Positions 1-38,803 of a stretch of DNA of 38,803 nt are shown here, in pieces (the first letter of the stretch is position 1; every line of letters starts with the position of its first letter). The notes beneath the pieces are model-generated. The model made no database searches. It was not told the origin of the DNA and was given only the letters and a program-made list of their open reading frames with translations. The DNA lies in the IMG/VR virus record IMGVR_UViG_3300030105_000473, positions 1-38,803 of that record. One strand, 5' to 3'. The DNA comes from a virus. The position numbers were made by a program, and so were the translations under genes.

Positions 1-1742
1 TACCTAATAATTTTGGCGGTTACCAATTAGGTATGGGTAGTATGGGTAATAACGTGGGTACACCTTATGATGCCAATGAGTTTAGCAGCACAGGTATGGC
101 CATGGGTAATGATTTTGCACCTGCGCCAATTGTATCTGCACCAGTTTTATTAGATCCTGCGTCAGACGCTGCATCTTTCTTGGCTAGGTCTCAAGCCCTT
201 AGCAATAAGTTTAATATTCCTCTTGAAGATCTTTATGATGAAAATAAAAAAATTCTTCAACAAAATACTTCCAATATTCAAAGCGTAATTCCTCCTGCTC
301 CTCAAGTAGATAGTGGTAGGTTTGATCCACCACCTGCTCGCAGCACTGTGAATAGTGGCCCTTCTCCTCAAGTAAATAGTGGTAGGTTTGATTCAGCTCC
401 TTCTAGACGCTCTGCAAATCCAGAAAGGGCATCAAGAGGATTTACTTTTGGACTAGCAGAAGGTGGCCACATTAATGGATACGCCATGGGCGGTCCTGAA
501 GATCAATATGAAATTGAAAAAGATATTGTCCTTAATGCACCTGTGCCTGACGTTTCTTTAGAAGCTGATGTTATTGATGAATCTTTAAGCCTGCAAGGAC
601 TTATAGATCAACAAACTACAAACGCAACAGGCGCAGGATCTAACACCTCAGAAATGCTTAAAATGTTGAAGCAAGGCCAAGTTGATTATGGTGATCAAAT
701 TTCAGAGCAACAAGGAAATTACAATACCGAAACCCAAGCACTTAAAGACATGATGATTAAAATGGCTGATAGTCAAAGCGTTGGACCATCAGAGTCAGAG
801 AAATGGTTTAGGATTGCAGCAGCCATGGGCGCTCCAACAAAGACTGGAAGTTTCTTTGAAAATCTTGGGCTGACCAGCGAGGCTTTGGGTGATATATCAA
901 AAGAACGAAGGGCAGCACAGTCGGCTGGAGATTTAGTTAAAATGAAAGCTGCAGAGTTTAGTCTTGGATTATTAAAAGACCAGCTTGACTCCACTAAAAC
1001 TATGTCTGCAGCGCAACTTACAAGAAATCAAAATCTTCAAGACAGAATTATGGAGTGGGATCAAAACGCAATCATAAGAGCCGATGAAAATATATTTAAT
1101 TTGATGACGATTAAAGAAGAGCGAGAATGGGAAGTAGAAAATAGAAAGACAATACCTCAAACAGCTGCAGGATTAGCAGCCGAAGAAGCTGGCTACGATA
1201 AAGGAACTTCTGATTACAGAGAGTTTGTTAAAGCTGTAGTTGATCGAGAGAATAGAATTAAAACCTTGAACATTGAAGCGTTAGAAAGAAAAGCTAATAG
1301 CCTTACTAAGCCTGAAATTGATGCAAGAAAAGAAGCTGATGAAGACATAAAGTCAACTGAAGGCGCAATTAAGTTGCTAGAAGAAGCCTTGGAATTAAGT
1401 CCAAAGTCTTACCCAGGGGATTGGTACAGTGTTACCAAGAAATCTTTGCAAGGAATTATTAATTCAGACGATCAAAAGTACAAAGATTCAGAGCGGTTAG
1501 AAAACTTATTAAGTCAAGGCGCACTAGCAACTCTGAAGGCAACTTTCGGAGGCAATATATCTGACGGAGAACGTGCGGCTAACTTAGAGATCACTGGCGC
1601 TAAAATGAAGTCAGAAAAATCACGTACCGAAACAATTAAACTTGCTTTAGAGACAATGCGAGAGTACGAAAAAGAAGCAAATGATAGATTAACAGACATT
1701 CTGTCAGGCGATTACGTTAAAAGAACTAAGTCTACTATATAA
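1..1742 (+). CDS. Putative internal virion protein, 5'-truncated by window edge
   Basis: The reading frame is open from base 3 to the stop at 1742. The ATG at 33 has no ribosome binding site and the residues before it (PNNFGGYQLG) resemble those after it, so the true start lies left of the window. At least 579 residues are present. The N-terminal part is low-complexity and Gly/Pro/Ser-rich, and holds the motifs LAEGGHI and YAMGG. The middle and C-terminal parts are charged and helical. The C-terminal region contains LKATFGGNISDGERA, a pattern I associate with large virion proteins of marine podovirus-like phages. The gene sits 12 bases before another large late gene, so an internal or DNA-ejection role is likely but not shown. 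The family is not identified. Confidence 0.7.
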   Translation, partial: PNNFGGYQLGMGSMGNNVGTPYDANEFSSTGMAMGNDFAPAPIVSAPVLLDPASDAASFLARSQALSNKFNIPLEDLYDENKKILQQNTSNIQSVIPPAPQVDSGRFDPPPARSTVNSGPSPQVNSGRFDSAPSRRSANPERASRGFTFGLAEGGHINGYAMGGPEDQYEIEKDIVLNAPVPDVSLEADVIDESLSLQGLIDQQTTNATGAGSNTSEMLKMLKQGQVDYGDQISEQQGNYNTETQALKDMMIKMADSQSVGPSESEKWFRIAAAMGAPTKTGSFFENLGLTSEALGDISKERRAAQSAGDLVKMKAAEFSLGLLKDQLDSTKTMSAAQLTRNQNLQDRIMEWDQNAIIRADENIFNLMTIKEEREWEVENRKTIPQTAAGLAAEEAGYDKGTSDYREFVKAVVDRENRIKTLNIEALERKANSLTKPEIDARKEADEDIKSTEGAIKLLEEALELSPKSYPGDWYSVTKKSLQGIINSDDQKYKDSERLENLLSQGALATLKATFGGNISDGERAANLEITGAKMKSEKSRTETIKLALETMREYEKEANDRLTDILSGDYVKRTKSTI

Positions 1743-1754
1743 GAGGGCAGGAAC

Positions 1755-3842
1755 ATGGCTGATAATTATTGGGGAAATATGTCTCGCGCTGTTCTTGGTC
1801 AAGGCTTGGCTATGGGCTGGGGCGATGAGCTTGAAGCTAAAATCAGAACTTTATCTGGGGATGAAACCTACGAAGAAGAACTGAACATGATCAATGATAG
1901 CTACAATAAATTTTCAGAAGAAAACACAGGCGCTGCGTTAGCCGGAGAAGTGGCTGGCGGTTTTGTTCCTTTGATTGGATCTTATTTAGCCACAGGATTA
2001 TCAGGCGGTGCAGCAGCCCCAGCTGCTATTGCTAACTCAGCGCGTATGCTTAGTGTCCTAAATAAAATTAGGCAAGGAACTCAGACAGCAACTCAAGCAG
2101 CCAAGTCTTCAAAGATTTTAAACAATCCTTTGACGAATAATCCTTTAACTAGATTAGGCAATAAGGTTGCTACAGGAACAGGAAAGGTACTTGTTAATAA
2201 CCCTCTTGGCAGAGGATTTACAGCTGGAACAACCACAGGCCTTGTAGACGGCGCTGGCGCTGCTGATCAAGGAGAAAGAGTAAAAGGTGGTTTAATAGGA
2301 TCAGCATTTGGAGGAACGCTAGGATTGGCTCTTCCAATCACAGCAAGAACTGGTAAAGCTTCATGGAATTGGCTTTCGGAACGCCTGCTTGCCGATGATT
2401 CAGATATTACAGAGGCGGCTCTTGCAAGAATATTTAAGGCCGTAACCTCTAGAGGTGGAAGCATTAAAGACGTTGTAGATCAAGTAAATCTTGATAGATC
2501 TAGGGGCATTGATCAAAGCACTATAGCTAACGCAAGTCCAGCTTTAGCTAAACAAGCTAGATTTGTACTAAATGCTCAACGTGGAGATGCTCCAGAAATA
2601 ATTGAAGAAGAAGTTGGAGGAATGCTGGCTGGATCACGCCAAAAAGCAGCTCAAGCAGTTAAAGATAGTTTAAGCGAAGTTAACTATTACGATCAGCAAG
2701 ATTTGTTACTTGGAGAGCTTAGACGAAATGCAGACGGTGCTTACAAAAAAGCTTACGCATTTGGATTAGTAGACGATCCTAGAATAATGACTCTTCTTGC
2801 AGAAGATGACAACTTTAAAGCCGCTTACAATAGAGCACAGGCTATCGCTAAAACAGAACAAAGTGCAGCTAAATTAAGAGGTGAGTTGCCTAGTGATTTT
2901 GCAATGATTGATCTTAATGTAGAAGGCGCTATTCCTGATGTAAGAACGCTAGATTACATTAAACGCGGCATGGATGACTTGCTAAGAAAAGGTAAAACAA
3001 ACTCAGACGGCGGTCTTGGTCCGACAGAAACATCTGCCATAAGAGGCTTAAAAAATGATTTTCTTAATGTGCTTGATGAAGCAACCACAGTTGATGGCGT
3101 TTCAGAGTACAAAGAGGCTCGTAAGCTTTATAAAGGCGACATTGAGGTTCTTGAGTCCTTAGAGATGGGTCTTGAAAATTTTCAAAGCATGGCTCCAGAA
3201 GAAGTTAAGAGGATGCTTAACGACCTTAGCGCAGCTGAAGCTGAGAGCTTTGTGATTGGTGCAACAAGAAGTATATTGAATAAAATTACTAATCCTAGAG
3301 GAAACTCTAACTACGCACTTAATGTAATTAACGCGCCAGCGGATGCAACAAAGCTTAAAATGCTGTTTCCAGATGCTAAAAAAGAAGGATTTAAACTTTT
3401 AGAGGCCGTTCTTTTAAGAGAGAGCCAACTTTATAAACAAGGAAATAGAATTCTGGGAGGATCTTCAACTCAATCAAATCAAGCTGGAGTTAGAGACTTA
3501 GAAGATTCAGAAGGTATGGGTAATGCTATGGCTACGGGTTTAGAGACACTTTTTAACCCTACTTCGGGTCTTCTTAGGTTTGCAACCAATGCGCTAAGGT
3601 CTGCAAAATTGCCTGAAGCAACTCAAGAAAAAATGGCAACAATGTTGATGTCAAAAGATCCAGAAGATGTTTCAGCTGTAGTTAAGGCTTTGCAGGAATT
3701 TCAAGAAAAGAACACTCCTAAAGTTATTAACCTTAATACAAATGAAGTTCTTGCAGTTTCAGGAGCGGCAAACTTATTGGCTGAAGATCCTAAAGAAACT
3801 CCGTCAACATCAAGAGCAGCAGACGAATTACTGGTGGAATAG
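1755..3842 (+). CDS. Putative internal virion / DNA-ejection protein
   Basis: A 695-residue protein starting at an ATG preceded by GAGGGCAGGA. Residues of about 65-100 form an Ala/Gly-rich hydrophobic stretch (AGEVAGGFVPLIGSYLATGL), and another Gly/Ala-rich stretch lies near residues 155-200. The rest is helical and charged. This composition, with membrane-active-looking glycine zippers near the N-terminus, resembles ejection proteins of podoviruses, but I recognise no named family. It is co-directional with the preceding large virion gene and precedes the lysis genes. The C-terminus overlaps an open frame in the -1 register (3794-4021), so a longer frameshifted product is possible though unproven. 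Confidence 0.65.
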   Translation: MADNYWGNMSRAVLGQGLAMGWGDELEAKIRTLSGDETYEEELNMINDSYNKFSEENTGAALAGEVAGGFVPLIGSYLATGLSGGAAAPAAIANSARMLSVLNKIRQGTQTATQAAKSSKILNNPLTNNPLTRLGNKVATGTGKVLVNNPLGRGFTAGTTTGLVDGAGAADQGERVKGGLIGSAFGGTLGLALPITARTGKASWNWLSERLLADDSDITEAALARIFKAVTSRGGSIKDVVDQVNLDRSRGIDQSTIANASPALAKQARFVLNAQRGDAPEIIEEEVGGMLAGSRQKAAQAVKDSLSEVNYYDQQDLLLGELRRNADGAYKKAYAFGLVDDPRIMTLLAEDDNFKAAYNRAQAIAKTEQSAAKLRGELPSDFAMIDLNVEGAIPDVRTLDYIKRGMDDLLRKGKTNSDGGLGPTETSAIRGLKNDFLNVLDEATTVDGVSEYKEARKLYKGDIEVLESLEMGLENFQSMAPEEVKRMLNDLSAAEAESFVIGATRSILNKITNPRGNSNYALNVINAPADATKLKMLFPDAKKEGFKLLEAVLLRESQLYKQGNRILGGSSTQSNQAGVRDLEDSEGMGNAMATGLETLFNPTSGLLRFATNALRSAKLPEATQEKMATMLMSKDPEDVSAVVKALQEFQEKNTPKVINLNTNEVLAVSGAANLLAEDPKETPSTSRAADELLVE

Positions 3843-4021
3843 AACCAGGAGAACTCTACCCAATTCACGTATCCCCTGCTCAAGCCCCGGCTAGTGGGGT
3901 ATACACTATAGAGGCACTGGGAGTTGAGTATAAGCTGCAGGATTATTTAATAGTGCAGCCAGCAAAAGCGCCTTATGAATTAACACAAGAGATATATTCA
4001 CGGAGGTTATGGGTATGTTAG
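3794..4021 (+). other. 75-codon open frame with no canonical start, -1 relative to the upstream gene
   Basis: After a TAA at 3791-3793 this frame stays open to a TAG at 4019-4021. It overlaps the last 49 bases of the upstream gene and the first bases of the next one. It has no ATG, GTG or TTG near its beginning. The translation looks protein-like (for example EPGELYPIHVSPAQAP and YKLQDYLIVQPAKAPYEL). An AGGAG lies at 3846-3850 but is followed only by non-standard start codons (ATT at 3863). It could be the C-terminal extension of the 695-residue protein reached by -1 frameshifting, a gene with an unusual start, or a decayed remnant. I see no classical slippery heptamer in the overlap. Confidence 0.35.
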
Positions 4022-4458
4022 CAGAAATAGCCATCGCCAACGCGATCTGGAAGACGCTCTCCACCGCTTTGAAGAACGGCAAGCAACTGTACGAGGTAGG
4101 TAGTCAAGTTAATGATTATTTAAGTGCTACTCAGAAAGTAAAAGAGAAGGCTGGAGATGCAAACAGTCGTGGCACAGCCTTAGAAGCCTATCAATTTGAA
4201 GAGCAGCAACGAGTTCAGCGTTCCCAACTTGAGTTTCACCTTAAAAAGAGCAGACTTGGTGGATGGAGTGACTTTGTAAAATTTGAGGCTGAGTGGCATA
4301 GAAAGCGAAAAGAAGAAGAGAAAGAAAAAATAAACGCTCGGATAAGAAGGAACAACAAACTACAAAACGATGTTGCGTTGGCAATTAATGTAGGCATCTG
4401 CATGATTCTAGCATTAGGACTATTATTTGGAATAGCAATTTATTTGAAAGGATATTAA
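4015..4458 (+). CDS. Small protein with C-terminal membrane anchor, lysis-region
   Basis: A 147-residue protein. The start at 4015 is chosen over the in-frame ATG at 4009 because GGAGG at 4002-4006 leaves 8 bases before 4015 but only 2 before 4009. The N-terminal third is mildly hydrophobic, the middle is strongly charged and helical (KFEAEWHRKRKEEEKEK), and the C-terminus has one transmembrane segment (INVGICMILALGLLFGIAIY). I associate this architecture, charged helix plus GxW-x-DxVKF-like motif plus terminal membrane anchor, with an uncharacterised protein of marine podoviruses and T4-like cyanophages. It lies 2 bases before the lysozyme gene. A holin or inner-membrane spanin-like role is therefore plausible, but a virion role is equally possible. 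Confidence 0.65.
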   Translation: MLAEIAIANAIWKTLSTALKNGKQLYEVGSQVNDYLSATQKVKEKAGDANSRGTALEAYQFEEQQRVQRSQLEFHLKKSRLGGWSDFVKFEAEWHRKRKEEEKEKINARIRRNNKLQNDVALAINVGICMILALGLLFGIAIYLKGY

Positions 4459-4460
4459 AT

Positions 4461-4883
4461 ATGAGTATGATAATTGAAATGCTAAGAGTGCATGAAGGTG
4501 TAGAGACACACGCTTATAAGTGTACAGCGGATAAAACTACCATTGGCGTGGGTCGTAATATTGATCCTTCCGGGGGCTTAGGCTTGTCTAGCGATGAGAT
4601 AGACTACCTTTTGTCAAACGATGTAAAAAGAGTCAGTGCAGAATTAATCCGAGCGTTCTCCTGGTTCTCTGAATTGGATGAAGTTCGCAAAGATGCAATG
4701 ATTGATATGTGTTTCAACATGGGCCTCCCTCGCCTAAAGCTATTTAAGAAAAGTTTAGAGGCAATGGCGAATGAAGACTACGACATTGCCGCAATAGAAT
4801 TTCTGGATAGCAACTGGGCAAAGCAAGTTGGAGGCCGATCTATCATCGTCACAGACATGATTAGATCTGGAGACTACCGATAG
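4461..4883 (+). CDS. T4-type lysozyme (endolysin)
   Basis: A 140-residue glycoside hydrolase of the T4 lysozyme family, cleaving the MurNAc-GlcNAc bond of peptidoglycan. It aligns with T4 gpE along its length: MLRVHEG, TTIGVGRNI, DMCFNMG and the C-terminal WAKQVGGRS-x-(I)V-T-D segment. The catalytic set is E12, C21 and T27, that is E-8-C-5-T with Cys replacing the usual Asp, a known family variant. There is no signal peptide or SAR segment, so it needs a holin. AAAGGA lies upstream of the ATG. Its last 10 bases overlap the 3' end of the opposite-strand SleB-type gene. Confidence 0.92.
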   Translation: MSMIIEMLRVHEGVETHAYKCTADKTTIGVGRNIDPSGGLGLSSDEIDYLLSNDVKRVSAELIRAFSWFSELDEVRKDAMIDMCFNMGLPRLKLFKKSLEAMANEDYDIAAIEFLDSNWAKQVGGRSIIVTDMIRSGDYR

Positions 4884-5269
4884 AATATGTGCCGACCAAC
4901 TTGGGCCACTTTAGTTAAGGTATTTGCCCAGTATGGCGACACATAGTCAGCGTGGTAGTGTGTTGCCTTTTCGACTAAATCAGGAAGCACAGGGCTTAAC
5001 ACTAAGCTTGCGATCTGATTCGATTGAATCCAAGCGTCAGTGTCTGGGTAGGTCTCTAGAAGACCATCGCACATAAAGCTAAATTGACATTTATGAAGCT
5101 GATTAGGAAATCTATTTTCTTTCACCACGGCACACACTGTATTAGGAAAGTGAGGCGAATTTACTCGATTTAACACTACCTGTGCCACTGCAACTTGCTC
5201 AATCAATGGCTGTGATCTGGCCTCATGGTAAACCGTGAGAGCCATGCAAAATAAAGCCTCAGTAATCAT
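4874..5269 (-). CDS. SleB-type cell-wall hydrolase
   Basis: A 131-residue Hydrolase_2/SleB-like protein. Family signatures seen are the N-terminal LTVYHEARS with probable catalytic E16, then VAVAQVVLNRVNSPHFP, CQFSFMCDG and the C-terminal HYHADYVSPYWA. Members cleave peptidoglycan glycan strands, typically as lytic transglycosylases. No signal peptide or membrane segment is visible. It is the last gene of the minus-strand operon. It starts within an ATGA overlap with the gene before it and ends overlapping the T4-type lysozyme gene of the opposite strand by 10 bases, so the phage encodes two different muralytic enzymes in different transcription units. Confidence 0.88.
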   Translation of the reverse strand: MITEALFCMALTVYHEARSQPLIEQVAVAQVVLNRVNSPHFPNTVCAVVKENRFPNQLHKCQFSFMCDGLLETYPDTDAWIQSNQIASLVLSPVLPDLVEKATHYHADYVSPYWANTLTKVAQVGRHIFYR

Positions 5270-5442
5270 TTTAAGTCCTCTGAGTTAATGTCTTGAACCA
5301 CAGTGCTTGGAGACAATCCGAGATCAACTCTGTCTTTTGGTTTTTTAGATTCACCAACGGGCACCTTACCAAACATTTTTTCATAATTTTCTTCAAACTG
5401 CTGCGTCATGGTTTTAGAAAATGGCTTATCCTTTTCACTCAT
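5266..5442 (-). CDS. Small hypothetical protein (58 aa)
   Basis: Encodes MSEKDKPFSKTMTQQFEENY followed by a Lys/Pro-rich middle and an end reading VVQDINSEDLK. The ATG is preceded by AGAGGAG with 8 bases spacing and overlaps the stop of the upstream gene (TAATG). Its own stop overlaps the SleB-type start (ATGA). These couplings on both sides, plus the strong ribosome binding site, make it a real gene. It is hydrophilic and charged, with no membrane segment, cysteines or recognisable domain. Confidence 0.7.
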   Translation of the reverse strand: MSEKDKPFSKTMTQQFEENYEKMFGKVPVGESKKPKDRVDLGLSPSTVVQDINSEDLK

Positions 5443-5636
5443 TACTTTAACTCCTCTATGTTTACGCCCAACTCTTTTGCGAGGGCCGCATCTTCTGCGT
5501 AACGCCTTCTTTTAACATTATTAGCATTGATAGCTTGAGCCTCTGTTTGCTTCTTAGACACTTGTCGTGACTCTTTGCGTAGCTTATTTGCCAGTGCCTT
5601 GTTAAAACTGGCTGTAATTCTTTCTTTGTAAGTCAT
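5442..5636 (-). CDS. Small basic hypothetical protein (64 aa)
   Basis: A 64-residue, Lys/Arg/Ala-rich, helical protein (ASFNKALANKLRKESRQ, then VKRRRYAEDAALAKELG). The ATG has AGGA 7 bases upstream and begins 2 bases after the HAD-like gene ends. The stop shares one base with the next start. The basic helical composition would suit nucleic-acid binding, but no family is recognised. Confidence 0.65.
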   Translation of the reverse strand: MTYKERITASFNKALANKLRKESRQVSKKQTEAQAINANNVKRRRYAEDAALAKELGVNIEELK

Positions 5637-5638
5637 TC

Positions 5639-6124
5639 TTATATCCTACACTCGTGAAGAGGCTCTTGAAACGCTTTATTGCTTCTGCTATGAATTGACA
5701 ATAAGTGAGCATTTAAGCCATTGTTGGCGTACATCTCAACAGTATCAGGGTCTGAATCGTAGGCACCAATAACATCGTTTGCTGTTGCTTTCATCACATT
5801 ATAAAATGATTGCAGTTGCTTTTTCTTTAAATCAGATTGCGTAGAGTTGTCACCATTTTCACGCATGATTAAAAAGATCGGATCAATGTCGATACTTTTA
5901 AGCCACTGAACAGTAATCGGAGCGTAGAATTCAGGACGAGAACTAAGCACAACAACCTCGTAGTCATTGCTTTGAAATAGCCATTCGTTGCCAGCTATGT
6001 CAAATCCAGACAGTAAGTTATAGTCGTTGTAACGAGCCAACTCGTCAGTTTTAGTCCAATCAATCATATCAATACGCCAGCTGTCGTCAGATATGGTGTT
6101 GTCCAAATCAATAATGATGTACAT
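5639..6124 (-). CDS. HAD-like phosphatase (PNKP-type)
   Basis: A 161-residue protein starting MYIIIDLDNTISDD. The DxDxT motif right after the first strand is the nucleophile motif of the HAD superfamily, as in 5'-nucleotidases and the 3'-phosphatase domain of polynucleotide kinases. VVVLSSRPE matches motif II (hydrophobic strand ending in S/T) and the later lysine-rich stretch plus GAYDSDPDTV fits motifs III and IV. I chose the ATG at 6124 because it places the first strand at the N-terminus and has GGGG about 8 bases upstream. A longer frame opens with TTG at 6166 inside the upstream gene. Likely substrate: a phosphate on DNA/RNA ends or a nucleotide. Confidence 0.8.
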   Translation of the reverse strand: MYIIIDLDNTISDDSWRIDMIDWTKTDELARYNDYNLLSGFDIAGNEWLFQSNDYEVVVLSSRPEFYAPITVQWLKSIDIDPIFLIMRENGDNSTQSDLKKKQLQSFYNVMKATANDVIGAYDSDPDTVEMYANNGLNAHLLSIHSRSNKAFQEPLHECRI

Positions 6125-6129
6125 AAATA

Positions 6130-6267
6130 CTACCCCAAAAGTTTTATTGTAAAAAAAATGACGCAAAAAGCGCCAATAAACGATCCAATAATTGAAAATG
6201 ACAATGTCATTATCTTATCAAATTTGATTTGATCATCAACTACCTTCATGTTCTTTAAGTCGTGCAT
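6130..6267 (-). CDS. Tiny membrane protein (45 aa), holin candidate
   Basis: Encodes MHDLKNMKVVDDQIKFDK followed by one transmembrane segment (MTLSFSIIGSFIGAFCVIFF) and a short TIKLLG tail. The ATG has a perfectly spaced GGAG (6 bases). The stop lies 5 bases before the start of the HAD-like gene. A single-span protein with a charged N-terminus fits a small holin, an antiholin or another membrane effector. Nothing in the sequence decides between these. It belongs to the same operon as the SleB-type hydrolase. Confidence 0.65.
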   Translation of the reverse strand: MHDLKNMKVVDDQIKFDKIMTLSFSIIGSFIGAFCVIFFTIKLLG

Positions 6268-6279
6268 GTGATGCTCCAA

Positions 6280-6295
6280 AGGGACTTTCGTCCCT
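6280..6295 (-). repeat. Short hairpin with GAAA loop before tiny membrane gene
   Basis: Read on the minus strand this is AGGGAC-GAAA-GTCCCT, a perfect 6-bp stem closed by a GNRA-type tetraloop. It lies between the stop of the 51-residue gene and the ribosome binding site of the 45-residue membrane gene, and is followed by TTTGGAG. It is more likely an mRNA processing, stability or translation element than a terminator, because the T-run is only three bases. Confidence 0.5.
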
Positions 6296-6299
6296 ATAA

Positions 6300-6455
6300 T
6301 TATTTGTTATTGACAATTAATATCCATTCTTCGGCTGCTTCTTTTGATCTAAAGATTAGCTCCTGAAATCCTGTAGGCCAGTTATGTATATAAAGAAATC
6401 CATTGGCACTGTCTTTAGCTTCTCTTGCGACTCTTACAAAGTTTAATGTGTGCAT
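6300..6455 (-). CDS. Small hypothetical protein (51 aa)
   Basis: Encodes MHTLNFVRVAREAKDSANGF and ends SKEAAEEWILIVNNK. AAGGAG lies 6 bases before the ATG. The ribosome binding site and first codons closely resemble those of the 45-residue gene just downstream. The protein is soluble, with a predicted beta then helix layout (GFLYIHNW, then a helical end). No family is recognised. Confidence 0.6.
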   Translation of the reverse strand: MHTLNFVRVAREAKDSANGFLYIHNWPTGFQELIFRSKEAAEEWILIVNNK

Positions 6456-6470
6456 GTTATGCTCCTTATT

Positions 6471-6788
6471 TTAATAAGATGTTTTATCATCTATATAATG
6501 ATCTTCAATTGCCTCATCATCAAAGAGAGATGAAAATGCTTCTGAAAGTTTAATTACTGCTTGCTCCTTAGCCTCTCCACCTCTAAGAAGACATACGATA
6601 ATGTAGTCTTTATCTTCATCACTTACGTCCTCTAAAAGATCATATATGGTGACCTCGTTGTTAAGAACAAATACGCTGCCAGTTGTCTGAAGTTCCCAAA
6701 GCATATCACCTCGTATCTCAAGTAATTCTGAGTCAGTCAGAACGTATGAGTAATTAGAACTTGGTGCATTGTTTCTTTTAATCATCAT
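6471..6788 (-). CDS. Acidic hypothetical protein (105 aa)
   Basis: Starts MMIKRNNAPSSNYSYVLTDS at the ATG that overlaps the upstream stop (ATGA), with AAGG about 6 bases before. The frame also opens with TTG two codons earlier, which is less likely. The protein is strongly acidic (LLEDVSDEDKDYIIV and LFDDEAIEDHYIDD). A small acidic early protein could be a DNA mimic or an inhibitor of a host enzyme, but nothing specific supports that. No family is recognised. Confidence 0.6.
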   Translation of the reverse strand: MMIKRNNAPSSNYSYVLTDSELLEIRGDMLWELQTTGSVFVLNNEVTIYDLLEDVSDEDKDYIIVCLLRGGEAKEQAVIKLSEAFSSLFDDEAIEDHYIDDKTSY

Positions 6789-7147
6789 AACCAACCTTCG
6801 TATTTAAGGGCTTCATCTTCGTAGAAAAAACCTTGTTCTGAGCAATTCTTAGACTCATTAAGCTCATCGTAATTCTTGCCACAACATCTAGTGTGAACGA
6901 CCTTTATCGTGAATGGTAGAGAGTCTCTGTCTCCGCTATGGTAATGGTCTATACCTTTGATTCTATCACCATCACCCAAAAGCTCATAGACATCAACCTC
7001 GCCAAACACTCCATAGCCATCATACTCTGGATCGTGATATGTCTCGTTAGGTGTGACCAACATACAGTCACTGTCGTCAATACGGCTGCTATGCTTGTTG
7101 CTGACTGACTCATTGCACTCAGCGCACTTCCAACTGAAGAATCCCAT
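6785..7147 (-). CDS. Conserved phage protein with MGFFSW start and Cys pairs
   Basis: A 120-residue protein beginning MGFFSWKCAECNESVSNKHS. The MGFFSW start followed by S-(I/V)-(A/S)-N-x-(Y/H)-S, and the later GYGVFGEVDVYELL, match a family of uncharacterised proteins common in many tailed phages. Here extra cysteines (CAEC near the N-terminus, CC and a single C later) could bind zinc. AGAGG lies upstream. It overlaps the next gene by 4 bases. The function of the family is unknown to me. Confidence 0.7.
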   Translation of the reverse strand: MGFFSWKCAECNESVSNKHSSRIDDSDCMLVTPNETYHDPEYDGYGVFGEVDVYELLGDGDRIKGIDHYHSGDRDSLPFTIKVVHTRCCGKNYDELNESKNCSEQGFFYEDEALKYEGWL

Positions 7148-7148
7148 A

Positions 7149-7658
7149 TTAATTACCTCTCCAAATTGCTAGGGCTTCGTTCAATGGAAGATGATTCATA
7201 ACAATAGGATTCTCAAATTTCTGAGAAGAAAGAATCTCTTTGATTAGATCATCTTTTGTAAATTGCTTGTACTTCTTAATGCTCCAAGCATAAAAGTCAC
7301 CTTTTTCGCACGTATCATCTTTAATAAGAATTTTTGCCCTAAGCTTTGACTTCATGTCTTTTTCAAAAAGGTAAGTTTCAAGAAGCTGATCAACAGCACC
7401 TTCTATTTCAAACTCATAAGTAAAAATTTCATCAGAATCGTGTAAGCAATAGTCAGTCACTATATCGGGTTGAGTTTTAGCCCAAGCTTCAGCTTCTTTC
7501 TCAACACCTCTATCTAACCAATGAATTCCAGTGCAGCCACCTTGACCTGAATTTTCAGCATAACCAGCTTTCTTACCATTCCAATAAATAGTCGCTTCAA
7601 AACAGTTAGTTTCGTGAGAAGCGAATTCGCTGTGCTTTACGTTCTTTAAAGTTATCAT
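7149..7658 (-). CDS. Hypothetical phage protein (169 aa)
   Basis: Starts MITLKNVKHSEFASHETNCF, with AAGGA upstream, immediately after the stop of the preceding gene. The N-terminal half has a beta-rich layout with YWNGKKAGYAENSGQGGC. The C-terminal half is helical and ends LNEALAIWRGN. I have seen similar proteins in large environmental phages without assigned function. No catalytic motif is evident. Confidence 0.6.
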   Translation of the reverse strand: MITLKNVKHSEFASHETNCFEATIYWNGKKAGYAENSGQGGCTGIHWLDRGVEKEAEAWAKTQPDIVTDYCLHDSDEIFTYEFEIEGAVDQLLETYLFEKDMKSKLRAKILIKDDTCEKGDFYAWSIKKYKQFTKDDLIKEILSSQKFENPIVMNHLPLNEALAIWRGN

Positions 7659-7949
7659 TTAAATAGTCCTTACTTTTAGTGAATAAATGTCCATTCTGTT
7701 TAACGCCCTAAATGCTGCGCCTCCGCGAATTGAACTAATATCATAAGTTGGCATCACATCGCTATGACTAACGACTCTAGAAAGTTCGTACTCAAAGCGA
7801 GTATTAAATACATTGGTCACATTGGCGATGAACGTAACCTTCTGAACAAACTTCTCAATCTTATTACCTTTAATCTTTGTCCAAGGCTTGCTCATGGTGA
7901 TCCTTACTAGATCGTTAGCCTTTAAAGTGTCTGCATTGATTTCGTTCAT
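7659..7949 (-). CDS. Hypothetical protein (96 aa), first of the small-gene block
   Basis: Starts MNEINADTLKANDLVRITMS behind GGAGCATCAA. The early part (LKANDLVRITM, then FVQKVTFIANVTNVFNTRFEY) suggests a small beta-barrel fold such as an SH3-like or OB-like domain, but no family is recognised. It is the first gene downstream of the internal promoter at 7987-8016 and heads the block of small genes that runs to the SleB-type hydrolase. Confidence 0.6.
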   Translation of the reverse strand: MNEINADTLKANDLVRITMSKPWTKIKGNKIEKFVQKVTFIANVTNVFNTRFEYELSRVVSHSDVMPTYDISSIRGGAAFRALNRMDIYSLKVRTI

Positions 7950-7986
7950 TTGATGCTCCGTTTCGTTATTTACTTAACTTAGGATC

Positions 7987-8016
7987 ATTATATACCTTGC
8001 AAGGTAAGATTGTACA
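7987..8016 (-). promoter_or_regulatory. Internal promoter with 14-bp palindromic operator
   Basis: On the minus strand a perfect TATAAT (7992-7987) lies 18 bases from TGTACA (8016-8011, 4 of 6 to TTGACA). The whole spacer core, 7993-8006, is a perfect palindrome, TACCTTGCAAGGTA. The -10 box overlaps the stop of the VRR-NUC gene and about 40 bases of leader precede the next start. A dimeric repressor bound in the spacer would block this promoter. The box identities are visible in the sequence. Its activity is inferred. Confidence 0.55.
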
Positions 8017-8422
8017 CCTTTTTCGCAAATTCTTTTGCACTATCTGCACCTTTACATACAAAAGTCTTATGACCAATGCTTTCCAAGTAGGCCAGCCAGT
8101 CCTTCTGCTTCTCGCTAACGCTGCCTCCTTTAGACCTTTTCATCTCTATCCATGTATTCCATGCTGGAATAAAAAGATCGGGAACGCCAGCAGAAACACC
8201 TTCGGCCTTTAACCTAGCGCCAGCGCTCTGGGATCGAGCCTCGCCATTAGGAATAGCAAATATCCTAACGTCTGGATAAGTTCGCCTGAACCACTGTATA
8301 AATGCAACCTGTTCTTGGTGCTCAGTAGGAATCTTTAAAACGGGATTATCGGTAGCCACTCCTCGCACTGGTTTAGTTGTTGAGCGAAATCTTCTGGCGG
8401 TGCGATTAAATACTCTTGGCAT
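7988..8422 (-). CDS. VRR-NUC domain nuclease
   Basis: A 144-residue protein. Residues from about 35 onward match the VRR-NUC branch of PD-(D/E)XK nucleases: EHQEQVAFIQWFRRTYPDV, then IPNGEAR, GVPDLFIP (the PD) and IEMKRSKGG (the ExK). Such stand-alone phage VRR-NUC proteins are thought to act in repair, recombination or Holliday-junction processing. The ATG at 8422 has GAGGAAGGACT upstream. No usable start lies after residue 30, so the first 88 bases genuinely overlap the upstream Cys-rich gene in another frame. Confidence 0.88.
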   Translation of the reverse strand: MPRVFNRTARRFRSTTKPVRGVATDNPVLKIPTEHQEQVAFIQWFRRTYPDVRIFAIPNGEARSQSAGARLKAEGVSAGVPDLFIPAWNTWIEMKRSKGGSVSEKQKDWLAYLESIGHKTFVCKGADSAKEFAKKVYNLTLQGI

Positions 8423-8538
8423 AGTCCTTCCTCACTATAACTGTCACAGGTGTGACAACATTTAGGCTCGTTCATGTCATAAAATGCTTCAACTTTAGCA
8501 TAATAATCCTTAACTATTTTAGGCTGCAGATGTCGCAT
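8335..8538 (-). CDS. Cys-rich small protein, probable zinc binder (67 aa)
   Basis: Starts MRHLQPKIVKDYYAKVEAF with AAGGAG 5 bases upstream. It overlaps the helicase end by 20 bases. The central CCHTCDSYSEEGLCQ followed by QCEEW near the C-terminus gives a C-x2-C-x8-C-x16-C type arrangement seen in many small phage proteins that read C-x2-C-x-(Y/F)-x(n)-C then CxxW before IPF. These are assumed to be structural zinc fingers of unknown role. Its last 88 bases overlap the VRR-NUC gene. Confidence 0.72.
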   Translation of the reverse strand: MRHLQPKIVKDYYAKVEAFYDMNEPKCCHTCDSYSEEGLCQEYLIAPPEDFAQQLNQCEEWLPIIPF

Positions 8539-10126
8539 AATTTCTCCTTATAATGTTGAAATACCTTCCGTTCTTTTCGTAATCAATCTCGACTGGTGGA
8601 ACTGCTTGATTAAACGCCACTGAGGCTTGATGTAAGCCGTTTGCAGCAACTAACTCTGCATGGCACCCACTTGCATGAGCAATCGTATTAATCTGCCCTA
8701 GAGCCTTTTGTCCAGCGTATCCGCTGTGAAGCACACAGAAGTATTCGCTGATCGGCTTATCGCTGAGAGATGGTCCGAAATAAGTAGCTTTGAGCATGTC
8801 ATTGCCAGCCCGGCTCGTGTACTCGCTCCATTCCCAGCTTGCCACCGACATCTTTAGTTCACTGTCAGTGCCCATTATGCAATCATCACGAAGTTGCATA
8901 AGAGGTTTGTTATCGCTCTCTGGAAATTCGTAGCCACAGGCTGGGCAAACCATAACAGATATGTGGACGATCTCATGACAATTGTCACACACTTTAACCG
9001 GGGCTTCGCCTGTGCCGCTGCCTGACTTTTGTGGTGGTCGAACTCTCACTATGGGGCCGTGTGTATAAATGTTGCCAGCAAAGTCTAAGACCATGCAGTG
9101 GTCAACATGGCTCTTGGGTCTAAGCCCACGCCCAGCCATTTGCATATAAAGGGCAGGAGACATCGTAGGCCGAAGCATTACGATTAAGTCAATGTCAGGA
9201 AAGTCAAAGCCAGTGGTCAACACGTTAGCGTTAGTCAGTGCCCGGATCTCACCAGCCTTGAATTGCCTAATCATTTCGGCACGTTCTCCTACTGGCGTTT
9301 TACCGGTGACACACGCTGCCTTGATGCCCTGATCATTTAAGCCCTGGGCAATGTTCTCTGCATGAGAGATACCTGTGCAAAAGAACAGCCAGTGCCTGCA
9401 CTCTACTGCCCTGCTCATCACTTCCTGAATCACTTGATGGTTGGTTTCGTAGTTATCTACTGCGGCTTGAAGCTCTGACTCAATGTACTCACCGCCACGT
9501 TTGTGAACGCCGTCAACATTCAATCGTGTCTCGGTGCTTTTGCTGTGCATGGTAGACAAGTGACCCTTGTGGACCAGTTCCTCAATAGTCACAGGCTCAA
9601 TGCGGTCATCAAACAGGGCACCATCCTCGTCTATATAGCCATGGCCAAGTCTAAATGGCGTGGCTGTTAGCCCAATGACCCTAAGATGAGGATTAATATC
9701 AAATAGCTGCTTGATCAAATCTCGGTAGCCTCCCTCTTCTTTGTGTGAAATCAAGTGGCACTCATCGACTATAATTAAGTCAACGTGCCCAATGTCTGGC
9801 GCACGTTTACGAATAGATTGAATGCCAGCAAATGTAATTGGCTCTGATAGATTTTTCTGTCTAAGCCCGGCGCTGTAGATGCCCATGGGGGCACCTTGCC
9901 AGTGCTCACGCATTTTACTGGCGTTCTGTTGAATCAATTCTTTTACATGAGTGAGCATCAACACTCTTGTCTCTGGCCATTGAGTTAACGCATCTTTGCA
10001 TAGCTCGGCCACAATGTGACTTTTACCACTGCCTGTAGGTAGTACCAAGCAAGGGTTGCCTTGGTTGTTTCTTAACCAATCGTAGAGCAGGTCAATGGAT
10101 CGCTGCTGATATTCTCTTAGTTTCAT
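8519..10126 (-). CDS. SF2 DEAD/DEAH-like helicase
   Basis: A 535-residue superfamily 2 helicase. Q-like LREYQQRSI is at residues 3-11, motif I PTGSGKS at 30-36, motif II DECH at 121-124 and motif III TATP at about 154. The second RecA domain carries TTGFDFPDIDL and motif VI QMAGRGLRPK. A four-cysteine zinc ribbon follows (VCDNCHEI, then VCPACGYEF), plus a C-terminal extension. It likely unwinds or remodels DNA during replication or recombination. The ATG at 10126 is preceded by AGAGGG and gives a standard N-terminus. A longer open frame begins inside the upstream gene. It lies 4 bases from the upstream stop. Confidence 0.92.
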   Translation of the reverse strand: MKLREYQQRSIDLLYDWLRNNQGNPCLVLPTGSGKSHIVAELCKDALTQWPETRVLMLTHVKELIQQNASKMREHWQGAPMGIYSAGLRQKNLSEPITFAGIQSIRKRAPDIGHVDLIIVDECHLISHKEEGGYRDLIKQLFDINPHLRVIGLTATPFRLGHGYIDEDGALFDDRIEPVTIEELVHKGHLSTMHSKSTETRLNVDGVHKRGGEYIESELQAAVDNYETNHQVIQEVMSRAVECRHWLFFCTGISHAENIAQGLNDQGIKAACVTGKTPVGERAEMIRQFKAGEIRALTNANVLTTGFDFPDIDLIVMLRPTMSPALYMQMAGRGLRPKSHVDHCMVLDFAGNIYTHGPIVRVRPPQKSGSGTGEAPVKVCDNCHEIVHISVMVCPACGYEFPESDNKPLMQLRDDCIMGTDSELKMSVASWEWSEYTSRAGNDMLKATYFGPSLSDKPISEYFCVLHSGYAGQKALGQINTIAHASGCHAELVAANGLHQASVAFNQAVPPVEIDYEKNGRYFNIIRRNYATSAA

Positions 10127-10130
10127 AAGT

Positions 10131-10988
10131 CTAACCCTCTTCAAATAAATCACCTTGACACCCAAAGACTTCGCAACTTTCAGCGCAGCCACCATTATTT
10201 CCTCGCATTCTCAAAAGAATCTCGTCTTTACTAACGTCTGCAAATGAATCCTGGGCGCTTTTAAATGTGTTATTGCCGCGATACATAATCAAAGGATCAG
10301 TAACTCTTGTATCAATAATTCGTATAGGTTGAGTGTTTAGCATATCCCAAAACTCAGCCGCTAATTCTGGCTCGTCAATTGCAGCAAGGGCTATCTTGTT
10401 GACTCCTTTCTTGATGCAAAAAACACAGTTGCCTAGCCATTCATCAATTCCTAAGTCAAATGGCTGAGTCTTCCAAAAACCTAAAATGTCTTGCTTATCC
10501 ATAGGTGATATTTCAGCCAAAAATCTGTAACCCTTTTTAGGCTTTAATCGCCTTGGCTCGTCAATCCTAATGCCAAGCCATGAGGTGTAATTGTTGCGCC
10601 CAAAAGTTTCATCACAGTATTTTTTATAAGGCGCTGTTTTCATTCGATCTGTACACATTGCTCCGTGAATAAATGGCGTGGAGTAACACTTCATCATTTC
10701 TTTCCAGGGGCCGTAATCATCACAAATATCATCAATACTTACTTCTTTATACTTTGGGCCAATGCCAACCTCTGTAGTCATTACCGCCCTAATACAAACT
10801 AAATCTATTTCAAAATGACTAACAACCTGTCTAATAAATTCGTATGTCTTGGGATGCTCTGCGCCTGTGTCCATAAAAACATACTTGACGTTATTAATAA
10901 GCCCTTGAGACACCATTGTCTGTATTCGATAAATCATGTACGCAGACGTTCGTCCTCCGCTAAAGCTAACTACGTTATATTCATTCAT
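10131..10988 (-). CDS. PAPS-reductase-like PP-loop protein
   Basis: A 285-residue protein of the phosphoadenosine-phosphosulfate reductase/ATP-pyrophosphatase superfamily. The N-terminal VVSFSGGRTSAYM is the PP-loop, FMDTGAEHPKT follows at the second strand, and CTDRMKTAPYKKY and GIRIDEPRRL are conserved further on. WLGNCVFCIKKG gives a Cys pair, and three Cys lie near the C-terminus (CAESCEVFGC), which may bind an Fe-S cluster. Phage members are common and are suspected to act in sulfur-dependent modification of nucleic acid rather than sulfate assimilation, but that is unproven here. It overlaps the methyltransferase by 8 bases. Confidence 0.85.
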   Translation of the reverse strand: MNEYNVVSFSGGRTSAYMIYRIQTMVSQGLINNVKYVFMDTGAEHPKTYEFIRQVVSHFEIDLVCIRAVMTTEVGIGPKYKEVSIDDICDDYGPWKEMMKCYSTPFIHGAMCTDRMKTAPYKKYCDETFGRNNYTSWLGIRIDEPRRLKPKKGYRFLAEISPMDKQDILGFWKTQPFDLGIDEWLGNCVFCIKKGVNKIALAAIDEPELAAEFWDMLNTQPIRIIDTRVTDPLIMYRGNNTFKSAQDSFADVSKDEILLRMRGNNGGCAESCEVFGCQGDLFEEG

Positions 10989-12282
10989 GTTGCATTTTTC
11001 CGTTTTTTGATTCTAATTCCTTTGATAAAACCATCCAAGCTTTAGCGGCAGTTTGAGGCACTACTCCGTTTCCCAAGAGTCTAATCCGGTCCACCCGGTC
11101 GGCACACCCATCAACCACTCGACCCAGTCGGGGTTCAAGTGGCCAGAGACTATGTCCACTCCCACTCCCCCAATTGCTGCGTTCGGAAGCGCATCGAATC
11201 TCCTGCTCTTGCCGTCCTTGCGCGTCAATGCATTTTCCTTGTAACCGCCCTTCCAGTCTCTCGTTGTTGGAGTTGGTAACATTTCCTGATCGAAAACTAT
11301 TGCCGTCAGATTGTTCTGATGATTGTCTCGCATCTTCTTTGTCGCCTTGTCCGAGTCCTGAACTGTTGGTGTCGGCCACATCTTCACTGCAGTCGCTAAC
11401 CCGTCCCCACTCGTTTTGCTCATTCCTTTTTGATTGTAATTCCCATGAACTGTCGGCGTAGGCCAAGCTCCCCTCTCTGCTATCTGATCGTTTAGGTTTG
11501 CTGACCATCCCCTCTCGACTCCATGAATTCCTCCCTTCCAGTCTCTTGCCATAGGAGTTGCCCACTGAGCTGGCTCTCTCACTATCACTTCTGTCTCCAA
11601 GCGCTTCTTCGGATTTCCCAGTTCTATCTCTTTCTGAGATGGACCATTCACTGAACTGACTCTCGGTGTTGGCCAATCGGCTTCCGCTCTGCCCACGCTC
11701 CGACTTAATCCTGCCTGCAGGCTGTTTATCTCGCAGTGTGGAGTCTTGTTCGCATCGTTGACCGCTGGCGTACCCCATGATGTAGACTCGCTTTCTCTGA
11801 TGAGGAGCGCCGACTTCACGCGCTGAGAATATTCCCCACGCCGTTTTATAACCAAGGCTTTCCAAGTCGCTAATGACTTCTCTGAGTCCAAGACTGATGT
11901 GTCCTTCGACATTTTCAAAAAAACATCGAACAGGTCTAACTGCTCGGATGATGTCGCAGATGTAGGGCCAGAGGTGTCTGGGGTCTTCTTCTCCAAGTCG
12001 ATTTCCAGCGGAGCTAAAAGGTTGGCAGGGATAACCGCCAGTGAGGATGTCAACTCGGTCTCGAAATGGCTCCACTGGCAAGGTTTTAAGATTCGACCAC
12101 ACAGGTGCGGCATCCATTTTATTCGCTTCCATCTTGGTAACCAAGTTCGCAATGGCGAAGGCTTCGATCTCCACATGAGCGATGACTCGATGTTCAACTC
12201 CTGCAAGGTCAAGTCCTCTTTCGACTCCACCATATCCTGTACATAAGGAGAGGACAGTTGGTAATTTTTGGGTAGTATCCAC
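10981..12282 (-). CDS. DNA C5-cytosine methyltransferase
   Basis: A 433-residue C5-MTase. Motif I is LCTGYGGVERGLDLAG, motif IV is GGYPCQPFSSAG with catalytic C86, motif VI is FFENVEGH at 121-128, motif VIII is PHQRKRVYIMG, and motifs IX-X are DRIRLLGNGVVPQTAA. Between VIII and IX lies an Asn/Ser/Arg/Gly-rich stretch of about 200 residues with repeated LANTES/VADTNSS-like units in place of an ordinary target recognition domain. The start is GTG (ATGTG, shared with the overlapping frame) behind AAGGA. It probably protects phage DNA from host restriction or marks it. Its DNA is shared with the 407-codon frame. Confidence 0.9.
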   Translation of the reverse strand: MDTTQKLPTVLSLCTGYGGVERGLDLAGVEHRVIAHVEIEAFAIANLVTKMEANKMDAAPVWSNLKTLPVEPFRDRVDILTGGYPCQPFSSAGNRLGEEDPRHLWPYICDIIRAVRPVRCFFENVEGHISLGLREVISDLESLGYKTAWGIFSAREVGAPHQRKRVYIMGYASGQRCEQDSTLRDKQPAGRIKSERGQSGSRLANTESQFSEWSISERDRTGKSEEALGDRSDSERASSVGNSYGKRLEGRNSWSREGMVSKPKRSDSREGSLAYADSSWELQSKRNEQNEWGRVSDCSEDVADTNSSGLGQGDKEDARQSSEQSDGNSFRSGNVTNSNNERLEGRLQGKCIDAQGRQEQEIRCASERSNWGSGSGHSLWPLEPRLGRVVDGCADRVDRIRLLGNGVVPQTAAKAWMVLSKELESKNGKMQHE

Positions 12283-12284
12283 AT
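11061..12284 (-). CDS. Overlapping frame within the methyltransferase, WPTP-repeat protein
   Basis: A 407-codon frame on the same strand, entirely overlapping the methyltransferase. The nominal ATG is at 12284, two bases before the methyltransferase GTG, and both share AAGGA. From about residue 115 it reads like a known phage protein type: SSEQLDLFDVFLKMSKDTS, TWKALVIKRRGEYSQRVKSA, six W-(P/A/G)-TP-like repeats (WPTPTVHGN, WPTPTVQDS, LPTPTTRDWKGG and others) and LNPDWVEWLMGVPTGWT near the end. I recall such proteins being annotated as methylase-associated in phages. The first about 110 residues look like shadow sequence, so the real product may begin internally. Function unknown. Confidence 0.55.
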   Translation of the reverse strand: MWILPKNYQLSSPYVQDMVESKEDLTLQELNIESSLMWRSKPSPLRTWLPRWKRIKWMPHLCGRILKPCQWSHFETELTSSLAVIPANLLAPLEIDLEKKTPDTSGPTSATSSEQLDLFDVFLKMSKDTSVLDSEKSLATWKALVIKRRGEYSQRVKSALLIRESESTSWGTPAVNDANKTPHCEINSLQAGLSRSVGRAEADWPTPRVSSVNGPSQKEIELGNPKKRLETEVIVREPAQWATPMARDWKGGIHGVERGWSANLNDQIAERGAWPTPTVHGNYNQKGMSKTSGDGLATAVKMWPTPTVQDSDKATKKMRDNHQNNLTAIVFDQEMLPTPTTRDWKGGYKENALTRKDGKSRRFDALPNAAIGGVGVDIVSGHLNPDWVEWLMGVPTGWTGLDSWETE

Positions 12285-12297
12285 TTATTTTTCCTTT

Positions 12298-13305
12298 TTA
12301 TTCAACTATTCTGCCGTTAAAAGAAGCTCTTAATTCGTCAGCATCACCACTCGCACAAAGGCCAGGGTTTGCTATAATTTCTTGACCGCTGTATCCAGAC
12401 TCGCCATTTAAAACTTCTTTGCCGTTGATGATATAAATGGCTTCCCACTCGCTATCAGCTTCTTTGCGTTTATAAGGCACTAGATCCGGGTGGATAGTGT
12501 GACTATCGCAGCCAGTTCGCTGATAGTCTAGTGGGATATTGTCTGAGTTGTGTCGCTCACAGCGCCATGTTGAATCTGATTTTGCGGTAACGTGGGCACA
12601 GGTTCTGCAGTTACCTTGCTGAGTTGGCTCACTTTCGTGACAGAATGAGTAAGCCGCGCAGAACTTGCACAAGTACCAAGCTTTGCTGGCGCCTGTGCAT
12701 GGCTCTGGCAGTCTATCGGATAGAGCTATACGCTTGCCTCTGGCCACAGCTTTCTTAGCCACATCAATGTCGAACCTGACACGCTCTGTATGCAACCTAT
12801 CATCGTCCTTGCAAACAGCAACGTACAACGCTCGCTTTAACTTTAACCCTAACATATACACTTGCATCTGCACGTAGTGCATGGGTTTAGATGCCTGAAC
12901 GCCTTTTGATAGGTCGTTAAAGCTTTTTTTGCTGTGAGTTTTAAACTCAGCAACATGAGGAGTATTTTCTGCAGTGGGCACTCCGTGATGAATAACGCCA
13001 TCAACGCTGCCCGATACGTGTGAGCCAAAGTCTACGTGATCTTGGCTACCATCTATGTCTATTCCGATGGATCTTAGGTCTGAGATAATCTGTGGCTCTT
13101 CTAAATGACCGCGCCTAAATAGTCGCAAAATGCGGCCATCAAACTTCTCCACGACAGCCCAGCGAAAAGATAGCCATAGCCATCTGTCGCAATGATGGCC
13201 AAGTGTAGAGCAACCTAAATGCGGCCTTGGTGGCTCTTGTCTCTCTTGATGCGCTTGATCAATTAGACTAGCAATGGGCTGGCTTGGTAGGTTAATTAGT
13301 GCCAT
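12298..13305 (-). CDS. PD-(D/E)XK exonuclease, Cas4/RecB-like
   Basis: A 335-residue nuclease. GSVDGVI followed by HVAEFKTHSKKSF gives the D...ExK active site, and YVQMQVYML matches the RecB motif Q-x3-Y. A C-terminal cysteine group (YLCKFCAAYSFC, then CRTCAHV and C) resembles the Fe-S or zinc site of Cas4/AddB-type nucleases. It likely acts as a recombination exonuclease together with the Sak4-like ATPase and DUF669-type protein upstream. I chose the ATG at 13305 (MALINLPSQP) over a TTG two codons earlier. AGGGAG lies 10 bases upstream. Confidence 0.82.
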   Translation of the reverse strand: MALINLPSQPIASLIDQAHQERQEPPRPHLGCSTLGHHCDRWLWLSFRWAVVEKFDGRILRLFRRGHLEEPQIISDLRSIGIDIDGSQDHVDFGSHVSGSVDGVIHHGVPTAENTPHVAEFKTHSKKSFNDLSKGVQASKPMHYVQMQVYMLGLKLKRALYVAVCKDDDRLHTERVRFDIDVAKKAVARGKRIALSDRLPEPCTGASKAWYLCKFCAAYSFCHESEPTQQGNCRTCAHVTAKSDSTWRCERHNSDNIPLDYQRTGCDSHTIHPDLVPYKRKEADSEWEAIYIINGKEVLNGESGYSGQEIIANPGLCASGDADELRASFNGRIVE

Positions 13306-13336
13306 AATCAAATTTCTCCCTTTTGATTGATTAGTT

Positions 13337-13367
13337 GACGGGCTTTTTACAGCCCGTCTTTTTTTTT
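13337..13367 (+). terminator. Intrinsic terminator acting on plus-strand transcripts
   Basis: GACGGGCT, a 6-base loop, AGCCCGTC and then nine T: an 8-bp GC-rich perfect stem with a classic U-tract on the plus strand. All surrounding genes lie on the minus strand, and the minus-strand reading has no T-run after the stem. It is therefore oriented against the operon and would stop antisense transcription. Confidence 0.8.
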
Positions 13368-13373
13368 CAAATA

Positions 13374-13410
13374 AATAACAAAACGCATAAAAAAACTACG
13401 TTTTGTTATT
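13374..13410. repeat. 12-bp inverted repeat downstream of the DUF669-type gene
   Basis: AATAACAAAACG (13374-13385) and its exact reverse complement CGTTTTGTTATT (13399-13410) flank a 13-base A/T-rich loop. It lies 7 bases after the stop of the DUF669-type gene. On the minus strand it is followed by TTATTTG, so it might weakly attenuate or stabilise the operon mRNA. Confidence 0.6.
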
Positions 13411-13416
13411 GGACAT

Positions 13417-13908
13417 TTACTTTTTAGCCCAAGGTGGTGTGCCAGCAGCAACAGGTGCATCTTCTGACTTAGCAGACTTTTTACTGGCCATTGGCACTGC
13501 GCCTCCTTTTACAGCTTTGAATCCGCTCACATCATTAGAGGCGTCATAGCCACCGCTTGCTTCACGGATTTTTACCTTTACCTCAAGATGACCTCCGATC
13601 AACTGATCGGTGTCTTCGACTGAGGGCAGACCAATGGCTCGCATGATCTCACCCAGCTGTTGAATGCCAATGTCTTGAGCCTTCTCATTGGGGTTGCGGA
13701 TATTCAAGTTGCCGAATATCACACGACCTTGGTGAGCTGGACCTAACACATCGTAGCGAATAGCGATGTACTCTCCCGTTCCAGCTTTGGTTTGCTTTAA
13801 TTCCGCAGAGTTGATTGAGACTTCGTACCAACCCGCAGGGATTGGCTCAAAGTTGCTCTCACTTTGTGGAATGTCGTTTGCGTTAAATGCCTGACCTAAA
13901 TTAGCCAT
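13417..13908 (-). CDS. DUF669-family protein, putative ssDNA-binding
   Basis: A 163-residue protein with the DUF669 layout: an early FEPIPAGWYEVSI, then KAGTGEYIAIRYDVLGP, GRVIFGNLNIRNPNEKAQ and GGHLEVKVKI, an OB-like beta-rich core followed by an Ala/Ser/Lys-rich tail ending PPWAKK. DUF669 genes recur in phage replication/recombination modules next to Sak4-like ATPases and are thought to be SSB-like, which fits this neighbourhood. That role is inferred. The start is an ATG 2 bases after the previous stop. Confidence 0.85.
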   Translation of the reverse strand: MANLGQAFNANDIPQSESNFEPIPAGWYEVSINSAELKQTKAGTGEYIAIRYDVLGPAHQGRVIFGNLNIRNPNEKAQDIGIQQLGEIMRAIGLPSVEDTDQLIGGHLEVKVKIREASGGYDASNDVSGFKAVKGGAVPMASKKSAKSEDAPVAAGTPPWAKK

Positions 13909-13910
13909 GA

Positions 13911-14282
13911 TTATGCGTCCTTTTCAATATTAAATGATGGGCGATTAGCTTTCGTAGTGACCGCTCCGAGTAATGCTTCAGTAATGCTTGAGTCGGCAGC
14001 TTTCCAGACTGCCATGTTGATCGTAGGAGTCCATCTAAACAGCGAACCTAAATGCTCGGTTAATCCAGCTTCAGTTGCTAATTCTTGCAGCTTATCGCCA
14101 TCAACCTTGTTAGTTAACCGCTCAACTATTTTCATGTTGTACCCATCGTCATTGATGATGATGGTTCCCTCAAAGTTATGCTCAGAAAAAGTAAAAAAAA
14201 GTTTATCTTCTATTAAGCGTCTTTTTTCGACAGCATGTTTTTCATCAGCCTTTGCGTTTAACCAATCATTATAGATGCTCAC
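13911..14282 (-). CDS. Small recombination-module protein of unknown function (123 aa)
   Basis: Starts MSIYNDWLNAKADEKHAVEK in an ATGA overlap with the Sak4-like gene. The N-terminal helix is charged, a beta-rich middle reads GTIIINDDGYNMKIVERL, and the C-terminus is mixed. Its position between the Sak4-like ATPase and DUF669-type genes is a common phage arrangement and implies a role in the same recombination or replication step. It resembles uncharacterised phage proteins beginning W-L-x-A-K-x-x-E, but I cannot name the domain securely. Confidence 0.65.
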   Translation of the reverse strand: MSIYNDWLNAKADEKHAVEKRRLIEDKLFFTFSEHNFEGTIIINDDGYNMKIVERLTNKVDGDKLQELATEAGLTEHLGSLFRWTPTINMAVWKAADSSITEALLGAVTTKANRPSFNIEKDA

Positions 14283-14944
14283 GATGCACCTCCAACCTTA
14301 GCGATAATCTCACCTAAATCTGGAGACTCCCATGCGTCTAATTTTCCGCTGCGATCCTTGGCCAGCCATAAGCCATCGGAGTCACACATCAATGCACGTT
14401 GCGTCTTGCCCTCTTCATCTTTCTCAATGCGAAGCGCCAAGACTTCATCAAAGAAGTACGGCAGTTTTTGCGCGGTTTTATTTCCTGGAAGGCTTGGAAA
14501 GTACAACATACGACCCATTTCGTCTTGCTGCTTTTCAAGTTTAGCCGTCATTAATACGTGCATATTAAGGTCACGGAATGCCCTAATAATTTCAGATAAC
14601 TGAACATCCATCTCGCCATAAGCTGCACGACCATCCTTGTTTATTTTCTTCTCGTGTGACAAAACGACTTCAGCAATCTCAGAAATTGAGTCCAAAACTA
14701 CTGACTCAAACTCATCAGAATCTTGCAACCAAGCGTAGGCATCGTGCAGATCAGTCATGCTTTTAATTTCGATGTAAGGGATATTGTCATCTTTCAATGA
14801 CAGCAAGCCGCCTTCAGCCGATAGAACAACTGGTTTCGGCAGAGTCTTTGATAGTGTGGTTTTTCCACAGCCAGCTTGTCCGTAGACAAGCACTTTGAGT
14901 CCCTGGTTGCCCAAGTCCCCGGTGCTTTTTAATAGTATAGACAT
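14279..14944 (-). CDS. Sak4-like RecA-fold ATPase
   Basis: A 221-residue phage nucleotide-binding protein (AAA_24/Sak4 type). Walker A is GQAGCGKTTL at about 22-31 and Walker B is SVVLDSIS at about 80. A RecA-like core follows with HVLMTAKLEKQQDE and FFDEVLALRI. These proteins promote single-strand annealing or recombination with an SSB-type partner, here probably the DUF669-type protein. It is the first gene of the minus-strand operon, about 90 bases from the divergent plus-strand regulator. Confidence 0.85.
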   Translation of the reverse strand: MSILLKSTGDLGNQGLKVLVYGQAGCGKTTLSKTLPKPVVLSAEGGLLSLKDDNIPYIEIKSMTDLHDAYAWLQDSDEFESVVLDSISEIAEVVLSHEKKINKDGRAAYGEMDVQLSEIIRAFRDLNMHVLMTAKLEKQQDEMGRMLYFPSLPGNKTAQKLPYFFDEVLALRIEKDEEGKTQRALMCDSDGLWLAKDRSGKLDAWESPDLGEIIAKVGGAS

Positions 14945-14964
14945 TATGTTTATCCTTAGTTTAT

Positions 14965-14995
14965 AGCTTCGGTTGGAAATATTCCGGTTGAAGCT
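14965..14995. promoter_or_regulatory. Dyad-symmetric operator candidate in divergent region
   Basis: AGCTTC (14965-14970) and GAAGCT (14990-14995), with inner arms GGAA (14975-14978) and TTCC (14982-14985), are all symmetric about position 14980. The gaps on both sides read GGTT, so as plus-strand RNA they could also pair by G-U wobble. The dyad covers the -35 side of the plus-strand promoter and the 5' leader of the minus-strand operon, a natural site for the HTH protein encoded at 15069. Binding is inferred. Confidence 0.5.
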
Positions 14996-14997
14996 GT

Positions 14998-15006
14998 TGC
15001 TATAAT
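14998..15006 (+). promoter_or_regulatory. Extended -10 promoter for the regulator/primase operon
   Basis: TGC-TATAAT gives a consensus extended -10 element (TGnTATAAT) about 60 bases before the regulator start. No good -35 lies 16-18 bases upstream; the dyad occupies that area. Expected start about 15013. Confidence 0.5.
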
Positions 15007-15030
15007 AGACACTTTAATGCATCATAACAA
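15002..15030 (-). promoter_or_regulatory. Promoter for the minus-strand early operon
   Basis: On the minus strand, TTGTTA (15030-15025), a 17-base spacer and TATTAT (15007-15002). The -10 overlaps the -10 of the plus-strand promoter, so the two promoters face each other across shared bases and should compete. The transcript would begin near 14995 and carry the dyad at its 5' end. Confidence 0.45.
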
Positions 15031-15068
15031 GCGTTAGAGGTAATTTTATTTACATAAGGATGTAAAGC

Positions 15069-15251
15069 ATGAACTTAGAGCAGATTAAAGAGCAGCTTGC
15101 AGATAGTAATCTGCGTAAAGTTGCTGAGGCTTCTGGCCTCCATTACAACGTGGTGACACGTTTGATGAAGGGAGGCACAGATCCAAAATACTCAACAGTG
15201 GACGCACTCGCCACTTATCTAAAGGCGCGTAAAGATGGCCAGAATATTTGA
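15069..15251 (+). CDS. Small HTH DNA-binding regulator (60 aa)
   Basis: Starts MNLEQIKEQLADSNLRKVAE with AAGGA 8 bases upstream. NLRKVAEASGLHYNVVTRLMKGG is read as two helices with a turn at SGL, as in Cro/CI-type or DNA-binding XRE-like repressors, and STVDALATYLKAR closes the fold. It lacks any dimerisation or sensor domain. It is the first gene rightward of the divergent control region and the obvious candidate to bind the dyad. It overlaps the primase gene by 17 bases. Confidence 0.8.
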   Translation: MNLEQIKEQLADSNLRKVAEASGLHYNVVTRLMKGGTDPKYSTVDALATYLKARKDGQNI

Positions 15252-17259
15252 TCAACCATTTAGTCCACAAGAAGCACCAAAAGCCGAGCCGCCAGAATTT
15301 CAGCTAATAGATGCAATGAAGGCATCAGGATTAACACCGCCTTCAAAAGTATTCTTGGACGGCAAGCTACATAGATGGGCTGGCAGTGGTAAGAAGGACA
15401 AAAACAGTTGGTACTGTTGCTTTGCCGATGGCATTCCAGCTGGAAGATTTGGCGATTGGCGACTGGATCTAGAGGTTACTTGGCGAGCAGATGTTGGCCG
15501 AGCATTGACCAGTGCAGAGCAAATGGCTCACAGTCGAAGGCTCAGTGAGTCTAAGAAAGTGCGCGATGCTGAGATGGCTCAGAAACGTGAGGTGGCAAGC
15601 CTTAATGTTGAGATGATCTGGACTAAATGCACAGGCTCAGAAGATACTCATCCTTATTTGCAGCGTAAAGGCGTTAAATCTCATGGCTCTCGTGTCACTG
15701 GCGATGGCAGATTAGCGCTACCATTATGCAGCGAAGATGGCAGTATTAGCAGCCTTCAGTACATCAGTTCAGAGGGCGGCAAGCAGTTTCATTCTGGTGG
15801 TGCAGTGTCTGGCAAGTTCTGGACTTTGGGCACCATGGACGAGTCTGGCCCACTATTTATAGCTGAAGGATTTGCCACATCGGCAACGATTACTGAGGTC
15901 ACAGGTAGGCCGTGTGTTGTAGCATACAGTGCCAGTAATATCCCAGCAGTCGCTGAAATAATGCGTGAAAAATACGGCTCTGGCCAAGAGATTATTGTCG
16001 TTGCAGATAATGATGAGCATGGCGTGGGCAAGAAGTATGCCGACTTAGCCAATGATAAAGCTGGCGCTAAGGTGGTCATGCCGCCCATTAATGGTGACGC
16101 AAATGACTACGCTCAGGAGACTAGCGGTCAAGATCTTCTGGACCTGCTTATGCCTCCATTGAGCAGCATTTATGACACACTTAGAGTGGTTAGCGGTGAC
16201 TCACTTTCAAGTAAGTACAACGCACCTGACGAACTAATTCAGGACATGATTGTGCGTAAATCGCAGTCAATGTTGTTCGGAGATAGCAACTCAGGAAAGA
16301 CCTTTTACGCTTTGTCTATGGCCCACGCTATCTGTGAAGGCGTACCATTTATGGGCAAGCAGGTCGAAAAGGGCGCGGTAATATATCTTGCCACGGAAAG
16401 TCCGTCAAGCGTTATCAGTCGAGTACAGGCCATAAAAGACTACCACGATTGTGACATGGCCAACCTTTTTATCGTACAGGTGCCCATTAATTTCTTTACT
16501 AGTGACCAACATTCAACTGAAGTTATCGCATTAATCAGACAGGTTGAGACAGACACTGGCAGTAAAGTTAACCTTGTCATTGGCGATACTTTAGCTCGAA
16601 TGACAGCAGGTGCAAACGAGAATTCTGGCGAGGATATGGTGCCTATTCTGCAGCGTTTAGACACTGTCGTTTACGAAGCTAACACTGCATTCTTGACCAT
16701 CCATCACAGCGGTAAGGATGCGTCCAGGGGCGCTCGTGGTAGCTCAACTATACGTGCCCACATTGACACCGAGATCTACGTTGTCGAAGAGAATTTACAG
16801 CGCACTGCGACCATAACCAAGCAGCGAGAATTGCCATCTAAGGGCGTGGAAATACCTTTTAAGTTAGACGTTGTGGAGATGGGTATCAGTAAATTTGGCG
16901 AGAATGTCAGCACTTGTGTCGCTGTATTTGACGATGAAGAGCGCGTTCAGAAGGTTAAAAAAGAGTCAAAAATAGAAAAACATAAGAAGCTTTTAGAGCG
17001 AGCTTGGTGGTCTGGTGGCGCAGAAGTTAGGCCATTAAATGGTGGAAATGTGCCCTACGTTAGCATCTCAGCCTTCAAAGAAATGCTCAGAAACGATGGA
17101 TTAAAAGACTCAGCCATCAGTAATTACATGAAGCCTAGCTACGAAACTGGGCCTATTTGTAACCTAATTAATGGTGAAATTGTGGCAAAATATGAGCATG
17201 GTTATGCCATACTTGACCTCGTAATGGCCTCTGCATTTATGATTAGAAAGGGTACATAA
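15235..17259 (+). CDS. Toprim primase / RepA-like replicative helicase
   Basis: A 674-residue bifunctional protein. Residues 1-120 form a DUF3987/primase-like N-region with KDKNSWYCCFADGIPAGRFGDW. A Toprim domain at about 203-300 carries LFIAEGFATSAT (Glu) and IIVVADNDEHG (DxD). A RecA-type helicase at about 340-550 has Walker A LFGDSNSGKTFY (about 347-358), VNLVIGDTLARM as Walker B and TIHHSGKDASRGARGSS, as in RepA/AAA_25 helicases. The C-terminal about 100 residues form a separate region. It primes and unwinds DNA at the origin. No phage DNA polymerase is in the window, so the host enzyme is probably recruited. A GTAC repeat cluster begins at its stop codon. Confidence 0.9.
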   Translation: MARIFDQPFSPQEAPKAEPPEFQLIDAMKASGLTPPSKVFLDGKLHRWAGSGKKDKNSWYCCFADGIPAGRFGDWRLDLEVTWRADVGRALTSAEQMAHSRRLSESKKVRDAEMAQKREVASLNVEMIWTKCTGSEDTHPYLQRKGVKSHGSRVTGDGRLALPLCSEDGSISSLQYISSEGGKQFHSGGAVSGKFWTLGTMDESGPLFIAEGFATSATITEVTGRPCVVAYSASNIPAVAEIMREKYGSGQEIIVVADNDEHGVGKKYADLANDKAGAKVVMPPINGDANDYAQETSGQDLLDLLMPPLSSIYDTLRVVSGDSLSSKYNAPDELIQDMIVRKSQSMLFGDSNSGKTFYALSMAHAICEGVPFMGKQVEKGAVIYLATESPSSVISRVQAIKDYHDCDMANLFIVQVPINFFTSDQHSTEVIALIRQVETDTGSKVNLVIGDTLARMTAGANENSGEDMVPILQRLDTVVYEANTAFLTIHHSGKDASRGARGSSTIRAHIDTEIYVVEENLQRTATITKQRELPSKGVEIPFKLDVVEMGISKFGENVSTCVAVFDDEERVQKVKKESKIEKHKKLLERAWWSGGAEVRPLNGGNVPYVSISAFKEMLRNDGLKDSAISNYMKPSYETGPICNLINGEIVAKYEHGYAILDLVMASAFMIRKGT

Positions 17260-17384
17260 AGAGGGTACTAAAAGGTACTAAGTACCCTATCTAGTACCTA
17301 GTACCTTTTACCGCTTTATTGTGCTAAATAGGGTACTAAAAGGTACTACTACCCTATAGGGGTAGTACCTAGTACCCTAAGTAC
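17251..17384. repeat. GTAC-core inverted and direct repeat cluster, candidate origin
   Basis: Eleven GTAC cores occur in 134 bases, mostly as GGTACTA or its complement TAGTACC. The 18-mer GGGTACTAAAAGGTACTA occurs twice (17263-17280 and about 17331-17348). Inverted pairs include TAAAAGGTACTA at 17269-17280 with TAGTACCTTTTA at 17299-17310 (12 bp), TAGGGTACTA at 17329-17338 with TAGTACCCTA at 17370-17379, and GGTACTAC at 17342-17349 with GTAGTACC at 17362-17369 around CCCTATAGGG. It directly follows the primase-helicase gene. Iteron-like origin, regulatory array or structured RNA are all possible. Confidence 0.8.
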
Positions 17385-17456
17385 AAGCCCATGGTTTTTG
17401 GCCTATGGTTAATAAGACAGGTTAAGTGATAGAATACGATCAATCAGGAGAATAAT

Positions 17457-17627
17457 ATGAAGAACGTGAACCATTACGAAAAGGATGGAAAGTTATTTGC
17501 TGGTAAGACTCACGATCACAATGGTCAGCTGATGACTGGTGCTAAGATGAGCAAGAGTTCTAGAAAGCTATTACACTATGGCGCTCTTAATGAGTCGGCT
17601 AAGAAGAAAGCTAGGACTCAGTGGTAA
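17457..17627 (+). CDS. Small basic conserved phage protein (56 aa)
   Basis: Starts MKNVNHYEKDGKLFAGKTHD behind CAGGAG with 6-7 bases spacing. The rest is basic (MTGAKMSKSSRKLLHYG, then ESAKKKARTQW). Similar small proteins (HYxKxGKL..GxTHxxxNGxxxTGxxHxxxS) occur before terminase genes in aquatic phages. The role is unknown; its size and charge suggest DNA binding. It ends 12 bases before terS. Confidence 0.75.
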   Translation: MKNVNHYEKDGKLFAGKTHDHNGQLMTGAKMSKSSRKLLHYGALNESAKKKARTQW

Positions 17628-17639
17628 AGGAGGTGATTG

Positions 17640-18131
17640 ATGAAGTATAAAGATTCTGAAAAACAACGGCTGGTGGATAAGGTTTGTACACTCATGTCAA
17701 GCGGTGTTCCTTGTGGGAAGTCTTGCTTTAATGCTGGTGTTCCTAAGTCTACTTTCCTTGGCTGGGTTGCAGCTGGAGGCTCATTTGCCGACCAGTACGC
17801 GCAGGCGCGTGAGGCAATGATACACGCAATCGCTGAAGAAGTGCTACAGATTTCTGATAATGACCCTATTTCTATCGTTGATCAGCATGGCATAAGTCGC
17901 TATGACTCAGCTGCTGTGCAGCATCAGCGCTTACGTGTAGACTCTCGAAAGTGGCTGCTCAGTAAGATGATGCCCAAAGTTTATGGCGATAAAACAACGC
18001 AAGAAGTTACTGGCGCTAATGGTGGGCCACTAACGATAACCTCGCTTGACCTGAAAAATCTTACAGACGAAGAGTTGGATAATATGGACTACTTGATGTC
18101 AAAGGGAACTCAAGAAGCTGACGTTAAATGA
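17640..18131 (+). CDS. terS: Terminase small subunit (Sf6-like)
   Basis: A 163-residue protein. The N-terminus has an HTH that would recognise packaging DNA (VDKVCTLMSSGVPCGKSCFNAGV then STFLGWV). The middle AVQHQRLRVDSRKWLLSKM followed by MPKVYGDKTT is characteristic of Sf6/Shf-type small terminases. The C-terminal acidic tail would contact TerL. The start at 17640 is set by AAAGGAGG with 6-base spacing. It overlaps terL by 4 bases (ATGA). Confidence 0.88.
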   Translation: MKYKDSEKQRLVDKVCTLMSSGVPCGKSCFNAGVPKSTFLGWVAAGGSFADQYAQAREAMIHAIAEEVLQISDNDPISIVDQHGISRYDSAAVQHQRLRVDSRKWLLSKMMPKVYGDKTTQEVTGANGGPLTITSLDLKNLTDEELDNMDYLMSKGTQEADVK

Positions 18132-19696
18132 ACTCAATGTCTCCTTCTGTAGTTGCCGAGGCTATTAAGTACGAGCGAGAGCGCCGGGCTGCTTCATCAT
18201 CGCTGTATGAATTCGTGCGCCAGTCTTGGCATGTGGTGGAGCCTGGGGTGCCGTTCGTGTCTAGCTGGCACATTAAAGAGATATGCGAGCACTTGGAGGC
18301 GATTAGCTCCGGTGAAATACGAAAGCTGTTGATCAACATACCTCCACGGCACTCTAAGTCTACAATTGTCAGCGTTATCTGGCCGATGTGGGAGTGGCTT
18401 ACTGACCCAGCGCAGAAGTTTCTTTGCGCTTCTTACTCCGGGGCACTGTCAATCCGGGACAACTTAAAGGCCCGGAGACTGGTGCAATCGCCTTGGTATC
18501 AAGAGCGGTGGGGCCATATGTTTAAACTGTCCGGGGATCAGAACGCCAAGCAACGCTTTGAGAACTCCGAGACTGGCTATCGCATTGCAACATCTGTTGG
18601 CGGTACAGCGACAGGTGAAGGTGGCTCTCGGCTACTGCTAGACGATCCACACGCTGCCCAGGAGGCTCAGTCTGATGCCATCCGGGAGTCATCGCTTGAA
18701 TGGTTTGATCAGGTATGGTCAACACGACTCAACGATCCTAAGCTCGATGCAATGGTGACAGTCATGCAGCGATTGCATGAGCGAGACATCAGTGGGCATA
18801 TCTTAGAAGACATTGGCGGCTGGGAACATCTAATGATCCCGGCAGAGTGGGACGGCAAGCGCAGAAAGACCAGTCTAGGCTCCTACGATCCTCGCACTGT
18901 CGAGGGCGAACTGATATGCCCGGAGCGATTCGGTGAGGCAGAAGTTGCCGATCTCAAGCGCTTACTTGGTGTTTACGGCACAGCTGGTCAGCTGCAGCAA
19001 GATCCTAATCCATCTGAGGGCGGCATACTAAAGACTGACTACATCGAGATGTGGCCGCATAAGCGTGGCCTTCCACCATTTGAGTACATACTGCAGAGCT
19101 ATGACTGCGCCTTCACTGAGAAGACGACTGGCGATCCAACTGCGTGTAGCGTGTGGGCCGTGTTCACTCACGCCGGGCAACGCAACGTCATGCTGATTGA
19201 TGCGTGGGATGAGTACCTCGGCTACCCGGACCTGAGATCAAGAGCGATCAAGGACTGGTCAACCGAGTACGGCGGCATGAGCAAGGATAGTGAATTCTCT
19301 AGGCCACGCAGACCTGACCGCATATTGGTGGAATCCAAAGCGTCAGGACAATCATTGCTTCAGGATCTAAGATTGGCCAACGTCCCAGCAATCGGCTACA
19401 ATCCGGGTAACGCTGACAAAGTTAGTAGAGCGCATCAGGCTGCTCCGACACTGGAGCTAGGCATGGTGTGGATACCTGAGTCGAAGAAGAACCCAGGACA
19501 CTTCGTAGGCTGGGCGCATGACTTCGTCAAGCAGCTTTCTAAGTTCCCTGTGGCGGCTCACGATGATTACGTGGACACGTTTACACAGGCCATCATATAT
19601 TTTAAGAATGACCGCTGGTTTGATTTGCCACAGGCAAAAGATCCAGATGAGCGCCGAGTAGATAGAACAAACATTGGCAACCCTTATGCCGCTTAG
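18128..19696 (+). CDS. terL: Terminase large subunit
   Basis: A 522-residue packaging motor. The ATPase domain has Walker A PPRHSKST at about 72-79 and Walker B RLLLDDPH at about 168-175. The nuclease domain begins near LQSYDCAFTEKTTGDPTACS (first acidic residue) and ends with HDDYVDTFTQAIIYF, which supplies the last acidic residues. Length is normal for the family. It cuts and translocates phage DNA into the prohead through the portal. The gene is noticeably GC-richer than the late genes around it. Confidence 0.95.
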   Translation: MNSMSPSVVAEAIKYERERRAASSSLYEFVRQSWHVVEPGVPFVSSWHIKEICEHLEAISSGEIRKLLINIPPRHSKSTIVSVIWPMWEWLTDPAQKFLCASYSGALSIRDNLKARRLVQSPWYQERWGHMFKLSGDQNAKQRFENSETGYRIATSVGGTATGEGGSRLLLDDPHAAQEAQSDAIRESSLEWFDQVWSTRLNDPKLDAMVTVMQRLHERDISGHILEDIGGWEHLMIPAEWDGKRRKTSLGSYDPRTVEGELICPERFGEAEVADLKRLLGVYGTAGQLQQDPNPSEGGILKTDYIEMWPHKRGLPPFEYILQSYDCAFTEKTTGDPTACSVWAVFTHAGQRNVMLIDAWDEYLGYPDLRSRAIKDWSTEYGGMSKDSEFSRPRRPDRILVESKASGQSLLQDLRLANVPAIGYNPGNADKVSRAHQAAPTLELGMVWIPESKKNPGHFVGWAHDFVKQLSKFPVAAHDDYVDTFTQAIIYFKNDRWFDLPQAKDPDERRVDRTNIGNPYAA

Positions 19697-19705
19697 GAGT
19701 GAACC

Positions 19706-22700
19706 ATGTCTTTGAAAGACGATCTTAAATTGAATACGCCAAGGCGCACACCCGGACATCCCACAAGTTCTCACGTAGTGAAGACCAATGTAGACGGCAA
19801 TCCTAAGATGATTAGGTTTGGCGAGCAGGGCGCAGACACTGCTGGCAAGCCCAGTCCTAATGATTCCGATGCCACTAAGGCGAAGCGCAAAGCTTTTAAA
19901 GACCGCCATGCTAAGAACATAGCCAAAGGCCCATCCTCTGCAGCTTATTGGAGTAACAGGGTCAAGTGGGCCGAAGGTGGTCCAGTAGAAGACAAGCGTC
20001 CAGCTAACTTGCGTCAGATCATTACTGATGTTGGCGCAGACACTCTGTCTGGAATGTTTGGCCCCATTGCCGCTGCTGGCGTTTCTCTAGCAGAGCAAGC
20101 GTTTACTGACAACACCATTGAAGAGATGCAAGCTAACAATGAGATGTACAACGACTTTCTGAACTACAACCCAAGGACTGAAGAAGCTCAAGCGGCTAAC
20201 CAGTATGCCATGGGCAAGATAGGCGAAGGTGTTACAGCCTTGGCTCAGAAGTACAACGAAAACAAAGACAGCCTCGGCTATATACCTGACATAGTTGACT
20301 ACGGCATGGATCAATACAGCCAATTAGATCCAGAGACTCAATTTGCTATAGAGAATGCGCTAACGGTAGGCGAGGTTCTCCCCATCGGTAAAGCGGCAGG
20401 CATGGCAAAGAATGCAGTACGGAATGCTGGCGACAGGCGAATGATCAGCAATGCAGCTGCTGATGTCCCGGACGAAAGTTCGTACTTGCCACTGCAAGAC
20501 AGGCTGGGAGAGATGGGCGCTCGACAAGAGATGGTCGGCTATCACGGATCGCCTTATAATTTCGATAGGTTTGATAGATCCAGAAGAGGCACTGGCGAAG
20601 GAGCGCAAGCTTTTGGCGCAGGAGTTTACATTGCTGAGAGTGAAGGCGTGGCTAAACAATACAAGCCAGTGACTCCTAAAGAAAATGAAGGACTATATAG
20701 AGATTCTCTGGATGCCATGAGTATTCAGGATATACGAAAAGAAGTTGAAGAAGTTATGGGAATTGATGCTTCTGATATTACAAGAGATGACATTGATGAC
20801 TGGGTTATTGATGAACTTGTAAATGAAGATAATACGTCAATGAACTCGCGTGGCTTTATTACATCTGGTGATCAAGGATCAAACTTATACTCAGTAAACC
20901 TACCAGACGAAAAGATAGCGAAGATGATGGACTGGGACAAGCCTCTTAGCGATCAGCCTGAGATAGCCAAGCTTCTAGGAATGTCTGTTGAAGAAGTTCC
21001 TAGCATTGAGGATTACTTAAAGTTAGTTAAGAAAGGCGACTCTGACAATCCTAACTATGCTTACCAAGTAGAGGGAATGCACTCGTCAACGCCAGAGGGC
21101 GCTGCAAAGTTTGCAAGGGATAATGCCATAAAGGGAATGCAGCAAAGAACTGGAATGGGTCAAACAGGAAAGCAATACTATGAAGAGCTGGCTAGAGGTT
21201 TTCATAGCAATCCAAACATGAACATTATGGACGCTCAATCAGAAGCGTCTAAGGTATTAAGTGAAGCAGGCGTTCCTGGAATAAAGTATCTGGATGGAAC
21301 AAGCCGCAAGGCAGGCGAAGGCACACGAAACTTTGTAGTGTTTGATGAGAACGATCTGACTGTGCTGACTCGTAATGGCGAGAATGTTAACGCACCACCT
21401 AAGCCAATCATGTTTAGGGATGTTGCACAGCCTGATCTTACTCCAGACCAGCTATCTAAGTCGTTTAAAGACGGAGAGATAACCAATTACGGAAGGCAGA
21501 TTGCCCGGAAGAGAGCAGCAAAAGACATGGCAGGACAGACCGCTGAGGTTAAGAAGCTGTCTGAAGTATTAGGCGACATGAACATCGAGGGCAAAGTTAG
21601 CATGGTTGCCACTCAGTCTGACAGGACTGGCATCAAAGACGGCGCAGGTCCGGGCTATCCTTTGATTGGTCGGCAGTATTCAGAGATGGCTAAACTGTAT
21701 CAAGATCAGTTTGGAGAGGCTCCTGTGCCTAGAATGCTGGATGAGAATGGAGAAATCACTGACTATCCTGTGTGGGCGGTTGATGCAAAAAGCACAATAG
21801 CCAGCCTAAGAAACAACTTAAAAGAAGAAGGAACTATACTCGTTCCAATGATAGGATCGCCTAATCAACTTCGCACCAATAAAGAAGTGTTTAAGAAACT
21901 AAAGAAAGAATTTATGGCTGGCGTTAAGGCCAACAAGTTAGACGCAGATCAGGCTGATAAGATAAACCTTAACCTAGAGGCGCTTACTGGAGATAAGATG
22001 GACATCAGAGATCCGTCATCTTGGGTAGAACTTGAGAAGACCTTTGATGGTCGTGGCGCATTGGCTGACATTATGAGCGGAAAGACACCGCAGGCTATAG
22101 CTGCAGTCGGAGCAAGAAGTAAATGGCGCACTAAGCTCAATAAGAAGCGAATTGCTGATGGGCTTGAGCCTCTTGACCTAAACCCAAAGACGGCTCCTTT
22201 AGGAGCGCGTAAAGGCCAGATATTTGACTACGACAAGATATTAGAGGACTCCACAGAGTCTGTACTTTTGGGCGCTGGAACTTTTGACATTGGCCCTTCA
22301 CTAATTCTTCCTTCTCGGTATAGGCAAAGTGAAACAATGCGTGATGCCCACCCTGGTTTTAAAGAGCAGCTGATGGGAAAGTTGGCCACAGACGACATCT
22401 TTACGCCAGCCCCACTTGAGATTGCGATGCCAGACTTCATTAACTATGGTCGAGGTCTTCATATGAAGTCTGGTCCCAACAAAAGACCGTTTAACTCTGG
22501 CGCGTATGGCATGAATGCTCGTATGGGCTACGAAGGTTTTGGTCTTCCAAGCCAGAAGATAGACGAAGATTATCTGAAGTACCTTCAGGACATGGGCTAT
22601 GCCGAAGGCGGTGAGGTTGAGGTAGCTGAAGAGGTTGGCTCTGAGTACGATGCTAACAAGATCAGTGCCATGGCTGATGATCTACTAAACGGCAATAGCT

Positions 22701-25351
22701 ACGCTGAAGGTGGTGAGGTTAAGAAGCAGGCAACTAGAGATGACACGATTGGTTACAACGCGCCCAGTTTACGCCGAGTAGTTGGTGATGTTATTACAGA
22801 CTTTGCCTCTGGTATAGCTGGACCTATTGCATCCTCTGCTATTTCTTTAGGTGAGCAATACTTCACCGACAATACGCTTGAAGAAATGGTGGCTAATAAC
22901 GAGGCTTACAATGATGCCCTTAACTTCAATCCCAGAACAAAAGAAGCTCAAGCTATTAATCAAGGCGCTATGCAAGGTCTAGGCGCTGTCGTTAACGAGG
23001 GCATTGAATACTATGACCGAAACAAAAAGCATCTATCTCCTGAAGTGCAGCAATCCATAGCAGCAACCGGGCAGGCGTGGGAAGACTTAGATCCTAGCAC
23101 GAAGTTTCTTATAGGAAATGCTGCCACAGTTGGCGAAGTCTTACCCATCGGCGGTGCGGTAAAGGCTGGCCTTAGAGTAGGCAGGAATGCAGTAGATCAA
23201 AGAAACTTAAACGCTGCTGCAGGGCAAGTACCCAGTGAAGCTTCTTACGAACCTTTACAGGATAGGCTAGAAGGTATGGGCGCAAGGCAGCTACAAGTTA
23301 GAGAGCCGGGCGATAATAACTTCTTGAATGAGTTTGACAGTAATGTTCTTTCAAGATATGGCAACACAACATTTACGACTAAAGATGGCTATACGTACTA
23401 CCAAAATTCTCTTGGGGAGATAGTTGATCATCTAGATCCTAATTTTAGAGATGAAGCTTACCCTAATCTCATAGAGTTTATGGAAGCAAACCCTAACGCA
23501 CAAAGAAGTAGTTCTGGACCATCAAATTCACCAATTACTTCACCAAAGACTGTCGCTCAAGGCTTAACTATAAAAAGCACTCCGCTTGCGTTAATGAATA
23601 GTGATGAAATGAGCGTTGATGAATTAGTCAAAATTAAAGATCAAATTGACAGTGACATAAGTATTGATGACATTGAAAATGAATTTAAAAAACAAATTGA
23701 GGCTGGCACCGCAGACCTTCCTCCAGAGATGTTAGACGCAACGCCTTCCGCTAAGTTTGGTTTTTTAACATCTAAAATGTTTCAATCAATAACTAATGAT
23801 GAAATATCAAGGACTCCAAAATTAGATTACTTTAATAGAACCTTCCCAGAAGCTGCTGCTGTTAGAACTGAAAAGCAATACCCAGGAGCAACGATGACTA
23901 ACCGATGGGTCAACACTAAGCTCAAGAAGTATCTGCAGAATGAAATGGGCACAGGGCAGAATGATTCGATTGTTAGAGTAGCTGGTGACGCAGATAACAT
24001 GCACTATGAAGTCACTAACTTTGATGAGGATCTGACCATGGATGAATTTGAGGATCAATTAAATCTTGCTCAGTACGATGTTAATGATTATGGCATGGAT
24101 AATAATCCAAACATACTTAGACAAGAATCAGCTTCAGACTTAGCTATGTCATTTGAAGGCGCTTCGGATCTTTTATTAGAACAGCAGCAGGCTGGGACTT
24201 TTAGGGACGAAGGACCATTTAGAAATAGATTATTAAAAAATATGAGTTACGATCAACGTAATCAAACCCGTGGTATTGATCGAGGAAGAGGTGGTCCAGA
24301 AGATTTAATGGATGAAGTATATGAAGCCAATACTTTCTTAAACAAAGTGCCGCCTGAAACTAATATTTTTGAGCTTGGTACATTTACTGCAGAAGATTTG
24401 CAACTAGAAGTTCTTACTCAGGGTGTGCGTGAGTTGGTTGATCCAACCAATGCATTAGGCTTGCCTCCAGAGTTGTACTTGCCCGGAGACAAAGTTTTAA
24501 AGATGTCAGTTGGAGATGTCTCTGCCAGAGTTGGCGATCTTCGAGAATGGAAAGATTTACAAACAACAAAAGGTTTTATAGAGTTAGCACAAGAGTCGCC
24601 TCGCATGAAAGACGATGGCTTTAATCTTGATTTTGCTAAAGAACAAGGCGCAACTTGGGTAGATATACCTGACACTTCAGATCCAAAAAATAAAAAGATT
24701 TGTAGGCTACTAGGTAAGGGAGGGAAGTGGTGTACAAAGCTTAATGATGAAGCGCTTAATTACGGATCTGGAGACAGCAGTCTTACTGTAATGCTTGATG
24801 GCGATGGGAAGCCTCATCTTCAAGTACAATTCACTACCTATAAAAATCACTTGGACAATGATGTCGTTTCAATTGCAGAGATAAAACCACCGGGCAATGG
24901 ATTTAGCAGTAACAAATCAAAGTCTTATATCAACAAAGACCCTAATTACGAATCTAAACTAACTGATTCTGTCATGGATTTTTTAAACAAAACAGATAAT
25001 GAAAGGCTAGTTGGTAATATTAATCCTGACGAATTAGAAATGTACGGGCTTGTTGACATTGATGACAATATGGCTATGGGAGAGATATTTGATGAAAAAT
25101 ATGGCGGTGTTGATGGGCTTGACATGGATGATGTGCTAGATATTTATAGTATTTATGAGTCCAAAAGAAAATTTAGCCCAGAAAAAACACCTAGAATTAT
25201 GCGCGAAAAGGAAGTAATGGACTACATAGATTCAGGCATATCTGATCTTGACCGAAGCGATTTTGATTTTGCTCGTGGCGGCTCAGTTAGTTTAGAATAC
25301 AACTCTGATATAATAAATCAAATGGCAGAACGCTTACTACAGGAGGCTTAA
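19706..25351 (+). CDS. Giant polyvalent protein with ART-like domain and internal duplication
   Basis: An 1881-residue protein between TerL and portal. Residues 30-88 match a phage motif (RFGEQG..., KAFKDRHAKNIAKGPSSAAYW). A repeat unit at about 103-275 recurs at about 1022-1195. Behind copy 1 lies an ADP-ribosyltransferase-like domain of the ART-PolyVal type: YHGSPYNFDRFD with FGAGVYIAE near 279-310 and GIKYLDGTSRKAGEGTRNF near 525-545. Copy 2 is followed by unrelated sequence, ending in a region with GKGGKWCTKLNDEALNYGSG near 1670 that recalls WCT-type modules of polyvalent proteins. A-(E/R)-GG motifs mark the borders (about 89, 970, 1005, 1857). It is probably packaged and delivered into the host with DNA; that is inferred. 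AGGAG precedes the ATG. Confidence 0.8.
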   Translation: MSLKDDLKLNTPRRTPGHPTSSHVVKTNVDGNPKMIRFGEQGADTAGKPSPNDSDATKAKRKAFKDRHAKNIAKGPSSAAYWSNRVKWAEGGPVEDKRPANLRQIITDVGADTLSGMFGPIAAAGVSLAEQAFTDNTIEEMQANNEMYNDFLNYNPRTEEAQAANQYAMGKIGEGVTALAQKYNENKDSLGYIPDIVDYGMDQYSQLDPETQFAIENALTVGEVLPIGKAAGMAKNAVRNAGDRRMISNAAADVPDESSYLPLQDRLGEMGARQEMVGYHGSPYNFDRFDRSRRGTGEGAQAFGAGVYIAESEGVAKQYKPVTPKENEGLYRDSLDAMSIQDIRKEVEEVMGIDASDITRDDIDDWVIDELVNEDNTSMNSRGFITSGDQGSNLYSVNLPDEKIAKMMDWDKPLSDQPEIAKLLGMSVEEVPSIEDYLKLVKKGDSDNPNYAYQVEGMHSSTPEGAAKFARDNAIKGMQQRTGMGQTGKQYYEELARGFHSNPNMNIMDAQSEASKVLSEAGVPGIKYLDGTSRKAGEGTRNFVVFDENDLTVLTRNGENVNAPPKPIMFRDVAQPDLTPDQLSKSFKDGEITNYGRQIARKRAAKDMAGQTAEVKKLSEVLGDMNIEGKVSMVATQSDRTGIKDGAGPGYPLIGRQYSEMAKLYQDQFGEAPVPRMLDENGEITDYPVWAVDAKSTIASLRNNLKEEGTILVPMIGSPNQLRTNKEVFKKLKKEFMAGVKANKLDADQADKINLNLEALTGDKMDIRDPSSWVELEKTFDGRGALADIMSGKTPQAIAAVGARSKWRTKLNKKRIADGLEPLDLNPKTAPLGARKGQIFDYDKILEDSTESVLLGAGTFDIGPSLILPSRYRQSETMRDAHPGFKEQLMGKLATDDIFTPAPLEIAMPDFINYGRGLHMKSGPNKRPFNSGAYGMNARMGYEGFGLPSQKIDEDYLKYLQDMGYAEGGEVEVAEEVGSEYDANKISAMADDLLNGNSYAEGGEVKKQATRDDTIGYNAPSLRRVVGDVITDFASGIAGPIASSAISLGEQYFTDNTLEEMVANNEAYNDALNFNPRTKEAQAINQGAMQGLGAVVNEGIEYYDRNKKHLSPEVQQSIAATGQAWEDLDPSTKFLIGNAATVGEVLPIGGAVKAGLRVGRNAVDQRNLNAAAGQVPSEASYEPLQDRLEGMGARQLQVREPGDNNFLNEFDSNVLSRYGNTTFTTKDGYTYYQNSLGEIVDHLDPNFRDEAYPNLIEFMEANPNAQRSSSGPSNSPITSPKTVAQGLTIKSTPLALMNSDEMSVDELVKIKDQIDSDISIDDIENEFKKQIEAGTADLPPEMLDATPSAKFGFLTSKMFQSITNDEISRTPKLDYFNRTFPEAAAVRTEKQYPGATMTNRWVNTKLKKYLQNEMGTGQNDSIVRVAGDADNMHYEVTNFDEDLTMDEFEDQLNLAQYDVNDYGMDNNPNILRQESASDLAMSFEGASDLLLEQQQAGTFRDEGPFRNRLLKNMSYDQRNQTRGIDRGRGGPEDLMDEVYEANTFLNKVPPETNIFELGTFTAEDLQLEVLTQGVRELVDPTNALGLPPELYLPGDKVLKMSVGDVSARVGDLREWKDLQTTKGFIELAQESPRMKDDGFNLDFAKEQGATWVDIPDTSDPKNKKICRLLGKGGKWCTKLNDEALNYGSGDSSLTVMLDGDGKPHLQVQFTTYKNHLDNDVVSIAEIKPPGNGFSSNKSKSYINKDPNYESKLTDSVMDFLNKTDNERLVGNINPDELEMYGLVDIDDNMAMGEIFDEKYGGVDGLDMDDVLDIYSIYESKRKFSPEKTPRIMREKEVMDYIDSGISDLDRSDFDFARGGSVSLEYNSDIINQMAERLLQEA
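20010..20520 (+). repeat. Intragenic duplication, copy 1
   Basis: Encodes residues of about 102-272 of the giant protein. It shares with copy 2 the segments FTDNTIEEMQANNEMYNDFL, NYNPRTEEAQAANQ, TVGEVLPIGKA and ESSYLPLQDRLGEMGARQ. The similarity is clear at protein level and diverged at DNA level, so the duplication is old. Confidence 0.85.
22768..23290 (+). repeat. Intragenic duplication, copy 2
   Basis: Encodes residues of about 1022-1195. Matching segments are FTDNTLEEMVANNEAYNDAL, NFNPRTKEAQAINQ, TVGEVLPIGGA and EASYEPLQDRLEGMGARQ. What follows differs from copy 1: there is no ART-like domain here. Confidence 0.85.
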
Positions 25352-25352
25352 C

Positions 25353-27944
25353 GTGGCTGAAGAAATTGAAGTTGAAGTTGAAGAAGTAACAATGGTAGAG
25401 CTTCCAGAAGAAGAAGAGCTTGAGGTTGAGGATACTGAAGACGGTGGGGCCATGGTTCGTATGGAGACTGTTTCTGTGCGAGAGGCTTCTGACCACTTTG
25501 AGAACATCGTGGAGGAAGTTGACCAGAGCTTACTAAAGACATCAATCAATGACTTGATGACTAAGATTGAGCGAGACAAAGAGGCTCGCCAGAAGCGAGA
25601 CCTTCAGTACGAAGAAGGCTTGCGCCGTACTGGCTTAGGCGATGACGCTCCGGGCGGTGCCCAGTTTCAAGGAGCTAACAAGGTTGTGCATCCTATGCTG
25701 GTCGAGGCGTGTGTTGATTTCTCTGCACGTTTTATCAAAGAAGTGTTTCCCCCAGGCGGTCCAGTAAAGTCTAAGATCATTGGCGAGGCAGACAAGTCCA
25801 AGGTTGGAAAAGCCCAGCGCAAGACTGAGTTTATGAACTGGCAGACCACCGAGCAGATGGTTGAGTTCCGTTCAGAACTTGAGCAGCTTAGTACGCAGTT
25901 GCCGCTTGGCGGCGGTCAGTACATGAAGTTTATGTGGAACGCTCGATTCATGCGGCCTACTTCTGAGTTTGTGCCGATTGATGACATCTACCTACCATTC
26001 TCAGCTACTAACTTTTACACCGCAGAGCGCAAGACTCACGTTCAGTATATTACTCAGATGGAATACGAGAAGCGCGTAGAGGCAGGCATGTATGCTGATG
26101 TGGACCTACCTACTCCTACCGAGCCGGAGTTTAGTGCAGCTGAACGCGCTAATGAAAAGATTGAGGGAAAGCAAAACACCTCATACAATGAAGACGGGCT
26201 ACGCACCATATTTGAAATTTACACGTACATGGATTTTGAAGATGGAGAAGGTTTAGCGCCTTACATTTTAAGCGTTGATAAGTCCTCAGATAAAGCACTT
26301 TGTCTTTACCGTAACTGGGAAGAAGACGATGTAAGGCAAAAAGAATTGCACTGGATCGTAGAGTTTCCATTCGTTCCTTGGCGTGGCGCTTACCCTATCG
26401 GCCTAACTCACATGATCGGTGGCCTAAGCGGAGCCGCAACTGGCGCACTACGAGCGTTACTTGACTCAGCGTATATTCAGAACGTGCCCACATTATTAAA
26501 GCTAAAGGGTGGCCCAGGTGGTCAGACTTTAAATGTCCAGCCCACTGAAATAGTCGAGATGGAAGGTGGCGCACTTATTGATGATGTGCGTAAGTTAGCG
26601 ATGCCCTTACCTTTTGCTGGACCTAGTCCTACTTTGTTTCAACTGTTAGGTTTCTTAGTTGATGCAGGCAAAGGTGTTGTGCAGACTTCATTTGAGAAGT
26701 TTAACGACCAGAATCCTAATGCCCCAGTTGGCACTACGATGGCTATCATTGAGCAGGGAATGGTCGTGTTTAGCTCAATCCACTCTCGCTTACATGCGTC
26801 TATGGCTAGAAGCTTTAAAATTCTTCATCGCATCAACAGCATGTACTACACGCAGGAAGAGCTTGATGCGTTAGACGCTGGATTAGATATATCTGTAGAG
26901 GACTTTGATGGCCCAGCAGATGTAGTACCAATTAGTAATCCTTCAATATTCAGTGAAGCGCAACGATTTGCTCAGATTCAAGCAATCATGCAACGCGCAC
27001 AGTTAATGCCTCAGATGTATGACGCACTGGCTGTGGAAGAAATGTTCTTAAACACCTTGAAAATACCTCCTTCAGAGGTTTTAGCCCCAACTCCGGGATC
27101 GGAAGACAGAGATCCAGTCAGTGAAAACGTGGCGGCAGCGATGGGTCAGCCTATATACGTGCTTCCACAGCAAGATCATTTGGCTCACCTACAAGTGCAT
27201 TTAGCATTCTTAAAATCTCCTATGTTTGGCTCAAACCCAGTCATTATGAGCAATTTCTTTTATCCGATGGCTATGCATATGCGTGATCATTTATTGAATT
27301 ACTATTTAGTGGAGGCGCATAATGCAGTGGATGAAGCGCAGACTGAGCAATTGATTCCTGAAGAAGCAGAGCAGCAGGTTGAGGTAATATTAAAAGTCCA
27401 ACAGTTTATTGAGCAGCAGTTAGGGCCATTTGCTCAAGAATTAGCGCAGATAAACGAAATGGCTCAACAGTTCAAGCCTGAAAATCCAGCACAAGCACAA
27501 GGTGACGCAATGAAGATTGCAGAATTAAGTGCCCAGATCAAGCAAGGTGAGCTTCAGCAGCGCACAGAGCGTGATGGAGCTAGGATTCAGCTTGATTCTG
27601 CTAAAATGCAGGCGGCTAATGAGATTGCACAGCTTAAAATGCAGCAGACTGCTGAAATTGAACGTGCAAAGCTTGCGTCTAGCGAGTCAGATCGGGAAGA
27701 AAGGTCAGAATTGGCTGGACTTCGTGAATTGTCTGCAACAGAGCGCAATAATGTTAGCGAAATGTCTGAAACAGACCGTCAAAACACTCGTGAGCGTAAC
27801 GAAAATCAGCGCAAAGCAGATGATTTGGCAGCAAGAGAGCGTATGAATAGCTCAGACAACATGACCGCCAAAGAACTGGCGGCTATGGAAATGGAGTCTG
27901 GTCAGAAGACTTCTTATACAAGTGGAAACGGGATTGATCCTTAA
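25353..27944 (+). CDS. Portal protein
   Basis: An 863-residue protein starting with GTG; AGGAGG lies 6 bases upstream. It has a very acidic N-terminus (about residues 1-30), then a portal core (FQGANKVVHPMLVEACVDFS, TQLPLGGGQYMKFMWNARF, VEFPFVPWRGAYPIGLTHMI, the LLDSAYIQNVPTLLKLKGG region). The C-terminal 170 residues form a long Gln/Glu/Arg-rich coiled coil, as in barrel extensions of podovirus portals. It would form the dodecameric DNA channel at the vertex and dock TerL. The assignment rests on core motifs, size and position after terL; homology to P22-type portals is likely but distant. Confidence 0.85.
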   Translation: MAEEIEVEVEEVTMVELPEEEELEVEDTEDGGAMVRMETVSVREASDHFENIVEEVDQSLLKTSINDLMTKIERDKEARQKRDLQYEEGLRRTGLGDDAPGGAQFQGANKVVHPMLVEACVDFSARFIKEVFPPGGPVKSKIIGEADKSKVGKAQRKTEFMNWQTTEQMVEFRSELEQLSTQLPLGGGQYMKFMWNARFMRPTSEFVPIDDIYLPFSATNFYTAERKTHVQYITQMEYEKRVEAGMYADVDLPTPTEPEFSAAERANEKIEGKQNTSYNEDGLRTIFEIYTYMDFEDGEGLAPYILSVDKSSDKALCLYRNWEEDDVRQKELHWIVEFPFVPWRGAYPIGLTHMIGGLSGAATGALRALLDSAYIQNVPTLLKLKGGPGGQTLNVQPTEIVEMEGGALIDDVRKLAMPLPFAGPSPTLFQLLGFLVDAGKGVVQTSFEKFNDQNPNAPVGTTMAIIEQGMVVFSSIHSRLHASMARSFKILHRINSMYYTQEELDALDAGLDISVEDFDGPADVVPISNPSIFSEAQRFAQIQAIMQRAQLMPQMYDALAVEEMFLNTLKIPPSEVLAPTPGSEDRDPVSENVAAAMGQPIYVLPQQDHLAHLQVHLAFLKSPMFGSNPVIMSNFFYPMAMHMRDHLLNYYLVEAHNAVDEAQTEQLIPEEAEQQVEVILKVQQFIEQQLGPFAQELAQINEMAQQFKPENPAQAQGDAMKIAELSAQIKQGELQQRTERDGARIQLDSAKMQAANEIAQLKMQQTAEIERAKLASSESDREERSELAGLRELSATERNNVSEMSETDRQNTRERNENQRKADDLAARERMNSSDNMTAKELAAMEMESGQKTSYTSGNGIDP

Positions 27945-28639
27945 TGGCATTCTTACAAAGCAACATACCGCACTTTAAGTGCTGGGTCAGGAAAGAATAC
28001 ACTCACAACCATGAGAAGTTTCATGGCGAGTGGATTCACGCCATGGCCGTAGCTGTTACAACTGTACCTAATCGTTCTTTAAGCTTTCAGATGATCTTTA
28101 CTGGCGCTGAAACTTACGACACAGATGAGCAGAATGTTCATGGAGGTGCAATGTGGGCCAGAATGCCTATAACAGCCTTGATGGGTGACACTCCAGTTAG
28201 CGAGTGGCCAGAACCGATGGCTACACATGAAGCCCAGCCTTGGGACTGTGCGTCACATACACATAGTGTTTATGTTTTAGACCGATGCACACCAGCGCCT
28301 TGGCTCGCAAAAATTGATGGGAAATTTTATCCTGCCAAATACTATTTTACGGTTGACTACACTGATTCAGAAGTTGCAGATGATCCAGCTCAACATAAGC
28401 AGGCACATGTCTTAGAACTTCTTGATGCAGGAAAGTGGACAGGTAATATAGTTGCCTTACCTAACAATAGAGTTCGGGTAAGTCACCCGGCTTGGTTTGA
28501 ACTAGGAGAAGGTGCTCCTGATTTTAGACCTTCTCAACATACCCATTACAGTAAATCTGATCTGGATTACACGTTAGACGTTAATCAAGTTTTTGATAAC
28601 ATTTATGCAGAGGAAGAAGAAGATGATGATGAAAAGTAA
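27944..28639 (+). CDS. Conserved virion-associated protein (231 aa)
   Basis: Starts in a TAATG overlap with the portal stop. It is rich in Trp, His and Tyr (MWARMPITALMG, WPEPMATHEAQPWDCASHTH, APWLAKIDGKFYPAKYYF) and has an acidic C-terminal tail (YAEEEEDDDEK). Similar proteins follow the portal in uncultured marine phage genomes. Role unknown; a head-completion or head-associated function is a guess from position. Confidence 0.65.
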   Translation: MAFLQSNIPHFKCWVRKEYTHNHEKFHGEWIHAMAVAVTTVPNRSLSFQMIFTGAETYDTDEQNVHGGAMWARMPITALMGDTPVSEWPEPMATHEAQPWDCASHTHSVYVLDRCTPAPWLAKIDGKFYPAKYYFTVDYTDSEVADDPAQHKQAHVLELLDAGKWTGNIVALPNNRVRVSHPAWFELGEGAPDFRPSQHTHYSKSDLDYTLDVNQVFDNIYAEEEEDDDEK

Positions 28640-28787
28640 AGGCTACTCTAAAGGTGGTAAAACCAAAGGCTACTCTAAAGGTGGCAAGATGAAGACTAAA
28701 GGCTACACTAAGGGCGGTGCAGTTAATATGAATTCAGATTTAGTACCTCAACGTAAGCGTATGGCTGCTGGCTATACTATTAAATAA
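28623..28787 (+). CDS. KGG-repeat small basic protein (54 aa)
   Basis: Starts at 28623, with AGGA at 28611-28614 giving 8-base spacing. An in-frame ATG at 28593 lacks a site. The N-terminal half is three repeats of (S/T)KGY(S/T)KGGK (SKGYSKGGKTKGYSKGGK, TKGYTKGGAV), followed by SDLVPQRKRMAAGYTIK. It overlaps the upstream gene by 17 bases. It is strongly basic, probably DNA- or capsid-binding, and paralogous in style to the gene at 34313. Confidence 0.7.
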   Translation: MMMKSKGYSKGGKTKGYSKGGKMKTKGYTKGGAVNMNSDLVPQRKRMAAGYTIK

Positions 28788-28806
28788 TTATAACAGGAGA
28801 TATTTC

Positions 28807-28995
28807 ATGGCAGTTAAACCAGGATTGTACGCAAACATCGCAGCTAAACAGAAACGTGTTGCAGCTAAGAAAAAAGATCCAGCTACAGGTAAGCTTGAGA
28901 CAATGCGTAAGAAAGGGCAGGTCGGTGCGCCATCGGCGACAGCTTTTGCACAGTCAGCTAAGACCGCTAAAAAGCCAAAGACTAAAACTGCATGA
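28807..28995 (+). CDS. Small basic conserved phage protein (62 aa)
   Basis: Reads MAVKPGLYANIAAKQKRVAA, then METMRKKGQ-like GAPSATAFAQSAKTAKK. The pattern GLYANI-x-AKxKRI...MRKxGxxGAPT...F..SA.TAKK is a widespread small phage protein of unknown function. It is strongly basic. CAGGAG lies upstream. It overlaps the next gene by 4 bases. Confidence 0.78.
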   Translation: MAVKPGLYANIAAKQKRVAAKKKDPATGKLETMRKKGQVGAPSATAFAQSAKTAKKPKTKTA

Positions 28996-29189
28996 ATATA
29001 GAATCAAAGCTATTGAATATCATCAAGGCCGATCAAGCGGATTTTGCGCTTGAAGCCTTGAAGAGACCTCAAGACCGAGATACTTTTGAGTACGGGTACC
29101 TCGTTGGAATGGTTGCAGGTTACGAAGCAAGCATTAATGTACTTTTAAATCTAATAGACGAGGATAGGAATGGAAACGAAGACTTATGA
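28992..29189 (+). CDS. Small hypothetical protein (65 aa)
   Basis: Starts in an ATGA overlap. Helical and acidic (MNIESKLLNIIKADQADFAL, then YGYLVGMVAGYEASINVLL). Small proteins with FxYGxxxGxxxGx(E) next to head genes are common in marine phages. Function unknown. It overlaps the GroES-like gene by 20 bases. Confidence 0.65.
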   Translation: MNIESKLLNIIKADQADFALEALKRPQDRDTFEYGYLVGMVAGYEASINVLLNLIDEDRNGNEDL

Positions 29190-29589
29190 GAATACACTTG
29201 CGGAGGCTTTTCCAGATGTTTGTTCTGGTATTCAGCCTTTCGGTAGCCGTGTTCTGGTTCAAATACGCACCGCTAAAAATAAAACAGCGGGTGGAATCCT
29301 ACTAACCACAGACACCACTGATACAGAGAAGTGGAATACACAGGTCGCCAAAGTTATAACAGTTGGGCCATTAGCTTTTAAAAATCGTAATACGATGGAA
29401 AGCTGGCCAGAGGGTAACTGGTGCAAGGAAGGTGAATTTGTGAGAGTTGCTAAATATGGAGGTGATCGCTGGGAAGTACCAATTCCTGACGCACTGCATG
29501 GTGAAGCAGCAATGTTTGTAATTTTTAATGATCTTGACATTTTGGGCAGCGTTATAGGCGATCCCCTAAAAGTTAAGGCATTCATCTGA
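29170..29589 (+). CDS. GroES-like co-chaperonin (Cpn10)
   Basis: A 139-residue protein. IQPFGSRVLVQI matches the first GroES strand, and KNKTAGGILLTTDT matches the mobile loop (TKSAGGIVLT in E. coli GroES). VAKVITVGP corresponds to GEVLAVGNG and MFVIFNDLDILGSV to the closing strand LIMSESDILAIV. It is longer than GroES (97 residues) owing to an N-terminal extension and an insert with SWPEGNWCKEGEFVRVAKYG. Like T4 gp31 it probably caps host GroEL to fold a large phage protein, plausibly the capsid protein encoded just downstream. Confidence 0.88.
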   Translation: METKTYENTLAEAFPDVCSGIQPFGSRVLVQIRTAKNKTAGGILLTTDTTDTEKWNTQVAKVITVGPLAFKNRNTMESWPEGNWCKEGEFVRVAKYGGDRWEVPIPDALHGEAAMFVIFNDLDILGSVIGDPLKVKAFI

Positions 29590-29603
29590 TAAGGAGATGA
29601 GTA

Positions 29604-30566
29604 ATGGCTGAACAAGAATTAGTCGAAGTTGAAGATGTATTGGTTGAGCAAGACGAAAGCCAAGAAGAAGATATTGTTATTGTCGAAGAGAAACCTTCTA
29701 AAGAGGAATCTGATGATGACGATGACAATGACGATGATGAGCGTGTTGCGGCTCAAAACGATGAAGATGACTCTGAGCGCGAAGCAATTCGTGAGCGGCG
29801 TAGAAAGGAAAAAGTAGATCGTAAAGGAAGGCGAGAGACCGCCATCAAGCGCGATAAAACAGAACTGGATTTCTTACGAAGCCGTAATGATGATCTAGAA
29901 AAGCGTATAAGCACACAAGAACAACGTGCTCATAACCAAGAACTTCAAGGTATTGATGCTGCAATTGCTCAGGCCGATAAAGAAGTTAATATGGCCGAAA
30001 GAATTATCGCCAAAGCTGTTGAGCAAAACAATGGTAATGACGTTACAAAAGCGATGAAGTATCGTGATGAAGCCATGAACAAATCGCAGCAACTTAATTA
30101 CAACAAGCAGCAAGCTGCACAACAAGTCAACACAGCCCCATCGGTTGATGATCGAACTATGCATCTAGCGAAGCAGTTCATGGAAGATAATCCATGGTAC
30201 GACTCTAATGGTCGTGATGAAGATTCTGCTATCGTGATGGCTATTGACCAGTCTCTCAGTCGAGATGGTTATAACCCTCAGACTGAAGAGTATTGGGATG
30301 AGCTAACTGCTCGATCTGCTCGCAGGTTACCAGAGCGGTTTGATGATCACAGCGAGTCAAAGAAAACTACGAAGACTTCTCGTAAAGCACGAGGTGGTCC
30401 AGCAGTTGGATCTGGCAAAGAACATGCGCCATCTTCTACGCGCCGAGAGGTTTATATTAGTCCAGAACGAAAAGCTGCCTTAGTAGAAGCTGGAGTGTGG
30501 GACGATCCTGTCTTACGGACTCGATATGTTAAAAGATACGCTGCATACGATAAAAGCAACGCATAA
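29604..30566 (+). CDS. Putative scaffolding protein
   Basis: A 320-residue protein with an extremely acidic N-terminus (a run of Asp around residues 38-47), followed by a long charged coiled coil (about residues 50-180). A conserved-looking segment comes next (FMEDNPWYDSNGRDEDSAIV) and a basic C-terminus (SKKTTKTSRKARGG). Acidic coiled coil plus short basic C-terminus, located just before the capsid gene, is typical of phage scaffolds that nucleate procapsids and then leave. AAGGAG lies upstream. Confidence 0.75.
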   Translation: MAEQELVEVEDVLVEQDESQEEDIVIVEEKPSKEESDDDDDNDDDERVAAQNDEDDSEREAIRERRRKEKVDRKGRRETAIKRDKTELDFLRSRNDDLEKRISTQEQRAHNQELQGIDAAIAQADKEVNMAERIIAKAVEQNNGNDVTKAMKYRDEAMNKSQQLNYNKQQAAQQVNTAPSVDDRTMHLAKQFMEDNPWYDSNGRDEDSAIVMAIDQSLSRDGYNPQTEEYWDELTARSARRLPERFDDHSESKKTTKTSRKARGGPAVGSGKEHAPSSTRREVYISPERKAALVEAGVWDDPVLRTRYVKRYAAYDKSNA

Positions 30567-30592
30567 GCAACACTTTAATAAAAAACTTGCTT

Positions 30593-30617
30593 TATTATGT
30601 GCAAAACACACATAATA
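30593..30617. repeat. Inverted repeat between scaffold and next head gene
   Basis: TATTATGTG (30593-30601) and CACATAATA (30609-30617) are exact complements around a 7-base loop. No T-run follows. TTGCTT just before and CATAAT at the right arm could be a weak promoter with 18-base spacing. A promoter/operator or an mRNA hairpin adjusting scaffold to capsid ratio are both possible. Confidence 0.5.
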
Positions 30618-30645
30618 GAACAATCGCTGCAAGGAGCGACTAAAT

Positions 30646-31182
30646 ATGAGCAAAACAGACGAACGACTAAAGAAACACGCAGACGAAGGACGAGAGAACC
30701 GTCAGATGACAGATCGTGTCATTACAGAAAATCGGGAAGTATCGGAAAGCGAGCGCGTAGAAATGTTCCGTCAGAATTTATTTCAGTCTTCATTGCCTGA
30801 TCTACCTGACTTACCGGGCTGGCATATGTGCTGGCTTACAACAACTAACTCGCGTGATTCAATCCAAATGCGTATTCGCTTAGGATATGAACCAGTTAAG
30901 CCAGAAGACGTTCCTGGCTGGGAGTACGCTTCACTCAAAACGGGTGATTGGCAAGGCTTCATTGGGGTTAATGAAATGCTGGCTTTTAAGCTGCCTATTT
31001 CTTTGTACGAGAAGTTTATGATGGAAGCTCATCATGACGCTCCGAATAGAGAAGAAGGTAAGTTACGAGACACCGCTGACTTCTTAGCCCAACAGGCTGA
31101 AGGATCGGGCAGCAAGATTGTGCAAGGTGATGGTAGTAAAAGTCTTGGAGAGAGCCGCTTAGGTCAATTTGATCTGGGCTGA
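30646..31182 (+). CDS. Conserved head-region protein (178 aa)
   Basis: Starts MSKTDERLKKHADEGRENRQ with AAGGAG upstream. After a charged N-terminus comes LPDLPDLPGWHMCWLTTTNS, then YEPVKPEDVPGWEYASLKTG and FKLPISLYEKFMMEAHHDAP. The pattern PGWHxCWLSTTN...RxxLGYxPV is seen in proteins lying between scaffold and capsid genes of marine podoviruses. Role unknown; possibly minor capsid or assembly. Confidence 0.68.
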   Translation: MSKTDERLKKHADEGRENRQMTDRVITENREVSESERVEMFRQNLFQSSLPDLPDLPGWHMCWLTTTNSRDSIQMRIRLGYEPVKPEDVPGWEYASLKTGDWQGFIGVNEMLAFKLPISLYEKFMMEAHHDAPNREEGKLRDTADFLAQQAEGSGSKIVQGDGSKSLGESRLGQFDLG

Positions 31183-31214
31183 CGAACAATCTATTTAACC
31201 AAAGGAGCAACAGT

Positions 31215-31808
31215 ATGTCAGCGACTACTGAAGCATTTGGCTTCCGCGCTTCCTACCACAATAGTGGTCGAATCACGGCGAAAGCCTACACCATTGCCAG
31301 CGGATACGCCCAAAACGTATTCTCAGGAGACCCAGTAAAACTAGTAGATACTGGTGTTATTCAATTAGCTACATCCAACGGCCAACGTGGTGGTACAGTT
31401 AACGGTATTAGTAATTTAGGTATTTTTGCAGGCGTTCAATATGATGACGCACTTGGCAAGCCTACTTTATCTCCGTTCTGGCCAGCTAGTGCCACAGCAA
31501 CAAATATTATCGCTTTCGTTTATGACGATCCAGAGACAATTTTTGATGTTGAGTATCCTAACCCAGCGCCAGGAACTACTGTTCAGACTGCTGTCGGCGA
31601 AGAATGTGATTGGGTTCCAAGCGCTCCAGGTGGATCAACTGCAACTGGTCTATCAAGCACTGTCCTTACTGCTATCCAAGCTACCTCTGGTCAATATCAG
31701 ATCACAGGTGTTGCGGGTGGTCCCAATAACCTAATTACAGATGCATTTGTAAAGGTGTCAGTTCGTATAAACGAGCACCAGTACAAAGCCGCTGTTAACT
31801 CAGTATAG
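31215..31808 (+). CDS. Putative capsid decoration protein (197 aa)
   Basis: Starts MSATTEAFGFRASYHNSGRI behind AAAGGAG. It is beta-rich and low in charge, with GYAQNVFSGDPVKLVDTG, GIFAGVQYDD and YDDPETIFDVEYP. The arrangement (F..GDPV.L..TG.I....N...G.F.GV.Y.D) resembles head decoration or stabilisation proteins encoded directly before the major capsid gene. Function inferred from position and composition. Confidence 0.65.
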   Translation: MSATTEAFGFRASYHNSGRITAKAYTIASGYAQNVFSGDPVKLVDTGVIQLATSNGQRGGTVNGISNLGIFAGVQYDDALGKPTLSPFWPASATATNIIAFVYDDPETIFDVEYPNPAPGTTVQTAVGEECDWVPSAPGGSTATGLSSTVLTAIQATSGQYQITGVAGGPNNLITDAFVKVSVRINEHQYKAAVNSV

Positions 31809-31820
31809 GAGGTCTGAAAA

Positions 31821-32735
31821 ATGGCTACTCCCATGAGAAGTACAGACTTTCGTTCGGTTGTTGAACCAATCCTTAACGAAGTCTTTGATGGCGTTTATGA
31901 TCAACGAGCTGACGAATGGAAGCAAGTTTTCCGTGAGCAAAAAGGCATTCCACGCAACTACCACGAAGAACCCGTTCTTTATGGCTTTGGCGCGGCTCCT
32001 GAGCTTCCAGATGGTATGGCAGTTACATATCAATCCGGTGGTATCTTGTTTGTGCAGCGTTATCTTTACCACGTTTATGGCCTTGCGTTTGCATTGACCA
32101 AAGTGTTGGTTGAAGATGGTGACCATATCCGTATCGGTCAGACTTACGCCAAGCACTTGGCTCAGTCTTTGATTGAGACAAAAGAAACCTTAACTGCCAA
32201 TGTATTGAATCGTGCGTTTAACGCAGCATTCGTTGGTGGCGATGGTCGTTCTTTGACTAACACTGCTCACCCAATTGTGCAAGGTAATTTCAGCAACCAG
32301 CTTACTACTGCTGCTGTTCTGTCTCAGACTTCACTTGAGCAGATGCTCATTCAAATCCGCAACGCTGTTGACAATAACGGCAAGCGTATTCGTTTGACTC
32401 CAACTCAGATCATCACTGGACCAAGTAATGTTTTCCAAGCGGAAACTTTGCTTAAATCAGTATTGAAGTCTGGAACAGCTGACAACGACATTAACCCTAT
32501 TAAATCAATGGGTCTATTGTCAGATGGTCAAGCCAATATGTCTCGCATTACTTCTAACACCGCATGGTGGGTACAGACTGACGCACCTGAAGGCTTAAAG
32601 CTTCTAATGCGCCGTGGTCTTGAGAAGTCTATGGAAGGCGACTTTGCAACTGACTCAATGCGCTATAAGGCGACTGAGCGTTACACTGTAGGCTGGACTG
32701 ATCCTCGTGCAGTGTTTGGTACACCAGGCGTATAA
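31821..32735 (+). CDS. Major capsid protein
   Basis: A 304-residue protein starting MATPMRSTDFRSVVEPILNE behind AGGAGG. Elements consistent with an HK97-fold capsid subunit: an N-terminal helical region, an extended loop region (VTYQSGGILFVQRYLYHVYG), the long spine helix (YAKHLAQSLIETKETLTANV) and FNAAFVGGDGRSLTNTAHP. The P-domain and end read KATERYTVGWTDPRAVFGTP. It resembles the gpT-like capsid group. Position after scaffold and strong translation signal fit the most abundant virion protein. Two RNA hairpins follow the stop. Confidence 0.85.
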   Translation: MATPMRSTDFRSVVEPILNEVFDGVYDQRADEWKQVFREQKGIPRNYHEEPVLYGFGAAPELPDGMAVTYQSGGILFVQRYLYHVYGLAFALTKVLVEDGDHIRIGQTYAKHLAQSLIETKETLTANVLNRAFNAAFVGGDGRSLTNTAHPIVQGNFSNQLTTAAVLSQTSLEQMLIQIRNAVDNNGKRIRLTPTQIITGPSNVFQAETLLKSVLKSGTADNDINPIKSMGLLSDGQANMSRITSNTAWWVQTDAPEGLKLLMRRGLEKSMEGDFATDSMRYKATERYTVGWTDPRAVFGTPGV

Positions 32736-32747
32736 GTAAGTACCGTT

Positions 32748-32780
32748 CCTAACTTTGGTTGATCCCCTTCCAAAGTTAGG
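32748..32780 (+). terminator. Hairpin after capsid gene
   Basis: CCTAACTTTGG and CCAAAGTTAGG form an 11-bp perfect stem with an 11-base loop, 12 bases after the capsid stop. The downstream GACAATTAATG is not a proper T-tract, so this may be a processing or stability hairpin rather than an efficient terminator. Confidence 0.55.
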
Positions 32781-32790
32781 GACAATTAAT

Positions 32791-32836
32791 GTTGCTGACA
32801 GCTTCGGCTGACGACATGCAGACAGCAACCTCTTTT
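32791..32836 (+). terminator. Second hairpin with nested UUCG stem and T-rich tail
   Basis: GTTGCTG (32791-32797) pairs with CAGCAAC (32823-32829), followed by CTCTTTT. Nested inside is CAGC-TTCG-GCTG (32799-32810), a stable UUCG tetraloop. With the preceding 11-bp hairpin it forms a compact structured block between the capsid gene and the next gene. A partial terminator limiting read-through is the simplest reading. Confidence 0.5.
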
Positions 32837-32859
32837 AACTCGCATGTGAGGATTTTATC

Positions 32860-33342
32860 ATGGCTAATACAACTTTTTCTGGACCAGTAACTTCGACCAA
32901 CGGATTTATTGGCAATTTAACCGGTAACGTAACCGGTAACGTAACGGGCAGCATCAGCGGCGGTAAGATAGTTAATCCTACCTATTCGCATGTAGCTGTA
33001 ACAGCAAACTCTACTGCCACACTGACGGCAGATAAGGTTGCTTCAGGATACATCACCTCTACTTCGGCTGCTGCCACTACTCTAACATTGCCTACTGGTA
33101 CCTTATTGGGTACAAAGTTAGGCGCATCAAAGGGTACAGTGTTTGACTTGTACATTGATAACACCGCAGGTGCTAACGTAGTAACTATCGCAGTTGCCAC
33201 AAATGGTATTATATCAGCCCTAGGTGCTGCCGTTGCTGCCAGTGCTGGTCTTAAAACAATTCCTGCTGGCGTGACTGGTCAAGCTAAATTTACTCTTATG
33301 TTCTCTAGCGCGACAGCGTACACGTTTACTCGTGTTGCATAG
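32860..33342 (+). CDS. Fibre/decoration-like structural protein (160 aa)
   Basis: Starts MANTTFSGPVTSTNGFIGNL, then the repeat GNLTGNVTGNVTGSISG, a pattern common in phage fibre shafts. The rest is Thr/Ala/Val-rich and beta-structured, ending TGQAKFTLMFSSATAYTFTRV. Likely a trimeric surface protein of the head or a fibre. TGAGG lies upstream. The role on the virion is inferred. Confidence 0.65.
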   Translation: MANTTFSGPVTSTNGFIGNLTGNVTGNVTGSISGGKIVNPTYSHVAVTANSTATLTADKVASGYITSTSAAATTLTLPTGTLLGTKLGASKGTVFDLYIDNTAGANVVTIAVATNGIISALGAAVAASAGLKTIPAGVTGQAKFTLMFSSATAYTFTRVA

Positions 33343-33367
33343 GTTTTTGAGCTTAGAGGAGTAAATT

Positions 33368-34015
33368 ATGCGTCCAGTTAAAATAGGTGCATTGACGCCA
33401 ACAGGTGTTTCCCCAATCTGGTTCAATGGGAACGGACTGACGAGTACCGGTGCGGCGGTTGCCGTACAAACAACCAGCACATTTGATGGGCTTGCTCATA
33501 GAGTTACATTGACCGCTCCCGTTCAGGCCACCTTGGCAGGTATTGCATTCACTATTGTTGGGACTAACGCCAATGGCGTTGCCCAGACTGAAGTGATCGC
33601 AGCTGGGCCTGCAAGCGGAGCAACAGTGAGTAGCACTCAGTTCTTTCTTACTGTTGAAACTATACAGCCTAGCGCCACTATGGCTACTAAAGTATTATCG
33701 GTAGGTTTATTGTCTGAAGCTGTCGGTTACTGGGTCAATCTAGAAAACACGATGTCTGCCCCGATGGTTATGGTTGGCGTTACTGGAACGATAAATTATA
33801 GCGTTTTTCAAACTCCTGCGAATATCTTTGATGCTTCAGAGCGAGATGCAGTCTATACGTCTATCGGAATGCCAATTACTGGCCTTGCCGCCGCTACAGC
33901 TAATGCTTTGGCTGCAGGTGGCGAAAGTTGTCGAGCGATTATGCTTAGAGTTAACTCATTCACTGCTGGCGCGACCATCACGGTGTACATCAACAACTCA
34001 GGTGGAGGTTACTGA
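33368..34015 (+). CDS. Beta-rich structural protein (215 aa)
   Basis: Starts MRPVKIGALTPTGVSPIWFN behind AGAGGAG. It is Thr/Ala/Val/Gly-rich with almost no charge, as in Ig-like or jelly-roll virion proteins (FTIVGTNANGVAQTEVIAAG, TITVYINNSGGGY). No Cys clusters or enzymatic motifs. Likely head or tail decoration. It ends in a TGATG overlap with the next gene. Confidence 0.6.
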   Translation: MRPVKIGALTPTGVSPIWFNGNGLTSTGAAVAVQTTSTFDGLAHRVTLTAPVQATLAGIAFTIVGTNANGVAQTEVIAAGPASGATVSSTQFFLTVETIQPSATMATKVLSVGLLSEAVGYWVNLENTMSAPMVMVGVTGTINYSVFQTPANIFDASERDAVYTSIGMPITGLAAATANALAAGGESCRAIMLRVNSFTAGATITVYINNSGGGY

Positions 34016-34302
34016 TGACTATTAAATATGTCAAAGATTTTAACTTCCCTTCTGACTTTGGCTTTACAAAGTCTGCAGCACCAGCGAAAATGAGTCGTGG
34101 CGGCATGAGAAACCTCCGTGATGAAGAATCTCGTGTTATTAGTAATCAAGATAATGCAGCTGATGAAATGCGCCGGGTTGAAGGGCGTAGATCAAATGAC
34201 GCTGCAGAGCGAAAAGACAAACGTGCCCAGATGGCTCGTGTCGGATCGCGTGAAAGAAACGCTCGTGATGAGATGACTCGATTGCGTAGAGAAAGTAAAT
34301 AG
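34015..34302 (+). CDS. Charged hypothetical protein (95 aa)
   Basis: Starts MTIKYVKDFNFPSDFGFTKS. The C-terminal two thirds is an Arg/Asp/Glu-rich helix (MRRVEGRRSNDAAERKDKRA). It contains MSRGGM, a variant of the A-x-GG motif found in other late proteins here. Co-translated with the upstream gene. Family unknown. Confidence 0.6.
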   Translation: MTIKYVKDFNFPSDFGFTKSAAPAKMSRGGMRNLRDEESRVISNQDNAADEMRRVEGRRSNDAAERKDKRAQMARVGSRERNARDEMTRLRRESK

Positions 34303-34312
34303 GAGATATGAC

Positions 34313-34516
34313 ATGAAGACTAAAGGTTACTCAAAAGGCGGCATGAAGACTAAAGGCTATGCCAAAGGTGGCATGAAAACCAAAGGCGGCATGAAAACCA
34401 AAGGTTATGCTAAAGGCGGCATGGCAACTAAAGGTTCTGCTAAGGGCGGTAAAACTAAAAGTTCTGATGCATTATCAGGGTTTACTAAAATGGGCACCAT
34501 GAAGAACAGCTGGTAA
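34313..34516 (+). CDS. KGG-repeat basic protein (67 aa)
   Basis: Made of six or so imperfect repeats of MKTKGY(S/A)KGG (MKTKGYSKGG, MKTKGYAKGG, MKTKGG, MKTKGYAKGG, MATKGSAKGG), ending SGFTKMGTMKNSW. Nearly one third Lys and one third Gly; disordered and very basic. The repeats match those of the gene at 28623, so the two are related or exchange repeats. The DNA repeats (ATGAAGACTAAAGGYT) could slip and vary in copy number. Possibly DNA condensation or capsid-interior binding. Confidence 0.72.
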   Translation: MKTKGYSKGGMKTKGYAKGGMKTKGGMKTKGYAKGGMATKGSAKGGKTKSSDALSGFTKMGTMKNSW

Positions 34517-34585
34517 AAATACCACACTTCATAGGGTTTGCTGTATCAGCACTCCATACTATCTACATTAATATGGAATTGTTAT

Positions 34586-35596
34586 ATGGCTTATTCTGGC
34601 AACATCGGAATTAAAACATTTAATGCACTGAAAGTGGTAGATCACGCTTTCCGTAGATGTCGCCTGCCTGCTCAAGCAATAACTTCAGAGATGCAAGAGT
34701 ACGCTCTTGATTCTCTGACATTTATGCTTGATGAGCTGGCCAACATAAGGACACCATCTTGGTGTATAGAGCAGCAAATACTGCCTTTGTACGAAAACAA
34801 TCAGATTGTGACGCTTCCAAAAGGCACAATTGACGTTTTAAACCTTAATTTAAATGTTCTTCAAGAGCTAAGTGGCGCTGTCACATCTACAAATACCTCT
34901 TATTTAGTTAATTTCACCACTCCAACTATTGTCAATTTCATTGGAATTAAATGGTCTGCAACGTCTATTCCAGTCACTTTTCAGACTAGTTCAGACAATG
35001 CTGCTTGGACTACGGTAGGAACTTCGACCAGCATCAACTTATCAACTAATGCGACAGCAGTGGCTGGCAACATTACTTGGACTCAAATTAATGGCGCTTT
35101 AGCCAAGCAATACTTTAGAATCGTGCCAACTGATGGCGCTTCTACTATTTCTTCTACCACAATTACTTTAGGCAATATGCCTCAAGCGATCCCTCTTGGT
35201 CTATTGAGCAGAGATAATTATGTTAATCAAAGTAATTTAGTCTTTTCTGGTCGCCCAAGCAGCTTTTACTACCAGCGTGATTTGCCAGAACCTGTGGTTA
35301 ATTTATGGCCAGCACCCAATGCAGCTTCTGAAAAGTTTCAATTGGTACTCTGGCGACATCGTCAAATCATGGATACAGACAACTTACAGCAACAAGTTGA
35401 GATACCTAACCGCTGGATGGAAGCCATTATTAATGGGTTGGCTGCTAGGGTTTGCGCTGAAACACCTTCTGCTGATGCTCAACTTATGCCAATGCTTGAA
35501 GCTAGAGCTGCAGCAAGCGTACAACGTGCTTGGGACGGAGACAACGATGGATCTGCAATTCAGATTAACCCAGGGATAGGAGCATACACTGCGTGA
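34586..35596 (+). CDS. Head-to-tail connector (P22 gp4-like) with discoidin-like insert
   Basis: A 336-residue protein starting MAYSGNIGIKTFNALKVVDH; the ATG at 34586 has GGAA upstream and avoids an improbable hydrophobic leader from 34538. The N-terminal helical part (ITSEMQEYALDSLTFMLDEL) and the C-terminal part (FYYQRDLPEPVVNLWPAPNA, LVLWRHRQIMDTDNL, AIINGLAARVCAE) resemble P22 gp4-like tail accessory factors. Between them, about residues 95-195, is a beta-rich insert (FIGIKWSATSIPVTFQTSSD, AWTTVGTS, QYFRIVPTDG) like an F5/8-type C (discoidin) fold. It ends in a GTGA overlap with the next gene. Confidence 0.75.
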   Translation: MAYSGNIGIKTFNALKVVDHAFRRCRLPAQAITSEMQEYALDSLTFMLDELANIRTPSWCIEQQILPLYENNQIVTLPKGTIDVLNLNLNVLQELSGAVTSTNTSYLVNFTTPTIVNFIGIKWSATSIPVTFQTSSDNAAWTTVGTSTSINLSTNATAVAGNITWTQINGALAKQYFRIVPTDGASTISSTTITLGNMPQAIPLGLLSRDNYVNQSNLVFSGRPSSFYYQRDLPEPVVNLWPAPNAASEKFQLVLWRHRQIMDTDNLQQQVEIPNRWMEAIINGLAARVCAETPSADAQLMPMLEARAAASVQRAWDGDNDGSAIQINPGIGAYTA

Positions 35597-35898
35597 GCAT
35601 CTATCTAGATCCGAGAGGGCAACCTACATTCGGTATAGCAATATGTGCTAGATGCTCATGTAAGTTCTTACTGGCCGAACTTTCTCCTGATCCAAACTTT
35701 CCTGGGCTGATGGTGTGTGAGGCTGATAAAGACAGATTAGATCCTTATTTGCTTCCTCCTAGACGCCCGGATCAAATAGTTTTACCATTTAACAGACCAG
35801 ATACTAGTGTGACTACGCGACCATCTGGAGTCATTCAAGAAGCTGGCGATGAATTTATCGTTACTGAAGATGGCAACAAGTTTCTGAGGATGAATTAA
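35593..35898 (+). CDS. CxxC small virion-region protein (101 aa)
   Basis: Starts with GTG in a GTGA overlap with the connector stop. ICARCSCKFLLAELSPDPNF, then PGLMVCEADKDRLDPY and PPRRPDQIVLPFNRPD. The C-x2-C-x-C plus later C may bind zinc. This type of protein is repeatedly found right after the connector gene in environmental podovirus-like genomes. Its role is unknown. Confidence 0.72.
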   Translation: MSIYLDPRGQPTFGIAICARCSCKFLLAELSPDPNFPGLMVCEADKDRLDPYLLPPRRPDQIVLPFNRPDTSVTTRPSGVIQEAGDEFIVTEDGNKFLRMN

Positions 35899-37893
35899 AT
35901 GACAATTGATGTGCCCAGTAATTTAATACCCAGTAGGGTAACTCAGCTACCTAATGCGCCAGTGGCATCGCCAGATGGTCTTTTGCTTTTCACTTATCAA
36001 GGTGTCAGCTATCAGATTCGTGCTGGCGATCTTCTTGAAGTAACGGGTGTTCCAACTACTCGTCAAGTTATTGCTGGGACTGGAATGACAGGTGGTGGTC
36101 AATTATCTTCCAACGTGACTTTGAGTGTCGCCAATGGCGGTATAGGAACTACTCAGCTTGCCGCTAGTGGCGCTACAGCTGGAACTTATGGTAATGGCAC
36201 CAATATACCCGTTGTTACTATAGACGCTACTGGAAGGATCACAGGGGTTAGTACAGTGCCTGCGACTGTTGTAGGTGTTCCTACAAGTAGGCAGGTTATT
36301 GCTGGGGCTGGTTTAGAAGGCGGTGGTAACCTTAACGCTAATGTCACTTTAACCGCAGATTTTGAAGATACTGCGCCATTGACTGGGACTACTAGTGGAT
36401 CAGCAGGTTCTTCTAACGAACTATCAAGAGGTGATCATAGACATCCTCCTGTAGATTTAAGCAGTGCTAGTCAGATTGACGGCACATTACCTATCAATCA
36501 AGGTGGTACAGGCCGAGCTAATAATTCTGTTCCGGGCGGCATTGCCTATGGCGGTGGTAATCAAATAGCCCTAGGTCCAGCAGGTTTAAATGGTCAGGTA
36601 TTAATTTCTGGAGGCTCAAGTACGCCAACGTGGGGATCTGCACTAATCGTAGCGGATCAGCCTGCAAACTTGGTTTACGCAGGTCCAGCTTCCGGAGCAA
36701 ATGCCGCAACTCTTTTCCGCTCATTAGTTAGTGCTGATTTGCCAGCGTCTGGAGTGACCGCTGGAACTTATGGATCGGCCAGCTTAATACCAGTCGTTAC
36801 AGTTAACGCTAAAGGTGTGGTTACTGGCGTAACAACGACTGCCTTTACCACAGGGTTAACTTACCAAGGTGCTTGGAATGCATCAACTAACAACCCAACC
36901 TTATCGTCAGGTACAGGAACAAACGGGCATTATTATATAACTAGCGTTGCAGGAAACACTAATCTAAATGGTATAACTGATTGGCAGGTTGGCGACTGGG
37001 CTGTGTTTAATGGCACAGTGTGGCAGAAATTAGACCAATCCAACACTGTAGTATCAGTAAACGGACAAACTGGTGCCGTTAACCTAACCCAGATAGCAAA
37101 CGTAGCAGGTGGCGCAGCCAACCGAATAGTTTATAACACCGGAGCTAACTCCAGCGGATTCATAGTCGCACCTTCAAGCGCAGACACTTTCTTGAAATGG
37201 AATGGTAGTGCATTTGTTTGGCAGACCGCTGTGTCATCTGCAGTTACCAGCTTTAGTGGAGGATCTACTGGATTAACTCCTAGTTCTGGAACAACAGGCG
37301 ATATCACCCTTGCAGGTACTCTTGCAGTCGGTAATGGTGGTACGGGTGTTACTACTGGGACAGGATCTGGGGCCAATGTTCTTAACACCAGCCCGACTCT
37401 TACTACTCCAGTGTTGAGCGGTATAACAAGCACTGCCAGTGGTGATATGCAGTTTAACCCAGCTACTCAAACGATAGTAGTTAGAGGTGGTGGGTCAAAT
37501 GAAGGTGCAATTAAGCTGAATTGTTCAGCAAATAGTCATGGTCAGACGATTACAGCACAACCACATTCAGCTTCTGTTACCAATGAAATGCTTCTACCAG
37601 CAGGAGCTAGTTCAACCTTAGTAAGTCGAGTATCTACTGACACATTAACCAACAAGACGATAAACGGAAGCAATAATACGCTAACCAATGTAAGCTTGAC
37701 CGCAGGTGTCACAGGCACATTACCAGTAGCCAATGGTGGCACTGGGGCAACTTCTTTAGCTGCCAACAACATAATTCTGGGTAATGGTACTTCTGCTGTT
37801 CAAGTTCTTGCCCCATCTACCGCTGGAAACATACTAATATCAAATGGTACAACATGGTTGTCTACTACGGGTGTGTCTGGCGGTACTTTTTAA
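35899..37893 (+). CDS. Tail fibre protein, repeat-rich (664 aa)
   Basis: The N-terminal about 45 residues (RVTQLPNAPVASPDGLLLF) probably anchor to the tail. Then come two copies of GVPT(T/S)RQVIAG with GGG-x-L-x-x-NVTL, two of ATAGTYG/TAGTYG-x(n)-IPVVT(I/V), and several GTL(P/A)-x(3)-GGTG units typical of trimeric beta-helical fibre shafts. LSRGDHRHPPVDLS carries an HxH motif, as in metal-binding collars of T4-like long fibres. It ends GTTWLSTTGVSGGTF without an obvious receptor-binding domain, so the tip is probably on a following protein. Confidence 0.82.
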   Translation: MTIDVPSNLIPSRVTQLPNAPVASPDGLLLFTYQGVSYQIRAGDLLEVTGVPTTRQVIAGTGMTGGGQLSSNVTLSVANGGIGTTQLAASGATAGTYGNGTNIPVVTIDATGRITGVSTVPATVVGVPTSRQVIAGAGLEGGGNLNANVTLTADFEDTAPLTGTTSGSAGSSNELSRGDHRHPPVDLSSASQIDGTLPINQGGTGRANNSVPGGIAYGGGNQIALGPAGLNGQVLISGGSSTPTWGSALIVADQPANLVYAGPASGANAATLFRSLVSADLPASGVTAGTYGSASLIPVVTVNAKGVVTGVTTTAFTTGLTYQGAWNASTNNPTLSSGTGTNGHYYITSVAGNTNLNGITDWQVGDWAVFNGTVWQKLDQSNTVVSVNGQTGAVNLTQIANVAGGAANRIVYNTGANSSGFIVAPSSADTFLKWNGSAFVWQTAVSSAVTSFSGGSTGLTPSSGTTGDITLAGTLAVGNGGTGVTTGTGSGANVLNTSPTLTTPVLSGITSTASGDMQFNPATQTIVVRGGGSNEGAIKLNCSANSHGQTITAQPHSASVTNEMLLPAGASSTLVSRVSTDTLTNKTINGSNNTLTNVSLTAGVTGTLPVANGGTGATSLAANNIILGNGTSAVQVLAPSTAGNILISNGTTWLSTTGVSGGTF

Positions 37894-37923
37894 TGTTATT
37901 CTTAACACTTAGCGGAGGCTGAA

Positions 37924-38730
37924 ATGGCTGCAACAGGATTCACACCGATTCAACTATATCGCACAGCGACTGCGTCAGCTGTTCCTGCGGCTGCAAAATT
38001 AGCAGATGGTGAGTTAGCGATCAACACCAATGATGGTAAATTGTTCTTTAAGAACTCCAGCGGTGCAGTCACTCAGATTGCATCAACTGGCGGTAGCACT
38101 GGAACAGTAAGCTCGGTTGGTGGCACAGGAACAGTAAACGGTATATCACTTTCCGGAACTGTAACTACTACAGGTAACTTAACACTTGGCGGTACATTGT
38201 CAGGTGTTAATCTAACATCCCAAGTTACTGGTGTACTTCCAGTGGCTAATGGTGGTACAGGTTCATCGAGCGGAGTCTACTTACCATTATCGGGTGGTGC
38301 GATGACGGGAGCCATAACGACTAACTCGACATTCGATGGGCGTGATGTGGCTGCTGATGGTGTGACTGCTGATGCGGCATTACCCAAAGCGGGCGGTGCG
38401 CTATCAGGGAATGTTACAAATACATCAACAGGTTCGCTTCAAGTGTCTCAAGGAAGTACCGCTCAGCGTGATGGCGGTACAGCAGTAGGTCGCTTACGTT
38501 ATAACTCTACGACAGCTGGTTTTGAAGGTTATACCGCAGCAGGATGGGGTGAGATTGGTGGAGGTGGACCGAGCTTAGGCACTGATTCTATAATTAGGAC
38601 TAATGCTAAAGTTATAGCCGAAAACATCACGTTTGCTGGCAACGAAAACGGTAGTACCGTGGGGCCTGTGACTGTTAATAATAATTTCACAGTAACCGTC
38701 ACAAACGGTTCAACGTGGGTCATTCTTTAA
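37924..38730 (+). CDS. Tail fibre / tip protein (268 aa)
   Basis: Starts MAATGFTPIQLYRTATASAV behind GGAGG. ADGELAINTNDGKLFFKNSS is a common attachment module of phage fibres. GVLPVANGGTG links to the upstream fibre repeats, and YLPLSGGAMTGAITT is a second standard shaft motif. The C-terminal SIIRTNAKVIAENITFAGNE and FTVTVTNGSTWVIL end resembles a small terminal domain shared by many environmental phage tail proteins. It probably assembles with or extends the upstream fibre. Confidence 0.8.
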   Translation: MAATGFTPIQLYRTATASAVPAAAKLADGELAINTNDGKLFFKNSSGAVTQIASTGGSTGTVSSVGGTGTVNGISLSGTVTTTGNLTLGGTLSGVNLTSQVTGVLPVANGGTGSSSGVYLPLSGGAMTGAITTNSTFDGRDVAADGVTADAALPKAGGALSGNVTNTSTGSLQVSQGSTAQRDGGTAVGRLRYNSTTAGFEGYTAAGWGEIGGGGPSLGTDSIIRTNAKVIAENITFAGNENGSTVGPVTVNNNFTVTVTNGSTWVIL

Positions 38731-38739
38731 GGAACTATT

Positions 38740-38803
38740 ATGCCAATTACAGTTAAAAATTCAGCAGGCGGTGGAGTGACTTTAGATTCCTCAACCTCAT
38801 CAA
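38740..38803 (+). CDS. Next late gene, cut by window end
   Basis: MPITVKNSAGGGVTLDSSTS is encoded from an ATG with AAGGA 7 bases upstream and stays open to the window edge. Gly/Ser/Thr-rich start suggests another tail or fibre protein. Only 21 codons are visible. Confidence 0.6.
   Translation, partial: MPITVKNSAGGGVTLDSSTSS

Follow-up and report, generated by a model that had tools for sequence, protein, structure and literature searches.

Two reading frames under purifying selection at a viral C5-cytosine methyltransferase locus

Organization of the locus

The window, meaning the whole stretch of 38,803 nucleotides that was analysed, is part of a 42-kb virus record. Its minus strand hosts a C5-cytosine methyltransferase (C5-MTase) gene, denominated here frame A, and a second long frame, denominated frame B, which overlaps the first in the +1 phase. 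The two frames and their parts are the following.

10981-12282, minus strand: frame A, C5-cytosine methyltransferase chain of 433 aa with a GTG start (PF00145, E 1e-34; PHROG 363, E 1e-57)
11061-12284, minus strand: frame B, overlapping protein of 407 aa in the +1 frame, its ATG 2 nt upstream of the GTG of A (PHROG 1008, E 4e-30; constraint tests)
12280-12284, minus strand: double start ATGTG (ATG of B at 12284-12282, GTG of A at 12282-12280)
12291-12296, minus strand: AAGGAA, putative single ribosome binding site for both starts (a similar purine-rich stretch is found upstream in relatives)
11758-12282, minus strand: codons 1-175 of A, catalytic half with motifs I-VIII (A strongly, B weakly but significantly constrained)
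11134-11757, minus strand: codons 176-383 of A, unconstrained filler in A and, in the other register, the W(P/A/G)TP repeat array of B (omegaA 0.94-0.99, omegaB 0.10)
11088-11138, minus strand: residues 383-399 of B, LNPDWVEWLMGVPTGWT, methyltransferase motif IX region in frame B (single-frame relatives aligned by profile to canonical C5-MTases; conservation)
11026-11115, minus strand: residues 390-419 of A, RVVDGCADRVDRIRLLGNGVVPQTAAKAW, motif X in frame A, overlapping the end of B (last 35 overlap codons constrained in both frames)

Both the methyltransferase starting at the GTG at 12282 and the 407-codon second frame had been called in the initial annotation. Both are confirmed, the former by the PF00145 match, which spans residues 9-248, the latter by the lack of any stop between the ATG at 12284 and the end of the frame at 11061. 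Chain A features motifs I-VIII in order within codons 1-175, including the PCQ catalytic loop (GGYPCQPFS) and ENV (FENVEG), and motif X near its end. The parts of a C5-MTase are not gathered in a single chain here: motif IX and the repeats are located in frame B, motif X in frame A. PHROG 1008 matches B along two stretches, the best of which corresponds to residues 76-252; frame B matches no model in Pfam and NCBIfam, and no match was obtained in an Rfam search. The elements initially described in B, namely six W/L-x-TP repeats, RDWKGG twice and the closing segment, are all present, and the repeats visible in the two frames are indeed one DNA read in two registers. The ATGTG behind the single AAGGAA is likewise found as described, and the double start is conserved in the clade.

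A PAPS reductase-like gene (PF01507; 10131-10988, minus strand) lies directly after the methyltransferase and overlaps its last codons; it overlaps in turn, by 65 nt, the ORF of a ResIII/DEAD helicase (8519-10195). None of the neighbouring genes checked could be recognised as a partner restriction enzyme.

Selection on the two frames

Homologues were gathered with B as query and, independently, with A as query, and frame B is open in the same phase in the homologues found by either. The loci, having been collected for their resemblance to one frame or the other, do not form a random sample. The number of stops expected in B was calculated by keeping the A protein fixed and resampling synonymous codons according to the codon usage of neighbouring genes. 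At the window locus, the first 175 codons of B hold no stops, against 11.8 expected. In 58 representatives the N-half of B holds 35 stops against 490 expected, and is stop-free in 46 loci against 0.2 expected; when only the synonymous codons of each gene were shuffled, the expectation was of 205 stops and 0.8 stop-free loci. In these loci the antisense and +2 frames carry 8-20 stops on average, and none of these frames is free of stops at any locus. Stops had been thought to be scarce also in other frames, a reservation that these counts answer. Eleven ordinary C5-MTases carry 8-40 stops in the +1 frame. Chance opening of B was rejected on the basis of codon resampling and of the stop-ridden antisense frames. 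Full-length B is not universal, as in certain lineages (K1G type, some gut and actinophage loci) the frame becomes open only after about 20-110 codons of A.

Constraint was measured by a four-class test, in which single isolated substitutions between close pairs are sorted as changing A, B, both or neither. In 27 independent pairs omegaA is 0.10-0.12 and omegaB 0.31-0.36 over codons 1-175, and omegaA is 0.46-0.56 and omegaB 0.10-0.12 in the C-half; doubly synonymous changes were few (30 and 24). In seven neighbour genes used as control the phantom omegaB ranges from 0.79 to 1.34. Finer bins reveal constraint in both frames at codons 1-40 and over the last 35 codons, mild B constraint at codons 41-120, and a middle region constrained in B only, where A is neutral (0.94-0.99). 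This fits the initial remark that the methyltransferase has low-complexity filler at the place of the target recognition domain (TRD), as omegaA is about 1 there. The constrained frame flips likewise in a second clade (50 pairs). No flip was observed in the clade with single-frame enzymes, where the B value given A-synonymous changes is 1.24, a figure derived from only seven doubly synonymous changes. The NN/NS ratio was dropped as a measure of B constraint, being confounded, as the fused clade also gives 0.37; B constraint was hence judged from SN/SS and stop counts. Indels were counted only at well-flanked gaps between relatives. All 43 clean indels are multiples of three, and many, 87-198 nt long, fall in the repeat array; whole repeat modules are accordingly gained or lost in frame.

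Frame B encodes a second protein that is under selection. Purifying selection acts on A and B alike, and the constrained frame switches from A to B past motif VIII. The early suggestion that one gene encodes two proteins agrees with the stop depletion and with the constraint seen in both frames. Stops in homologues and constraint limited to one frame, the two outcomes indicated at the outset as contrary to dual coding, were looked for, and dual coding was not refuted.

Relatives of the overlapping pair

The start region is conserved. Of 67 loci in the clade of the window, 62 retain a double start, [AG]TGTGGAT preceded by a purine-rich site (one of them as TTGTG). In these window-like loci ATGTG occurs 49 times, GTGTG 12 times and TTGTG once, A starting at GTG and B at ATG, GTG or TTG. 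In the second clade the NTG of A and the ATG of B are 4 nt apart in 116 of 188 loci. The conservation of an out-of-frame ATG at a weak GTG start would be hard to explain unless the codon is used.

Some relatives carry all the parts in one frame. Unlike the window locus, the actinophage enzymes IrishSherpFalk gp71 and prophiT49-1 gp22 are single chains featuring motifs I-VIII, L-P-T-P repeats, EWMxGWP and motif X. Single-frame fusions comprise L117, L123 and 40 more actinophage loci, and many single-frame actinophage enzymes have stops in the +1 frame of their N-half. PHROG 1008 matches residues 268-457 of the prophiT49-1 enzyme L123 (E 3e-64). In a profile comparison the LNPxWVEWLMGxP segment aligns with canonical motif IX, being placed by the global alignment, with a separate local match that is weak alone; a short fusion aligns to PF00145 end to end. 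The predicted model of the fused enzyme resembles M.HhaI, with a confident motif IX/X end and an unfolded repeat array. Judged from the single-frame relatives, the PHROG 1008 match and the motif IX alignment, the C-half of B is the methyltransferase's own specificity/motif IX segment. This is at odds with the initial proposal that B is an older protein overprinted by the methyltransferase, or with its simple reverse. In some actinophages a single frame holds both motifs I-VIII and the counterpart of the C-half of B. The informative frame is hence A for the N-half and B for the C-half, and over motif IX/X both are informative.

Across all loci, B carries from none or one up to seven W-x-TP-like repeats, spaced by about 33 residues; in the window they occupy B residues 170-340. 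These variable in-frame modules recall multi-specific phage C5-MTases, which have several target recognition units. AlphaFold2 modelling of B alone was uninformative (pLDDT 50), and as the repeats are unfolded even in the single-chain relative, it is their position that suggests a DNA-reading role.

The motif IX segment is in the +1 frame relative to motifs I-VIII in 281 of 284 loci; of the remainder, two are single-frame and one is off phase. By source, the +1 arrangement is found in 79/80 genome loci, from many phyla, in 193/193 viral loci and in 9/11 phage records. Most loci have motif X in A, and 13 have it in B. Of the loci with X in A, 257/263 have this frame open up to X, though the linker is unconstrained; A is interrupted before X in L062, L133, L166, L183, L229 and L284. 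With X in B, A ends before reaching it in 13/13 cases. One of the loci with motif X in B, L016, is a near relative of the window.

In L133, L166, L183 and L062 a stop is found in A after or near motif VIII, and X is still in frame A downstream. This may reflect decay, an assembly error or a third arrangement.

In a tree of the N-half, whose root was not inferred, the overlapping state is the commonest and is spread throughout, and single-frame forms are restricted to actinophage loci and their neighbours. In 16 whole genomes, chosen because the family is present in them, every PHROG 1008 match coincides by coordinates with a PF00145 locus, and no stand-alone B, that is, a B lacking an overlapping C5-MTase N-half, was found. 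In 14 control genomes PF00145 was detected in 10 and PHROG 1008 in none. The idea of B as an independent older protein was rejected, as no stand-alone B was found in the 284 loci and 16 whole genomes.

Single loci show further peculiarities. In L073, from a virus contig, an HNH-like stretch, CERCGGTETLHRHHLDNDPTNNQSKNLMVLCSKCHGSLH, is found in frame B at about 3300-3660, between the LNPDWVEWLM segment and motif X, and looks like an endonuclease-type insert. In the Myxococcus genome of L188 (G014) the overlapping pair occurs at least three times, on separate contigs. Copies L148 and L156 are located in contigs binned as archaea (Euryarchaeota, Poseidoniaceae), the archaeal label coming from binning alone.

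A probable two-chain methyltransferase and its precedents

The locus is likely, in our judgement, to encode one C5-cytosine DNA methyltransferase made as two polypeptides from fully overlapping frames. Chain A, starting at the GTG, would provide the cofactor and catalytic motifs I-VIII, then a linker of about 200 unconstrained residues, which need only stay free of stops, and then motif X. Chain B, starting at the ATG 2 nt upstream and served by the same ribosome binding site, would provide the W-x-TP array at the TRD place, whose repeats may read DNA, and motif IX. The two chains would associate after translation, as in naturally split C5-MTases. Production of both chains, their binding, the activity and the two-chain assembly are presumed from the sequences compared. 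Most probably the phage employs the enzyme for methylating its own genome, as a defence against host restriction.

A programmed +1 frameshift, by which translation starts in A and a fraction of ribosomes slips into B after motif VIII to yield a fusion of the A N-half to the B C-half, would account for the flip of the constrained frame just past motif VIII, and single-frame fusions of like composition do exist. This explanation is nonetheless unlikely, as it leaves unexplained the open and constrained N-half of B (35 vs 490 stops) and its own conserved start. Moreover, a fused product of the window type would lack motif X, which sits in A under constraint. In split loci the stop of A is found at varied distances (3 to >50 codons) and in varied contexts, and no slippery motif shared by these stops was seen on inspection by eye. 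In a frameshift gene the second frame is free of selection for openness upstream of the shift, and codon resampling reveals such selection here. A pure frameshift was rejected on stop depletion, conserved double start and contexts of the A stops.

Even less probable is that B, as a genuine protein, has a function of its own, for instance acting on host restriction, and is no part of the methyltransferase. Its own start and its own, mildly constrained, N-half are compatible with such a role, as is the lack of a model for B in Pfam and NCBIfam. Yet no B was found without an overlapping C5-MTase N-half in the 284 loci and 16 whole genomes, the C-half of B corresponds to the C-half of the enzyme in single-frame relatives (PHROG 1008, L123 residues 268-457), and the frame that holds motif X, A or B, differs between loci. 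That B is an untranslated echo, kept open by codon bias and by the conservation of A, which is high in the N-half and partly conserves B, is strongly disfavoured and highly improbable, in view of the codon resampling, of omegaB values well below the neighbour-gene control, of the lack of constraint in A where B is constrained, and of the stop-ridden +1 frames of ordinary C5-MTases.

The two-chain reading can be extended beyond the window, with somewhat less assurance than for the locus itself. The locus probably represents a widespread class of C5-MTases, hosted by phages and prophages of many phyla, in which the specificity subunit is encoded in the +1 frame of the catalytic subunit, with starts 2-4 nt apart behind one ribosome binding site. 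Few known same-strand overlaps would be as long and as broadly conserved as this one, which standard annotation would have missed. Motif X would change frame between relatives, and the modular repeats of B would let specificity evolve, the A register tolerating any stop-free sequence. If so, many phage and prophage 'DNA cytosine methyltransferases' are half-enzymes with an unannotated second half, and any activity or specificity deduced from A alone would be mistaken. With its single-frame, split and overlapping versions side by side, the enzyme would offer a replicated system for two long proteins evolving in one DNA stretch. Three E. coli prophage copies have an open B of 244-343 aa unlisted in RefSeq, and one of them is called an incomplete pseudogene. 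The E. coli prophage methyltransferase L358 (NZ_CP126602, 2057081-2059789) is given in RefSeq as two incomplete pseudogene pieces; A is open there for 404 codons and B for 343.

Parts of the arrangement have been recorded before. PHROG 363 (A) and PHROG 1008 (B) are both labelled DNA methyltransferase, and the overlap of the frames is not stated there. In Escherichia phage K1G, ORF31 (putative C-specific methylase) and ORF30 (putative Mte8-like protein, matching PHROG 1008) are both annotated, and are nested in the same +1 phase; unlike in the window, B is shorter and starts 88 nt inside A. No published account of the K1G pair as one enzyme, and no description of the overlap family, was found in the open-access papers covered, most subscription journals being outside the search.

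M.EcoHK31I is the nearest precedent for the window locus; M.EaeI is also a two-polypeptide C5-MTase. In a 1995 paper the smaller chain of M.EcoHK31I was reportedly read from another frame inside the gene of the larger one, and the chains of the window locus similarly overlap in different frames. By its published description, M.EcoHK31I has a larger chain with motifs I-VIII and X and a smaller one with motif IX (PMC3404938), as A and B have in the window. Its TRD is predicted in the large chain (PMC3404938), whereas in the window omegaA is about 1 between motifs VIII and X and the repeats are in B. In contrast to M.EcoHK31I, the overlap spans here both proteins almost wholly, the start is shared, and motif X can sit in B. 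In M.AquI the split falls after motif VIII, and the second chain carries IX and X (PMC3404938); L016, L069, L104 and L124 are split in the same way, but their second frame overlaps the first, mostly from or near its start. What is added over the known systems is the breadth of the family, the flip in constraint, the shared double start, the exchange of motif X between frames and the single-frame relatives.

What the first reader, a model, noticed from the sequence alone, without database searches (positions are those of the whole stretch)
19706..25351. 1881-residue polyvalent protein with a duplicated module, only one copy carrying an ART domain
A module of about 170 residues occurs twice, 920 residues apart. 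Copy 1 leads into an ADP-ribosyltransferase-like domain of the ART-PolyVal kind. Copy 2 leads into different sequence ending in a WCT-type region. Each half ends with A-(E/R)-GG followed by an EY-(D/N)-x(n)-I-x-x-MA helix. This looks like a fusion of two delivered effectors sharing a packaging or delivery module. The gene lies between terL and portal, where a structural or injected protein is expected. The shared module may be the delivery tag and the variable parts the payloads.
Basis: partly seen in the sequence, partly recalled or inferred. Interest (0 to 1): 0.78.

Follow-up and report, generated by a model that had tools for sequence, protein, structure and literature searches.

The report
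Phage effector carrier with swappable payloads
An uncultured marine phage carries, between its DNA-packaging and portal genes, a giant protein built like a cassette rack: constant end pieces and short repeated tags stay the same in related phages while the enzyme payloads between them (here an ADP-ribosyltransferase and an acetyltransferase-like domain) are swapped, doubled or deleted, which suggests that each virion delivers its own set of effectors into the host.

Summary
Residues ~101-277 and ~1021-1197 of the 1881-aa protein are copies (50% identity, E 5e-46). Copy 1 leads into an ART-PolyVal-type domain. Copy 2 leads into a PcfJ-like region with a predicted GNAT-like fold.

Wider context: in 79 loci from about 60 IMG/VR contigs, the terL-portal interval is a cargo slot. 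It ranges from 89 bp (erased, leaving codons of one tag helix) to 6.2 kb (2002 aa), while terL and portal stay conserved. Nearly identical phages carry different payloads behind the same module: ART, methyltransferase, DUF7178-like, zeta-toxin kinase, PcfJ/GNAT-like, or none. Other slot proteins carry lysozyme or transglycosylase domains.

The helical module is restricted to one subgroup. The near-universal parts are an N-terminal phrog_7595 carrier domain and a 'YAEGGxV...YDxxxIxxIA' tag at domain joints and C-termini (47 of 52 proteins; never found outside slot proteins here).

Most likely these are virion-packaged, injected polyvalent proteins with a standardised modular chassis. Packaging itself is inferred, not shown. 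This is a new variant of a known kind.

The parts
19706..19984 (+). N-terminal carrier domain, phrog_7595 family, residues 1-93
   Evidence: PHROG match 8-88, E 2e-27; standalone homologues in cultured marine phages; 35 of 43 slot proteins; AF2 pLDDT mostly 70-87 with helix-strand-strand-helix-helix
19970..19987 (+). A-E-GG-P-V joint after the carrier domain, residues 89-94
   Evidence: separate carrier ORFs in other contigs end at the '..VKW' just before this joint
19994..20536 (+). Helical module, copy 1, residues 97-277, ending in the conserved border VPDESSYLPLQDRLGEMGARQ
   Evidence: AF2 all-helical, low confidence
20531..21391 (+). Payload 1: ART-PolyVal-like ADP-ribosyltransferase domain, residues 276-562
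   Evidence: Pfam PF18760 E 5e-4; phiGT1 gp5 E 4e-11; profile hits L026, L051, L168, L174, L153, L045; alignment A7; absent or replaced in close relatives
21398..22600 (+). Shared 'core' domain of unknown function, residues 565-965
   Evidence: 25 ORFs by profile, in permuted positions; 89-94% identical in phages whose upstream payload differs
22601..22723 (+). Internal GG-helix tag (residues 966-994) and second A-E-GG-E-V joint (1000-1006)
22754..23296 (+). Helical module, copy 2, residues 1017-1197
   Evidence: tree groups copy-2 sequences of close relatives apart from copy 1
23795..25237 (+). Payload 2: PcfJ-like/WCT domain, residues 1364-1844, GNAT-like fold predicted for 1614-1783
   Evidence: 56 ORFs by profile; AF2 confident for 1565-1845; BFVD hits to PcfJ-like phage proteins, E 8e-15; GNAT chains, best Z 9.4
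25271..25351 (+). C-terminal GG-helix tag, residues 1856-1881 plus stop codon
   Evidence: AF2 disordered loop then C-terminal helix
18128..19696 (+). terL, upstream border of the slot
   Evidence: phrog_38 E 7e-89; 72-100% identity in relatives, 30% in L029
25353..27944 (+). Portal-position gene (863 aa), downstream border of the slot
   Evidence: 58-99% identity in relatives, 31% in L029; no PHROG or Pfam match

Best explanation
The gene is the cargo protein of a dedicated terL-portal slot: a phage polyvalent effector protein on a standardised modular chassis. A constant N-terminal phrog_7595 domain and short GG-helix tags recruit the protein into the assembling head, where the tags also act as flexible joints between independently folding payloads. 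At infection it is ejected with the DNA, and the payload enzymes (here an ADP-ribosyltransferase and a PcfJ/GNAT-like domain) act on host proteins early in infection. The helical module is a subgroup-specific adaptor that ends in a conserved border where payload cassettes are exchanged; it was duplicated, so that one polypeptide delivers two different payloads. Shown by sequence: duplication, slot, payload exchange, tag specificity and placement, minimal carriers, split carriers, loss. Inferred: packaging, ejection, catalytic activity and targets.
For: Duplication, E 5e-46. Slot position is invariant: in every locus where a flank is recognisable, terL and/or portal border the module protein. 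The interval runs from 89 bp to 6156 bp with terL 72-100% and portal 58-99% identical, L029 apart. Payload exchange behind near-identical modules: e.g. L008 vs L016 modules 95% identical, payloads unrelated; 9 clusters in all. In L005/L006/L008 the ART is absent, joining 1-277 to 565-1215; L004 and L010-L012 have a methyltransferase instead. Other slot proteins carry zeta toxin (E 1e-14), ART-PolyVal (E 1.7e-19), SLT (E 8e-25), phage lysozyme (E 3e-8). Cell-wall enzymes and a PHROG 'internal virion protein with endolysin domain' match fit an entry role. Minimal proteins of 132 and 237 aa hold carrier and tags without payload. Tag: 57 in slot ORFs (53,186 aa); 5 elsewhere (191,208 aa), all five in truncated slot proteins. 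Only 4 of 230 A-x-GG motifs lie inside a domain although domains cover 47%. L056 and L091 slot proteins share a domain with window ORF 1755-3842 (phrog_5880). Precedent: the large DarB protein of P1 is packaged through an N-terminal signal (PMC9024508).
Against: No proteomics: no member is cultured (no module or payload-2 match in INPHARED) and no host genome was found. The tag is not shared with other late proteins of the same phages, so it is not a general head-packaging signal. In some contigs the carrier domain is a separate gene, so it need not be covalently joined to the payload. The ART Pfam score is below the curated cut-off and no ART structure was predicted. The module model has low confidence. 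GNAT similarity is a fold match only; no canonical CoA-binding motif was identified.
Confidence: 0.62

Rival explanations
1. The slot protein is not packaged: it is a late-expressed intracellular effector or anti-defence array, and its place between terL and portal only reflects co-expression with late genes.
For: No direct virion evidence; the tag is not shared with other structural proteins; the slot can be empty.
Against: Cell-wall-degrading SLT and lysozyme domains recur in the slot and make sense for entry; phrog_7595 homologues lie in head or late regions of cultured phages; phage polyvalent proteins with the same domains are predicted, and in P1 shown, to be in the head (PMC5512222, PMC9024508).
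Confidence: 0.22
2. The A-x-GG-x-V joints are processing sites: a protease cuts the precursor at each GG so that payloads are packaged or released as separate proteins.
For: Joints sit almost only between domains (4 of 230 inside domains); natural split genes break at the first joint; the position is rigid while the flanking payloads change.
Against: No protease domain was recognised in the window ORFs or payloads scanned; the conserved helix downstream of GG is not needed for a cleavage site; the extreme C-terminal position (GG about 20 residues from the end) would release only a short peptide.
Confidence: 0.2
3. It is an essential structural protein of the head-tail vertex, with decorative insertions.
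For: Location between terL and portal; constant N-terminal domain.
Against: L062, a 56.6-kb contig with ~80% identical terL and portal, lacks the gene and any carrier domain, keeping only tag codons; L060 has just 132 aa; size varies 15-fold.
Confidence: 0.05
4. The two halves are unrelated proteins fused by chance or by assembly, and the double architecture has no function.
For: Copies have diverged to 50% identity; many relatives have one copy.
Against: The same fused gene is found on independent contigs at 98-99.5% identity; double modules recur in L004, L005, L006, L027, L033, L048 and L051, in L027 apparently by a separate duplication.
Confidence: 0.03

Closest known systems
Phage polyvalent proteins (Iyer et al. 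2017, PMC5512222)
   Same: Very long multidomain proteins near phage late genes, with ART, GNAT, zeta-toxin-like kinase, methylase and lysozyme domains, predicted to be packaged and injected; mosaicism is known (e.g. Helicobacter prophages).
   Different: Here a single genomic slot, a constant phrog_7595 carrier domain, a repeated GG-helix joint and C-terminal tag, empty and split carriers, and a duplicated adaptor module. PcfJ, linkers and tandem arrangements were not found by term search in that paper.
MuF polymorphic toxins (Jamet et al. 2017, PMC5576092)
   Same: Head-gene locus next to portal; constant part fused to variable enzymatic domains including ART.
   Different: muf genes lie immediately downstream of portal and their toxins are associated with temperate phages of Firmicutes, with the payload as a C-terminal extension; here the gene is upstream of portal, no MuF match was found, payloads are internal and multiple.
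P1 DarB and T4 internal proteins/Alt
   Same: Proteins packaged in the head, P1 DarB and T4 IPIII through an N-terminal targeting signal, and delivered to the host (PMC9024508); T4 Alt is an injected ART (PMC5512222).
   Different: No sequence relation was tested or seen; here the candidate signals are a folded domain plus repeated C-terminal tags, and payloads are exchanged.
ART-PolyVal (PF18760) and phiGT1 gp5
   Same: Window residues 276-562 align with these; in phiGT1 the gene lies between portal and scaffold in the head region.
   Different: phiGT1 gp5 is a 388-aa protein without carrier domain or module.
PcfJ-like proteins (PF14284)
   Same: Payload 2 is structurally close to predicted PcfJ-like phage proteins and its profile extends over Pfam PcfJ regions in L089/L151.
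   Different: WCT in place of HCV in the key motif; Pfam does not score the window domain as PcfJ.

Membership tests
Phage polyvalent proteins | Two or more domains of disparate activity in one polypeptide | tested here: met
   ART-like plus PcfJ/GNAT-like in the window; ART, PcfJ, SLT, zeta toxin, lysozyme and methyltransferase across slot homologues
Phage polyvalent proteins | Gene in late, virion-gene context of a portal-terminase phage | tested here: met
   Between terL and portal in all loci with a recognisable flank
Phage polyvalent proteins | Packaged in the virion and injected | not testable with these tools
   No cultured member; phiGT1 mass spectrometry exists but its table was not readable here
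ART-PolyVal | Pfam gathering score reached | tested here: not met
   21.3 bits against 31.2 in the window protein; slot homologues L073 and L151 pass, so the window domain is called ART-PolyVal-like
ART-PolyVal | Conserved H, G..G.Y and terminal strand motifs over the full domain | tested here: met
   Invariant YHGS, GTGEG, G.Y and N.V.F in alignment A7
ART-PolyVal | ART fold and NAD-dependent activity | not tested
PcfJ-like | Pfam PF14284 match | tested here: not met
   No PcfJ match in P0001 at E 1; relatives L090 and L151 match
PcfJ-like | Structural similarity to PcfJ-like proteins | tested here: met
   BFVD E 8.5e-15, 8.3e-11 and 1.2e-8 to PcfJ-like phage proteins
GNAT fold | Fold match standing above background | tested here: inconclusive
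   Nearly all leading PDB rows are GNAT-fold proteins, best Z 9.4, 120 residues, rmsd 2.7; Foldseek E 3e-3 at best
MuF polymorphic toxin | MuF domain (PF04233/PF06152) | tested here: not met
   No MuF match in the window protein at E 1 or in slot homologues at E 1e-3
MuF polymorphic toxin | Gene immediately downstream of portal | tested here: not met
   Gene is upstream of the portal-position gene, downstream of terL

The most novel reading that the evidence does not exclude
The GG-helix tag plus phrog_7595 domain is a previously undescribed cargo-loading system: a short repeated peptide that docks any payload placed between its copies into the phage head (or marks it for release), turning the terL-portal interval into an exchangeable payload slot across a large group of uncultured aquatic phages.
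Probability: 0.35. Interest if true: 0.8.

Novelty: new variant of a known kind. Interest (0 to 1): 0.63.

Why it matters
How large polyvalent proteins are recognised and loaded into phage heads is known for very few cases (P1 DarB, T4 internal proteins). Here nature supplies the controls: empty carriers of 132 aa, split carriers, a phage with the slot erased, and near-identical phages with different payloads. The parts that stay constant through all these changes (carrier domain, GG-helix tag, module border) are the obvious candidates for loading or release signals, and each can be tested with a reporter. The payloads are also a catalogue of candidate early-infection effectors and counter-defence enzymes of uncultured aquatic phages.

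Tried and rejected
Module as general delivery tag: rejected, since most slot proteins lack it. Dockerin similarity of the tag: the Pfam Dockerin_1 hit in L058 lies at 764-789 and is unrelated to the tag. Tag shared with other virion proteins: no bipartite tag outside slot proteins; single A-x-GG motifs elsewhere are near the shuffled rate. HMM link of the module to ejection-like ORF 1755-3842: the profile-profile score is circular, because iterated rows included the module; only the independent phrog_5880 matches in L056 and L091 are kept. Fold of the module and N-terminus: PDB search of the low-confidence model gave nothing, sequence search neither. PDB sequence searches for payload 2 and ART gave no relative. 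Host search in GTDB genomes: nothing for module or portal. Literature: no paper on the phrog_7595 domain under the name I recalled for it (DUF6321), none describing the slot in the searches made. phiGT1 virion proteomics could not be read at gene level.

Full report
Setting. The window is 38.8 kb of a 42,059-base IMG/VR virus record. It holds a helicase-primase, terS, terL, the 1881-aa protein, an 863-aa portal-position gene, a GroES-like gene, a coiled-coil scaffold-like gene, a major capsid protein (Phage_capsid_4, E 6.5e-10), an SU10-type adaptor and tail-fibre-like genes. No tRNA was found.

The duplication. Residues 101-290 and 1021-1211 share 50% identity with one gap, E 5e-46. A profile of the module finds 43 ORFs in the fetched loci. 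In a tree, window copy 1 groups with copy 1 of L005, L008, L016 and L024, and the copy-2 sequences of L003-L006 group together (97/99), so this duplication predates the divergence of these phages; in L027 both copies are neighbours (100/98), which suggests a second duplication. Several long branches make the deeper order unsure.

The slot. In every module locus where a flank could be recognised, terL lies upstream and/or the portal-position gene downstream, even in L029, whose terL and portal are only ~31% identical. Fetching relatives by terL and by portal gave 79 loci, from about 60 contigs, with both flanks. The interval varies from 89 to 6156 bp and the encoded protein from 132 to about 2000 aa. 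L062 keeps only codons for ..DLAQKLMEGK*, the end of the tag helix of its relatives L060/L067, between terL stop and portal start; a search of its whole 56.6-kb record found no carrier protein. The gene is therefore dispensable, although completeness of that record is not certified.

Payload exchange. L005, L006 and L008 run from residue 277 straight to 565: the ART is missing, the flanks are 82% and 93% identical. L004 and L010-L012 hold a methyltransferase (PF13489, E 1e-5) at the same point. Clustering the sequence after 46 module occurrences gives 9 unlinked payload groups; 20 of 64 module pairs at 75% identity or more have different payloads, the closest being L008/L016 with 95% identical modules. 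One caution: the second cluster joins methyltransferase-bearing and payload-free forms because both continue into the core domain, so the number of payload types is if anything underestimated. Domain order is permuted: the core lies before payload 2 in the window but after it in L065.

What the payloads are. Across 43 slot proteins Pfam finds ART-PolyVal (5), DUF6973 (5), phage lysozyme (3), SLT transglycosylase (2), PcfJ (2), Methyltransf_23 (2), zeta toxin (1) and DUF7178 (1). Payload 1 of the window is ART-PolyVal-like: Pfam sub-threshold, but phiGT1 gp5 aligns at E 4e-11 and the motif residues are invariant in six sequences. Payload 2 belongs to the commonest cargo family (56 ORFs). Its model is confident for residues 1565-1845, resembles predicted PcfJ-like phage proteins, and its centre matches GNAT-fold proteins, best Z 9.4 over 120 residues at 2.7 A; Foldseek alone does not reach E 1e-3. 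I call it PcfJ-like with a probable GNAT-like fold, activity unknown.

What stays constant. phrog_7595 makes up residues 8-88 of the window protein and is matched in 35 of 43 slot proteins; it is also a standalone protein in cultured marine phages, in head or late regions, and a separate ORF ending in ..KW directly upstream of, or overlapping, the cargo ORF in L074, L087, L089, L090, L092, L111 and L153. The second constant is the tag, (Y/F)A(E/D/K)GG(S/P)V followed within a few residues by Y(D/N)xxx(I/V)(D/N)x(I/L)(A/V). It closes 47 of 52 distinct complete slot proteins (that call's comparison set of other ORFs includes further slot proteins and is not a clean control). A stricter pattern occurs 57 times in slot ORFs and 5 times in 191,208 residues of other ORFs, all five in slot proteins of contigs lacking a flank. 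Only 4 of 230 A-x-GG motifs fall inside a profile-defined domain, although domains cover 47% of residues. In the model the GG stretch is disordered and the rest a helix.

Mechanism. I propose recruitment of the slot protein into the head by carrier domain and tags, ejection with DNA, and action of the payloads in the new host. Sequence shows modularity, exchange, tag placement and dispensability. Packaging and ejection are inferred from gene position, from cell-wall hydrolases among the payloads, from a domain shared between slot proteins L056/L091 and late ORF 1755-3842 (phrog_5880), and from the precedents P1 DarB and T4 Alt (PMC9024508, PMC5512222). The tag might instead, or also, be a cleavage site; no protease was recognised.

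Place among known things. It is a phage polyvalent protein in the sense of Iyer et al. (PMC5512222) by architecture and context; the injection criterion is untested. It is not a MuF toxin. New here are the standardised chassis, the slot with its empty, split and erased forms, and the duplicated adaptor module.

Noticed in passing
L062:11551-11640: Slot erased in a 56.6-kb contig; only codons of the tag helix end (..DLAQKLMEGK*) remain between terL stop and portal start.
   Followed up: yes
window 29170-29589: GroES/Cpn10-like co-chaperonin gene (PF00166, E 2e-8) between portal and scaffold-like gene.
   Followed up: no
window 27944-28639: phrog_3704 protein (labelled ferredoxin, moron/auxiliary metabolic) directly after the portal-position gene, conserved in most relatives but not seen in L010.
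   Followed up: no
window 10981-12282 (-): DNA cytosine methyltransferase-like protein (by eye, not searched) with a long, compositionally biased Ser/Arg/Glu/Gly-rich insert.
   Followed up: no
window 10131-10988 (-): PAPS-reductase-like protein (PF01507, E 2.5e-7) next to a helicase-like gene and the DNA methyltransferase-like gene.
   Followed up: no
window 33-1742, residue ~141: Only non-slot window protein with a tag-like AEGG motif (FGLAEGGHINGYAMGG), without the following helix motif.
   Followed up: partly
L045 (OP947163.1): Rhodobacteraceae phage MD07 encodes a protein of about 3100 aa, annotated 'methyltransferase', that contains an ART-like domain and lies near an internal virion protein gene.
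   Followed up: partly
L163:14929-15387; L156:12079-12429; L154:10521-10811; L029:9503-9880: Small proteins with an A-K-GG-x-V motif encoded downstream of the portal in several relatives.
   Followed up: no
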